A stretch of DNA of 46,332 bases, taken from an uncultured SAR86 cluster bacterium. Lineage in GTDB: Bacteria; Pseudomonadota; Gammaproteobacteria; Magnimaribacterales; D2472. Shown here piece after piece: positions 1 through 46,332 of this stretch. Position numbers and translations under genes: made by a program. The notes under the pieces were generated by a model. It saw nothing but the letters and a program-made list of their open reading frames with translations. It was not told the origin of the DNA and did no database searches. How positions within the stretch are numbered: position 1 is the stretch's first letter; every line of letters begins with the position of its first letter. The stretch is from NCBI GenBank assembly GCA_902582355.1, contig CACHRR010000005.1:1-46332 (forward strand), written 5' to 3'.

Positions 1-445
1 TATATCATTGCCAATAAAAATGCTAACTATACATACATCTGGAGGAAAAGAAATGATGTTAGCTGCTATGGAGGCAATTTCAGGAAAAGACATAAAAGTT
101 TTTGGTGTGACAGCTTTGACAAGTTTAAGCGATGAAGATACTGCAGAAATTTATAAAAGCTCATCGTTTGATCATGTAAGTTCCATGTTAGATTTAGCAG
201 AGTCTGCGGGGATAGATGGTGTTGTATGTTCCCCACATGAATTGAACCTTGTAAGTAAAAGAAAATCATTACTATCTATAACACCAGGCATAAGAATAAA
301 AAAGTCAAAAGATGATCAAAAAAGAATCATGTCACCAAAGCAAGCAATTAAGCTTGGTGCAGATTATTTGGTTATTGGAAGACCAATCACAAAATCAGAT
401 AATATCAAGAAATCCTTAGATGATATTCATGAGAGCATACAGTGA
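1..445 (+). CDS. pyrF: Orotidine 5'-phosphate decarboxylase, 3' part
   Basis: Decarboxylates OMP to UMP, the last step of pyrimidine synthesis. The gene is cut by the window start: the frame is open from base 2, so the N-terminal third, including the catalytic Asp-Lys region, lies outside. Visible family signatures are IHTSGG near the cut, then GIDGVVCSPHE, TPGIR, DQKRIMSP and GADYLVIGRPIT at the C-terminus. The last two form the phosphate-binding part of the TIM barrel. The stop overlaps the GTG start of pgi by four bases (GTGA), suggesting translational coupling. The identification is firm. Confidence 0.95.
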   Translation, partial: ISLPIKMLTIHTSGGKEMMLAAMEAISGKDIKVFGVTALTSLSDEDTAEIYKSSSFDHVSSMLDLAESAGIDGVVCSPHELNLVSKRKSLLSITPGIRIKKSKDDQKRIMSPKQAIKLGADYLVIGRPITKSDNIKKSLDDIHESIQ

Positions 446-1767
446 TAAAAGAAAACTCACCTTCTTTTATCTTTGATAATGAACTAGTAAGCTTTAAAAC
501 ATATATTGATGAGTTTACATTCGAGTTATATAAAGAATTTGATTTAATGGCAGATAATTTAGATTTGCATTCAAAAATAGATGATTTATTTGATGGCAAG
601 AAAGTTAACTATACAGAGAACTTGGCAGCTTGGCATACTAAATACAGGGATAATTATAGTCCCAGCTCTTTTGATACTCCCTCAAATAAAAGTCAGCAAG
701 CAAAATTATCTAATTTGAAAGATCTTTGTAAAGCTGCTCAAAACATAGTCACAATTGGCATCGGAGGTTCGTTTGAGGGCCCTAAGATGTTTCTGGAGTC
801 ACTAAACATTGAACATGAAGATACTAATTTTATATTTATAACTGGTTCTGATTCATTGGAATTTAGAATTAAAACTATGAAATTAAATCCAAAAGATACA
901 ATCTTTCTTGTTTCATCGAAATCTTTTACAACTTCAGAAACAATTTCAATATTAAACGAAGCTATTAACTGGTCAGGAGAAATAAGTAGATTTGTAGCTA
1001 TTACAGCTAATATAAATGAAGCCGAAAGATATAATATTGACAATATTATTGAATTTGATCAGGAGATTGGAGGAAGATATTCAATTTGGTCAGAAATTTC
1101 TTCGTTAATTCACTGTTTAAAAAAAAATGATTTCGATGCTTTTATGGCAGGCGGAAAACAAGCTGACAATGACTTAAAAACAAATGATTCTTATTTAAAA
1201 TTTGTCAAGAATTTAGCTTATAGTGATATTTGGCTAAATAATGTCAAAAATAAAAATTCAAGAGTAGTTCTTTCATACATTTGGAATTTAAGATCTTTTC
1301 CTAATTATGTTCAACAGCTTGAAATGGAATCTCTCGGAAAGCAAAATTCAAAAGATTCAAAGTTCAAAAAAACAGGTCAGATAATTTTTGGCGGTTATGG
1401 ACCAACAGCACAACATTCATACTTTCAGTTGTTACATCAGGGCACCCAAGATATATGTGCAGACATTATTTTAAATAAAAAAGATAAAAAAAGTTTGTCT
1501 TATGCTCAAGCTATTACTCAGTCAAAGCTTTTCTCTCAAGGTGCTAATGATCTAAAAAATGAAGAAAAAATTAATGCAAATATACCCACCAACCTTTTCT
1601 TAATAAATGGTTCATCCTCATATGAACTTGGCTATCTAATTGCAACTTGGGAACACAGAATATTCATAACAGCCGTTATATTAAACATTAATCCATTTGA
1701 TCAGTTTGGTGTAAGCGCAGGTAAGACTTATACTAACCGTTTCTTATCAGACAAAGACTATATTTAG
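442..1767 (+). CDS. pgi: Glucose-6-phosphate isomerase, short form
   Basis: Interconverts glucose-6-P and fructose-6-P in the cytoplasm. It links glycolysis to the nucleotide-sugar pathways encoded further on. The GTG start at 442 overlaps the pyrF stop and has a GAGAG Shine-Dalgarno six bases upstream. Two SIS folds are recognisable: GIGGSFEG near residue 106, SKSFTTSET near 160, GGRYSIWS near 210, the family signature QLEMESLGK near 293, QHSYFQLLHQGT near 324, and NPFDQFGVSAGK near the C-terminus. At 441 residues it matches the short (Bacillus-type) PGI length rather than the roughly 550 residues of E. coli. Confidence 0.95.
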   Translation: MIKENSPSFIFDNELVSFKTYIDEFTFELYKEFDLMADNLDLHSKIDDLFDGKKVNYTENLAAWHTKYRDNYSPSSFDTPSNKSQQAKLSNLKDLCKAAQNIVTIGIGGSFEGPKMFLESLNIEHEDTNFIFITGSDSLEFRIKTMKLNPKDTIFLVSSKSFTTSETISILNEAINWSGEISRFVAITANINEAERYNIDNIIEFDQEIGGRYSIWSEISSLIHCLKKNDFDAFMAGGKQADNDLKTNDSYLKFVKNLAYSDIWLNNVKNKNSRVVLSYIWNLRSFPNYVQQLEMESLGKQNSKDSKFKKTGQIIFGGYGPTAQHSYFQLLHQGTQDICADIILNKKDKKSLSYAQAITQSKLFSQGANDLKNEEKINANIPTNLFLINGSSSYELGYLIATWEHRIFITAVILNINPFDQFGVSAGKTYTNRFLSDKDYI

Positions 1768-1780
1768 AGATATTTTTGTT

Positions 1781-3562
1781 ATGTCTATTAATTTAAAGAA
1801 AGTTCCTAATACATCAGGTGTTTATAAATTTTTTAATAAACATGAGATTATTTATATCGGTAAGGCAAAAGATTTAAAAAAAAGAGTTTCTTCATACTTT
1901 GGCAAGTCATTTAAAGATAGAAAGACTTCCCAAATAAAATTACTAACGGACAAAATAGAAACATTTACTACTAAAAATGAAGTTGAAGCATTACTACTTG
2001 AACAAATGCTAATTAAAGAAAATAAACCAAAATTTAATATTTTATTACGAGATGACAAAACATATCCTTATATTTATTTTTCTTTAGATCATGAATTTCC
2101 GGGTATTTACTCTAAAAGAACAAAAAATGCTGTTGATAAAAAATATTTTGGGCCTTTTGTAAGCTCAGAAGCAGTAAAGAAATCCATTAAAGAAATTCAA
2201 AAAATCTTCAAAGTAAGAAATTGTAGCGATAATACTTTTGCCAATAGGACTAGGCCTTGTATAGAATTCCAAATGAAGAGATGTTCTGCTCCATGTGTAC
2301 AGAAAATAAAAAAAGTGGATTATTTCGAAGATGTTACGAGTGCAAAATCGTTTCTTTCATCTTCAGATACTAAAACTATTCAGAGATTTTCAAGTGATAT
2401 TGAAAAAGCTGTATCTAAACTTGATTTTGAGAAGGCAGCTGAAATAAGAGATCGCTTAAAAAGATTTAGTCTCTTAAAAGAGGAGCAATCGGTAGTTACT
2501 ATGGCTAATGATATTGATATATTTTCAGTCAGCTCTGAAATGAGTTATCTTGGTGTTTCTATTATCGTTGTAAGGAACGGAAAAATTAGAGGAACTAAAA
2601 CTCATTTGATTAAACAAGCTAATTATGTTTCTCTTGAAGATGTATATCATAGTGCTATTTTTAATTTTTATGATAATCAGACAGATATTCCAAAAAAAAT
2701 TCTTTGTGCTAATGCATTAGAAGATAAAAAAATTCTAGAAAAAATGATCCAAGCAAAACATAAAAAAGTTGTAAAAATTATCCATACACCAAGCAAATCC
2801 ATTAAACCGATATTTAATTTATGTAATTTAAATTCAATGCAAGTAATAAAGAATCACATAAGTAAAGAAGATAAATATACATTTGCATTGAGTGAGTTAA
2901 GCAATTATTTAGGCTTGAAAGACATCAACAAAATTGAAGGTTATGATGTCAGTCATATTTCTGGCGATAATGCTGTGGCTTCTTGTGTAGTTTTTTCTAA
3001 AACAGGACCCTCAAAAAATAACTACAGATTATTTAATATTCCCAAAAAACTCTCTGGAAACGATATAGGTTCATTAGAACACGTCATTGAAAGAAGACTG
3101 AAATATTTCGATGATCAAAAAACAAAACCTGATTTGCTTCTTATAGATGGGGGAAAATCTCAATTAAATTTCGTTAGGAGAATTATTAATGGATCGAGGC
3201 ATAGTGATCTTAAAGTAATTTCTATTGCAAAAGGAGCAAACAGACTAAGGGCTACCGAAACCATTATTGGAGAAAAAGGGATACTCGAATTAGATAAATA
3301 CTCAAAGGCTTTTTTACTATTGCAAGAAGTTAGAGACGAATCTCATAGATTTGCAATTCAAGCACAAAGAAAAAACAAAAGGAGTAAAATAACTAAATCT
3401 GAACTAGATAGCATAGAGGGAATAGGGAAAGTTAAAAAGCAAAGACTAATTAAAAAGTTTAAAAGTGTAAAAAATATTAAATCAGCATCAAAAAAAGATT
3501 TAATGCTTGTAGAAGGCATAAATGAAAAAATAGTTATGAAAATTAAAGAAAATTTAAAATGA
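1781..3562 (+). CDS. uvrC: Excinuclease ABC subunit C
   Basis: Makes the dual incisions in nucleotide excision repair after UvrAB loads on the lesion. Domains in order: GIY-YIG endonuclease in the first 90 residues (GVYKF...IIYIGKAKDLKKR); a Cys-containing segment around 150-175; a UVR motif near 195-235 that contacts UvrB; an RNase H-like second nuclease domain from about 385 (IEGYDVSHISG, then LLLIDGGKSQL); and a C-terminal helix-hairpin-helix pair (LDSIEGIGKVKKQRL, LMLVEGINEKI). The 593-residue length is normal. The TGA stop overlaps the pgsA ATG (ATGA). The uvrC-pgsA order is the same as in E. coli. Confidence 0.97.
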   Translation: MSINLKKVPNTSGVYKFFNKHEIIYIGKAKDLKKRVSSYFGKSFKDRKTSQIKLLTDKIETFTTKNEVEALLLEQMLIKENKPKFNILLRDDKTYPYIYFSLDHEFPGIYSKRTKNAVDKKYFGPFVSSEAVKKSIKEIQKIFKVRNCSDNTFANRTRPCIEFQMKRCSAPCVQKIKKVDYFEDVTSAKSFLSSSDTKTIQRFSSDIEKAVSKLDFEKAAEIRDRLKRFSLLKEEQSVVTMANDIDIFSVSSEMSYLGVSIIVVRNGKIRGTKTHLIKQANYVSLEDVYHSAIFNFYDNQTDIPKKILCANALEDKKILEKMIQAKHKKVVKIIHTPSKSIKPIFNLCNLNSMQVIKNHISKEDKYTFALSELSNYLGLKDINKIEGYDVSHISGDNAVASCVVFSKTGPSKNNYRLFNIPKKLSGNDIGSLEHVIERRLKYFDDQKTKPDLLLIDGGKSQLNFVRRIINGSRHSDLKVISIAKGANRLRATETIIGEKGILELDKYSKAFLLLQEVRDESHRFAIQAQRKNKRSKITKSELDSIEGIGKVKKQRLIKKFKSVKNIKSASKKDLMLVEGINEKIVMKIKENLK

Positions 3563-4095
3563 AGGTAGCGCTAGTTAATTTAATAACTCTTTCAAGAATT
3601 GTACTTGCTATTATTATATTTCTTCTTCTTGCAATAGATAATTATTTAGAAGTTGCATTAGTATTATTCACAATTGCAGGATTAACAGATTATCTAGATG
3701 GATATTTTGCAAGAAAATTTTCTTTAACATCTCAACTTGGTGAAATACTTGATCCAATAGCAGACAAGATCGTTATAATTTTTCTTTTTTTTGGCCTTGC
3801 ATTAAATTTATCTAGTTATTTGATAGGCTTTATAGGCTCCTGCATCATAACAAGAGAAATTTGGGTAAGCGCCTTAAGAGACCTTAATTCAAGAAATTTA
3901 AATGTTGAGGCTACTAAGGTTATATTTCTAGCAAAGATCAAAACCTCAATTCAACTGTTTACTATATTCATATACTTGGTTGCATTAGCTTTTAATAAGA
4001 TGTTGCTTATCATATTTGCTGATATATTTATGATTATTTCATTGCTTATAACTCTATACACCGGCTATATTTATACATTAAAGACATTTAAGTAA
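3559..4095 (+). CDS. pgsA: CDP-diacylglycerol-glycerol-3-phosphate 3-phosphatidyltransferase
   Basis: Makes phosphatidylglycerol-phosphate from CDP-diacylglycerol and glycerol-3-P, the committed step to acidic phospholipids in the inner membrane. The CDP-alcohol phosphotransferase signature D-x2-DG-x2-AR-x8-G-x3-D-x3-D is complete at about residues 44-70 (DYLDGYFAR ... GEILDPIADK). Several hydrophobic helices surround it, as expected for this integral membrane family, and 178 residues is a normal length. It is translationally coupled to uvrC through a four-base overlap. Confidence 0.95.
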   Translation: MKVALVNLITLSRIVLAIIIFLLLAIDNYLEVALVLFTIAGLTDYLDGYFARKFSLTSQLGEILDPIADKIVIIFLFFGLALNLSSYLIGFIGSCIITREIWVSALRDLNSRNLNVEATKVIFLAKIKTSIQLFTIFIYLVALAFNKMLLIIFADIFMIISLLITLYTGYIYTLKTFK

Positions 4096-4103
4096 ATATA
4101 TTT

Positions 4104-4946
4104 ATGAGAGTTGCAATAATTGGGTATGGTTTTGTTGGCAAGGCATTAGAATTTGGAATAAAAAATAATGTAAAAATTTTTAAAGTAGACCCAAACTTAG
4201 GTACAGAAATTTCTGAGTTGGTTGATTTTGAGCCTAACGTATGTTTCATCTGTGTGCCAACGCCTATGAACGATGATGGATCACAGGATACTAGCATTCT
4301 TCAAAAAGTAATAGATGACTTATTACTATATTCAATATCTTCATTAATAATTTTAAAAAGTACTGTTCTTCCAAATTATGTTAATAAATTTCAAAACCTT
4401 ATTCCGGACATAGTTCTTAATCCAGAATTTCTAAGAGAACGTCATGCAAATGAGGATTTTATAAATTCAAAACTGATAGTTTTAGGAGGAATTAAAGAAT
4501 CAACAAAGTTAGCTGCTAACTTTTACAAAAATTATACCAACTGTATTGAAACTAATTATAAGCATACCGACTTGATATCAGCAGCATTAATAAAGTACTC
4601 AATAAATACATTTTTAGCGCTTAAAGTCACATTCTTTAATCAATTGCATGATGTTTTTTCTGAATCACATCCATTAATGAATTGGGAAGATTTTGTAGAT
4701 ATTATTGCAACTGATCAAAGAATTGGCCATTCTCACATGAAAGTTCCTGGAATTGATGGTAAGTTTGGATACGGTGGGCCATGTTTCCCAAAAGACTGTA
4801 ATGCACTAATTGCTTATTCTGAAGATATTGGTAAGCCTTTTGAGCTTCTGAAAAAAAGCTCAGAAATTAATAATAAAATTCGAAAACAATATAAAAAGCT
4901 TAGTAAAAGAGAAATCGACCAGAACATAAATTATAGTAATGATTAG
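4104..4946 (+). CDS. UDP-glucose/GDP-mannose dehydrogenase family protein lacking the C-terminal domain
   Basis: The family oxidises a nucleotide sugar twice at C6 to a uronic acid. The N-terminal Rossmann motif GYGFVG is at residues 7-12. NPEFLRE near 113, a lysine-rich central helix and the active-site Cys in GGPCFPKD (Cys227) are all present. The protein stops at 280 residues, whereas UDP-glucose dehydrogenases usually have 390-450, so the third domain that binds the UDP moiety is missing. The reading frame ends cleanly and the next gene starts 18 bases later, so this is not an obvious frameshift. The substrate is uncertain: it may be a true two-domain variant or need a partner. It lies between pgsA and tRNA-Cys together with another sugar gene. 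Confidence 0.8.
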   Translation: MRVAIIGYGFVGKALEFGIKNNVKIFKVDPNLGTEISELVDFEPNVCFICVPTPMNDDGSQDTSILQKVIDDLLLYSISSLIILKSTVLPNYVNKFQNLIPDIVLNPEFLRERHANEDFINSKLIVLGGIKESTKLAANFYKNYTNCIETNYKHTDLISAALIKYSINTFLALKVTFFNQLHDVFSESHPLMNWEDFVDIIATDQRIGHSHMKVPGIDGKFGYGGPCFPKDCNALIAYSEDIGKPFELLKKSSEINNKIRKQYKKLSKREIDQNINYSND

Positions 4947-4964
4947 TATTTACACATAACCAAA

Positions 4965-5723
4965 ATGAAAATTACTATTGTAAGTGGAGGATTTGATCCA
5001 TTACATTCTGGACATGTTGCCTATTTTAAATCAGCAAAAGAATTTGGAGATAAATTAATAGTTGCATTAAATAGCGATCAATGGCTTATAAAGAAAAAAA
5101 GTAAATTTTTTATGCCATTTAATGAAAGAAAAGCAATTATTGAAAGTATTGGTTACGTCGATATGGTTATTGATTTTAAAGATGATGAAGTTGGCAGCTG
5201 CATAGATGCCCTAGAAAAAGCTAAAATTCTCTTTCCAAATGATGAATTATTCTTTGCAAATGGTGGCGATAGAAATAATAAAAATATTCCTGAAATGTCA
5301 GTAGATGGAATTGAATTTCTATTTGGTATTGGAGGAAATGATAAAAAAAACTCTTCATCATGGATACTCAATAATTGGCAATATTATTTTGAGGAAAGAA
5401 AGTGGGGAGCTTTTTTCAATTTATATGAAACAAAGGATATTAAAGTAAAAGAATTGATTGTTGAGCCTGGAAAGTCTATGAGCTTTCAAAGACATCTAAA
5501 AAGAAATGAAATATGGTTGGTGAGTGAAGGTGTATGTGAAGTAAAATCATCAAAAGAGGAATCACCAGATAATATTAAAAAAATTACGTTGAAAAAATTT
5601 GATTATTTTTTTGTATCAATTGGACATTGGCATCAAATCATTAATAAGTCTGAAAAGCAAACACGTATTATTGAAATTCAATACGGTGATGAATGTGTAG
5701 AAGATGATATAGAAAGGTTGTAA
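4965..5723 (+). CDS. Nucleotidyltransferase (RfaE2/TagD-like) fused to a cupin domain
   Basis: Two domains are visible. Residues 1 to about 130 are a cytidylyltransferase-fold domain with the HxGH motif (HSGH, residues 14-17) after GGFDPL, then ALNSDQWLIKKK, FANGGDR and the SSSW segment that plays the role of the ISSTxI motif. Such enzymes transfer AMP or CMP to a sugar- or alditol-phosphate. Residues from about 140 to the end form a cupin like the C-terminal part of type II phosphomannose isomerases (EPGKSMSFQRHLKRNEIW, then HWHQI). The fusion suggests one protein that handles a sugar phosphate and its activation, but the substrate cannot be read from the sequence. It follows the truncated dehydrogenase by 18 bases and is probably in the same transcript. 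Confidence 0.75.
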   Translation: MKITIVSGGFDPLHSGHVAYFKSAKEFGDKLIVALNSDQWLIKKKSKFFMPFNERKAIIESIGYVDMVIDFKDDEVGSCIDALEKAKILFPNDELFFANGGDRNNKNIPEMSVDGIEFLFGIGGNDKKNSSSWILNNWQYYFEERKWGAFFNLYETKDIKVKELIVEPGKSMSFQRHLKRNEIWLVSEGVCEVKSSKEESPDNIKKITLKKFDYFFVSIGHWHQIINKSEKQTRIIEIQYGDECVEDDIERL

Positions 5724-5736
5724 ATTAAATTATTTC

Positions 5737-5772
5737 TTATTTATATTTTTATTAATCTGTATACAATAGCAA
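5737..5772 (+). promoter_or_regulatory. Putative promoter of the tRNA-Cys/tRNA-Leu unit
   Basis: A -10-like TATACA lies at 5760-5765, about 17 bases before the tRNA-Cys 5' end. An AT-rich weak -35 (TTATTT region) lies about 17 bases upstream. Assigned by position and similarity only. Confidence 0.35.
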
Positions 5773-5782
5773 ATCTAATATT

Positions 5783-5856
5783 GGCTGGATGGCAGAGTGG
5801 TCATGCAGCGGCCTGCAAAGCCGTTTACGCCGGTTCGATTCCGGCTTCAGCCTCCA
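5783..5856 (+). tRNA. tRNA-Cys (GCA)
   Basis: The cloverleaf can be folded by hand. The acceptor GGCTGGA pairs with TTCAGCC with one G-T pair, followed by the discriminator T and an encoded CCA. The anticodon loop is CTGCAAA with anticodon GCA, and the T arm contains GGTTCGATTCC. With tRNA-Leu(UAA) it reproduces the cysT-leuZ pair that follows pgsA in E. coli; the tRNA-Gly of that operon is absent here. Confidence 0.97.
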
Positions 5857-5862
5857 TTAAAA

Positions 5863-5882
5863 ACTTTTAAACATTTAAAAGT
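5863..5882. repeat. Perfect AT-rich palindrome between the two tRNAs
   Basis: ACTTTTAAA, the two-base loop CA, then TTTAAAAGT: nine perfect base pairs directly after the tRNA-Cys 3' end. No T-run follows, so it is not a classical terminator. It could be a processing or 3'-trimming landmark in the tRNA precursor. Confidence 0.6.
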
Positions 5883-5913
5883 ATAATATTAAGATATTGG
5901 TATCTATTAGCTT

Positions 5914-6000
5914 GCCCGAGTGGTGGAATTGGTAGACACAAGGGACTTAAAATCCCTCGATAGAAATATCGTGCCGGTTCAAGTCCGGCCTCGGGTACCA
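5914..6000 (+). tRNA. tRNA-Leu (UAA)
   Basis: Class II tRNA of 87 bases with encoded CCA. The acceptor GCCCGAG pairs with CTCGGGT. The anticodon stem AGGGA/TCCCT encloses the loop CTTAAAA, giving anticodon TAA. A variable arm (CGATAGAAATATCG) and a T arm with GGTTCAAGTCC follow. It is the counterpart of E. coli leuZ. Confidence 0.97.
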
Positions 6001-6061
6001 ATATATATACTTTTATGTTTCTTGCTTTAATTTTTTGTGGTAATAAAAAACACATAATCTA

Positions 6062-6070
6062 TGCTAAAAT
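6062..6070 (+). promoter_or_regulatory. Putative extended -10 promoter of the polysaccharide locus
   Basis: TGCTAAAAT fits an extended -10 element (TGnTAnAAT) 36 bases before the wzz start. No convincing -35 is spaced correctly, which is tolerable for an extended -10. No JUMPstart/ops element (GGCGGTAG) was seen nearby. Confidence 0.35.
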
Positions 6071-6105
6071 CGTTATCCTCACAAAACTGATTTTGATAAA
6101 AAGCT

Positions 6106-7008
6106 ATGACACAAAACATTGATTACCATGATGATGAGATTGATCTTAAAGATTTATTGAGAGTATTATGGATTCAAAAGAAAATAATTATTTTTATTAC
6201 TGCATTAGGCGCTCTTATTTCTGTCATTGTAGCTCTCTCGCTTCCAAATATTTATTTATCAGAAAGTACCTTGCTTCCAACTTCACAAGAAGATTCTCTT
6301 TCATCAAAGCTAGGCTCTTTATCAACATTATCGAATATTGCTGGTGTTGCTTTGCCAAAGGACTCAGCTTCCAAGAGTGATGAAGCTATAGAAAGAATAA
6401 AATCTTTTGATTTCTTCTCAAAGAATTTTCTTCCAAACATTAAATTAGAAAATATAACCGCGGTTAAAAAATGGTTACCCGATACAAATAAACTTGTTTA
6501 TGACAAAAAAATCTATGATAGCGAACAGCAGGAGTGGATTGATCATAAACCTTCAGAGCAACAGGCTTTTAAGTTTTATCAAGAAATTCTTGGAATTAAC
6601 GCTCCAAAAAATACACCATTTGTTAGAATTTCAATCCAGCATGAATCACCTGCGCTAGCACAAAGATGGGTTGAAATTATTATTAAACAAATTAATGAAA
6701 CTATGCGAACGAATGATGCTGATCAAGCAAAAAAGTCAATATCATTTCTAAACAAAACTGCATCAAGTACAAATGTTCAATCTATAAAAGATGCAATATC
6801 GTCACTTCTTGAAAATCAGATGCAAACTTTAATGTTAACTTCTTCAAATGAGATGTATGTTTTTAAGATAATTGATGCACCAATTATTCCTGAAAGGAAA
6901 TTTAAACCATCAAGAGCCATTATTTGTATTTTGGGTACATTAATATCGGCCTTTATTGGATTATTTATAGCTTTTATTCAACATTATAGAAAATCATCTA
7001 AATTATAA
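6106..7008 (+). CDS. wzz: Wzz-type polysaccharide chain-length determinant
   Basis: Inner-membrane polysaccharide co-polymerase that sets the modal chain length of Wzy-polymerised O-antigen. It has the classical layout: a short acidic cytoplasmic N-terminus (DYHDDEIDLKDLLRVLW), TM1 at about residues 28-48, a roughly 220-residue periplasmic part, a proline-rich segment (APIIPERKFKPSRA) and TM2 at about 272-292. There is no C-terminal kinase domain, so it is the O-antigen type rather than the Wzc capsule type. As the first gene of the locus it supports a Wzx/Wzy-dependent pathway. Confidence 0.9.
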   Translation: MTQNIDYHDDEIDLKDLLRVLWIQKKIIIFITALGALISVIVALSLPNIYLSESTLLPTSQEDSLSSKLGSLSTLSNIAGVALPKDSASKSDEAIERIKSFDFFSKNFLPNIKLENITAVKKWLPDTNKLVYDKKIYDSEQQEWIDHKPSEQQAFKFYQEILGINAPKNTPFVRISIQHESPALAQRWVEIIIKQINETMRTNDADQAKKSISFLNKTASSTNVQSIKDAISSLLENQMQTLMLTSSNEMYVFKIIDAPIIPERKFKPSRAIICILGTLISAFIGLFIAFIQHYRKSSKL

Positions 7009-7058
7009 ACTTTCATATGAATCTATTATTGTTTTTAGTAAAAATATCTTTCAATTAA

Positions 7059-7631
7059 ATGACTATAGATGTCCAAAAAACTTTTTTGTCGTCCGTTTTA
7101 ATAATCACCCCTAAACGTTTTGAGGATGATAGGGGGTTTTTCGAAGAAACATGGAATTTATCATCTTTTAAAAAATATGGAATTGAAACTTCATTTGTCC
7201 AAGACAATCATTCTTACTCTCGCGAAATTGCTACGCTTAGAGGATTGCATTATCAATCTCCACCTTATGCACAAGATAAATTAGTAAGGTGTACTCAAGG
7301 TTCAATACTTGATGTTGCAGTAGACATCAGAAAAAAATCTCCGACATATGGTGAATGGATTGGGATAAAGCTATCAAGAAAAAATGGTAAGCAATTATTG
7401 ATTCCTAAAGGGTTTCTTCATGGTTTTGTGACACTTAGCGAAAATACTGAAGTTCAGTATAAATGTAGCAATATTTATTCATCTGACAATGATGGGTCCA
7501 TTTTATGGAATAGTCTTAATATTGATTGGGGATTATCTAATAATGTTATTCCGATTCTTTCTGATAAGGATAAATCTGCTCAAGCCTTTGAAAATTTTGT
7601 TTCGCCTTTTGAATGGGAGGGTGATATATGA
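7059..7631 (+). CDS. rfbC: dTDP-4-dehydrorhamnose 3,5-epimerase
   Basis: Third step of dTDP-L-rhamnose synthesis: double epimerisation of dTDP-4-keto-6-deoxyglucose. Cupin-fold RmlC signatures are [34 protein letters not shown] (catalytic His near residue 63), [18 protein letters not shown] and IPKGFLHGF. At 190 residues it is full length. The stop overlaps the rfbB ATG by four bases. The four rhamnose genes run C-B-D-A with overlaps throughout. Confidence 0.96.
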
Positions 7632-8677
7632 AGATACTAATAACTGGAGGAGCTGGGTTCATTGGTTCTGCTGTAATAAGAGTCGCGATATCTAGAAATC
7701 ACCAGGTTGTCAATGTTGATTCTTTAACATACGCAGCATGCTTGGATAATTTAGTATCAGTGGAGAGTAAGGAAAATTATTTTTTTGAAAATGTTGATAT
7801 CTGCAATCAAAAAGAACTTAATAGAATTTTTTCTTTATACGAACCAGATGCTGTCATGCATTTAGCTGCTGAATCTCACGTTGATAGATCTATAGAAAAC
7901 CCTAGACATTTTATTGAAACGAATATTGTTGGTACATTCAACATGCTTGAATGTGCTAGAAATTACTGGACTTACAACGGAATGCCTAATAATTTTCGTT
8001 TTCACCATATATCTACTGACGAAGTTTTTGGATCTTTGCCCAGTGAAAAATCTGTTAAGTTTCATGAGAAAACCTCTTACGATCCAAGAAGTCCCTACTC
8101 AGCTTCAAAGGCTTCTTCAGATCATTTAGTTCGAGCTTGGAAAGAGACATATAATCTACCAACTTTAATTACGAATTGTTCGAATAATTATGGTCCGTAT
8201 CATTTTCCTGAAAAACTCATACCTGTTGTAATTTTAAATGCATTAGCCGGAGAACCAATACCTATATATGGTAATGGTGAGAACATAAGGGACTGGCTTT
8301 TTGTTGAGGATCATGCAGATGCACTTTTATTGGTGCTTGAAAAAGGTATTGTTGGGGAAAGTTATAATATTGGTGGTGAAAACGAATGCACAAATATAAA
8401 TTTAGTTAATATGATTTGTGAAATTTTAGACAAAAAAAGACCAAAAAGTGCTGGTAGTTATGGGGATCAAATTGTTTTTGTAGAAGATAGGCCTGGTCAT
8501 GATTTGAGATACGCAATTGACCCATCTAAAATTTATAATGAATTAGGATGGCGACCTTCTACTTCACTCAAAGAAGGATTATCACATACTGTGCAATGGT
8601 ATCTAGATAATGAATCATGGTGGAGGCCGTTACTTGATCGGAATGGCATTGGCTCTAGATTAGGTTTAAATTTATGA
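7628..8677 (+). CDS. rfbB: dTDP-glucose 4,6-dehydratase
   Basis: Second step of dTDP-rhamnose synthesis, an extended short-chain dehydrogenase. Seen: the NAD-binding GGAGFIG near residues 7-13, the active-site TDEVFG near 130 with its Asp-Glu pair, the YSASK catalytic Tyr-Lys near 157-161, and [33 protein letters not shown], which are typical of RmlB. The 349-residue length is normal. ATGA overlaps couple it to rfbC before and rfbD after. Confidence 0.97.
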
Positions 8678-9546
8678 CAGTATTAGTATTTGGAAAAACA
8701 GGTCAATTAGCTTCAGAGCTCATGAAGCTTATGAAAAAAACAAATCATGAGCTTGTTTTTTTTGATAGACAAAAAGCTAATTTATTAAATCCAAATGCTT
8801 GCAGTGATTTAATTATCAAGTTCAAACCTAATGCAGTTATAAATACAGCAGCATGGACTGGCGTTGATGCAGCAGAAAATCATGAATACGATGCTAGCCT
8901 TATTAATGGTAAGTCACCTGGAGCAATGGCTAGAGCATGTTATAAATTGTCAATACCAATTTTGCATATCTCTTCTGATTATGTTTTTAGCGGAGATGGT
9001 AATATTCCATGGAAATCTAGTGATTTGGCGAGACCGCTAGGTGCATATGGTCGATCAAAACTTTTAGGTGAAAAATTAGTTCATGAAAGCGGCGCTAGAT
9101 ATATTATTTTAAGAACAAGCTGGATTTTTTCATCGCATGGGTCTAATTTTGTAAAAACAATGCTTAATTTAGGAAAAAAAAGAGAATCTCTTGATGTAGT
9201 TTGTGACCAAATCGGCGGCCCTACTTCAGCCAAATCAATTGCAAATACATCTATGATTCTTGTTGAGGCATTGCTTAATGGAGATTTAGGCGGTATATAT
9301 CATTATTCCGGCACACCCGATGTAAGCTGGGAAGAATTCGCTAAAACTATAATGATTAAATCGGGCATAAATTGTAAAATAAATTCAATTTTCACTAAGG
9401 ATTATCCTACTCAAGCACCTAGGCCATTAAATTCAAGACTGAACGGAGATACACTTTTGAAAAAATTTAATATAAAAAAGTCTGATTGGATTTCAGATCT
9501 TGAAGCAGTAATTTCAGAGTTACAAGGAATTCAGCATGAAGCGTAA
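8674..9546 (+). CDS. rfbD: dTDP-4-dehydrorhamnose reductase
   Basis: Final step to dTDP-L-rhamnose: NAD(P)H-dependent reduction at C4. The N-terminal nucleotide-binding motif is [33 protein letters not shown] (Tyr-Lys pair near residues 124-128), RTSWIFS and FVKTML are standard RmlD sequence. The 290-residue length is normal. The 3' end overlaps rfbA by 11 bases. Confidence 0.96.
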
Positions 9547-10408
9547 AGGTATTATCCTTGCTGGTGGCTCTGGAACTCGTCTTTGGCCAATAACTATGGG
9601 AGTTTCAAAACAGCTGCTACCTATTTTCGATAAACCAATGATTTATTATCCATTATGTGTTCTTATGTCAGCAGGCATTAAAGAAATTGCTGTAATCACC
9701 ACTCCCGATGAACAATCGCAATACCGTCGTTTATTAGGTGATGGCTCACAGTGGGGTTTGAGTTTGACTTACATAGTTCAACCGTCTCCAGATGGACTTG
9801 CTCAAGCATATATTTTAGCTGAAGATTTTTTAATTGGATCGCCTTCTGCACTTGTTCTCGGTGACAATATTTTTTATGGTCACGGATTAGCAAAAATTCT
9901 TGAAAATGCATCTCTTTCACTCACTGGGGGCACTGTTTTTGGATATCATGTGAGTGATCCTGAAAGATACGGTGTTGTTGGTTTTGATAATAATGGAAAA
10001 GTAAATGTCATTGTTGAAAAACCGGAAAATCCTCCATCAAATTTTGCAATAACAGGCCTTTATTTTCTCGATCATAGCGCTTCTGAAAGAGCTAAGAATA
10101 TAAAACCTTCATCCAGAGGTGAACTAGAAATAACATCTCTTTTAGAGTCTTATTTAGAAGAGGGCAGCCTTAATGTTGAGACTATGGGCAGAGGAATTGC
10201 TTGGTTAGATACAGGAACTCATTCTAGCATGCTAGATGCCAGTAATTTTGTTCGTACAATTACGGAAAGACAAGGTATGCAGGTGGGGTCTCCAGATGAA
10301 ATTGCTTATAGAAAGAAGTGGATTACAAAAGACGTACTTAAAGAGAGAGCTGAATTATTTAGTAAAAATGATTATGGTCATTTTCTTAATGAGTTAATTA
10401 ACAAATGA
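9536..10408 (+). CDS. rfbA: Glucose-1-phosphate thymidylyltransferase
   Basis: First step of dTDP-rhamnose synthesis: glucose-1-P plus dTTP gives dTDP-glucose. The N-terminal GGSGTRLWP signature motif, KQLLPIFDKPMIYYPL, LGDNIFYGHG and the C-terminal GRGIAWLDTGTH are characteristic of RmlA. The 290-residue length is normal. It completes the four-gene rhamnose set. Its stop overlaps the ATG of a possible 32-codon membrane ORF. Confidence 0.97.
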   Translation: MKRKGIILAGGSGTRLWPITMGVSKQLLPIFDKPMIYYPLCVLMSAGIKEIAVITTPDEQSQYRRLLGDGSQWGLSLTYIVQPSPDGLAQAYILAEDFLIGSPSALVLGDNIFYGHGLAKILENASLSLTGGTVFGYHVSDPERYGVVGFDNNGKVNVIVEKPENPPSNFAITGLYFLDHSASERAKNIKPSSRGELEITSLLESYLEEGSLNVETMGRGIAWLDTGTHSSMLDASNFVRTITERQGMQVGSPDEIAYRKKWITKDVLKERAELFSKNDYGHFLNELINK

Positions 10409-10503
10409 ATTTTATTACTAACGACAACAAATTTTTATTTATTTTTGTTTGTATCGGAGCTATATACTTTTTTGTTAAGATTATTCATAGACTATTGAAA
10501 TAA
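10405..10503 (+). CDS. Possible 32-residue single-span membrane protein
   Basis: A short frame opens with an ATGA overlap on the rfbA stop and ends in TAA before rfbF. The translation starts MNFITNDNKFLFIFV and continues with CIGAIYFFVKIIHRLLK: a polar start, one hydrophobic segment of about 17 residues and a basic tail, as in a small membrane protein. Coupling to rfbA and the hydrophobic pattern favour a real gene. Its length and the AT-rich composition leave chance quite possible. No family is recognised. Confidence 0.4.
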   Translation: MNFITNDNKFLFIFVCIGAIYFFVKIIHRLLK

Positions 10504-10542
10504 TATCTTTAAAGTATGTTTTTTTAGACAGGAATTAATAAT

Positions 10543-11316
10543 ATGAAAGTTGTTTTATTGGCCGGTGGATTTGGAACTCGCATCTCTGAGGAGACCTCGT
10601 TTTTACCCAAACCTCTAATTCAGATAGGAGGTAAACCAATTTTATGGCACATTATGAAAATGTATTCCGCACATGGGATTTCTGACTTTGTAATATGTTG
10701 TGGCTATAAAGGTTATTTAATTAAAGAATACTTTGCTAATTATTTTCTTCATACAAGTGATGTAACTTTTGACATTCAAGAGAATGAAATGGAAATTCAT
10801 GAAAGAAACGCAGAACCATGGAGAGTAACTTTAATAGATACGGGCGAAAACACTATGACTGGAGGAAGAGTTAAGCGAGTTGCTTCATATTTAAGCGAAG
10901 AGGAAGCTTTCTGCCTAACATATGGCGATGGATTGAGTAATGTTAATATTTCTGAATTAATTAAATTTCATCAAGATCATGGACTTAATGCAACAATCAC
11001 TGCCACTTATCCACCTGGAAGATTTGGCGCATTGGAGATAAGTTCTGAAAATTTTGTTAGTTCTTTTAGAGAGAAGCCAATTGGTGATGGCGGAATGATA
11101 AATGGAGGATTTTTTGTTTTAGATCCGAAAGTACTTGATCTCATTGAGGGTGATGATACTGTTTGGGAGCAAGAACCCCTTGAATTACTTGCTAAAAATA
11201 ATCAGTTAAAAGCATACAATCATGAAGGTTTTTGGCAATGCATGGATACATTAAGGGATAAGAAACTGCTTGAAGAATTATGGGAAAGTGGTAAAGCGCC
11301 TTGGCAGGTATGGTAA
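10543..11316 (+). CDS. rfbF: Glucose-1-phosphate cytidylyltransferase
   Basis: Makes CDP-glucose from glucose-1-P and CTP, opening the CDP-hexose pathway. It begins MKVVLLAGGFGTRISEET (sugar nucleotidyltransferase signature). FVICCGYKGYLIKEYF, YGDGLSNV, NGGFFVLDPKVLDLI and GFWQCMDTLRDK are typical of RfbF/DdhA. The 257-residue length matches the family. It is preceded by an AGGA-like ribosome site (10530-10533) about nine bases upstream. Confidence 0.96.
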   Translation: MKVVLLAGGFGTRISEETSFLPKPLIQIGGKPILWHIMKMYSAHGISDFVICCGYKGYLIKEYFANYFLHTSDVTFDIQENEMEIHERNAEPWRVTLIDTGENTMTGGRVKRVASYLSEEEAFCLTYGDGLSNVNISELIKFHQDHGLNATITATYPPGRFGALEISSENFVSSFREKPIGDGGMINGGFFVLDPKVLDLIEGDDTVWEQEPLELLAKNNQLKAYNHEGFWQCMDTLRDKKLLEELWESGKAPWQVW

Positions 11317-12386
11317 TTCACAAAGATTTTTGGAAAGGGCGAAAAGTTCTTATTACAGGCCATACTGGTTTTAAAGGAAGCTGGCTTTGTCTTTGGTTAA
11401 ATTCAATGGGCGCAAACGTCTATGGAATTGGGTTATCTCCTCAAACAGAACATTCAATTTATAAATATGCGCGTATTGCTGATATTGTTGATAGTAATAT
11501 TTCAGATATTAGACATTTTAATAAAATTAAGGAATTATTCGATCAAATTAATCCTGAAATATTATTTCATATGGCAGCGCAGCCTTTGGTAAGAGTCTCA
11601 TATTCAAATCCAATAGAAACATACGAAACAAATATATTAGGAACAGTCAATATTTTAGAGGCTTCTAGAAATTGTGAATCATTAAAAGCCATCGTAAACA
11701 TTACTAGCGATAAATGTTATGAAAATCTTGAAATTGAGAGAGGATATAAAGAAAATGAACCTATGGGAGGGCATGATCCTTATTCTAGCAGTAAGGCATG
11801 TGCTGAGCTTGTAAGTGCAGCCTATAGACTCTCATTTCTTAAAAAAGAAGGCATAGCAATGGCTACAGCTCGAGCCGGAAATGTTATTGGTGGAGGAGAT
11901 TGGGCAAAAGACCGCTTAATTCCAGATGTGCTTAATGCACTAGAAGCATCTGAAGATATTCAAATAAGAAATCCAGATGCTGTTCGACCTTGGCAACATG
12001 TTTTAGAACCATTATCAGGTTATATAATTTTGGCAGAAAAATTATTTTTAGAGGGTAATAAATATGCTGAGGGCTGGAATTTTGGTCCCAACGATGACGA
12101 TGCTAAATCTGTAAGTTGGATAGTAGATCATTTATGTAAAAGTTTGAGTCAAGATTCTAAATGGAAAAAACAGGCTGGAGAACACCCACATGAAGCAAAA
12201 CATTTAAAATTAGATATTTCAAAAGCAAAAAAATATTTAAATTGGAATCCCTCTTGGACTATAAAAGATGCACTATTTCTCGTCGTAGATTGGCATAAAG
12301 CTTTTTTGCAAAAAGAGGACATGCAATCAAAAAGCATAGAACATATAAATAAATATTCTGATTTAATTTCGAAAGATCTAGATTAA
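11310..12386 (+). CDS. rfbG: CDP-glucose 4,6-dehydratase
   Basis: Converts CDP-glucose to CDP-4-keto-6-deoxyglucose. I place the start at the ATG at 11310 rather than the in-frame TTG at 11301, because the product then begins MVIHKDFWKGRKV, matching the usual RfbG start, and overlaps rfbF by seven bases. Features: the nucleotide-binding GHTGFKGSWL, HMAAQPLVR, TSDKCYEN, YSSSKACAEL (Tyr-Lys pair), AGNVIGGGDWAKDRLIPD and VRPWQHVLEPLSGY. The length of 358 residues is normal. RfbH, the 3-dehydratase that follows in 3,6-dideoxyhexose loci, is absent. Confidence 0.95.
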   Translation: MVIHKDFWKGRKVLITGHTGFKGSWLCLWLNSMGANVYGIGLSPQTEHSIYKYARIADIVDSNISDIRHFNKIKELFDQINPEILFHMAAQPLVRVSYSNPIETYETNILGTVNILEASRNCESLKAIVNITSDKCYENLEIERGYKENEPMGGHDPYSSSKACAELVSAAYRLSFLKKEGIAMATARAGNVIGGGDWAKDRLIPDVLNALEASEDIQIRNPDAVRPWQHVLEPLSGYIILAEKLFLEGNKYAEGWNFGPNDDDAKSVSWIVDHLCKSLSQDSKWKKQAGEHPHEAKHLKLDISKAKKYLNWNPSWTIKDALFLVVDWHKAFLQKEDMQSKSIEHINKYSDLISKDLD

Positions 12387-12401
12387 GAGACTGATTTTTT
12401 A

Positions 12402-13232
12402 ATGAAAATTTTTGTAACAGGTGCTAATGGTTTTATAGGTAGCCATGTGGTTAAAAGATCTTTAGATCTAGGGCATGAGGTTGTAGGACTGCGAAGAACT
12501 AATCGATCACAAAAAATAGACTTACCTTCCAGTCCACAATGGATCGAAGGTACGTTAGAGGACAATTTAGAAAAACATTTAAAAGAATGTGAAGCGGTTA
12601 TTCACTTAGCTGCATACGGAGTAAATCCTAAACATAATTCAAGAAATGAAGCTTTTCGTTGGAATGTTTCAGCAAGTTTAAATTTTTTGGAGCAAGCCAA
12701 AAAAGCTAATGTGAAAAGATTTGTTATTGCTGGTAGTTGCTCAGAATATGGAAAATCAGCAGAACGTTTTGACTTTGTTCCATGTGATGCTCCTTTAGAA
12801 CCAATTGATGCATATGGTTCTTCAAAAGCAGAAGCTTCAGTTCGTGCAATTAAATTTGCAAAAGAAAATGAATTAGAGCTTGCAATTTTAAGACCATTTC
12901 ATATTTTTGGAGAAGGAGAGAGTGATTATCGTTTCTGGCCAAGCCTTAAAAATGCAGCATTGTCTGGTAAAGATTTTCCTATGACTATGGGAGAACAAAT
13001 CAGGGACTTTACTCCAGTTGAGTTTGCTGCAGATGTTTTTATTGACTATGCTACTAACAAAAATATTTCAAAAGGAAGACCAATTATAAAAAATCTTGGA
13101 ACAGCTAAACCGCAATCTTTAAAAAACTTCGCAAAATCTGAATGGAAAAAATTTGGAGGAAAAGGAATTTTACTATTTGGAAAAATTCCCTACAGAAAGA
13201 ATGAAATTATGCGATATGTTCCAATGTTATAG
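12402..13232 (+). CDS. NAD(P)-dependent reductase/epimerase, likely acting on CDP-4-keto-6-deoxyglucose
   Basis: Extended SDR with GANGFIGSHV at the N-terminus, HLAAYG, AGSCSEYG, YGSSKAEAS (catalytic Tyr-Lys near residues 144-148), LRPFHIFGEGE and QIRDFTPVEFAADV. The sequence resembles the CDP-abequose/paratose synthase-type reductases (RfbJ/RfbS) found behind rfbF-rfbG. With no 3-dehydratase nearby, the likely product is a CDP-6-deoxyhexose that keeps its 3-hydroxyl, rather than a 3,6-dideoxyhexose. That step is inferred from context. It starts 15 bases after rfbG. Confidence 0.8.
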   Translation: MKIFVTGANGFIGSHVVKRSLDLGHEVVGLRRTNRSQKIDLPSSPQWIEGTLEDNLEKHLKECEAVIHLAAYGVNPKHNSRNEAFRWNVSASLNFLEQAKKANVKRFVIAGSCSEYGKSAERFDFVPCDAPLEPIDAYGSSKAEASVRAIKFAKENELELAILRPFHIFGEGESDYRFWPSLKNAALSGKDFPMTMGEQIRDFTPVEFAADVFIDYATNKNISKGRPIIKNLGTAKPQSLKNFAKSEWKKFGGKGILLFGKIPYRKNEIMRYVPML

Positions 13233-13247
13233 CTTCATTGATTAAGT

Positions 13248-14765
13248 ATGACTGATTTATCCGAAAATTTAACAAAACGAAGTCTGTTAGCAAAAAATAC
13301 ATTGTTTAGTCTCGTTGGAAGTGGGATACCAATAATTGTTGCTATTTTTTCGATCCCAATTTTAATAAATGCTTTAGGGGCAGATGGTTTTGGTATTTTA
13401 ACAATCGCATGGATGGTTACAGGATATTTTAGTCTCCTAGATTTAGGTGTGGGACGCGCATTAACAAAAATGGTATCTGAGAAATTGGGTCAAAATGATA
13501 TCGAGAAGATTCCTCAATTGATTTGGACTGCCTTAATGCTTACTGTTTTGATGGGTATTATTGGAAGTATTTTAATTTCAATTAGTGCAGAAACTTTAGT
13601 TAACAATTTTTTTAAAATACCTGAGACATTTCATAGGGAAGTTGAGAGAAGCTTTTATATTCTAGCTTTTTGCGTTCCAATGGTCATTTGTAATGCATCA
13701 TTAAGTGGAATTCTTCAGTCGTACCAGCGATTTGACTTAGTAAACATAATTAGAATTCCTATAGGATCATTGACTTTCCTTGGCCCAGTTTTTGTTTTAC
13801 CTTTCTCTTCAGCACTATCACATATAGTTATTGCTTTATTTTTTGTTAGACTTGTTGAATTAATTATAAATATAATATTTTGTATCAGAGTCGTTCCAAA
13901 AGTTATTGTCAATATTGGAATTGATAAGTCCTCCATAAGAAATTTTTTAAGCTTTGGCAGCTGGATGACACTGAGCAATGTTGTTGGCCCACTAATGCTT
14001 TATTTGGATAGATTTTTGATAGGATCTATTATCTCAATTAGTGCAGTTTCGTATTATGCAACATCATATGAAATTGTTCATCGAATGATGATTATTCCAG
14101 GAGCAATTGTAGGAGTATTATTCCCAGCTTTAGGTGCTGTAATTGGAAATAACCCCTCAAAAGCAGCCTCTATGCTTTTTGGAGGTGTCAAATATACTTT
14201 CATATCAATTTTTCCTTTAGTAATGATAATTTTTATTTTTGCTGAAGAGATTTTAAATATTTGGCTAGGAGCTGAATTTGCTGAAAAGGGAACATTGGTT
14301 CTTAAATTGCTGCTTATTGGAGCATTAATAAATAGTTTTGCTTATTTTCCATTTGCTGTTTTACATGCTTTTGGGAGACCAGATCTTACAGCAAAATTAC
14401 ATTTAATTGAAACACCTATTTATTTAATTATTGCATGGATTTTGATATCAAAATTTGGCATTGTTGGTGCAGCCATTGGATGGACGCTTAGAGCTTTAGC
14501 TGACACGATGATACTATTTTTTATGGCTGGTAGAAAACTAGACATTGCTTATCCAAAAAATCATATAATTTTAATCTCTTTAACAACTTTAATTTTAATT
14601 ATTGTATCTATTGTAATTCCTGAGAACCTGATAGCTAGACTATTGATTACGCTTGTATTTTTTTTAGCCTTTTTCATATTAACTTGGAAAGTAATTTTAG
14701 ATTCTAATGAAAAATTTTTTGTACTTTCTCATGTAAAAAAATTTATACCTATAAAACCCACCTAA
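13248..14765 (+). CDS. wzx: Wzx-type O-unit flippase
   Basis: Polytopic membrane protein of 505 residues with about 12-14 hydrophobic helices. It belongs to the polysaccharide transporter branch of the MOP superfamily, which flips undecaprenyl-linked oligosaccharide units to the periplasm. Typical sequence: GSGIPIIVAIFSIPILINALGADGFG, LLDLGVGRALTKMVSEKLG and SYYATSYEIVHRMMIIPGA. With Wzz and an EpsG-like polymerase it completes a Wzx/Wzy assembly set. Confidence 0.9.
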   Translation: MTDLSENLTKRSLLAKNTLFSLVGSGIPIIVAIFSIPILINALGADGFGILTIAWMVTGYFSLLDLGVGRALTKMVSEKLGQNDIEKIPQLIWTALMLTVLMGIIGSILISISAETLVNNFFKIPETFHREVERSFYILAFCVPMVICNASLSGILQSYQRFDLVNIIRIPIGSLTFLGPVFVLPFSSALSHIVIALFFVRLVELIINIIFCIRVVPKVIVNIGIDKSSIRNFLSFGSWMTLSNVVGPLMLYLDRFLIGSIISISAVSYYATSYEIVHRMMIIPGAIVGVLFPALGAVIGNNPSKAASMLFGGVKYTFISIFPLVMIIFIFAEEILNIWLGAEFAEKGTLVLKLLLIGALINSFAYFPFAVLHAFGRPDLTAKLHLIETPIYLIIAWILISKFGIVGAAIGWTLRALADTMILFFMAGRKLDIAYPKNHIILISLTTLILIIVSIVIPENLIARLLITLVFFLAFFILTWKVILDSNEKFFVLSHVKKFIPIKPT

Positions 14766-14783
14766 TTAATCTTATATAACAAA

Positions 14784-15692
14784 ATGTCACCTAAACCAGA
14801 AATAAGAAATATATTCGCAGTTGTGGTCACTTACCATCCAGATAAAGAATTATTTGATCGTATTAAATTGATAAGGAGTCAAGTAGATAAAGTTTTAATT
14901 GTAGATAATAATTCTTCACCTGATTGTATAGAAATGATTAGGAAAATATCAAAGGATCTAGATGTAAATGTAATTGAAAATAAATCCAATTTAGGGGTAG
15001 CAGAAGCTCTTAATCAAGGTTTTAAATTGGCACAAAGTTATAATAAGAATTATTCTTGGGTATTAACCCTTGATCAGGATTCATCTTGTAATTCATCGTT
15101 AATTTCTGATTTATCTTTGGCTTTTGAAAGTTGTCCATTCAAAAATGAAGTAGGAATTATTGGTACAAATTATAGAGAGAAAACAACTGGGCGAATTCTT
15201 CATATAAAAACTCAAGATCAAGAAGATTGGGAAGAAGTTGAACATTTACCAACCTCTGGTTGTTTAACTTCTTTGGATGTATTTTGCAACATAGGAGAAT
15301 TCAGAAAAGATTTATTTATTGATTATGTTGACACTGAATATTGTATGAGAGCAAGAAGGAATGGCTATAGAGTTTTGATATCTACAAAAATAAATATGGT
15401 TCATCCGCTGGGCTACTATAGGAACAGTAAATTGCACAATTTGTTGCGGGGTACTCCATTGATAACTAATTATTCTCCTCTAAGACATTATTATTGGACT
15501 AGAAATGGCACAAGATTAATATATGAAAATTTTTGGCATGATTTTAAATGGTCAATAAATGAGGCTTATTATTTATTCTTTAGAAGAATAATTACCATAA
15601 TTTTATTTGAAGAAAATAAAATCGTTAAAATTCGAAGTATTGGTCTTGGTTTTTGGCATGCTCTTTCTTCAAATCTTGGAAAAAAAAGTTAA
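14784..15692 (+). CDS. Family 2 glycosyltransferase, rhamnosyltransferase-like
   Basis: GT-A fold transferase. FAVVVTYHPD is at the N-terminus. LIVDNNSS, NKSNLGVAEALNQG and LTLDQDSS (the metal-binding acidic motif) follow, then DYVDTEYCMRARRNGYRV and YYWTRNG. The arrangement resembles the rhamnosyltransferases of O-antigen loci (RfbN-like), which suits the dTDP-rhamnose genes in the same locus. The donor assignment is inferred. A weakly hydrophobic C-terminal part suggests membrane association. It starts 18 bases after wzx. Confidence 0.85.
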   Translation: MSPKPEIRNIFAVVVTYHPDKELFDRIKLIRSQVDKVLIVDNNSSPDCIEMIRKISKDLDVNVIENKSNLGVAEALNQGFKLAQSYNKNYSWVLTLDQDSSCNSSLISDLSLAFESCPFKNEVGIIGTNYREKTTGRILHIKTQDQEDWEEVEHLPTSGCLTSLDVFCNIGEFRKDLFIDYVDTEYCMRARRNGYRVLISTKINMVHPLGYYRNSKLHNLLRGTPLITNYSPLRHYYWTRNGTRLIYENFWHDFKWSINEAYYLFFRRIITIILFEENKIVKIRSIGLGFWHALSSNLGKKS

Positions 15693-15762
15693 AAGTAATT
15701 TCTAACTATTTTGTTTAAACAGAAAATAAAAGTTTTATAATTACTCTTTGGAGAGGTGGTAT

Positions 15763-16560
15763 ATGTTAACTGTTTTAATGCCAGTTGAATCTGTAAATAA
15801 ATTTTTTGAAATTTCAGTTTGCTCTATAAAAAATCAGACTTATAAAGATTTTGTCTGTCACATAATATGTAAAAAATTAGATTCAGAAAGTTTAAAACAC
15901 ATTAATAGTGTGATTGGCGATGACGGCAGATTTGTGATTCATGAACTTGAACTTGATGGAATAAACTTTGCGTTAAACTATGGATTAAATTTAGTTAAAA
16001 CTAAGTACATGGCAAGAATGGATGCAGATGATTATAGTTTTCCAACTCGCTTTGAAAAACAAATAAAATTTCTTGAGGAAAATCCTAAATACGTAATGGT
16101 GGGTTGCCGTGTTCAAATGGTGGACGATGAAGATAAAAAGATTATTCAACAATTTAAGTTTTTTCAAGGCAATAAAAAAATCAGAAGGGCATTAAAGTAC
16201 AGAATGCCCTTATGTCATCCTGCTGTAATGTTTAGAACTAGCACATTGTTTGAAAATAAAGGTTATATGTATGGAAATACCTCTGAAGACCATGAGTTAT
16301 ATATAAGAATAGCCAGAAATCCAGAAAATTTATTTGAAAATATTCCTGAACATCTATTTAACTATAGACGAAATAGACATCAGTTAACAGATATGAGAAA
16401 TGCTTGGGAGTCTTACACTGATATTGGGGGATTTTTATTTACAGAATTTCTTCGAACATGGAATCCTTTTTATCTTGTAGGAATTATTGCTGTTCACCCT
16501 TTTTGTAGAAACTTTCGAAAGCTCTCAAGAAACATTAAAGGTAAATTTATAGACCCATAG
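15763..16560 (+). CDS. Family 2 glycosyltransferase
   Basis: Start set at the ATG at 15763, because the purine run GGAGAGG at 15750-15756 makes a good Shine-Dalgarno six bases upstream. An in-frame TTG at 15748 would put that site inside the gene. The product has 265 residues and begins MLTVLMPVESVNKFF. SVCSIKNQTYKDF, NFALNYGLNLVKTKYMARMDADD (DxD motif), FLEENPKYVMVGCRVQMVD, HPAVMFR and SEDHELYIRIAR are standard GT2 elements. Donor and acceptor are unknown. Confidence 0.85.
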   Translation: MLTVLMPVESVNKFFEISVCSIKNQTYKDFVCHIICKKLDSESLKHINSVIGDDGRFVIHELELDGINFALNYGLNLVKTKYMARMDADDYSFPTRFEKQIKFLEENPKYVMVGCRVQMVDDEDKKIIQQFKFFQGNKKIRRALKYRMPLCHPAVMFRTSTLFENKGYMYGNTSEDHELYIRIARNPENLFENIPEHLFNYRRNRHQLTDMRNAWESYTDIGGFLFTEFLRTWNPFYLVGIIAVHPFCRNFRKLSRNIKGKFIDP

Positions 16561-16616
16561 TAAATAATTTATAATAATAACAATAATAATATGTTCTTTT
16601 TTAACACAATTAATTT

Positions 16617-17585
16617 ATGAGATACCTGATTGTTGGTGGTGGTGGTTTTATCGGCAGTTATGTTGTGGCTGAGCTTATAAAAGAAAAAAACGTTTCTGAA
16701 GTAATTGTTTACGACAATTTTTGCTCAGGAAAAAAATGGCATCTTAAGGAATTTGTAAACAATAAAAAATTTAAATTAGTAGAAAAAGACATATATGAAG
16801 ATGAAATATTTGAGTTCTCAAAAGATATTGATGTAACCATTATGTTGGCAGCAAATGCAGATATTGCGGCTGCAACAACAGACCCTCAAATAGACTTTGC
16901 TCAAGGAACACATTTAGTTCAAATTGTTCTTGAGGCTATGAGAAAGGAAGGCTGTAAAAAATTATTGTATGCATCTGGTTCAGGTGTCTATGGAGAAACT
17001 GGTTATGAGTTTGTGAAAGAAGATTTCAGCCCGATGGAGCCGATATCCACATATGGAGCAAGTAAATTAGGATGTGAGGCCTTAATTTGTAGTTATTGTC
17101 ACATGTTTGATATGCAAGCATCCGCATTTCGATTTGGAAATGTTGTTGGTGGTAAGCAAACTCATGGAGTTGCATTTGACTTCATGCGAAGGTTAAAAAT
17201 GAATTCTTCTCAGTTGGAGATATTAGGAGATGGAATGCAAAGCAAGCCATATATTCATGTAAATGATGTTGTCTCTGCAATGTTTATTGCACTAGATAAT
17301 CAAAAAGTTAAATATGATGTTTATAATGTAGCGCCCAAAGACCCAGCTACTGTTAATGAGATTGCAGATATCGTATTAGAGAAAATGAATATTAAAAAAT
17401 CAGATTGTGAATATAGATATTCCGGAGGCAATAGAGGTTGGAAAGGAGATGTTCCAATTGTCAGGTTAGACACAAGTAAGATATCAAGTTTAGGTTGGAA
17501 ATCGTCTATGGATTCTATCGACGCAATAAAAAAGTCTGTTGGAGAAATGTATGATAATTTGGATGAAATAATGCAACATGGTTGA
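16617..17585 (+). CDS. NAD-dependent epimerase/dehydratase, first gene of the heptose operon
   Basis: Extended SDR of 322 residues: GGGGFIGSYV at the N-terminus, VYDNFCSGK, ASGSGVYGE, YGASKLGCEA (catalytic Tyr-Lys) and RFGNVVGGKQTHGVAFDFMRR. It resembles UDP-glucose 4-epimerase-like proteins often encoded with GDP-heptose genes. It may modify the heptose after activation, or make another sugar. It begins a run of eight tightly packed genes ending with the transaldolase. A TATAAT at 16570-16575, 41 bases before the start, could be the -10 of this operon. The 3' end overlaps the next gene by eight bases. Confidence 0.8.
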   Translation: MRYLIVGGGGFIGSYVVAELIKEKNVSEVIVYDNFCSGKKWHLKEFVNNKKFKLVEKDIYEDEIFEFSKDIDVTIMLAANADIAAATTDPQIDFAQGTHLVQIVLEAMRKEGCKKLLYASGSGVYGETGYEFVKEDFSPMEPISTYGASKLGCEALICSYCHMFDMQASAFRFGNVVGGKQTHGVAFDFMRRLKMNSSQLEILGDGMQSKPYIHVNDVVSAMFIALDNQKVKYDVYNVAPKDPATVNEIADIVLEKMNIKKSDCEYRYSGGNRGWKGDVPIVRLDTSKISSLGWKSSMDSIDAIKKSVGEMYDNLDEIMQHG

Positions 17586-18342
17586 TTTATTAATAGTGAC
17601 AGGTGGATCAAAAGGCATAGGTAAAAACATTGTTCTTAATTCACATAGCTGTGCAAAAAAAGTCTTAGCTATAGGATCATCTGATGCAATAAATGATATT
17701 ACCGATAATCAAAATAACATCTATACTCTCAAAAGAGATTTATCAAAGATAGATACTGAGTTCACTGAACTTAAAGATTTTTTGAAAGAACACAATCCTT
17801 CTTCAATAGGCTTGGCATTGTGTGCATCTAGAATTGGAAATTTTGGTGGGATTTTAGATGCAGATTTTTTAGATTGGGAAAATCTCTATAAAACAAATGT
17901 TATTGGTAATTTATCAGTTCTTAAAGATACCTTAGAACATTTGAATTCTGAGAGTCTTATTAGAGTTATATTTTTTGGAGGTGGTGGAGCTGCATATGGT
18001 TATCCAGATTTTTCAGGATATGCATTATCAAAAGTTGCGGTAATAAGAGCAGTTGAAAATATTGGAATAGAATTTAAAAATGATTTTAAAAATGCCTCTA
18101 TAGTTGCATTAGCTCCAGGAGCAGTCAGCACTGACATGTTAGCTGTTGTTGAGTCACATGGTGGTGAAATAAAGACAAGAACAAGCATAGATGAGCCAAA
18201 AAACTTTGTTATAAATTTTATTTTAGATAAAATTCCATCCATGAAAATCAATGGATGCTTTGTACATGTTCGAGATGAGCTAGAAAAATATTTTCAAGAT
18301 GACTTGAATCAAGAGCATTTCAAGCTAAGGAGGATTGAGTGA
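17578..18342 (+). CDS. Short-chain dehydrogenase/reductase
   Basis: Classical SDR with the TGGSKGIGK cofactor motif near residues 8-16, NVIGNL in the middle and the active-site YALSKVA (Tyr-x3-Lys) near 150, followed by APGAVSTDM. The usual NNAG motif is replaced by LCASRIG. It probably oxidises or reduces a sugar intermediate in the heptose branch, but the substrate is unknown. The stop overlaps the GTG start of the next gene (GTGA). Confidence 0.8.
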   Translation: MVDLLIVTGGSKGIGKNIVLNSHSCAKKVLAIGSSDAINDITDNQNNIYTLKRDLSKIDTEFTELKDFLKEHNPSSIGLALCASRIGNFGGILDADFLDWENLYKTNVIGNLSVLKDTLEHLNSESLIRVIFFGGGGAAYGYPDFSGYALSKVAVIRAVENIGIEFKNDFKNASIVALAPGAVSTDMLAVVESHGGEIKTRTSIDEPKNFVINFILDKIPSMKINGCFVHVRDELEKYFQDDLNQEHFKLRRIE

Positions 18343-19370
18343 AAATTTTACTAATAGGCGGTGGTATGATCGGTAGAGAAAGACTAGATGCTTTGAAACT
18401 AATATCGACTAATTTTTCACTTGATATAAACATCACTGTAGTAGATAGCAATCAAGAAACTTTAAGCTTTGTAAAAGATAAATATAATTGTACATGCGCC
18501 TCTAAAATAACTGATTTAACTTCAAATTCTTATGATTGGGTTTTTGTTTCTACACCCCACTCAGAAGCAGTTGATTTAATAATAGAATCATATTCAATCG
18601 CTAAAAATATTTTAGTTGAAAAGCCTTTGGGTAGAAATCTTGAAGAATGCAATATGATCATTGATAACAAGCCAGAAAATGTAAATCTTTATGTTGGTCT
18701 AAACTACAGATTTTATAGTGGAATAAATCAATTATTAAACCATGTTAAGGAGGGTTTCTTTGGAGACATCATTTCTGTAAATATGATTCTTGGTCATGGA
18801 AATTCACCTGGAATGGAAAAATCATGGAAGCTTGATCCAATTATGTGTGGCGGAGGTTGTTTGATAGATCCAGGAGTTCATCTTTTGGATTTGGCAATAA
18901 TCATCTCTGGTTCAGAATTAAAAGTAAATGGAGGATCATATTGGGATGGTTTTTGGAAAACAGGAATTGAAGAAGAAGTCCATATTTGTCTTGATAACAA
19001 AAATAAAACAATATTCAACATTCAAACATCTTTAAATAGATGGAAAAGTACTTTTAGAATTGAAGTCAATGGCAGCGATGGATATGGAATCGTTACTGGA
19101 AGAGGTAGAAGTTATGGAAATCAAGAATATATAACTGGAAAGAGATGGGGTTGGCAGTCTGGAGTTTCACAAACTGAGTCAGAATATCATCATTTGGATA
19201 ATTACTCTGCTGACGATTCTTTTTATGAATGTATGATTGCTCTTTTTTCTTTGGAATCAACCCAAATTACTAATAATATTATACGTCCAGCAACTGAAGT
19301 TGATGGTAAAAATGTGATGCGTTTATTAAAAGACTGCAGAGAGAGTTTAGATTTAAATGATTCTTGTTAG
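18339..19370 (+). CDS. Gfo/Idh/MocA family oxidoreductase
   Basis: NAD(P)-dependent sugar oxidoreductase of 343 residues. The N-terminal Rossmann motif is LLIGGGMIGRERLDAL. The family hallmark VEKPLGRN, with the conserved Lys, is near residue 93. The C-terminal domain contains GGGCLIDPGVHLLDLAII, which carries the usual D-x3-H pair. The GTG start at 18339 overlaps the SDR stop. Together with that SDR it could carry out an oxidation-reduction on the heptose or a partner sugar; this is inference from order only. Confidence 0.85.
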   Translation: MKILLIGGGMIGRERLDALKLISTNFSLDINITVVDSNQETLSFVKDKYNCTCASKITDLTSNSYDWVFVSTPHSEAVDLIIESYSIAKNILVEKPLGRNLEECNMIIDNKPENVNLYVGLNYRFYSGINQLLNHVKEGFFGDIISVNMILGHGNSPGMEKSWKLDPIMCGGGCLIDPGVHLLDLAIIISGSELKVNGGSYWDGFWKTGIEEEVHICLDNKNKTIFNIQTSLNRWKSTFRIEVNGSDGYGIVTGRGRSYGNQEYITGKRWGWQSGVSQTESEYHHLDNYSADDSFYECMIALFSLESTQITNNIIRPATEVDGKNVMRLLKDCRESLDLNDSC

Positions 19371-20331
19371 AAGCCCATTAAGAATATCTCTTGGAGGTGG
19401 GGGAACTGATTTACCCTCTTATTACATGGAAAATGAGGGCTTTCTAGTTGCTGCTGCAATAAATAAGTATGTTTTTGTTTCAGTAATGAATCCTTTTAGT
19501 ACTGGCTATACTTTAAAATATTCTGAATATGAGCATGTGCAAAATATTGATGATATTAAACATCCAATAATAAGAGAAAGTCTCAAGTTGGGCTTTAAGA
19601 AAAATCTTGAGATAACAACTTTAGCAGATTTACCATCTGGAACTGGTTTGGGATCATCAGGTAGCTTTACCACCGCTCTTATTAAAGCACTTTATGCAAA
19701 CTCATCTAAAAATCTTAACTCAGATGAGCTTGCTGAATTGGCATGTGATATTGAAATAAATAAACTAAATGAACCAATTGGCAAGCAAGATCAGTACATA
19801 GCCTCATATGGAGGTATCTCATCTTTTAGTTTTAATAAAGATGATTCAGTCGATGTAAAACCTTTAAATATCTCAGACGATACATTGTTTGATCTTGAAG
19901 ATAATTTGATGTTATTTTTTACAGGCTATTCAAGAAGTGCGAGCAAAATTCTTAAAGATCAACAGACAAAATCAAAACAGAATGATGAAGATATGTTAAA
20001 TAATCTTCACAATGTTAAGAAGCTTGGATTAGAAAGTAAAAATGCATTGGAGTCTGGTGATACGAAACTTTTTGGTGAATTAATGCATGAGCACTGGGAG
20101 AATAAGAAAAAAAGATCAGGTGGAATGTCCAATGATAAAATTAATAGCTGGTATGACATTGCAATGGATAATGGAGCCATAGGAGGAAAGCTTGTTGGAG
20201 CAGGTGGTGGAGGATTTCTAATGTTTATGGCAAATGACAGAAACAAATTAAGAAAGGCCTTGAATAATGCAGGTATGGAAGAAGTAAGATTTAATTTTGA
20301 TTTTGAAGGAACAAAAACTTTAATTACTTAA
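19357..20331 (+). CDS. hddA: D-glycero-alpha-D-manno-heptose 7-phosphate kinase
   Basis: GHMP kinase that makes heptose-1,7-bisphosphate in the GDP-heptose pathway. It starts MILVRSPLRISLGGGGTDLPSYY, typical of HddA. The ATP-binding motif LPSGTGLGSSGS is near residues 90-101 and the C-terminal GAGGGGF motif near 280-286. The 324-residue length is normal. It overlaps the previous gene by 14 bases. Presence of hddC, gmhB and gmhA directly downstream makes the assignment firm. Confidence 0.92.
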   Translation: MILVRSPLRISLGGGGTDLPSYYMENEGFLVAAAINKYVFVSVMNPFSTGYTLKYSEYEHVQNIDDIKHPIIRESLKLGFKKNLEITTLADLPSGTGLGSSGSFTTALIKALYANSSKNLNSDELAELACDIEINKLNEPIGKQDQYIASYGGISSFSFNKDDSVDVKPLNISDDTLFDLEDNLMLFFTGYSRSASKILKDQQTKSKQNDEDMLNNLHNVKKLGLESKNALESGDTKLFGELMHEHWENKKKRSGGMSNDKINSWYDIAMDNGAIGGKLVGAGGGGFLMFMANDRNKLRKALNNAGMEEVRFNFDFEGTKTLIT

Positions 20332-20335
20332 TTAG

Positions 20336-21025
20336 ATGTATCCTTTTATAATTTTATGTGGTGGATTAGCCACAAGACTTGGAGAGATTGCAGTTGAAAC
20401 ACCAAAGTGCTTATTAACTCTAAATGAAAAACCTTTTTTATTTTATCAACTTGATTACTTAGATAAGAACGGTGCAAAAGATGTTTTTTTATCAGTAGGA
20501 CATCTTTCTGATCAATTCTATGATTTTGTTCAACATTACACATTTTCAAACATAAATATTAGATTGATTGAAGATGGATCTGAGCCTCTTGGTACTGGTG
20601 GAGCTGTAAAAAATATAATTACTGAAATAAACTCACCATGTTTTGTGATGTATGGTGACTCCTTTTTAAGGATTAAATTTAAAGATATTTATAATGCTTA
20701 TAAAATTAATTTAGGCCCTTTAGTTGTGATTTATAAAAACGATGGAATGTATGATGTAAGCAATGTTCATTTTGATGGAGAGCATGCAGTTTATAACAAA
20801 ACAAACCCAAGTAATTTGGCTAATTATATTGATTATGGAATAGGTATTTATAAGAAATCAGATTTCAAAAATACAAGTGGGTCTTTTGATTTAAGTTTAG
20901 TTCAAGAATATTTTTCAAAAATAAAAAAACTTCAACATTTTGAGGCAAGTAAAAGATTTTATGAAATTGGTACTCCAGAAAGCTATGAAAAAGCAAAGGA
21001 ATTCTTTATAAATTATGACACTTGA
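20336..21025 (+). CDS. hddC: D-glycero-alpha-D-manno-heptose 1-phosphate guanylyltransferase
   Basis: Sugar nucleotidyltransferase of 229 residues that activates heptose-1-P with GTP. The N-terminal motif is ILCGGLATRLGE, followed by TPKCLLTLNEKPFLFYQLDYL, EPLGTGGAVKN, FVMYGDSFL (metal-binding Asp) and the C-terminal FYEIGTPESYEKAKEF. The length and wording fit HddC rather than RmlA or ManC. It lies between the hddA kinase and the gmhB phosphatase, which it overlaps by 11 bases. Confidence 0.88.
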   Translation: MYPFIILCGGLATRLGEIAVETPKCLLTLNEKPFLFYQLDYLDKNGAKDVFLSVGHLSDQFYDFVQHYTFSNINIRLIEDGSEPLGTGGAVKNIITEINSPCFVMYGDSFLRIKFKDIYNAYKINLGPLVVIYKNDGMYDVSNVHFDGEHAVYNKTNPSNLANYIDYGIGIYKKSDFKNTSGSFDLSLVQEYFSKIKKLQHFEASKRFYEIGTPESYEKAKEFFINYDT

Positions 21026-21524
21026 TAAGTACATTAATATTTTTTTAGACAGAGATGGTATTGTTAATAATGTTGTTTTAAGAAAAGGTGTAGTGTCATC
21101 GCCAAGATCTATGGAAGAATTTGTATTCAGGAATGATTTTTTAAGTTTTGCCCAAAAGATTGATAAAAAGTACAAATTCTTTCTCGTTACAAACCAACCT
21201 GATATAAAAAGAAACTTACTAAAGGAAAACCATTTAAAAGAAATGCACATAAAGCTAATGAATATTTTAAAATTTGAAGAAATGTTTGTTTGTATGCATG
21301 ATGATAATGATAACTGTTCATGCAGAAAACCAAAACCTGGAATGATTCTTGATGCCATTACCAGACATAATTTGCATCACGATGAATGTATAATGATTGG
21401 AGATAGCTTAAAAGATTTAAAAGCTGCTAGCGCTGCTGGAATTGATGCTTTTTTGCTTGATACAAATTATAATGCGTATATTAATTATTCTTACAAAATT
21501 AAAAGTTTAGTTAGCCTAATATAA
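21015..21524 (+). CDS. gmhB: D-glycero-D-manno-heptose 1,7-bisphosphate 7-phosphatase
   Basis: HAD-family phosphatase that removes the 7-phosphate before guanylylation. The nucleophile motif FLDRDGIVN is near residues 10-18, VTNQPDI near 60, the zinc-type Cys/His cluster CMHDDNDNCSCRKPKPGM near 95-112, and the acidic motif MIGDSLKDLKAA near 128-139. The 169-residue length is normal for GmhB. It overlaps hddC by 11 bases. Confidence 0.93.
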   Translation: MTLDKYINIFLDRDGIVNNVVLRKGVVSSPRSMEEFVFRNDFLSFAQKIDKKYKFFLVTNQPDIKRNLLKENHLKEMHIKLMNILKFEEMFVCMHDDNDNCSCRKPKPGMILDAITRHNLHHDECIMIGDSLKDLKAASAAGIDAFLLDTNYNAYINYSYKIKSLVSLI

Positions 21525-21543
21525 AAATTACAGGGGGTATAGA

Positions 21544-22140
21544 ATGTCTTTTTCACAAAATTACCTAAATCAAACTTCACATATAGCAAGCAGTATAGAT
21601 TCTGAAATTATTGAGAATATAGCAAGAGAGTTATCTTCAATAAGAGAAAGAAAAGGACGTTTATTTTTTATAGGTTCGGGAGGAGGAGCAGGACATTCAA
21701 GCCATGCAGTTTGTGATTTTAGAAAATTAGGAAATATTGAATGCTATACACCCAGTGACAACGTCTCAGAATTAACTGCTAGAGTAAATGATGATGGTTG
21801 GGATACGGCTTACTCAAATTGGTTGAAAGTTAGTAACTTCAGTAAAGATGACGCGATATTCGTATTTTCTGTAGGCGGAGGAAGCAAAGATAAAAATATT
21901 AGCGTTAACCTAGTAAACTGTATTTCGCTTGCTAATGAACTCGGCGCTTCAATAATGGGAGTTGTAGGTCGAGATGGAGGTTTTACAAAAGAATCAAGCG
22001 ATCTAACAATGGTAATACCAACGGTTGATGAGAATTTAGTGACGCCACATACTGAGGGCTGGCAAGCTGTTTTATGGCATTTATTAATCTCTCATCCATT
22101 GGTTAGTGTAAATGAAACAAAATGGGAATCTACAAAATGA
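21544..22140 (+). CDS. gmhA: Sedoheptulose 7-phosphate isomerase
   Basis: SIS-domain isomerase that converts sedoheptulose-7-P to D-glycero-D-manno-heptose-7-P, the first committed step. IGSGGGAGHSSHAVCDFRKLG binds phosphate, FSVGGGSKDKNIS is the second SIS motif, and TPHTEGWQAVLWHLLISHP contributes the C-terminal active-site residues. The 198-residue length is normal. A good Shine-Dalgarno (AGGGGGT) precedes the ATG. The stop overlaps the next gene's ATG (ATGA). Confidence 0.93.
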   Translation: MSFSQNYLNQTSHIASSIDSEIIENIARELSSIRERKGRLFFIGSGGGAGHSSHAVCDFRKLGNIECYTPSDNVSELTARVNDDGWDTAYSNWLKVSNFSKDDAIFVFSVGGGSKDKNISVNLVNCISLANELGASIMGVVGRDGGFTKESSDLTMVIPTVDENLVTPHTEGWQAVLWHLLISHPLVSVNETKWESTK

Positions 22141-22844
22141 ATGATTTAAATATAAAGATATATTCTGATGGCGCTGATGTTGATGAAATGATACTAGCAG
22201 ATAAGCAAAATACAGTTGATGGTTTTACTACAAACCCTACTTTAATGGCTAGGGCTGGAGTAACTGACTATTTAGGCTTTGCCAAAGAAGTATTATCTCA
22301 TGTGAAGGAAAAATCAATTTCTTTTGAGGTCTTTTCTGATGATATCAATGAGATGTATGATCAGGCTATGACTCTGAAAGACCTTGGAGACAATGTTTAT
22401 GTAAAAATTCCTGTGACAAATACCAAACAAGAATATACATATGATCTTGTAAATAAATTATCTAATGAATCTGTTAAATTAAATGTTACCGCTTTATTTA
22501 CACAGACACATATAGACGAAGTTTTTAAAGCGCTTAATAATAAAGTACCTTCAATAATTTCCATTTTTGCTGGAAGGATTGCTAATGCAGGTATAGATCC
22601 TGAGCCTACAATGCTTTACGCATCAAACCTAGTTAAAGAATATCCGAATATTGAAACGCTTTGGGCGAGTTCAAGAGAGGTCTTTAATATTTTTCAAGCA
22701 GAAAGATGTGGAACTGATATTATTACACTGCCTCCAAATTTACTTTCAGCCATGAAAGATATTGGAACAGATTTAGATGATTTCTCTCTTGATACTGTAA
22801 AGATGTTTTTTAAGGATTCTGTTGCAGCTGGCTTCAAAATATAA
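22137..22844 (+). CDS. Transaldolase, heptose-operon copy
   Basis: Start placed at the ATG at 22137, which overlaps the gmhA stop in an ATGA, rather than at the in-frame ATG at 22122 inside gmhA. The product has 235 residues: YSDGADVDEM, GFTTNPTLMARAGV, the Schiff-base lysine motif VYVKIPVTN near residue 86, NVTALFTQTHID and FAGRIANAGIDP. Transaldolase moves a three-carbon unit between fructose-6-P and sedoheptulose-7-P. In this position it can supply the GmhA substrate sedoheptulose-7-P. The family assignment is firm; its role as a dedicated feeder is inferred from the tight coupling. Confidence 0.88.
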   Translation: MNDLNIKIYSDGADVDEMILADKQNTVDGFTTNPTLMARAGVTDYLGFAKEVLSHVKEKSISFEVFSDDINEMYDQAMTLKDLGDNVYVKIPVTNTKQEYTYDLVNKLSNESVKLNVTALFTQTHIDEVFKALNNKVPSIISIFAGRIANAGIDPEPTMLYASNLVKEYPNIETLWASSREVFNIFQAERCGTDIITLPPNLLSAMKDIGTDLDDFSLDTVKMFFKDSVAAGFKI

Positions 22845-22861
22845 AGCGTGTCCTCATAGAA

Positions 22862-23527
22862 ATGTTGTTAAATTTTAAGCATTTTATTAAAAAAACCATA
22901 AGACCAAGAGGGCAAAGGTCTTTTATCTCATCCATACTTAAAGAAAATTGTAAAATTTTAGATGTTGGATGTGGAAAAAACTCTATTTTTTTAAAGTCAG
23001 TTAAACCTAATTCATATGTTTGTGGTCTTGATATTAGTTTTTTTGAGCAGACTGACGAATCAAAAGAACTTTATGATGATTTAATTATATGTAATCCTGA
23101 AGATTTTGCTGACTCAATCCAAAATATAGATAAGGATTTCGATATTGTAATTTCTAATCACAACATTGAACACTGTAATGACCCAAAAAAAGTATTTACT
23201 GCCATTGTAGAAAGGACAAAGATAGGAGGATATATATTTATAGCCACTCCGTCTCTGAGCACAGTTAATTTTCCTAGTAGGGGAGGAGGTTTGAACTTTT
23301 ATGATGATTCTACTCATGTTTCTCCAGTTAATTTGGAAAAGTTATTTCATACCGAATCTAACAGACTTGAATGCACATATTATAAAAAATCGTCAAAACC
23401 ATTTATTTGGTGGTTTTTTGGTTTTGCTCAAGAGTATATTTCAAGAAAAAAAAATTATATTATGCTTGGAACATGGGACTACTATGGTTTTGAACAGATT
23501 ATGTGGATTAAAAAAGTTAGTGCTTAA
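22862..23527 (+). CDS. Class I SAM-dependent methyltransferase
   Basis: A Methyltransf_11/12-like fold of 221 residues. Motif I is ILDVGCGKNSIFL near residues 35-47, with an acidic residue at the end of the second strand (GLDIS). Motif II/IV is FDIVISNHNIEHCNDP near 96-111 and motif III GGYIFIATPS near 124. Such genes in O-antigen loci usually O-methylate a sugar or cap the chain end. It begins 17 bases after the transaldolase without a clear ribosome site. Confidence 0.8.
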   Translation: MLLNFKHFIKKTIRPRGQRSFISSILKENCKILDVGCGKNSIFLKSVKPNSYVCGLDISFFEQTDESKELYDDLIICNPEDFADSIQNIDKDFDIVISNHNIEHCNDPKKVFTAIVERTKIGGYIFIATPSLSTVNFPSRGGGLNFYDDSTHVSPVNLEKLFHTESNRLECTYYKKSSKPFIWWFFGFAQEYISRKKNYIMLGTWDYYGFEQIMWIKKVSA

Positions 23528-23577
23528 TTTTTTAAATTTCACCATAATTTTTTATATTATTTTCAATTGAGTAAATA

Positions 23578-24582
23578 ATGAGTCTTACTATTGCGATACC
23601 AACCTACAATCGTAACAATATTTTTAGAGCAAACTTAGAAAAGTTATTACCCCAAGTAACTGAAGAATGCAGAATTATTATTTATGATAATTGTTCAGAT
23701 ATTGCTGTTAAAGATTCCATAACTGATCTCCTGAATAGTTACTCAAATATTGATATTAGTATTGTTACCAATCCACACAATGTTGGAATGACTGCTAATA
23801 TATTAAAATGCTTTGAGAATTGTTCCGATCCTTGGCTTTGGGTTCTGGGCGATGATGATGAAGTTGCTGAAGGTGCAGTCGAAAGAATTTTAAGTGATAT
23901 TAAAAGACATAAAGAAGTTCATTTTATGACTTATGCTTGGGATGAAGACTCTTTTAAAAATCGCAAGAATGAGGTTGTAACAAAAGGAATTGATGAATTT
24001 ATAGAAACATTCGAAACTTTTGGAGCAGTTTTGTATCTTTCGACCTCTGTCTACAATATGAATAAAGTAGTTAGCGGCATGTCTTTTGCACATTTTTTTC
24101 AGTCCTCATATGCTCCTCATCTGGTAATGCTTTTTATGTCTCTGGGAGATGAAGGTGAGTGTGTTTATTCCGAGAACCAAATTGTTAAAAATAAAGCTGA
24201 TGACACACCTGATCATTTGAAATGGGATCAAATTTTCATCTATCAGCTTACTTTGCTATTACGATTGCCATTAAAACCAAAAACAATAGGTAAATTAAGA
24301 AAGCGCCTTGAACAATTAACTTCAGTGTGGTCAATATACCACTTTATTTTTACACTTACTTTTATTGAGTACGAAAAGGGAGTTACAAATAAACCAATAG
24401 TTTTTTATGGAGAAATTGTTCGAAGCTTTTTTTATTTAGATAGGCGACTCACAACAAGAATTGCAATATTTTTTGGTCATTTTGTGATTAGGTATCCGTT
24501 CTTATTTAGAAGAATTTTTTCAATTATCTATAAAATATCAAAAGGCAAAGAGTTTAAACCAGATACCAACCTTAGGATTTGA
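23578..24582 (+). CDS. Family 2 glycosyltransferase
   Basis: GT-A transferase of 334 residues. It begins MSLTIAIPTYNRNNIF, followed by IIYDNCSD, NPHNVGMTANILKCFE and WLWVLGDDDEVAEGA (DxD motif near residue 88). The C-terminal half is basic with short hydrophobic stretches that may lie against the inner membrane. It lies after the methyltransferase; the sugar donor is not deducible. Confidence 0.85.
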   Translation: MSLTIAIPTYNRNNIFRANLEKLLPQVTEECRIIIYDNCSDIAVKDSITDLLNSYSNIDISIVTNPHNVGMTANILKCFENCSDPWLWVLGDDDEVAEGAVERILSDIKRHKEVHFMTYAWDEDSFKNRKNEVVTKGIDEFIETFETFGAVLYLSTSVYNMNKVVSGMSFAHFFQSSYAPHLVMLFMSLGDEGECVYSENQIVKNKADDTPDHLKWDQIFIYQLTLLLRLPLKPKTIGKLRKRLEQLTSVWSIYHFIFTLTFIEYEKGVTNKPIVFYGEIVRSFFYLDRRLTTRIAIFFGHFVIRYPFLFRRIFSIIYKISKGKEFKPDTNLRI

Positions 24583-24614
24583 TCATCACATACTGGAATA
24601 ATAATTAAATACTA

Positions 24615-25775
24615 ATGAACATTTTACTAATAACACCAGGCATTAATAAAAAGTTTAATGATAATTATTATGCATACAAATACATTGCAAATATCAATAA
24701 TAATGTTTTAGCAATATCTAATAAGGAAAATATCAATAAGGGTGGTAAGCTTGAGGAAAGTCCTGAATTTGAAACTGATGGTACACTAGTTATTCATAGA
24801 ACCTATAAATCAATTAGAGAGCAACAATCTTTTATAAAAAGACTATCTCATATGAAAAAGATAGAAACATTAGTATCTGATTTCTCTCCTGATGTTATAT
24901 TTTGTGAGGAAATAAGTAACTTAAAATTCGCAGTAGAGTTAAAAAGAAAATATAAAGTACCTATTGTTTTAAGAACTGAGTTTGCATTCAACAAAAAGTA
25001 TCCATATAGAAGCATGGGTAGACTATTGAAAATTTTTAAAAATTCAATTACTGGCGACAGATTACCAATTTTTATTGGCAGTATTATTTGGAGTTGGGCA
25101 TATGCTAATTCAGATGCAATTATATCTTGCTATCATGATGATACTTTGATCCAACCCGTGATAAAAAATACACCTTTTTATTATGTACCATGGCCTTGTT
25201 ATCATCCGAAAATTAGTGTCACCTGCGAGAAATTTAAATATAGAGCAATTTTTATTGGGGCATTTGATCCTCACAAAAATCTTCAAGAATTTTTAATTAC
25301 AATACCAAAACTGCTTAATGAATCTCCTCTTGAAGAGTTTATAATTGTGGGAAGCGGCGAACATATTAATATTATTGAAAAACTCAAAGAAAGATTTCCT
25401 GAATCTATAACGTATTATAAATCTCTAAGTCGTAAGAAGTGCCTTGAATTGATTCAGAGTAGTTACTTTTCATACTCTCCAGCAATTAGAGGTGGTTGGG
25501 GATTTATTGGTGACTCATGGGCAATGAAAGCGCCAATTGTCATAACACATAATCATTATGGATTTAATGATAATATTGATTCAATAGTTGCTTCACAAGA
25601 GAATATTGTTGAAAGAGTTAACCGCCTATATGAAAACGAAACTGAGTATGAAAAAATTGTTGAAGGAGGTTATACAAGATATACTGAAAAACACACAGCA
25701 GAAGCTGTTGGCGATAGTTTTTTAAAAATTTGTCAAGATTGTATTGGAAGGCTAGACAAATTAAAAACTAAATAG
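24615..25775 (+). CDS. Family 4-like glycosyltransferase
   Basis: GT-B type transferase of 386 residues. The N-terminal half holds PDVIFCEEISNLKFAVELKRKYKVPIVLRTE, typical of the acceptor domain. The C-terminal half has AIFIGAFDPHKNLQEFL, FIIVGSGEHI and YSPAIRGGWGFIGDSWAMKAPIV. The last is a variant of the GT4 E-x7-E donor-binding motif in which the first Glu is replaced, so a classical catalytic Glu is not obvious. The family call is good; the sugar is unknown. Confidence 0.75.
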   Translation: MNILLITPGINKKFNDNYYAYKYIANINNNVLAISNKENINKGGKLEESPEFETDGTLVIHRTYKSIREQQSFIKRLSHMKKIETLVSDFSPDVIFCEEISNLKFAVELKRKYKVPIVLRTEFAFNKKYPYRSMGRLLKIFKNSITGDRLPIFIGSIIWSWAYANSDAIISCYHDDTLIQPVIKNTPFYYVPWPCYHPKISVTCEKFKYRAIFIGAFDPHKNLQEFLITIPKLLNESPLEEFIIVGSGEHINIIEKLKERFPESITYYKSLSRKKCLELIQSSYFSYSPAIRGGWGFIGDSWAMKAPIVITHNHYGFNDNIDSIVASQENIVERVNRLYENETEYEKIVEGGYTRYTEKHTAEAVGDSFLKICQDCIGRLDKLKTK

Positions 25776-25834
25776 GGCATTACATTGGTAATAAGTTTAT
25801 TTAAGATTTATATTAATTTAGAGTTAACTCAAAA

Positions 25835-26875
25835 ATGAGTGTTTACTCTTTGGCAATCACTTTATTATATTTGTCATCTACTCTAGCTGTAATACTAACA
25901 AGATTTGCTAATTACAAGCTTGGAAATTTAATTGGTATTTTAGTTGCATTTATTTCATTTGTTTTGGCAGCATTTCGTCCATGGTATTTTCCGGATGTTG
26001 ATACTTATGAAATTATGTATGAATTTGCTTCTTCAGGAGAATTTAATGATCCAGCATATTGGATTGCTCATGGAGAACCTGGTTTTAAAATCTTTTCATA
26101 TTTTTTATCGAGTCTAGGTTTTGGCTATAGCGGGTTTCTTTTATCGATGGCAATATTGTCATACTTATTGTTAATGTATGTTTCACGTTTATCAAAGATT
26201 CCTTTTGTATATATGTGGTTTACATACTTCAGCTTTTTTTATATCACACGTGATCTTGGCGTTATCCGTTTATCAATAGCATCGCACCTGATTGTAATTT
26301 TCTTCATGCAAAGAAAGATTATATGGCAATCATTAAGTCTTCTTACTGCAACATTAAGTTTTCAATATTTCGCTTTAATAGCAGTTATTGCTAAACCATT
26401 TTCAAGAATTAAAATCGAATGGTTCTCCATTTCTTTATTATTTATTTTTTCAATAATATTATCCTATTTTATAAACTTCGACAGTATAAGTTTTTTACTA
26501 CCACAAGAAAGAGTTAATGATTGGCAGGGTGCATTAGTTATGCAACCTGGTGGCAGTGCAATAATTGCGCCACTTATTAGAAATTCTTTTTTTGCAGTAT
26601 TACTATATTTATTTTTTAAAAATAAAACTAATATTCGCATTTATAGATTGTGGCTTTGGGCAGCAATTTTTTCAGTAGCTTTATACATTATGGCTTCAGG
26701 AATATTGGTTGTAGCCCAACGTTTCTCAGCTTATTTTGGAGCAGTAGTTCCTTTAGCTTTAGCTTTTTTGTTGCAAAAAAAAATAATAAAAGATGAAAAC
26801 TTTTTTTTAATTGTATCAGTTTGTATTTTAAATTTTATTTCTTTATTTTATTTTAATAGTTGGCTATGGAAATAA
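25835..26875 (+). CDS. wzy: EpsG-like O-antigen/polysaccharide polymerase (Wzy)
   Basis: Integral membrane protein of 346 residues with about ten hydrophobic helices. The EpsG-family pattern is visible: an early loop with FRPWYFPDVDTYEIMYEFA, then a GEPGFKIFSYFLSSLG segment, and RDLGVIRLSIASHLIV in mid-protein. Polymerases are poorly conserved, so the call rests on topology, these motifs and the need for a Wzy beside Wzx and Wzz. It would join lipid-linked repeat units in the periplasm. Confidence 0.8.
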   Translation: MSVYSLAITLLYLSSTLAVILTRFANYKLGNLIGILVAFISFVLAAFRPWYFPDVDTYEIMYEFASSGEFNDPAYWIAHGEPGFKIFSYFLSSLGFGYSGFLLSMAILSYLLLMYVSRLSKIPFVYMWFTYFSFFYITRDLGVIRLSIASHLIVIFFMQRKIIWQSLSLLTATLSFQYFALIAVIAKPFSRIKIEWFSISLLFIFSIILSYFINFDSISFLLPQERVNDWQGALVMQPGGSAIIAPLIRNSFFAVLLYLFFKNKTNIRIYRLWLWAAIFSVALYIMASGILVVAQRFSAYFGAVVPLALAFLLQKKIIKDENFFLIVSVCILNFISLFYFNSWLWK

Positions 26876-26941
26876 TTTTCAAAAATCTAACCCTTGATAA
26901 GGTAAGTATATTTAACTTTTAATTGTTATAAGATAATTCTT

Positions 26942-28318
26942 ATGTTTAAAAAAATAGAAATTTGGATTTTATACTTATTTATTATATTGAGTATTCTTTT
27001 TGCAATTTTATTTGGTACCTTAGTAAGGCAAGAATTAGTAGGGTCAACAAAGTTAGGATGGGTGTCAAAATTAGCCCTCCAATTAGCAGAGATGCCTGTA
27101 AATATTAGAGATCTTTTACTTCCTACTAATAGAACTAAAGACAGATTTCCTAATCTAAAAAAAGGCTTTAGTGGTTCCTCTAACTTTAATGAATCTTTTA
27201 TGCTTTTATCAAGATTTGATGGAGATCTTAATCAAGGAGTTGTTGAGTTAATAGACTTAACAAATTTTCAGATATTGCATACATGGAATCCAAATATTGA
27301 TGATTTCAATAATCTTGTTATTCAAGAAAATGAGTTCGTATATCTTAATAGAGATAAAAATGATAAAAGATCTTTCTTTCGACATCCACTTTTAACAAAC
27401 GATGGCGGGTTATTAATAAAAGAATTTTCTCCTTTAAGAAAAATTGATTCCTGCTCTAATTTAATTTTTCAAAATACTCATGATATTTTTCATCATTCGA
27501 TAGAAACGGATTATGAGGGAAATATATGGGCTGTTACTTCAGCTTATCCTCAAACCTTGCCCAGAGAACAAGTGGGTAGAAATATACATCAACATAGCGG
27601 TTTTATGGATGATGCTATTGTAAAGCTGTCTTCAAAGGGAGAGGTGCTTTATGAGAAATCTGTTGCATCTATTTTTATTGATAATGGATTAGAATATTTG
27701 TTATTTTCAGTTGGAGAAGCAAAAGCTAATAATATTTATTTATTTAATCCTGACCCAATTCATTTAAATGATATTCAGCCAGTAAATCAAGATGGAGATT
27801 TTTGGAAGAAAGGTGATCTTTTCTTATCTTTAAGACATCAATCAATGGTTTTGTTATATAGACCGTCTAACAACAAGATTATTTGGAAGAGTGTTGGACA
27901 TTTTTTTCAACAGCATGACGTTGACATTATTGATAATCATAGAATTTCAATTTTTAATAATAATTCTAAAAATTTTGTTGATGAAAATAGAGTTGATGGA
28001 CACAATAAAGTTGTCATTTATGATTTTAAATCTAATGAATATTCAGAGTACTTATCTGATAGTTTTAGGGAACACGACATAAGAACAATTACTCAAGGAT
28101 TGAGTGAAATCTTACCAAATGGTGACTTGTTTGTGGAAGAAACAAATTACTCCAGAATACTTTACTTTAACTCAGACGGCTCTTTGAGATGGTCTTATTT
28201 AAATAGAGGAAATGATAATAATACATATAGGTTGGGATGGTCTAGAATACTAGCTACAAAAGATGAAGTAGACCTTGTTAAAAATTTTTTAGAGAAAAGG
28301 GGTGGCTGTTATGAATAA
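26942..28318 (+). CDS. Arylsulfotransferase (ASST)-like periplasmic membrane-anchored protein
   Basis: 458 residues with one N-terminal transmembrane anchor at about 6-27, the rest presumably periplasmic. Beta-propeller-like repeats include HHSIETDYEGNIWAVTS, DPIHLNDIQPVNQDGDFW and GDLFLSLRHQSMVLLYRPS, then IIWKSVGHFFQQHDVDII and HRISIFNNNS. This recalls the Arylsulfotran_2 type family. Known ASSTs move sulfate between phenolic compounds using a histidine, and several His residues are available here. Its substrate in a glycan locus is not established. The 3' end overlaps the next small gene by eight bases. Confidence 0.7.
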   Translation: MFKKIEIWILYLFIILSILFAILFGTLVRQELVGSTKLGWVSKLALQLAEMPVNIRDLLLPTNRTKDRFPNLKKGFSGSSNFNESFMLLSRFDGDLNQGVVELIDLTNFQILHTWNPNIDDFNNLVIQENEFVYLNRDKNDKRSFFRHPLLTNDGGLLIKEFSPLRKIDSCSNLIFQNTHDIFHHSIETDYEGNIWAVTSAYPQTLPREQVGRNIHQHSGFMDDAIVKLSSKGEVLYEKSVASIFIDNGLEYLLFSVGEAKANNIYLFNPDPIHLNDIQPVNQDGDFWKKGDLFLSLRHQSMVLLYRPSNNKIIWKSVGHFFQQHDVDIIDNHRISIFNNNSKNFVDENRVDGHNKVVIYDFKSNEYSEYLSDSFREHDIRTITQGLSEILPNGDLFVEETNYSRILYFNSDGSLRWSYLNRGNDNNTYRLGWSRILATKDEVDLVKNFLEKRGGCYE

Positions 28319-28532
28319 GTTGCTATTTATATTTTGCATATTAATTCCATTTAATTTATATGCATATATTGGGCCTGGACTTGGTGGAAGTGTCATTGCT
28401 GCAATTGTAGGATTCTTTGTAGCTATTTTTTTAGCACTTTGGGGAGTTTTATACTATCCAATAAAACGATCAATAAAGAAAAGACATAAAAAAAAGATGA
28501 CTTTAAAGGATTGCAAAGATCATAAAAAATGA
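28311..28532 (+). CDS. Small membrane protein with YIGPG motif
   Basis: Start set at the ATG at 28311, with AAGGGG about nine bases upstream, rather than the in-frame GTG at 28302. The 73-residue product has a signal-like first segment (MNKLLFIFCILIPFNLYA), then AYIGPGLGGSVIAA, a second hydrophobic segment (VGFFVAIFLALWGVLYYPI) and a strongly basic tail. I recall similar small YIGPG proteins in polysaccharide loci but know no function. It overlaps both the ASST-like gene and the next gene, so they are likely co-translated. Confidence 0.7.
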   Translation: MNKLLFIFCILIPFNLYAYIGPGLGGSVIAAIVGFFVAIFLALWGVLYYPIKRSIKKRHKKKMTLKDCKDHKK

Positions 28533-28885
28533 ACTTTGCTTTATTAGTACTTTTATGCATATTAATCATAGAAGCAGTTTTTAGATTTAATCTAATTAAG
28601 AATTTGTTATTGATATACAAAAATCTATATGTTGTATTCTCAACAATTTTAAATAAAAAGATTAGCGACCATTGGAAAGAAAAAGCCGTACCAATTTACG
28701 CTTTTAATATAATTATTGCATCAATAAAAATTTTTTTAATTATCATGTTTATAGTCATGCTTTTTTTAGTTGCTATTAGATATAAAGCAGGTTTTTTAGA
28801 GTTCTCAATTTCATTACCAGGAGCAATAACGGCTCTATTTTTTTCAATTATATATTTTGGGTTAAGAAAAAAATATGAAAATTAA
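28529..28885 (+). CDS. Hypothetical membrane protein, three predicted spans
   Basis: 118 residues with hydrophobic segments at about 2-20, 56-82 and 92-112, separated by a basic loop (ILNKKISDHWKEKA). No family recognised. ATGA overlap with the YIGPG gene before it and an 11-base overlap with the sulfotransferase after it indicate a coupled unit. A scaffold or partner role for one of the sulfate-related proteins is speculation from position. Confidence 0.65.
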   Translation: MNFALLVLLCILIIEAVFRFNLIKNLLLIYKNLYVVFSTILNKKISDHWKEKAVPIYAFNIIIASIKIFLIIMFIVMLFLVAIRYKAGFLEFSISLPGAITALFFSIIYFGLRKKYEN

Positions 28886-29864
28886 TAATTATTCTTGGAT
28901 ACAACAAAAGCTTCACAAGTTCGCACTTTCATCAAAGTTCATCCGAGAATCAGCATTTGATTTGGAAAGTTTCTTATTTGAAGGCTCTACAAACTGGGAC
29001 AATAATATTTTTATTTCAGGTCTTGCTCGTTCTGGTACAACGATCCTACTAAATGCGCTTCATGCTTCGGACAAATTTTCTTCTCTTTCCTATGATGATA
29101 TGCCTTTTATACTTGCACCAAATGTATGGTCAAAAATTTTATTAACAAAAACACATAAGAAAGCAATATATAGAGCTCATGGAGATGGATTAAAAGTGAC
29201 AACAAATTCTCCAGAAGCATTCGAAGAAGTTTTCTGGAAAACATTTGAACATAACAAACCAGAGTCTTTAGAAAAATTTAAGGTTTTTATAAAACTTATT
29301 AACAAAAAGTATGGCAAAAAAAGATATATAAGCAAAAATAACCAAAATATTAATAGAATTGATTTTTTATCAAAAAATTTTCCTAACTCAAAAATATTAA
29401 TTCCATTTCGCGAACCATCGCAACAAGCATATTCATTATTAAATCAACATAAAAGATTTATATATCTCACCAATCATGATACCTTTATTTCAGATTATAT
29501 GAACTGGATTGGTCATAAAGAATTTGGACCAAACTACATTCCCCTATTTAATGAAGGCTTAGCTCATACAGACACTCAAAATATTAATCATTGGTTAGAG
29601 CAATGGTATCTATCATACAAAAAATGTAAAAATATTTTCAAAGACACCAGTAATATATGTTTTGTTTGTTATGAAGAAATTTGCCATAACAATGACTATT
29701 GGCAAGAAATTTTGAAATATCTTGATATTAATAAAAGTTATAATTTCAATTTTATGGAATCAAAAAAAAATATTTCTTTAGATACAGATATCAATCTTTA
29801 CAATAAAACCTCTTTTTTATATGACCAAATCAGAGAAATAAGTATTAAGAAAATTTTAGGTTAA
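28875..29864 (+). CDS. PAPS-type sulfotransferase family protein
   Basis: 329 residues. The 5'-phosphosulfate-binding loop is FISGLARSGTTILLNAL near residues 47-63. The 3'-phosphate-binding region is KILIPFREPSQQAYSLLNQH near 174-193. These are the two anchors of the sulfotransferase fold that uses PAPS. The acceptor is unknown but a sugar of the repeat unit is plausible given the locus. No PAPS-synthesis genes are present here. It overlaps the preceding small membrane gene. Confidence 0.8.
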   Translation: MKINNYSWIQQKLHKFALSSKFIRESAFDLESFLFEGSTNWDNNIFISGLARSGTTILLNALHASDKFSSLSYDDMPFILAPNVWSKILLTKTHKKAIYRAHGDGLKVTTNSPEAFEEVFWKTFEHNKPESLEKFKVFIKLINKKYGKKRYISKNNQNINRIDFLSKNFPNSKILIPFREPSQQAYSLLNQHKRFIYLTNHDTFISDYMNWIGHKEFGPNYIPLFNEGLAHTDTQNINHWLEQWYLSYKKCKNIFKDTSNICFVCYEEICHNNDYWQEILKYLDINKSYNFNFMESKKNISLDTDINLYNKTSFLYDQIREISIKKILG

Positions 29865-29994
29865 TAAAAAATGTATAATGATAATGCATATTTTTATGAA
29901 TAAACTTATATACCAAATATAAACGATCAGTTTATTAATTATAAATTACACTCATAAAGCTTGGAATAAATATCAATCTAAAGAATTTTTAATA

Positions 29995-30882
29995 ATGAAA
30001 AATCAAATACCAAAAGTAGCAATTCTAATGGCAGCATACAATGGCAGAAAATGGCTCAAAGAACAATTGCATTCAATCTGGTCACAAGAAAATGTTTTAG
30101 TTGATATATATATAAGTGTTGATCTATCAACAGATGATACCTATGATTATTTAAAAAATACTGCAAAAGATAATAAAAATCTGAATATTTTAAGCTATGG
30201 AAAAAGATATGGAGATGCTGCAAAAAACTTTTATAGATTAATTAAGGATGTTGATACTAGTCCATATGATTACATAGCTTTTTCAGATCAAGATGATATT
30301 TGGCATTCAAAAAAATTGATTAGAGGAATAAATGAGATGAAATTTACAGGCTCAAAAGGATTTTCATCTGATGTAATGGCTTTTTGGCCGAATGGTAAAG
30401 AAAAACTAGTAAAAAAATCTTATCCTCAAAAAAGATTTGATTTTATCTTTGAATCTGCAGGACCAGGGTGTACGTATATTTTTTGCAAGGATCCTTTCCA
30501 AGAATTTAAAAATTTTGTAATTAGTAATTGGAAAAAGGTGTTAAAAATTGATTTTCATGATTGGCTGGCCTATGCATTTTTTCGAAATAAGAATTATAAA
30601 TGGATAATTGATGACAAGCCTTTAATGCAATACAGGCAGCATAGCCACAATCAATTTGGTGCTAATTCCTCAATAAATGCTTATTTTACAAGATTAAAAT
30701 TAATAAGTAATGGATGGTATGCAAATCAAGTGTTAGCTATAACCGATATATTAGGCTTACCAAGAATTACGAGGAAATTTATTTTATATAATATAAAACA
30801 TACACGAAGGAACAAATTACATTCATTATCAATGTTAGTTTTTTGTCTATTTTTTAATTATAAATACGGAGAAAATCTTTGA
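29995..30882 (+). CDS. Family 2 glycosyltransferase
   Basis: 295 residues. It begins with VAILMAAYNGRKWLKEQLHSI, then DIYISVDLSTDDT and AFSDQDDIWHSKKL (DxD motif near residue 100). A GPGCTYIF segment and a conserved HDWLAY motif near 184 are typical of rhamnosyltransferase-like GT2 proteins. It follows a 130-base gap holding a TATAAT (29874-29879) that could serve as a -10. The stop overlaps the TTG start of the next gene (TTGA). Confidence 0.85.
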   Translation: MKNQIPKVAILMAAYNGRKWLKEQLHSIWSQENVLVDIYISVDLSTDDTYDYLKNTAKDNKNLNILSYGKRYGDAAKNFYRLIKDVDTSPYDYIAFSDQDDIWHSKKLIRGINEMKFTGSKGFSSDVMAFWPNGKEKLVKKSYPQKRFDFIFESAGPGCTYIFCKDPFQEFKNFVISNWKKVLKIDFHDWLAYAFFRNKNYKWIIDDKPLMQYRQHSHNQFGANSSINAYFTRLKLISNGWYANQVLAITDILGLPRITRKFILYNIKHTRRNKLHSLSMLVFCLFFNYKYGENL

Positions 30883-31862
30883 ACAATAAAAAAATTGCGA
30901 TAATTGGTGGTGCTGGCTTTGTTGGCAGTTCTTTGAGAAAAAGATTCAATTCTAGAAATATACCACATCAAGTTTATGATATTAATCATTCGGAAGGCAT
31001 TGTTGATATGGATATAGAAAGTCCTGCTTCGCTTAAACAATTAGAGGGCGTTGACTGCATAATTAATTTAGCTGCGGTTCATCGAGATGATATAAAGCCT
31101 ATATCTAGATATGATGATGTTAACGTTCAAGGTTCAGCCAACATATGCAATGCAGCACGTGATTTTGGTATAAACAAAATAATCTTTATCAGTTCAGTTG
31201 CTATATATGGATTTGCACCCCCAAATACAGACGAATCAGGTGAAGCAAATTACTTTAATGATTATGGTCGTACAAAATATTTGGCCGAGCAAGAATATAA
31301 AAAATGGCAAAAAGAAGATCCTGACAAAAGAACTCTTATTATTATTAGGCCAACTGTTATTTTTGGCGAAGGTAACAGGGGTAATGTATATAATCTTTTA
31401 AAACAAATTGCTTCCAAAAAGTTTGTAATGATTGGTAATGGGAGCAATAAAAAATCTATGGCATATGTTGAAAATGTTGCAGCATTTATAGATTATTCAT
31501 TAGATTTTAAAAATGGTATTAATATATTCAATTATATTGATAAACCTGATTATGACATGACTACTTTTGTATCATTAGTAAGAAATATGCTCTTTAATAA
31601 AAATAATGTTGGTATACGCATACCTAGCTGTTTAGGAATTTTTATTGGAAAAATAGCAGACATTTTTGCAATTGTTCTTAATAAAAATCTTCCTGTAAGC
31701 AGTATACGTGTTAAAAAATTTATGGGAACTACTCAATTCTCTTCTTCATTAACTGAGACAGATTTTATTGCTCCATATAGCTTAGAAGAGGGTTTGCTGA
31801 AAACAATTAGATATGAGTTCATAGACAATAATTCTGATAAAAAAACTTTTGAAACAGAATAA
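30879..31862 (+). CDS. NAD-dependent epimerase/reductase, last gene of the locus
   Basis: Extended SDR of 327 residues starting with TTG at 30879. A GGAG ribosome site at 30868-30871 and the TTGA overlap with the preceding stop decide the start. Motifs: IIGGAGFVGSSL, NLAAVHRDD, ISSVAIYG, YGRTKYLAEQEY (catalytic Tyr-Lys) and RPTVIFGEGNRGNVYNLL. A hydrophobic C-terminal region resembles the UDP-HexNAc 4-keto reductases that supply the first sugar of some O-units. That specific role is a guess. Confidence 0.75.
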   Translation: MNNKKIAIIGGAGFVGSSLRKRFNSRNIPHQVYDINHSEGIVDMDIESPASLKQLEGVDCIINLAAVHRDDIKPISRYDDVNVQGSANICNAARDFGINKIIFISSVAIYGFAPPNTDESGEANYFNDYGRTKYLAEQEYKKWQKEDPDKRTLIIIRPTVIFGEGNRGNVYNLLKQIASKKFVMIGNGSNKKSMAYVENVAAFIDYSLDFKNGINIFNYIDKPDYDMTTFVSLVRNMLFNKNNVGIRIPSCLGIFIGKIADIFAIVLNKNLPVSSIRVKKFMGTTQFSSSLTETDFIAPYSLEEGLLKTIRYEFIDNNSDKKTFETE

Positions 31863-31885
31863 AAAGGCGTTAATTTAATTTAAAA

Positions 31886-32482
31886 ATGATTAAATTTAAA
31901 AATCTTTCAGAGCAATTACCATATAAAATGTTTTTTGAAGCATATAATGATGCTATTAAAAGCGACCAAAAAAATGTTGAGGCGATTGTCATATCTTCAT
32001 ATGATGCATTAAAAAATCAAGTTGATTCTAGATTTGTTAACATTAAATTTATTGAAAAAGACGAATTTGTATTTTTTTCAAACTATAACTCGCCAAAATC
32101 TAAGGCATTTATTAGCCATGATCATATATCAGCATGCTTTTTTTGGTCTTCCATTAATACTCAAATCAGAATGAAAGCAACAATTAAAAAAACCTCAGAA
32201 AGCTATAATAAAAAGTATTTTAAAGAAAGATCTATTAAAAAAAATGCTTTAGCTATATCTTCAGATCAATCTAAGATCATAGATTCATATGAAAGCGTGC
32301 TCAAAAAATACTATACAACACTCAATCATCAAGACCTATTACAGTGCCCTAAATATTGGGGTGGGTACAAATTTAAACCTTATGAAATCGAGTTCTGGAA
32401 GGGTGAATCACATAGAATTAACAAACGAGACCTATATGTCTGGGATAATTCTTTATGGAAGCACTCTGTGCTAGAGCCATAA
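31886..32482 (+). CDS. pdxH: Pyridoxamine/pyridoxine 5'-phosphate oxidase
   Basis: FMN enzyme that makes pyridoxal phosphate. VDSRFVNIKFIEKDEFVFFSNYNSPKSKAF binds FMN phosphate, FFWSSINTQIRMKATIKK lies in the core strand, and the C-terminal signature CPKYWGGYKFKPYEIEFWKGESHRINKRDLY is diagnostic. At 198 residues it is slightly short but complete. It marks the return to housekeeping genes after the polysaccharide locus. Confidence 0.92.
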   Translation: MIKFKNLSEQLPYKMFFEAYNDAIKSDQKNVEAIVISSYDALKNQVDSRFVNIKFIEKDEFVFFSNYNSPKSKAFISHDHISACFFWSSINTQIRMKATIKKTSESYNKKYFKERSIKKNALAISSDQSKIIDSYESVLKKYYTTLNHQDLLQCPKYWGGYKFKPYEIEFWKGESHRINKRDLYVWDNSLWKHSVLEP

Positions 32483-32484
32483 AA

Positions 32485-32514
32485 TTGTTTTAATATTAAT
32501 CTTTTTGTTATAGA
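32485..32514 (+). promoter_or_regulatory. Putative promoter of the infC operon
   Basis: TTGTTT at 32485-32490 and TATAGA at 32509-32514 are separated by 18 bases, a reasonable sigma-70 pair in the 97-base gap between pdxH and infC. The transcript would carry a leader of about 60 bases. Confidence 0.4.
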
Positions 32515-32579
32515 ATTCTCACCGAAAGTTATACTAACTAATATACTTTTAACAATAACTAAACTTAAGGTACTGAACT

Positions 32580-33113
32580 ATAGCCACTTTCAAAAAAAAT
32601 ACCACCCCTATTAATAAAAAAATAACTGCAGAAACCGTTATGCTTATAGGATCTAAGGGTGAAAAGATTGGTATAATAAGCATACAAGATGCTTTAGATA
32701 AAGCTCAAAAAGAAAACATTGACTTAGTGCAAGTATCTCCTAGTGGGTCTGATCCAGTCGTTTGTAAGCTCATGGATTATGGAAAACATCTTTTTACAAA
32801 GAAGAAAAGTATTTCCTCATCTAAGTTAAAAGTAAAGAGAAATACCACAAAAGAAATTAAATTTAGACCTTCAACAGACGTAGGCGACTACAATATTAAA
32901 TTAAAAAAGATAAAAAGCTTTATTCTTGATGGAGATAAGACTAAAATAAGCGTCCGTTTTAGAGGTAGAGAGATTTTAAATAGTGATATGGGGCTTGGTT
33001 TATTAAATAGATTAAGAGATGAGCTCGATGACATATCTCAAGTTGACCAAGAGCCGTCATTAGAAGGGCGACAGTTGTTAATGGTTTTATCACCTCTAAA
33101 AAAGAAGAATTAA
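32580..33113 (+). CDS. infC: Translation initiation factor IF-3, ATA start
   Basis: Prevents premature subunit joining and checks start-codon choice on the 30S subunit. The first in-frame ATG (32640) would cut off the start of the N-terminal domain. The frame opens just after a TGA at 32574-32576, and the only suitable start there is ATA at 32580, with AAGG (32567-32570) nine bases upstream. This gives 177 residues beginning (M)[15 protein letters not shown], matching the family length. The N domain has [24 protein letters not shown] and the C domain [20 protein letters not shown] non-canonical start fits the known IF-3 self-control through poor start codons (AUU in E. coli). Confidence 0.88.
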
Positions 33114-33133
33114 TTAAAAATATTAAGATCATT

Positions 33134-33328
33134 ATGGGATATAAACTTAAAACACATTCAGGAGCAGCCAAGCGCTTTAAGAAAACTGGCTCATCTGTAA
33201 AAAGTAAAAGTGCTAACAGGAACCATATCCTTACCAAGCAATCTACTAAAAGAAAAAGACATAATAGAGGTCTTAATAAGTTAAGTGGCACTGTTTTAAA
33301 AATGGCATCTGCATTAATTAAAAGGTAA
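33134..33328 (+). CDS. rpmI: 50S ribosomal protein L35
   Basis: 64 residues, very basic: [20 protein letters not shown], then [15 protein letters not shown]. It lies between infC and rplT as in most bacteria. Length and sequence are normal. Confidence 0.97.
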
Positions 33329-33333
33329 TAATC

Positions 33334-33681
33334 ATGCCAAGAGTAACAAAATCAGTAACTGCAAAAGCGAAACATAAAAAGGTCCTTAGCGCCACCAAAG
33401 GTCATTATGGTGCTAGAAGCAGGCTATTCAAAACTGCTAAGCAATCTAATATTAAATCTCTTCAGTATGCATTTAGAGATAGAAAAAATAGAAAGAGAGT
33501 TTTTAGGTCTTTGTGGATATCAAGAATCAATGCTGCATCAAGAATATTTGGCGTCTCTTATTCAAAATTAGCTGATGGGCTATCAAAGAAAAATATCATC
33601 CTTGATAGAAAAGTTCTTTCTGATATTGCTATAAATGATTTTGAGACTTTTGAACTAATTCTAAAAAAAGCAACGAGCTAG
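33334..33681 (+). CDS. rplT: 50S ribosomal protein L20
   Basis: 115 residues: MPRVTKSVTAKAKHKKVL at the start, then GHYGARSRLFKTAKQ and YAFRDRKNRKRVFRSLWISRINAA, the RNA-binding core needed for early 50S assembly. In enterobacteria L20 also represses rpmI-rplT translation by binding its own mRNA; no such site was resolved here. It starts five bases after rpmI. Confidence 0.97.
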   Translation: MPRVTKSVTAKAKHKKVLSATKGHYGARSRLFKTAKQSNIKSLQYAFRDRKNRKRVFRSLWISRINAASRIFGVSYSKLADGLSKKNIILDRKVLSDIAINDFETFELILKKATS

Positions 33682-33692
33682 ATTTTATAGTA

Positions 33693-34418
33693 ATGTCAGA
33701 GGATAAAGACATTATTTTCTCCCATTCCAAAAATTCAGTTGGTAATAGCCATCCTATTAATAATATGAAAGATCATATAATGTCTTTGCTCAACGATTTT
33801 GGTTTTAAAATTATTTCTGGTCCAGAGATTGAATCCGAAGAAAATAATTTTGATTTGTTAAATATTAAAAAATCGCATCCTGCAAGACAAATGCATGATA
33901 CTTTTTACATTGAAAATAAATCAAAAGTTCTACGAACACATACATCTCCAGTTCAAATTAGAGGTATGCTAGAAAATCAACCCCCATTTGCTTTTATTTC
34001 AGGAGGAAAAGTATACAGAAAAGACGATGATGCTACCCATCTGCCAATGTTTCATCAAATTGAGGGTATGTTAGTAAATGAAAATGTAAATTTTGCTCAA
34101 CTAAAGGATCTAATATATAAAATAATATTTGCTTTATTTGGTGAAAAATCAAAAATCAGGTTTAGACCATCATACTTTCCCTTTACAGAGCCATCAGCTG
34201 AAGTAGATATTTGTTCTGAAAATGGAGATTGGCTTGAAATTCTTGGGTGTGGAGTTATAAATCCTGTCGTACTTGAGAATTGCAATATTGATTCATCGAA
34301 ATTTTCAGGACTAGCTTTTGGTCTTGGAATCGAAAGAATTGCTATGCTTAAACACGGCGTAAGTGATATCAGACATTTTTATAAATCAAATTTAGACTTT
34401 CTTGAGCAATTTAAATGA
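33693..34418 (+). CDS. pheS: Phenylalanyl-tRNA synthetase alpha subunit lacking the N-terminal coiled coil
   Basis: Class II synthetase catalytic subunit. Present: HPINNMKDHIMSLLNDFGF, GPEIESEENNFDLLNIKKSHPAR (motif 1 region), RTHTSPVQIRGM (motif 2), HQIEGMLV, FRPSYFPFTEPSAEVDI and GLAFGLGIERIAML (motif 3). It has only 241 residues against about 327 in E. coli. The missing part is the whole N-terminal helical coiled coil of about 85-90 residues that contacts tRNA-Phe. rplT ends 11 bases before the ATG, so there is no room for it. The stop overlaps the pheT ATG (ATGA). Confidence 0.95.
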   Translation: MSEDKDIIFSHSKNSVGNSHPINNMKDHIMSLLNDFGFKIISGPEIESEENNFDLLNIKKSHPARQMHDTFYIENKSKVLRTHTSPVQIRGMLENQPPFAFISGGKVYRKDDDATHLPMFHQIEGMLVNENVNFAQLKDLIYKIIFALFGEKSKIRFRPSYFPFTEPSAEVDICSENGDWLEILGCGVINPVVLENCNIDSSKFSGLAFGLGIERIAMLKHGVSDIRHFYKSNLDFLEQFK

Positions 34419-36325
34419 AAATTTCATATAAACATATTATCCGTTGCCTTGAAGAAAAACCTTCACTTAAAGACCTGTCTGAAAAATTATTTCAATTAGG
34501 CCATGAACATGATGTTGAAAATGATATATTTAATTTTGAATTTACTCCAAACAGAGGAGACTGTTTGTCAGTCAATGGAGTAATAAGAGACTTAAGTGTT
34601 TTCTATAAAAATAAAAATAAGCCACTAATTTATGACAACGCCATACCTAACTTGGATATAAATTTCAGTAACTTATCAAAAGATTCATGCCCCTCAATTA
34701 GTTTTATTAGAATCAAAGTTCAAAATGTTCATTCTGAATACAAAGAATATTTAAATAGTTACTTCGAAGATCTGAACATAAAAAAGAATAATTTCTTTAC
34801 TGACATTTCAAACTATATTGCTTATGAGCAAGGTCAGCCTGTCCACAGTTATGATTTTAATTTAATTAATGGCCCCATAATATTAAGAAACTGTCAAAAT
34901 GAAAATGAAAAATTTCTGACATTGACAAATACGGAAATAGAACTTCATAAAAATGATTTAGTTTTTTATGATGACGAAGGACCTATTAATCTTGCTGGAG
35001 TCATGGGCGGCAAGAGAACATCATGTTCAAAAGATACCAATGATGCATTAATCGAATGTGCCTACTTTAAACCAGAATTTATAATTGGGAAATCTGTAAA
35101 GTATGATTTACATTCTGATGCATCTCATAAATTTGAGAGAAGTGTTGATCCGTTATGTCATGAGAAGACTCTTAGAAGATTTATTCAAATTGTCCAAGAT
35201 CATGCTGAAATTTTTCAGGTTGAAATATTTTCTGAGCCTAATGCTAAATATAAAAAGACTGAAATAAATTATGACTTAGATTTAATAAATAAAATCCTAG
35301 GAACTGAAGTAGAAGAACAAGAGTTTGTAAATATTTTAAGTAGTCTTGATTTTAAATTTGATGGATCAAAAATAGTTGTTCCATCATATAGAAGTGACAT
35401 TTCGCATCAAAATGATCTAGCTGAGGAAATAGCAAGAGTTATTGGATACAACAATATAGAATCAAAAAGTATATTACTGAATAAGTCTTTAGACAAAAAT
35501 TCAAGTGATATTGAAAGACAAATAAAGTCATATTTAATAAATAATGGTTTTTATGAGGTAATAAATATGCCGTTTAATGCATTTCAAACCAATCAATCGA
35601 TTAAGGTTGATAATCCCCTTGACTCAAACAGAGAGTTTTTAAGAACTGAATTAGTTCCTTCACTAATTGAAAATGTTGTATTCAATGAAAAAAGACAAAA
35701 AGAATCAGTAAAATTTTTTGAAATCTCTGATATATATATTTTAAAAAATAAAAAAATTTCTTGCGAAAGAAGACTTGGTCTAGTAGTTTCTGGCAGACAA
35801 GGCTTGAGTCATCAAGAATTCTCAAAAAAGTTAGATAAAAAATATTTAGTTAAATTATTTAATTCTATTGGTATAAACTTAGAGCAACATATTTTGTTAA
35901 TAGATAGGGACAAAATAGATTCAAAAATAAAAACACCGATATTTGCATTTGAAGTTCCATTAGATGATTTTCCCAAGATCACTGGTGAGCTTGAAACTTC
36001 ATTGATTTCGAAAAGTTCTTTTGCTAAATATAAAGAAGTATCTGATTATCCATCAAGTTATAGAGATTTTTCATTTTCGATTGAAAATAAAAAAGATATT
36101 CCTAAATTATACAAATGTATTGAAGAAACTAATGTTGAGTTTCTCAAAGACTATTTCATTTTCGATTATTATGAAGATATTCATAATAATAAAACCAAAG
36201 TTGGATATAGATTTATTTTTCAATCAAATATAAAAACTTTAAAAGACGAAGAAATAAATAATTCTGTTAATAATTTACTAAAACCAATTTTATCTATAAA
36301 TTCAATTACAGTTCCAGGCCTTTAG
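34415..36325 (+). CDS. pheT: Phenylalanyl-tRNA synthetase beta subunit lacking the EMAP/OB tRNA-binding domain
   Basis: 636 residues against about 795 in E. coli. The sequence runs from the first segment (MKISYKHIIRCLEE ... LFQLGHEHDVEND) straight into FNFEFTPNRGDCLSVNGVIRDL, which in E. coli lies about 110 residues further on. The inserted OB-fold tRNA-binding domain is therefore gone. The B3/B4 editing domain (ISNYIAYEQGQPVHSYD, INLAGVMGG, SDASHKFERSVDP), the B5 domain, the catalytic-like core and the C-terminal anticodon-binding FDX-ACB domain (YPSSYRDFSFSI ... KVGYRFIFQS) remain. It is coupled to pheS. No ihfA follows. Confidence 0.95.
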   Translation: MKISYKHIIRCLEEKPSLKDLSEKLFQLGHEHDVENDIFNFEFTPNRGDCLSVNGVIRDLSVFYKNKNKPLIYDNAIPNLDINFSNLSKDSCPSISFIRIKVQNVHSEYKEYLNSYFEDLNIKKNNFFTDISNYIAYEQGQPVHSYDFNLINGPIILRNCQNENEKFLTLTNTEIELHKNDLVFYDDEGPINLAGVMGGKRTSCSKDTNDALIECAYFKPEFIIGKSVKYDLHSDASHKFERSVDPLCHEKTLRRFIQIVQDHAEIFQVEIFSEPNAKYKKTEINYDLDLINKILGTEVEEQEFVNILSSLDFKFDGSKIVVPSYRSDISHQNDLAEEIARVIGYNNIESKSILLNKSLDKNSSDIERQIKSYLINNGFYEVINMPFNAFQTNQSIKVDNPLDSNREFLRTELVPSLIENVVFNEKRQKESVKFFEISDIYILKNKKISCERRLGLVVSGRQGLSHQEFSKKLDKKYLVKLFNSIGINLEQHILLIDRDKIDSKIKTPIFAFEVPLDDFPKITGELETSLISKSSFAKYKEVSDYPSSYRDFSFSIENKKDIPKLYKCIEETNVEFLKDYFIFDYYEDIHNNKTKVGYRFIFQSNIKTLKDEEINNSVNNLLKPILSINSITVPGL

Positions 36326-36403
36326 AAATCCGTATTTTAAGTTCAATAACATTAAAAACATTGCATTTATAACATACTTATTATTAAAACTGCGTATTTA
36401 AAA

Positions 36404-36451
36404 CGACACAAATTCGACACAAAAACTTTTACTTAGTTTCGCTTGTTTACA
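36404..36451. repeat. Left copy of a short boundary repeat (CGACACAAA x2 and TGTTTACA)
   Basis: CGACACAAA occurs at 36404-36412 and 36415-36423, followed by TGTTTACA at 36444-36451, just upstream of the large lipoprotein gene. Read on the other strand this is TGTAAACA then TTTGTGTCG twice. The same layout, with TTTGTGACG, recurs in the opposite orientation at 41631-41672, beyond the 3' end of that gene. It resembles paired arm-type sites of a tyrosine recombinase, but this is inference. Confidence 0.5.
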
Positions 36452-36482
36452 TCAAAAAAAATTATGTTTATTATTTCTACAT

Positions 36483-39400
36483 ATGTACAAAAAATTACAT
36501 CTATTCATCTCTTTATTTATAATAGCTTCTTGTGGTGGTGGAGGTGGTGGTGGCGGAAACACTCCAACAACTCCTTCAACTCCAGCTCCAACTGTTAATT
36601 TATCAGCTGAACCAACATCCGTTTTAGTTGAGAATACTTCTACACTTACTTGGTCCTCTAGTAATGCCACTTCTTGTTCAGCATCTTGGACAAGTCAAAC
36701 AGGTACCTCTGGTTCAGAAGCAGTAACCATTACTTCAGCTGGTAACAATAGTTTTTCAATTTCTTGTAGTGGTGATGGCGGATCAGGATCTACATCTGTT
36801 ACTGTTGAGGGGTATAGAGAAACAGATGGCGTAGTAGTTGATGGTTATATTTCTGGAGCAGAAGTTTTTATTGATGAAGATGATAACTGGGTATTAGACT
36901 CAAATGAAAATTCAACCACTTCAGATAATGAGGGTAAATTTACCATCCGTTATGCTAACGGAAATTTAGTATCCATCGGTGGTACCGATTTAGATTCTCA
37001 AACTCTTTTAGATAATCTACTCATTACTCATAAACTTACCGGTCATTCAGACTTTAAAACAGTTACTCCGGTAACCTCTATTGCAGCCTTTATGGAAGAT
37101 GCATCATTGGTCAATTCAGCATTAGGAATAGATTCATCCATTGATGTTTTTACCTTTGATCCTGTTGCTAACAAAGGCGATGGTGGTATTAACGACTATC
37201 TATATGAGAAAGGTAATCAGTTAACAGTTTTAGCTTTTGCTCTGCAAAACATAACTAATAATCTCAACACAACCACAGAAACAACCCAAGACTATTTCAA
37301 AGCTATTACTGAAGAAATAGAAAAAGAATATACTGAAACTGAAACCAAGGTGGATATTGAAACCGAAGCTTTTGTTACTAAAGCACTGGACAATGTAATC
37401 GCAGCAAAATCAGTAACCATTGATGAGGCAGCTAAAGAAAATGTTACTAAAATAATTTCAGGAATGCTGCCAATCATTCAAGTTAAATCCTCTGATGATT
37501 TAACTACAGCAGTTATACGTTTTGCCCTATCAACCCTGCAAACTGATATCCAGGCTATTGCTAATGGTACTGCAGCCGCTGAGACAGTGACTAGTTATAC
37601 CGAAGACCTGCTCAATTACATAGCAGAAGATCAAAACATAGATTCAAGCAAAATAGCACCCGATATCAATGCAATAGCCGATAACGTAAGTACATCTGAG
37701 GATACTGAAGTAGAAATCAATGTACTCTTAAACGACTCTTATGTTACTTCATCCTCATTCTCATTATCAGCAACTAATGGCATTAACGGATCAACATTAA
37801 TATCTAATAACTTAATAACTTACTCTCCTGATGAAGATTACAACGGTAGTGATTCCTTTTCCTATACCATCACTCAAGGTGATAAAACTTCCAGTGCTGA
37901 TGTCACAGTAACGATTGAAGCAGTTAACGATGCACCGTCTATTGATATAACATCTACTATTCAGGCAGCTGAAAACCAAACAGCAGTAGCAACTATTTCA
38001 GTTTCAGATGTAGATGAAGATGAACTAACCCTAACTTTAGGTGGCACAGATGCTGACAGCTTTAATTTATCTGACGAGAATGTCTTAACTTTTAAAGAAG
38101 CTCCTGATTATGAAACTAAAGATTCATACTCAATAACACTGACATTAACCGATGGCACTGAGACAGTAACAAAAGATGTCACTATTGCTATAACAAATGT
38201 AAATGATATTGCTCCTGAGTTTACTTCTGATGCTAGTTTTTCGATCGAAGAGAATGAGGTATCAGTAGGTACAATAACTGCAACAGATGCTGAAGGAGAT
38301 AATGTATCCTTTTCAATATCCAGTTCTGAGCTAGCTATTACCTCAGAAGGAGTTTTAACTTTTGTATCAGCTCCTGACTATGAAACTAAATCAGAATATA
38401 CAGCAACTGTTACAGCAAGTGATGGGGTTAATGAAACAACTCAAGATATTTCCATAACCATTATTAATGTCAATGATAATTTTCCACTATTTAGTTCTTC
38501 GACTACATTTAGTGCAGATGAAAATCAAACAGCGGTTGGAACTGTCACTGCAACTGATGCAGATGGAGATGGCATAACCTTAACTATATCAGGCACGGAA
38601 TTAGAAATTACCTCAGCAGGAGTTTTAACTTTCGTATCAGCTCCTGACTATGAAACTAAATCAGAATACACCGCAACTGTTACAGCAAGTGATGGCGCTA
38701 ATTCTTCTACACAAGTTATAACTGTAAAAGTTATTAATTTAAATGATAACGACCCAAGATTTTCATCAGATCCTACTTTTAGTTCAAATGAAAATCAAAC
38801 AGCGGTTGGAACTGTCACTGCAACTGATGCAGATGGAGATGAAATAACATTCTCTATATCCGGTTCTGAGCTAGCTATTACCTCAGAAGGAGTTTTAACT
38901 TTTGTATCAGCTCCTGACTATGAAACTAAATCAGAATATACAGCAACTGTTACAGCAAGTGATGGGGTTAATGAAACAACTCAAGATATAACAATTAATA
39001 TAATTAACTTAATAGAAATCACAGCAGAAGAAAAAATCAATATTAATGAAAATACTCAAACTGCTGACTACAATATTACAGATGCTGGGGGTTCAAGTAT
39101 TGATCTTGAAATAATCAGAGATTATGGCAAAGACTTTACGCCTACAAATACAATTGGTAATTCTGACGGAACTAATTTTGTTCTAAACGATGATATTGTA
39201 ATTAATGATGGTGAGATATATCAGGCACTTTCTGATATTCAAATTGGTGGTGGTGCATCAATTACTATTAAAGCAGGCGGTAAGTTAATTAGTAGGTATG
39301 TTGAAGTTGATGGGTCATATTCAAGACCGCCTTTTTCAACCGGCACAACATTCTCAAATACATATGGTGAGGGAATTGTTCTAGTTTCGAATGATGGAAC

Positions 39401-41471
39401 AAATTATGAAGAAGAAAATTCTGTAGGAAATCAAAACATATTACTTTTTGATGGCTCATCTTTTGTTGTTGAAGGCACTAAAGATAACCCTGCTGAGATT
39501 AGAAATATATCAGTTGCTTTCGCTACCAAAGAAACATCAGATAATGCCTCAATCAATATTGATTATGTAAATTGGAGAGGCGGATCATTACATCCGTATT
39601 TCTTCTACAGAACTAATGCTCAATCAAGCTATATTCGTGGTTCGCTTAAATTAACTAATTCTTATTTAAGTTTTGTTAACTCAGTTAATCTCATGAGACT
39701 TGATAGAAGAGGGCGCTCAGAAGATATTATTATTGAAGATAATGTTTTCCATAACTCAGGAGGATTTTCTTTAGACTTTAATTACCAAACCTCCGGATTG
39801 CTCAGAATTCAACGTAACCTATATTTTGGAGAAGACGTTTATAGAACCAATAAACCAGCTTTCTTATCAATTGGTATTACTGGAGGAACTTCTCAACAGT
39901 ATCCAAAACACACTGATGATAGAACAAAAGTTTTATTCAAGGATAATGCGATATTAGCAACACCAAATTCTAGTAAAGCGATTTATTGTGAGGGTTATGA
40001 TCCATATGTTCCATGGGAAGGAAATTATTTTGGGTATAGAGCTGACTTTGAAAATACGGTAAGAAAAACTATTACCGATAAAAGTACTGATTTATCCAAA
40101 ACATGCAGTTATCCAAACTCTTTAATTTTATTAGAATCTCCAAGAACATGGGATGTGAGACCTGATTTCTATTTTACAGAAGATAATAAAATCATCATGG
40201 ATGTTCCTGTTGATTACGAGTCAGCTACTAATAAAGTAATACCTTTTAACATTAAAGCTACGAATAGCAATGAAGAGTCTAAAGTTCTCGACATGCAAAT
40301 GACAATTATAGATGTTGACGAACCGGCTGAACCTATAATCAGTGATATTCTCGATCAGATATCAGTGCAAGAAAATACTGTTTTTGTTAGTAACTTTAGT
40401 GTCCAATCTGATTCCAATGATTCTGTAACAATGTCTCTCAGTGGAGATGATGCAGATAAGTTTGAAGTTTCCTCTAACAACTTACTAGCATTTAAAACAG
40501 CACCTAATTATGAGGTGCCAACGGATACCGATACTAATAATGTTTATAAAGTAACTTTAACAGCTAGTACTGGCTCAGCATCAGCTTCATTGGACATTGA
40601 GGTAACAGTTACCAATGCCGTAGAAGAGACAAATCCGCCAGTTCTGTCAGATTTTTCTTTTTCAGTTTCTTCAGTTGACGTCTCATCTGAATCAAAAGAC
40701 GTAACTATGACAATGAAGGTAACAGATGCCTCAGGTGTAACAGTAAAAAATGATTCTCGTCTGCAACCATCAGGTTTTTCCGCAGCGAGTATTAATTGTG
40801 GTGTTATGACATTAATTTCTGGAACAAACAAAAATGGAACCTGGTCAAGCACATGCACCGTTCCGCAAGGCCAGGCTTCAGGTAATTACTCTTTCCAATC
40901 ATCAACTTTTGAAGATGCAAACGGAATAGGATCAATCTGCTATACATCTAATACAACCGGTAGTATATGCCATCCTGCAGGAACCCAAGTTTTACTTGCT
41001 GTTACCAATGATGCAGCATCATCAACAATATACTATTTATATGGAGGTTCTGATGGATCAGATTATTTAGGTAGTTATGGAGGCACTGACACTGCATCAG
41101 ATTCTATATGTAATACAGTTGGCACTTACGGAAGTAATGTAAGCTCTTCAAGTATATGGAATACTGTTGGTTCTTATGGAAGTACAGTTGGCACTTATAG
41201 TCCTTGGAATTCAGTAAGCACAAGTCCTCCTGAGTTCTTTAATCAAGATAAGACAACTACCTACGGGAAGTTCACTGTTAATACTGCTACAGCAAATAGA
41301 ACAACAGTGACAAAGTTAACCAATATCATTGACTACTTTAATAACAATTCAAGTGATATAGCTGCTACAAGAGAATATGCATGTGAACAAACTCAGTCAG
41401 CCGCACCGATTAATAGTCTTTCATCAGATAAACCAAATTTAAACCTTTCAAATAAAGTCATATTTGATTAA
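36483..41471 (+). CDS. Giant cadherin-repeat surface lipoprotein
   Basis: 1662 residues. The signal peptide ends in a lipobox (IIASC, Cys17), followed by an eight-Gly run and a Pro/Thr linker. Then: an Ig-like segment (about 38-112), an acidic module with DGYISGAEVFIDEDDN (about 118-160), a helical region (about 220-395), a cadherin-like/VCBS-like domain (about 395-480) and four 90-residue cadherin repeats (about 481-842) with NEN..VGT and TATDADGD calcium motifs. A Gly/Asn-rich beta-helix-like part (about 845-1240), another cadherin repeat (about 1285-1380), a further Ig-like domain and a YGSxxxxYSPWN-type C-terminus (about 1515-1600) follow. It is probably an adhesin or surface matrix protein. 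No Shine-Dalgarno is evident. Confidence 0.9.
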   Translation: MYKKLHLFISLFIIASCGGGGGGGGNTPTTPSTPAPTVNLSAEPTSVLVENTSTLTWSSSNATSCSASWTSQTGTSGSEAVTITSAGNNSFSISCSGDGGSGSTSVTVEGYRETDGVVVDGYISGAEVFIDEDDNWVLDSNENSTTSDNEGKFTIRYANGNLVSIGGTDLDSQTLLDNLLITHKLTGHSDFKTVTPVTSIAAFMEDASLVNSALGIDSSIDVFTFDPVANKGDGGINDYLYEKGNQLTVLAFALQNITNNLNTTTETTQDYFKAITEEIEKEYTETETKVDIETEAFVTKALDNVIAAKSVTIDEAAKENVTKIISGMLPIIQVKSSDDLTTAVIRFALSTLQTDIQAIANGTAAAETVTSYTEDLLNYIAEDQNIDSSKIAPDINAIADNVSTSEDTEVEINVLLNDSYVTSSSFSLSATNGINGSTLISNNLITYSPDEDYNGSDSFSYTITQGDKTSSADVTVTIEAVNDAPSIDITSTIQAAENQTAVATISVSDVDEDELTLTLGGTDADSFNLSDENVLTFKEAPDYETKDSYSITLTLTDGTETVTKDVTIAITNVNDIAPEFTSDASFSIEENEVSVGTITATDAEGDNVSFSISSSELAITSEGVLTFVSAPDYETKSEYTATVTASDGVNETTQDISITIINVNDNFPLFSSSTTFSADENQTAVGTVTATDADGDGITLTISGTELEITSAGVLTFVSAPDYETKSEYTATVTASDGANSSTQVITVKVINLNDNDPRFSSDPTFSSNENQTAVGTVTATDADGDEITFSISGSELAITSEGVLTFVSAPDYETKSEYTATVTASDGVNETTQDITINIINLIEITAEEKININENTQTADYNITDAGGSSIDLEIIRDYGKDFTPTNTIGNSDGTNFVLNDDIVINDGEIYQALSDIQIGGGASITIKAGGKLISRYVEVDGSYSRPPFSTGTTFSNTYGEGIVLVSNDGTNYEEENSVGNQNILLFDGSSFVVEGTKDNPAEIRNISVAFATKETSDNASINIDYVNWRGGSLHPYFFYRTNAQSSYIRGSLKLTNSYLSFVNSVNLMRLDRRGRSEDIIIEDNVFHNSGGFSLDFNYQTSGLLRIQRNLYFGEDVYRTNKPAFLSIGITGGTSQQYPKHTDDRTKVLFKDNAILATPNSSKAIYCEGYDPYVPWEGNYFGYRADFENTVRKTITDKSTDLSKTCSYPNSLILLESPRTWDVRPDFYFTEDNKIIMDVPVDYESATNKVIPFNIKATNSNEESKVLDMQMTIIDVDEPAEPIISDILDQISVQENTVFVSNFSVQSDSNDSVTMSLSGDDADKFEVSSNNLLAFKTAPNYEVPTDTDTNNVYKVTLTASTGSASASLDIEVTVTNAVEETNPPVLSDFSFSVSSVDVSSESKDVTMTMKVTDASGVTVKNDSRLQPSGFSAASINCGVMTLISGTNKNGTWSSTCTVPQGQASGNYSFQSSTFEDANGIGSICYTSNTTGSICHPAGTQVLLAVTNDAASSTIYYLYGGSDGSDYLGSYGGTDTASDSICNTVGTYGSNVSSSSIWNTVGSYGSTVGTYSPWNSVSTSPPEFFNQDKTTTYGKFTVNTATANRTTVTKLTNIIDYFNNNSSDIAATREYACEQTQSAAPINSLSSDKPNLNLSNKVIFD
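38323..38989 (+). repeat. Recent internal duplications in the cadherin array
   Basis: Bases 38323-38449 and 38863-38989 are identical over 127 bp, exactly 540 bp (two 270-bp units) apart. A second exact match of 54 bp joins 38518-38571 and 38788-38841, 270 bp apart. Such identity without synonymous differences points to recent duplication or gene conversion between 90-residue repeat units. Confidence 0.95.
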
Positions 41472-41489
41472 GGGCTGTTTAGGTTTTAA

Positions 41490-41547
41490 TGGCGGTGAGA
41501 CCGAGATTCGAACTCGGGGTGCCATTGCTGACACACTTGCTTTCCAA
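41490..41547 (-). pseudogene. 3' half of a split tRNA-Ser(GGA)
   Basis: On the minus strand this reads anticodon loop TTGGAAA, 3' anticodon stem GCAAG, a variable arm with GTGTC/GGCAC, a perfect T arm (CCGAG-TTCGAAT-CTCGG), acceptor TCTCACC, discriminator G and CCA. The 5' half is missing: the bases before the loop are unrelated (ACCGGTG on the minus strand). The missing half is found 200 bp away on the + strand, and the two pair perfectly in acceptor (one G-T) and anticodon stems. It begins 18 bases after the lipoprotein stop codon. Confidence 0.9.
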
Positions 41548-41630
41548 ACACCGGTCTTCAAATAATATCGAAAAATTCTATTCTCCCCTATCCTTTTAAC
41601 AGCAAGGTTTATGAGATTGCTTAAAATCAT

Positions 41631-41672
41631 TGTAAACAGGTGATACCAGGTTGTGACGAAATTTGTGACGAA
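41631..41672. repeat. Right copy of the short boundary repeat (TGTAAACA and TTGTGACGAA x2)
   Basis: TGTAAACA at 41631-41638 is followed by TTGTGACGAA at 41651-41660 and again at 41663-41672. It mirrors the inverted set at 36404-36451 with one consistent base change (A for T in the core of each unit). Together the two sets bracket the lipoprotein gene and the tRNA-Ser 3' half. Confidence 0.55.
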
Positions 41673-41702
41673 TTAAATTTATGAGTATTTGTTTATGCGT
41701 TC

Positions 41703-41733
41703 TTGTTTATGTGTTTAAGTAATTGCGTATAAT
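41703..41733 (+). promoter_or_regulatory. Promoter of the split tRNA-Ser, now facing the export genes
   Basis: A consensus TATAAT at 41728-41733 lies nine bases before the tRNA-Ser 5' end, with TTGTTT at 41703-41708 as a possible -35 (19-base spacing, somewhat long). It is placed as for a stable-RNA promoter. Because the tRNA is broken, a transcript from here would run through the 5' half toward the wza-like gene at 41865. Confidence 0.55.
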
Positions 41734-41742
41734 TAGACTCCC

Positions 41743-41782
41743 GGTGAGGTGGGAGAGTGGTTTAATCCGCTTGCTTGGAAAG
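41743..41782 (+). pseudogene. 5' half of a split tRNA-Ser(GGA)
   Basis: Acceptor GGTGAGG, D arm (GAGTGGTTTAATCC), 5' anticodon stem CTTGC (41770-41774), the complete loop TTGGAAA (41775-41781) and one further G. After that the sequence leaves the tRNA (AGAATTATAT). Joined at the shared TTGGAAAG to the minus-strand 3' half, it gives a 90-base class II tRNA with a perfect five-pair anticodon stem and anticodon GGA. Confidence 0.9.
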
Positions 41783-41864
41783 AGAATTATATTTTCAATC
41801 ACCTCATATATATATTTTTTAGTTTATAATCTTCAATGAAACATTATGTAAATTTAATCTAAAG

Positions 41865-43610
41865 ATGAAAAATATTAATAAATTGTACGTATACATTTTG
41901 ACATTCTTTCTTTTTGCTACTTTTTCATATGCTCAAGACAATGAATATGACAAATCATTTCTTGAAAGCTTGCCTGAAGAGATCAGGGAAGATGTCATAA
42001 AAAGGGTTGACGAAAAAAATGATCTTGAAAAAGATGTTTACAGAAGCATTGACTCATCCAGTGATATTGAAAAGAAAGAATTCGATGAGTTTTTATTTGG
42101 GGCTGATTTTTTTGATACTATGCAGACCTCCTTTATGCCAGTTAATCTCCCAAATTTAGATGATGATTACGTTCTAGATAATGGAGATATTCTTAGCATA
42201 CAACTTATTGGCCAAAAGGATTCGACAGACTCTTATCAAATTGCAAGAGACGGCTCGATTAATTTGCCAGATATTGGTAAGTTACAACTTTCAGGCCTTG
42301 CTCTTGCAGAAGCATCTAAACTTATTATTTCTAAAATAAAGCAAGCATATATAGTAGTTGATGTATACATCACTTTAGAAAAAATAAGAGATATTAATAT
42401 TCTTGTATCTGGAAATGCTTACAATCCAGGCGTATATACTCTTAACGGAAATTCCAATATGCTTCATGCACTTCATGCTGCAGGTGGAATTAATGAATAT
42501 GGAAGTTACAGAAGTATAAAATTAATTAGGGATGAAAAAGTCATAGATACTCTTGATATCTACGATATTTTAATTGAAGGAAATTTTAATTCAAAAACTC
42601 GTTTACGAAGTGGAGATATGATTTTTGTTGATCCTAGATCAAATGTAGTTACTTTAGAGGGAGCTTTCAAAAGAAGCTCTCAATATGAATTACTTGAAGA
42701 CCAAAATTTATATGATGTTATTCCTTACGCAAACGGCATAACAACGACAGCAGACTTGTCAAACATATTCTTGTATCGATTATTAGATGGAGAGATTAGA
42801 GATATTCTAATAACAAATATCAATCAGTTTAAAACCATTAAAGCAAAAGATTTAGATCGAATCTTCATAAGAGAGTACAGTTTTAGAAATGTTCAAATTA
42901 CAGGTGCAATTCTTAGACCAGGAAATTATAAGATGGTTGAAGGCGAAAATATTTTTGACCTTATTGAAAGATCAGGGGGATATACTCAAAATGCCTTTCC
43001 TGAAGGAGCTATATATCTTAATGAGGATGCATTAGAAATTAATAAGATTGCACTAGAGAAACTTTACAATGATTTTATAGATGGCTTGCTAAGTATTATA
43101 CAAAAAAGTGGTTCATCTGATGCAGATTTTCAGTCTCTAGTGGCTATATCAAATGAGTTGAGAGAAGCTCAACCAAATGGAAGGATAATCATAGATCTGA
43201 AAAATGACAACTTTCGAAATTTAGTAAAGAATAATGATAAATTATATATTCCGGAAATAAATAATAATATTTTTATCTTTGGCGAAGTTTTAAATGAAGG
43301 CCCTCTTCTATATAGCAATGGAGCGAATTTAAATTACTATTTAGATGAAGCTTCGGGATTAAAGGAATCTGCAGATAATGATAAGATTTATATTCTTTAT
43401 CCAAATGGAAGAACAAAGCAATTTTCAAGAAAACGTAGTTTATTTGCTACTCAATCACAAAAAGTGCTTATTGAGCCAGGTTCTGTGATTTACGTGCCAA
43501 GAAAAATTGATAGCACATTGTCCTCAAGGCTTACCGCTCAAGCATATGCAACGATTTTAGGTAACATTAGCATAGCTTTAGCTTCCATTTCTTCAATAAA
43601 TAATAATTAA
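41865..43610 (+). CDS. Wza/GfcE-like outer-membrane polysaccharide export protein with SLBB domains
   Basis: 581 residues. The signal peptide (about 1-23) ends SYA-Q with no lipobox Cys, unlike Wza. The poly-export domain (about 100-175) has YVLDNGDILSIQLIGQ and IARDGSINLPDIGKLQLSGLALAEAS. Several SLBB (beta-grasp) repeats follow: INILVSGNAYNPGVYTLNG, LEGAFKRSSQYEL, VQITGAILRPGNYKMVEG and IFIFGEVLNEGPLLYSNG. A hydrophobic C-terminal helix (about 555-575) could form the outer-membrane pore as in Wza. The YjbH-like gene ten bases downstream suggests a group 4 capsule (gfc)-like export pair. Confidence 0.85.
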   Translation: MKNINKLYVYILTFFLFATFSYAQDNEYDKSFLESLPEEIREDVIKRVDEKNDLEKDVYRSIDSSSDIEKKEFDEFLFGADFFDTMQTSFMPVNLPNLDDDYVLDNGDILSIQLIGQKDSTDSYQIARDGSINLPDIGKLQLSGLALAEASKLIISKIKQAYIVVDVYITLEKIRDINILVSGNAYNPGVYTLNGNSNMLHALHAAGGINEYGSYRSIKLIRDEKVIDTLDIYDILIEGNFNSKTRLRSGDMIFVDPRSNVVTLEGAFKRSSQYELLEDQNLYDVIPYANGITTTADLSNIFLYRLLDGEIRDILITNINQFKTIKAKDLDRIFIREYSFRNVQITGAILRPGNYKMVEGENIFDLIERSGGYTQNAFPEGAIYLNEDALEINKIALEKLYNDFIDGLLSIIQKSGSSDADFQSLVAISNELREAQPNGRIIIDLKNDNFRNLVKNNDKLYIPEINNNIFIFGEVLNEGPLLYSNGANLNYYLDEASGLKESADNDKIYILYPNGRTKQFSRKRSLFATQSQKVLIEPGSVIYVPRKIDSTLSSRLTAQAYATILGNISIALASISSINNN

Positions 43611-43619
43611 TGATACTTA

Positions 43620-45617
43620 ATGCTAGCTCAAAAATTATGTACTTATTTTTTGCTAAAAAATTTACTTAAAAAAGAAAAATTAGCACTTCCTCTATTTTTT
43701 CTATCCCTTTCAGTAGCTGGAGATAGCTTTGATTACAATACATATAATAATTATGGAGTCGTTGGTCTTATCAATATGCCAAGCGCAAGATTTTTTGAAG
43801 AATCAGTCCATGGAGTAACTTTATATGACGGAACTCCTGATAAAAAAATTACATTAACATCTAATCCATTTGATTGGATGGAGGCATCTTTTTTTTATAC
43901 CAGTATTCAAAATAAAAGATATTGCTCAGTAGATAGTGACCCTATTTGTGCACAAGACTTTAAGGATAAAGGTTTTAATGTCAAGTTAAGACTCAAAAAA
44001 GAGGGCATTTTACCTGCAATTGCTATAGGAGCAAACGATCTTGCTGGCACCGGGTTATATAGTTCTGAATATATTGTAGGTAGTTATGGCATTAACAATC
44101 TTGATTTTCATTTTGGTCTAGGTTACGGAACTATGAATTCTATAAAAAATAGTGTAAAAAATCCTTTAGGCTATCTTAGCGATAGCTTTAAAAATAGGCC
44201 ATTAGAATATGAAGATTTAGGAGGTAGTTTTCAACCGAGTAGATACTTTTCAGGTGAAAGGGTATCCCCTTTTTATGGCATAAGCTATAGTTTAAACAAA
44301 AAAACTCTTGTAAAACTTGAAAGAGATACCACAGCAAATGATGTGGTTATTGAATATGATAATCCTAAATCAGATTACTCATTTGGAGTTGATTATTCAA
44401 TAACTAAGAATTTTTCTATTGGTATATCATATGAAAGGGGTATCTATACTTCCATAAAATTTATTTATAAAAATAATCCCAAAACTTCAATTAAAAAGTA
44501 TCAATATAAAAAAGCTAGTAATATTGAAGAGGATAATAAGTACACAAAGTTTATTAAAAATTTAGAAGAAAATGGCATTGGAGTAAATAAAATATCTGAA
44601 ACTACAAGTTCAATAGGTGTCGAATTAACACAATTGATTCATCCAAACTTAGGCTTAATTGAAGAAATCATATCATCTGCGGCAATGGATGCCGGTATTT
44701 ACAAAAACATAAAAAAAGATCTTAAAATTGCAGATTTAAACGCAGTATCAGAAATTGATAGCAATTTTGAGAAAAACGCGAATTTAATATACGAAAGAAA
44801 GAGTACTAAAAACTTTAATACAAAAACAGGGATTAAATTTAGACCATTTCTTGCATCAAGAGAAGAATTTTTTAAAGGCGCAATTTTATTGGAGAATGAT
44901 AGTGAATTTATCTTGAGAGATAATTTATTTTTCAACATAAATTTAAAATACTCTTTAGCAGATAATCTTGATGATCTAATATATCCTCCTGTTGATACTT
45001 TTCCTGCTCAAGTCAGATCAGATATTAAAGAGTATTTAAAAAATATGCATGAAGAGGGAATATTAATTGGAAGGGCCCAGTTAGATTACCATTTCACTCC
45101 AAAAAAGAATCATCATTTAATGATTTCAGCTGGTATTTTAGAGGATATGTTCTCTGGTTATGGATTTGAATATCTTTATTTTAAGTCGAATTCTAATTAT
45201 GCAGTTGGTTTTGAATTATTTGAAGCTCATAAAAGAGACTATAAATGGAAATTTGGAACTTTAAACTATAAAAACTTAACTGGATCAATAAATTTTTATT
45301 ATAGAAACTATGGCTATATACCATTTGATATGAAGATATCCTATGGTGAATACTTAGCAGGAGACATTGGATCAACAGTTGAATTTTCAAGAACATTTGA
45401 AAATGGAACACAATTTGGTGTTTTTGCTTCTAATACTGATGTTACTACAGTTCAGTTTGGTGAAGGTTCCTTTGACAAAGGAATCTTCTTTAATATACCA
45501 ATTTATAGCAATTTTATTAACTATACTTGGAGACCATTAACAAAAGACCCAGGCGCTAAGCTAAATAGAAAACATTCTTTATACGATTTGTTAGTAAGAT
45601 TTAGACCCATTAATTAG
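43620..45617 (+). CDS. YjbH/GfcD-like outer-membrane protein
   Basis: 665 residues with an N-terminal hydrophobic signal (about 22-34, LALPLFFLSLSVAG). The YjbH family pattern is clear: NYGVVGLINMPSARFFEES, NPFDWMEASFFYTSI, FKDKGFNVKLRLKKEGILPAIAIGANDLAGTGLYSSEYIVGSYG and FHFGLGYG. The remainder is rich in alternating beta-strand sequence (GISYSLNKK, FGVDYSITKNFSIGISYERG) and ends in RFRPIN, as expected for a beta-barrel. The family is linked to exopolysaccharide or group 4 capsule secretion. No Wzc kinase or Wzb phosphatase gene is adjacent. Confidence 0.85.
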   Translation: MLAQKLCTYFLLKNLLKKEKLALPLFFLSLSVAGDSFDYNTYNNYGVVGLINMPSARFFEESVHGVTLYDGTPDKKITLTSNPFDWMEASFFYTSIQNKRYCSVDSDPICAQDFKDKGFNVKLRLKKEGILPAIAIGANDLAGTGLYSSEYIVGSYGINNLDFHFGLGYGTMNSIKNSVKNPLGYLSDSFKNRPLEYEDLGGSFQPSRYFSGERVSPFYGISYSLNKKTLVKLERDTTANDVVIEYDNPKSDYSFGVDYSITKNFSIGISYERGIYTSIKFIYKNNPKTSIKKYQYKKASNIEEDNKYTKFIKNLEENGIGVNKISETTSSIGVELTQLIHPNLGLIEEIISSAAMDAGIYKNIKKDLKIADLNAVSEIDSNFEKNANLIYERKSTKNFNTKTGIKFRPFLASREEFFKGAILLENDSEFILRDNLFFNINLKYSLADNLDDLIYPPVDTFPAQVRSDIKEYLKNMHEEGILIGRAQLDYHFTPKKNHHLMISAGILEDMFSGYGFEYLYFKSNSNYAVGFELFEAHKRDYKWKFGTLNYKNLTGSINFYYRNYGYIPFDMKISYGEYLAGDIGSTVEFSRTFENGTQFGVFASNTDVTTVQFGEGSFDKGIFFNIPIYSNFINYTWRPLTKDPGAKLNRKHSLYDLLVRFRPIN

Positions 45618-45853
45618 CTTAACAATATTTCGGCATTAATATTGCATACTTTTTATAAAATAGTTTAAATATAAGAAATGCGAATTGTATATAAATTGTG
45701 ACAGATATTAAATATATGTGCAATATATAAACACATTTTGTAATTTTTTTACATTTTTTCACTTAAAGTGTAGTATTATTAGTCTGTTTTTAGTGGTATG
45801 CACATGTAAGTGTAAAATTGACACGGCATTTTGCATATTTTGAGAGGATTACT

Positions 45854-46332
45854 ATGAAATATTTCTATTTAATTACTTTAATTTTAATGTCTGTATCTTC
45901 CAGTTTAATTGCTAGTGATTATGCTATTTCTGTCGAAGAGTTCGATGAAATAAAATTAAAAGTTGCTGTATTAAACAAAAATGAGTTAATGTCTAGAGAA
46001 GTTGAACTCAAAAACGAAATTTCTAATTTAGAGATTGAACAGTTAAATACCCAAAGCCCAACAAAATTAAAATCGTCTAGAGCTCGACTCGGCTTACTCT
46101 TAGCTGAGCTTTCCCAAGTTCAAAAGGCTCTTTTGGCTCTTGGTGCTGTGGTAATTACAGATCAAGTTATTAGTGATGATTCTAAACCTGATAATATTCC
46201 TCCATCTATTACTATCATTGGTAGTAATCCTGTTACTGTTGAGCTTGGAAGTACATACTCAGATGCTGGAGCAACGGCTACAGATAATAGAGATCCATTT
46301 CCATTACTTACAGTATCAAGTAATGTAGATAC
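45854..46332 (+). CDS. Secreted protein with coiled coil and Ig-like (DUF5011-type) domain, 5' part
   Basis: The frame is open to the window end, giving 159 codons. GAGAGGA at 45842-45848 is a good ribosome site five bases before the ATG. The signal peptide is MKYFYLITLILMSVSSSLIA (1-20), then a charged helical stretch (about 28-95) with heptad-like spacing (VELKNEISNLEIEQL, ARLGLLLAELSQVQKALLAL). An Ig-like domain starts near 116 (PPSITIIGSNPVTVELGS, then YSDAGATATDN), the usual opening of DUF5011/HYR-like repeats. It is probably a long surface protein with repeated domains beyond the window. A 236-bp leader region precedes it. Confidence 0.8.
   Translation, partial: MKYFYLITLILMSVSSSLIASDYAISVEEFDEIKLKVAVLNKNELMSREVELKNEISNLEIEQLNTQSPTKLKSSRARLGLLLAELSQVQKALLALGAVVITDQVISDDSKPDNIPPSITIIGSNPVTVELGSTYSDAGATATDNRDPFPLLTVSSNVD

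Follow-up and report, generated by a model that had tools for sequence, protein, structure and literature searches.

Small inversions that involve tRNA genes have been described in fern chloroplasts, in which a small inverted segment contains the trnD-GUC tRNA gene; this gene is inverted as a whole and stays intact (PMC2706227). The passages on tRNA inversions in two fern-chloroplast papers describe no split anticodon loop. Breaks at the anticodon loop are known from the tRNA islands collected in Islander, for which this loop is a crossover subsite and whose integration into a tRNA gene leaves a regenerated tRNA gene and a displaced fragment (PMC4383910). tRNAs that are encoded in two pieces are represented by the split tRNAs of Archaea and the permuted tRNAs of algae (PMC3218864, PMC3978253). 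Short inverted repeats, which enclose a small segment, are also a hallmark of the invertible promoters outlined for the capsule loci of Bacteroides. Another invertible promoter of comparable layout is fimS.

Here, we describe a tRNA-Ser(GGA) gene of an uncultured SAR86 cluster bacterium, which is split through its anticodon loop into two halves on opposite strands. The window, that is, the whole stretch of DNA that was analysed, has a length of 46,332 nucleotides and corresponds to one contig (C5) of a genome of 965,743 bases, which consists of 22 contigs and is 80.38% complete. Among the open-access papers listed for this subject, no title or abstract opening reports a bacterial tRNA split by inversion through the anticodon. 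As in the fern chloroplasts, the proposed small inversion involves a tRNA gene; its breakpoint, however, falls within the anticodon loop, so that the gene is divided in two. The position of the break and the displaced tRNA fragment are shared with the Islander islands, but the locus contains neither a regenerated intact tRNA nor an island between the halves, the two halves lie on opposite strands rather than in the same orientation, and no integrase was found, the only PF00589 match in the available 80% of the genome being a XerD-like protein. Like the invertible promoters, the locus has a small segment that is flanked by short inverted repeats, contains a promoter-like hexamer and precedes a surface-polysaccharide gene; in contrast to them, the repeat comprises just 8 to 11 nucleotides, one of its copies lies inside a tRNA, and a search for PF00589 in the same 80% of the genome revealed no dedicated invertase. 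The tRNA is encoded in two pieces as in the split and permuted tRNAs, whereas the genome is bacterial, the sequences beside the split lack leader/trailer complementarity, and the halves, which are 195 bp apart and overlap in an octamer, do not show the order of a 3' half upstream of a 5' half on the same strand. Finally, chimeras that arise during MDA resemble the locus in their inverted joins at short homology and over a short distance, but have one junction and an intervening deletion (PMC1855051), whereas two reciprocal junctions without loss of any tRNA base are found here.

Two tRNA halves and the geometry of the proposed inversion

The 3' half of the tRNA-Ser(GGA) gene is located on the minus strand (41490 to 41547) and extends from the octamer over the variable arm, the T arm and the acceptor strand to the encoded CCA. 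The 5' half is located on the plus strand (41743 to 41782) and contains the acceptor strand, the D arm and the anticodon stem through the octamer. Both were assigned by sequence, by BLAST and by running ARAGORN on the joined gene. The overlap of the two halves is exactly TTGGAAAG, the anticodon-loop octamer, which is present as a whole in each of them. When the halves are joined on paper, ARAGORN calls the resulting 90-mer tRNA-Ser(gga) with a GGA anticodon, a 7-pair acceptor stem including one g+t pair, a 3-pair D stem, a 5-pair CTTGC/GCAAG anticodon stem, a long variable arm, a 5-pair T stem and CCA, that is, with the features of a tRNA-Ser(GGA); all stem pairs are intact and not a single one is decayed. 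In the present state of the locus, no tRNA is called by ARAGORN or by Rfam at its gathering threshold, and the only tRNAs detected by these programs within the window are one Cys and one Leu. BLAST (E ≤ 0.001) places positions 30 to 90 of the joined gene at 41490 to 41550 with 98% identity and positions 1 to 40 at 41743 to 41782 with 100% identity, each of them once in the 966-kb genome. The halves complete one another throughout the stems and share exactly one octamer, which excludes a chance match. The split tRNA-Ser(GGA) is thus genuine at the sequence level, and the earlier note, which was made from the bare letters, described the positions and strands of the halves, the common octamer, the perfect anticodon stem, the acceptor stem and the encoded CCA correctly.

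The two copies of TTGGAAAG form an inverted repeat with the left copy at 41540 to 41547 on the minus strand and the right copy at 41775 to 41782 on the plus strand. A repeat search extends them to 11 nucleotides with one mismatch (41540 to 41550 and 41772 to 41782), so that the repeat is either 8 nucleotides, exact, or 11 nucleotides, with arms 221 to 227 bp apart. Both junctions together delimit a putative inverted segment of 243 bp (41540 to 41782), which includes the 195-bp non-coding spacer (41548 to 41742) and the 5' half of the tRNA. If this segment is flipped on paper, an intact tRNA gene appears on the minus strand and both odd junctions vanish together. A single inversion between the octamers is the simplest rearrangement that explains both junctions; it accounts for them as one event with matching inverted repeats at the two breakpoints, and no base of the tRNA is lost. 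The coincidence of both tRNA breakpoints with an inverted repeat is not due to chance. For 1.8% of 20,000 octamers sampled in the window, an identical inverted copy lies no more than 300 bp downstream, which means that substrates for such an inversion are common. A repeat of 8 bp is, however, short for unassisted recombination inside cells.

It had also been proposed in the earlier note that the inversion would restore a minus-strand tRNA together with its own promoter. The restored gene was confirmed on paper, whereas the promoter is weak: a TATAAT on the plus strand (41728 to 41733) is a candidate -10 element of the tRNA and is now oriented to read across the 5' half in the direction of the SLBB gene, but no acceptable -35 element was seen, and the site is not listed by the promoter scan, which reports only two other sites compared with 2.2 expected by shuffling. 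The proposed inversion is known from one genome only. With BLAST of the joined gene, neither the uninverted state nor a near-identical intact copy was detected in 33 relatives of the genus or in 202 relatives of the order, and exact and relaxed patterns of the intact 5' part of the tRNA are absent from the genome contigs collection.

Gene neighbourhood of the tRNA halves

The tRNA halves are located at the right end of a stretch of 5539 bp (36326 to 41864), which was delimited by gene coordinates and by comparison within the genus. It is preceded by pheT (34415 to 36325, plus strand) and followed by an SLBB/Poly_export polysaccharide-export gene (41865 to 43610, plus strand) and by YjbH (43620 to 45617). 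The main cargo of the extra 5.5 kb is one large gene on the plus strand (36483 to 41471) encoding a cadherin/Ig-repeat protein of 1662 amino acids with a lipoprotein-like start; the two tRNA halves and the 195-bp spacer between them are also located in it. The end of the cadherin/Ig-repeat gene and the CCA of the 3' half are separated by 18 bp. Eight glycines directly follow the lipoprotein-like start of the encoded protein, and no viral relatives of its middle 391 amino acids were confirmed. According to a reading of the ORFs, a long surface-polysaccharide gene cluster (4104 to 31862) with dTDP-rhamnose-type genes (7059 to 10408), sugar epimerases, glycosyltransferases and a flippase is located upstream of the infC-rplT-pheS-pheT block.

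The stretch is absent from all relatives in which the interval could be assessed. In 21 of 21 relatives of the genus that have pheT and the SLBB gene on the same contig, the gap between the two genes is only about 66 to 309 bp; these values are approximate, as they were derived from match coordinates and corrected for unmatched N-termini. The other 12 of the 33 relatives could not be used, since pheT, the SLBB gene or both were not detected in them. Among the 21, pheT was matched only in part in G043 and G049, and divergent export proteins are found in G013 and G049 (24 to 32%), G012 (34%) and G006 (37%). ARAGORN detected no tRNA around the pheT/SLBB loci of the relatives. Because the gap is so short and free of tRNAs in every assessable relative, parsimony suggests that the stretch, and the tRNA located in it, was gained by the lineage studied here. 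The comparison of this interval with close relatives, which had been envisaged in the earlier note, was thus possible for 21 genomes; all of them lack the entire 5.5-kb stretch and have no tRNA at this site, hence they are unable to show the uninverted state, and the intact gene was not seen.

The source of the tRNA was also searched for among mobile elements. A phage or viral origin was considered and rejected, as the joined gene has no match in 50,697 phage records, and the viral contigs contain no exact match to a 23-base pattern of the 5' part or a 27-base pattern of the 3' part. The single plasmid match is weak (72% identity, in a 972-kb record of Pseudomonas amygdali).

tRNA-Ser(GGA) in the genome and its relatives

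Rfam detects 23 tRNAs in the genome, a single one of which is a serine tRNA, named Ser(tga) by ARAGORN. Of the serine isoacceptors considered in the earlier note, Ser(TGA) is thus present, whereas a second, intact Ser(GGA) was not found by Rfam, ARAGORN or BLAST in the 966-kb, 80%-complete genome. Ser(GCT) was likewise not found among the tRNAs of this 80%-complete genome; since it is also unseen, the absence of a tRNA here is weak evidence, and an intact Ser(GGA) gene could exist in the missing 20% of the genome.

Ser(GGA) genes are scarce in the genus. A pattern search combined with ARAGORN identified them in five of 33 relatives (G009, G011, G014, G021 and G040) and in one of the six relatives with a completeness of at least 90%. 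The raw pattern count was 10 of 34 genomes, from which the genome under study, matched by its 3' half, was left out together with G042, G019, G022 and G004, where the pattern matches at sites at which ARAGORN calls no tRNA. The relatives of the genus are 60 to 96% complete, so that absence from any individual genome is a weak argument. The pattern is not blind, because it recovers every one of the 12 distinct Ser(GGA) genes obtained by an order-wide BLAST; these stem from the 15 relatives matched, with three duplicates left out, most of their sequence is common to all, and three of them are genes of the genus that were also found by the pattern itself. A pattern that covers only a single Ser(GGA) type matches three of the 33 relatives. 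The order-wide BLAST of the joined gene yielded matches in 15 of 202 relatives with identities of 71 to 89%, five of which cover only part of the gene. Across the whole gene, the joined tRNA is 63 to 76% identical to the genes of 14 relatives and 63 to 74% identical to the five genes of the genus. The octamer TTGGAAAG is missing from the Ser(GGA) gene of one of the 14 relatives (L048).

The distribution of Ser(GGA) within the genus is patchy, with at least two distinct sequence types among the five of 33 relatives, which suggests that this isoacceptor has been lost or gained repeatedly. In two loci, those of G021 and G009, a reading of the ORFs shows that the neighbours of the Ser(GGA) gene are queF-like and MarR-like. 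In G011, tRNA matches of identical score recur two to three times within a few kilobases (C2:76225-88489 and C1:288570-315908), which may reflect a local assembly duplication.

Eighteen ORFs of the window contain 174 UCU, 30 UCC, 211 UCA and 29 UCG codons. A modified Ser(UGA) is able to read the whole codon box, a wide wobble for which cmoA and cmoB are needed. Given that only five of 33 relatives, and one of six at a completeness of at least 90%, show the gene, the lineage seems able to manage without Ser(GGA). This weakens the suggestion of the earlier note that the cell would need to flip the segment back. Judged from these comparisons, the tRNA-Ser(GGA) is probably an acquired, dispensable extra that was recently broken; the recent date is suggested by the fact that no stem pair has decayed. 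Based on the intact stems, the break would be young, or reversible, or not real, and the absence of decay is equally compatible with an artefact or a reversible switch.

Possible origins of the split gene

Our preferred reading, to which we assign a probability of roughly one half, is that a horizontally gained and dispensable tRNA-Ser(GGA) gene was split when the segment between two inverted 8-bp repeats flipped in a one-off event. A minus-strand tRNA-Ser(GGA) would have been acquired as the rightmost part of a 5.5-kb insertion, consisting of the cadherin-like gene and the tRNA, between pheT and the SLBB gene. Its anticodon-loop octamer would by chance have had an inverted copy around 230 bp away, upstream of the tRNA, and one strand-switch or short-homology recombination between the octamers would have flipped the 243-bp segment. 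The 3' half would have stayed in place, while the promoter and the 5' half moved to the opposite strand; the gene would now be a two-piece pseudogene, and the UCC and UCU codons would be read by the remaining Ser(TGA) isoacceptor. The likeliest explanation is a modest one, namely the breakage of a non-essential, acquired isoacceptor gene by a small one-off inversion, or else an artefact of the assembly. A real and fixed split would illustrate one route by which an isoacceptor tRNA disappears from streamlined bacteria, namely a tiny inversion in the anticodon loop, which annotation programs would merely read as a missing gene; tRNAs reported as missing from draft genomes may hide in pieces.

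Amplified single-cell genomes are often fragmentary, and the 22 contigs and 80% completeness of the genome are in line with an artefact, in which the split would stem from strand-switching while the whole genome of a single cell was amplified with phi29, or from a chimera preferred by the assembler, whereas the true genome would carry an intact minus-strand tRNA-Ser(GGA). Such an origin would also agree with a tRNA without decay. Of 475 MDA chimeras analysed, 406 (85%) were inverted joins; such chimeras often form where short sequences of at most 21 bp are complementary, preferentially over short distances (PMC1855051), which would fit one of the two junctions observed here. However, the typical chimera described in that work has one junction with an intervening deletion, whereas the two reciprocal junctions of this locus use the same octamer pair; two chimeras, each outweighing the true path, or a double switch within one molecule would be needed, by our reasoning. 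We consider an artefact unlikely, albeit worth reckoning with. A reading closer to that of the earlier note, which had invoked site-specific inversion by a tyrosine recombinase, is that an integrase attacked the anticodon loop as attB and that a nearby inverted attP-like site led to inversion instead of integration, the enzyme having since been lost or being encoded elsewhere. Crossover centred on the anticodon is common for tRNA islands, of which 2083 are listed in Islander (PMC4383910), and tandem TTGTGWCG pairs are present near both ends of the stretch. On the other hand, the sole PF00589 match in the 80%-complete genome is a XerD-like protein, which scores 352.2 bits and thereby above the NCBIfam XerD cut-off of 329.6, but below the XerC cut-off (308.2 versus 335.15). 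Furthermore, none of the window ORFs (minimum lengths of 80 and 100 amino acids) resembles an integrase or invertase by eye, the second octamer lacks symmetric flanking arms by eye, and TTGGAAAG is absent from the left end of the 5.5-kb stretch. Site-specific inversion is thus not supported by these results, and a dedicated recombinase is likely to be absent, as judged by the PF00589 search across 80% of the genome, the missing 20% of which could harbour such an enzyme; a relic of this kind appears clearly improbable to us.

We give still less credence to a reversible switch, in which the 243-bp segment would alternate between production of tRNA-Ser(GGA) and a promoter reading towards the SLBB/YjbH polysaccharide-export genes. 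Such a switch is possible, and what speaks for it is the geometry: inverted repeats of 8 to 11 nucleotides, 221 to 227 bp apart, enclose a TATAAT that now faces a surface-polysaccharide gene. Inversion of promoters located before capsule genes is already known, and intact stems would be expected if the intact state were still in use. However, no invertase is found next to the segment by eye or in the available 80% of the genome by PF00589, the TATAAT has no -35 element and is unlisted by the scan, the 21 assessable relatives have no space for such a segment, and the SLBB gene has another TATAAT outside it. The more specific idea that crossover in the anticodon loop makes the tRNA one half of a phase-variation site, which exchanges tRNA-Ser(GGA) for a promoter into the polysaccharide-export operon, is very doubtful. 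If the inversion was reversible, the tRNA gene would act as a DNA switch, a case of which was not found, by title or abstract opening, among the open-access papers listed for this subject. Practically negligible is the idea that two transcripts are joined in trans to a functional tRNA. Split tRNAs occur in Archaea, and the halves can pair in a duplex of -29.4 kcal/mol, a figure given without shuffle control; yet the sequences beside the split, 60 bases downstream of the 5' half and 60 bases upstream of the 3' half, show no complementarity above that of shuffled sequences, 60% of 500 of which are at least as stable, and the genome is bacterial by gene content. Trans-splicing of tRNAs is not known from bacteria. 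Compared with these alternatives, the one-off inversion of an acquired gene remains our preferred reading, and the interpretation put forward in the earlier note is, as a whole, partly supported.

The second TATAAT (41825 to 41830) is located about 35 bp before the start codon of the SLBB gene; as it lies outside the inverted segment, it may serve this gene in either state and might be its native promoter. The tandem TTGTGWCG motifs have a period of 11 to 12 bp and are located on the minus strand at 36404 to 36422, near the left end of the 5.5-kb stretch, and on the plus strand at 41651 to 41670, near its right end. All four TTGTGWCG matches in the window belong to these two pairs; 0.92 matches were expected, the maximum in 200 shuffles was four, and a tandem pair occurred in none of the 200. 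At present, the pairs are inverted to each other, whereas they would have been parallel before the proposed flip. The tandem layout presumably resembles that of integrase arm sites, and the pairs could be arm sites of a recombinase or regulator sites upstream of two surface genes. Against the former, a local alignment between both motif regions gives a modest result, which 37 of 2000 shuffles equal, and TTGTGACGAA with at most one mismatch occurs five times in the window compared with 2.49 times in shuffles, which is not significant, as 12 of 100 shuffles reach five. Four forms of the tandem TTGTGACGAA were also searched for in viral contigs with regard to the arm-site idea, and the five loci obtained (L112 and L114 to L117) were treated as chance. 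These loci comprise phage-like genes and a region encoding a repeat protein, and inspection by eye revealed no integrase; in one of the loci (L115), a tRNA-Ser(tga) is located 3.4 kb from the motif.
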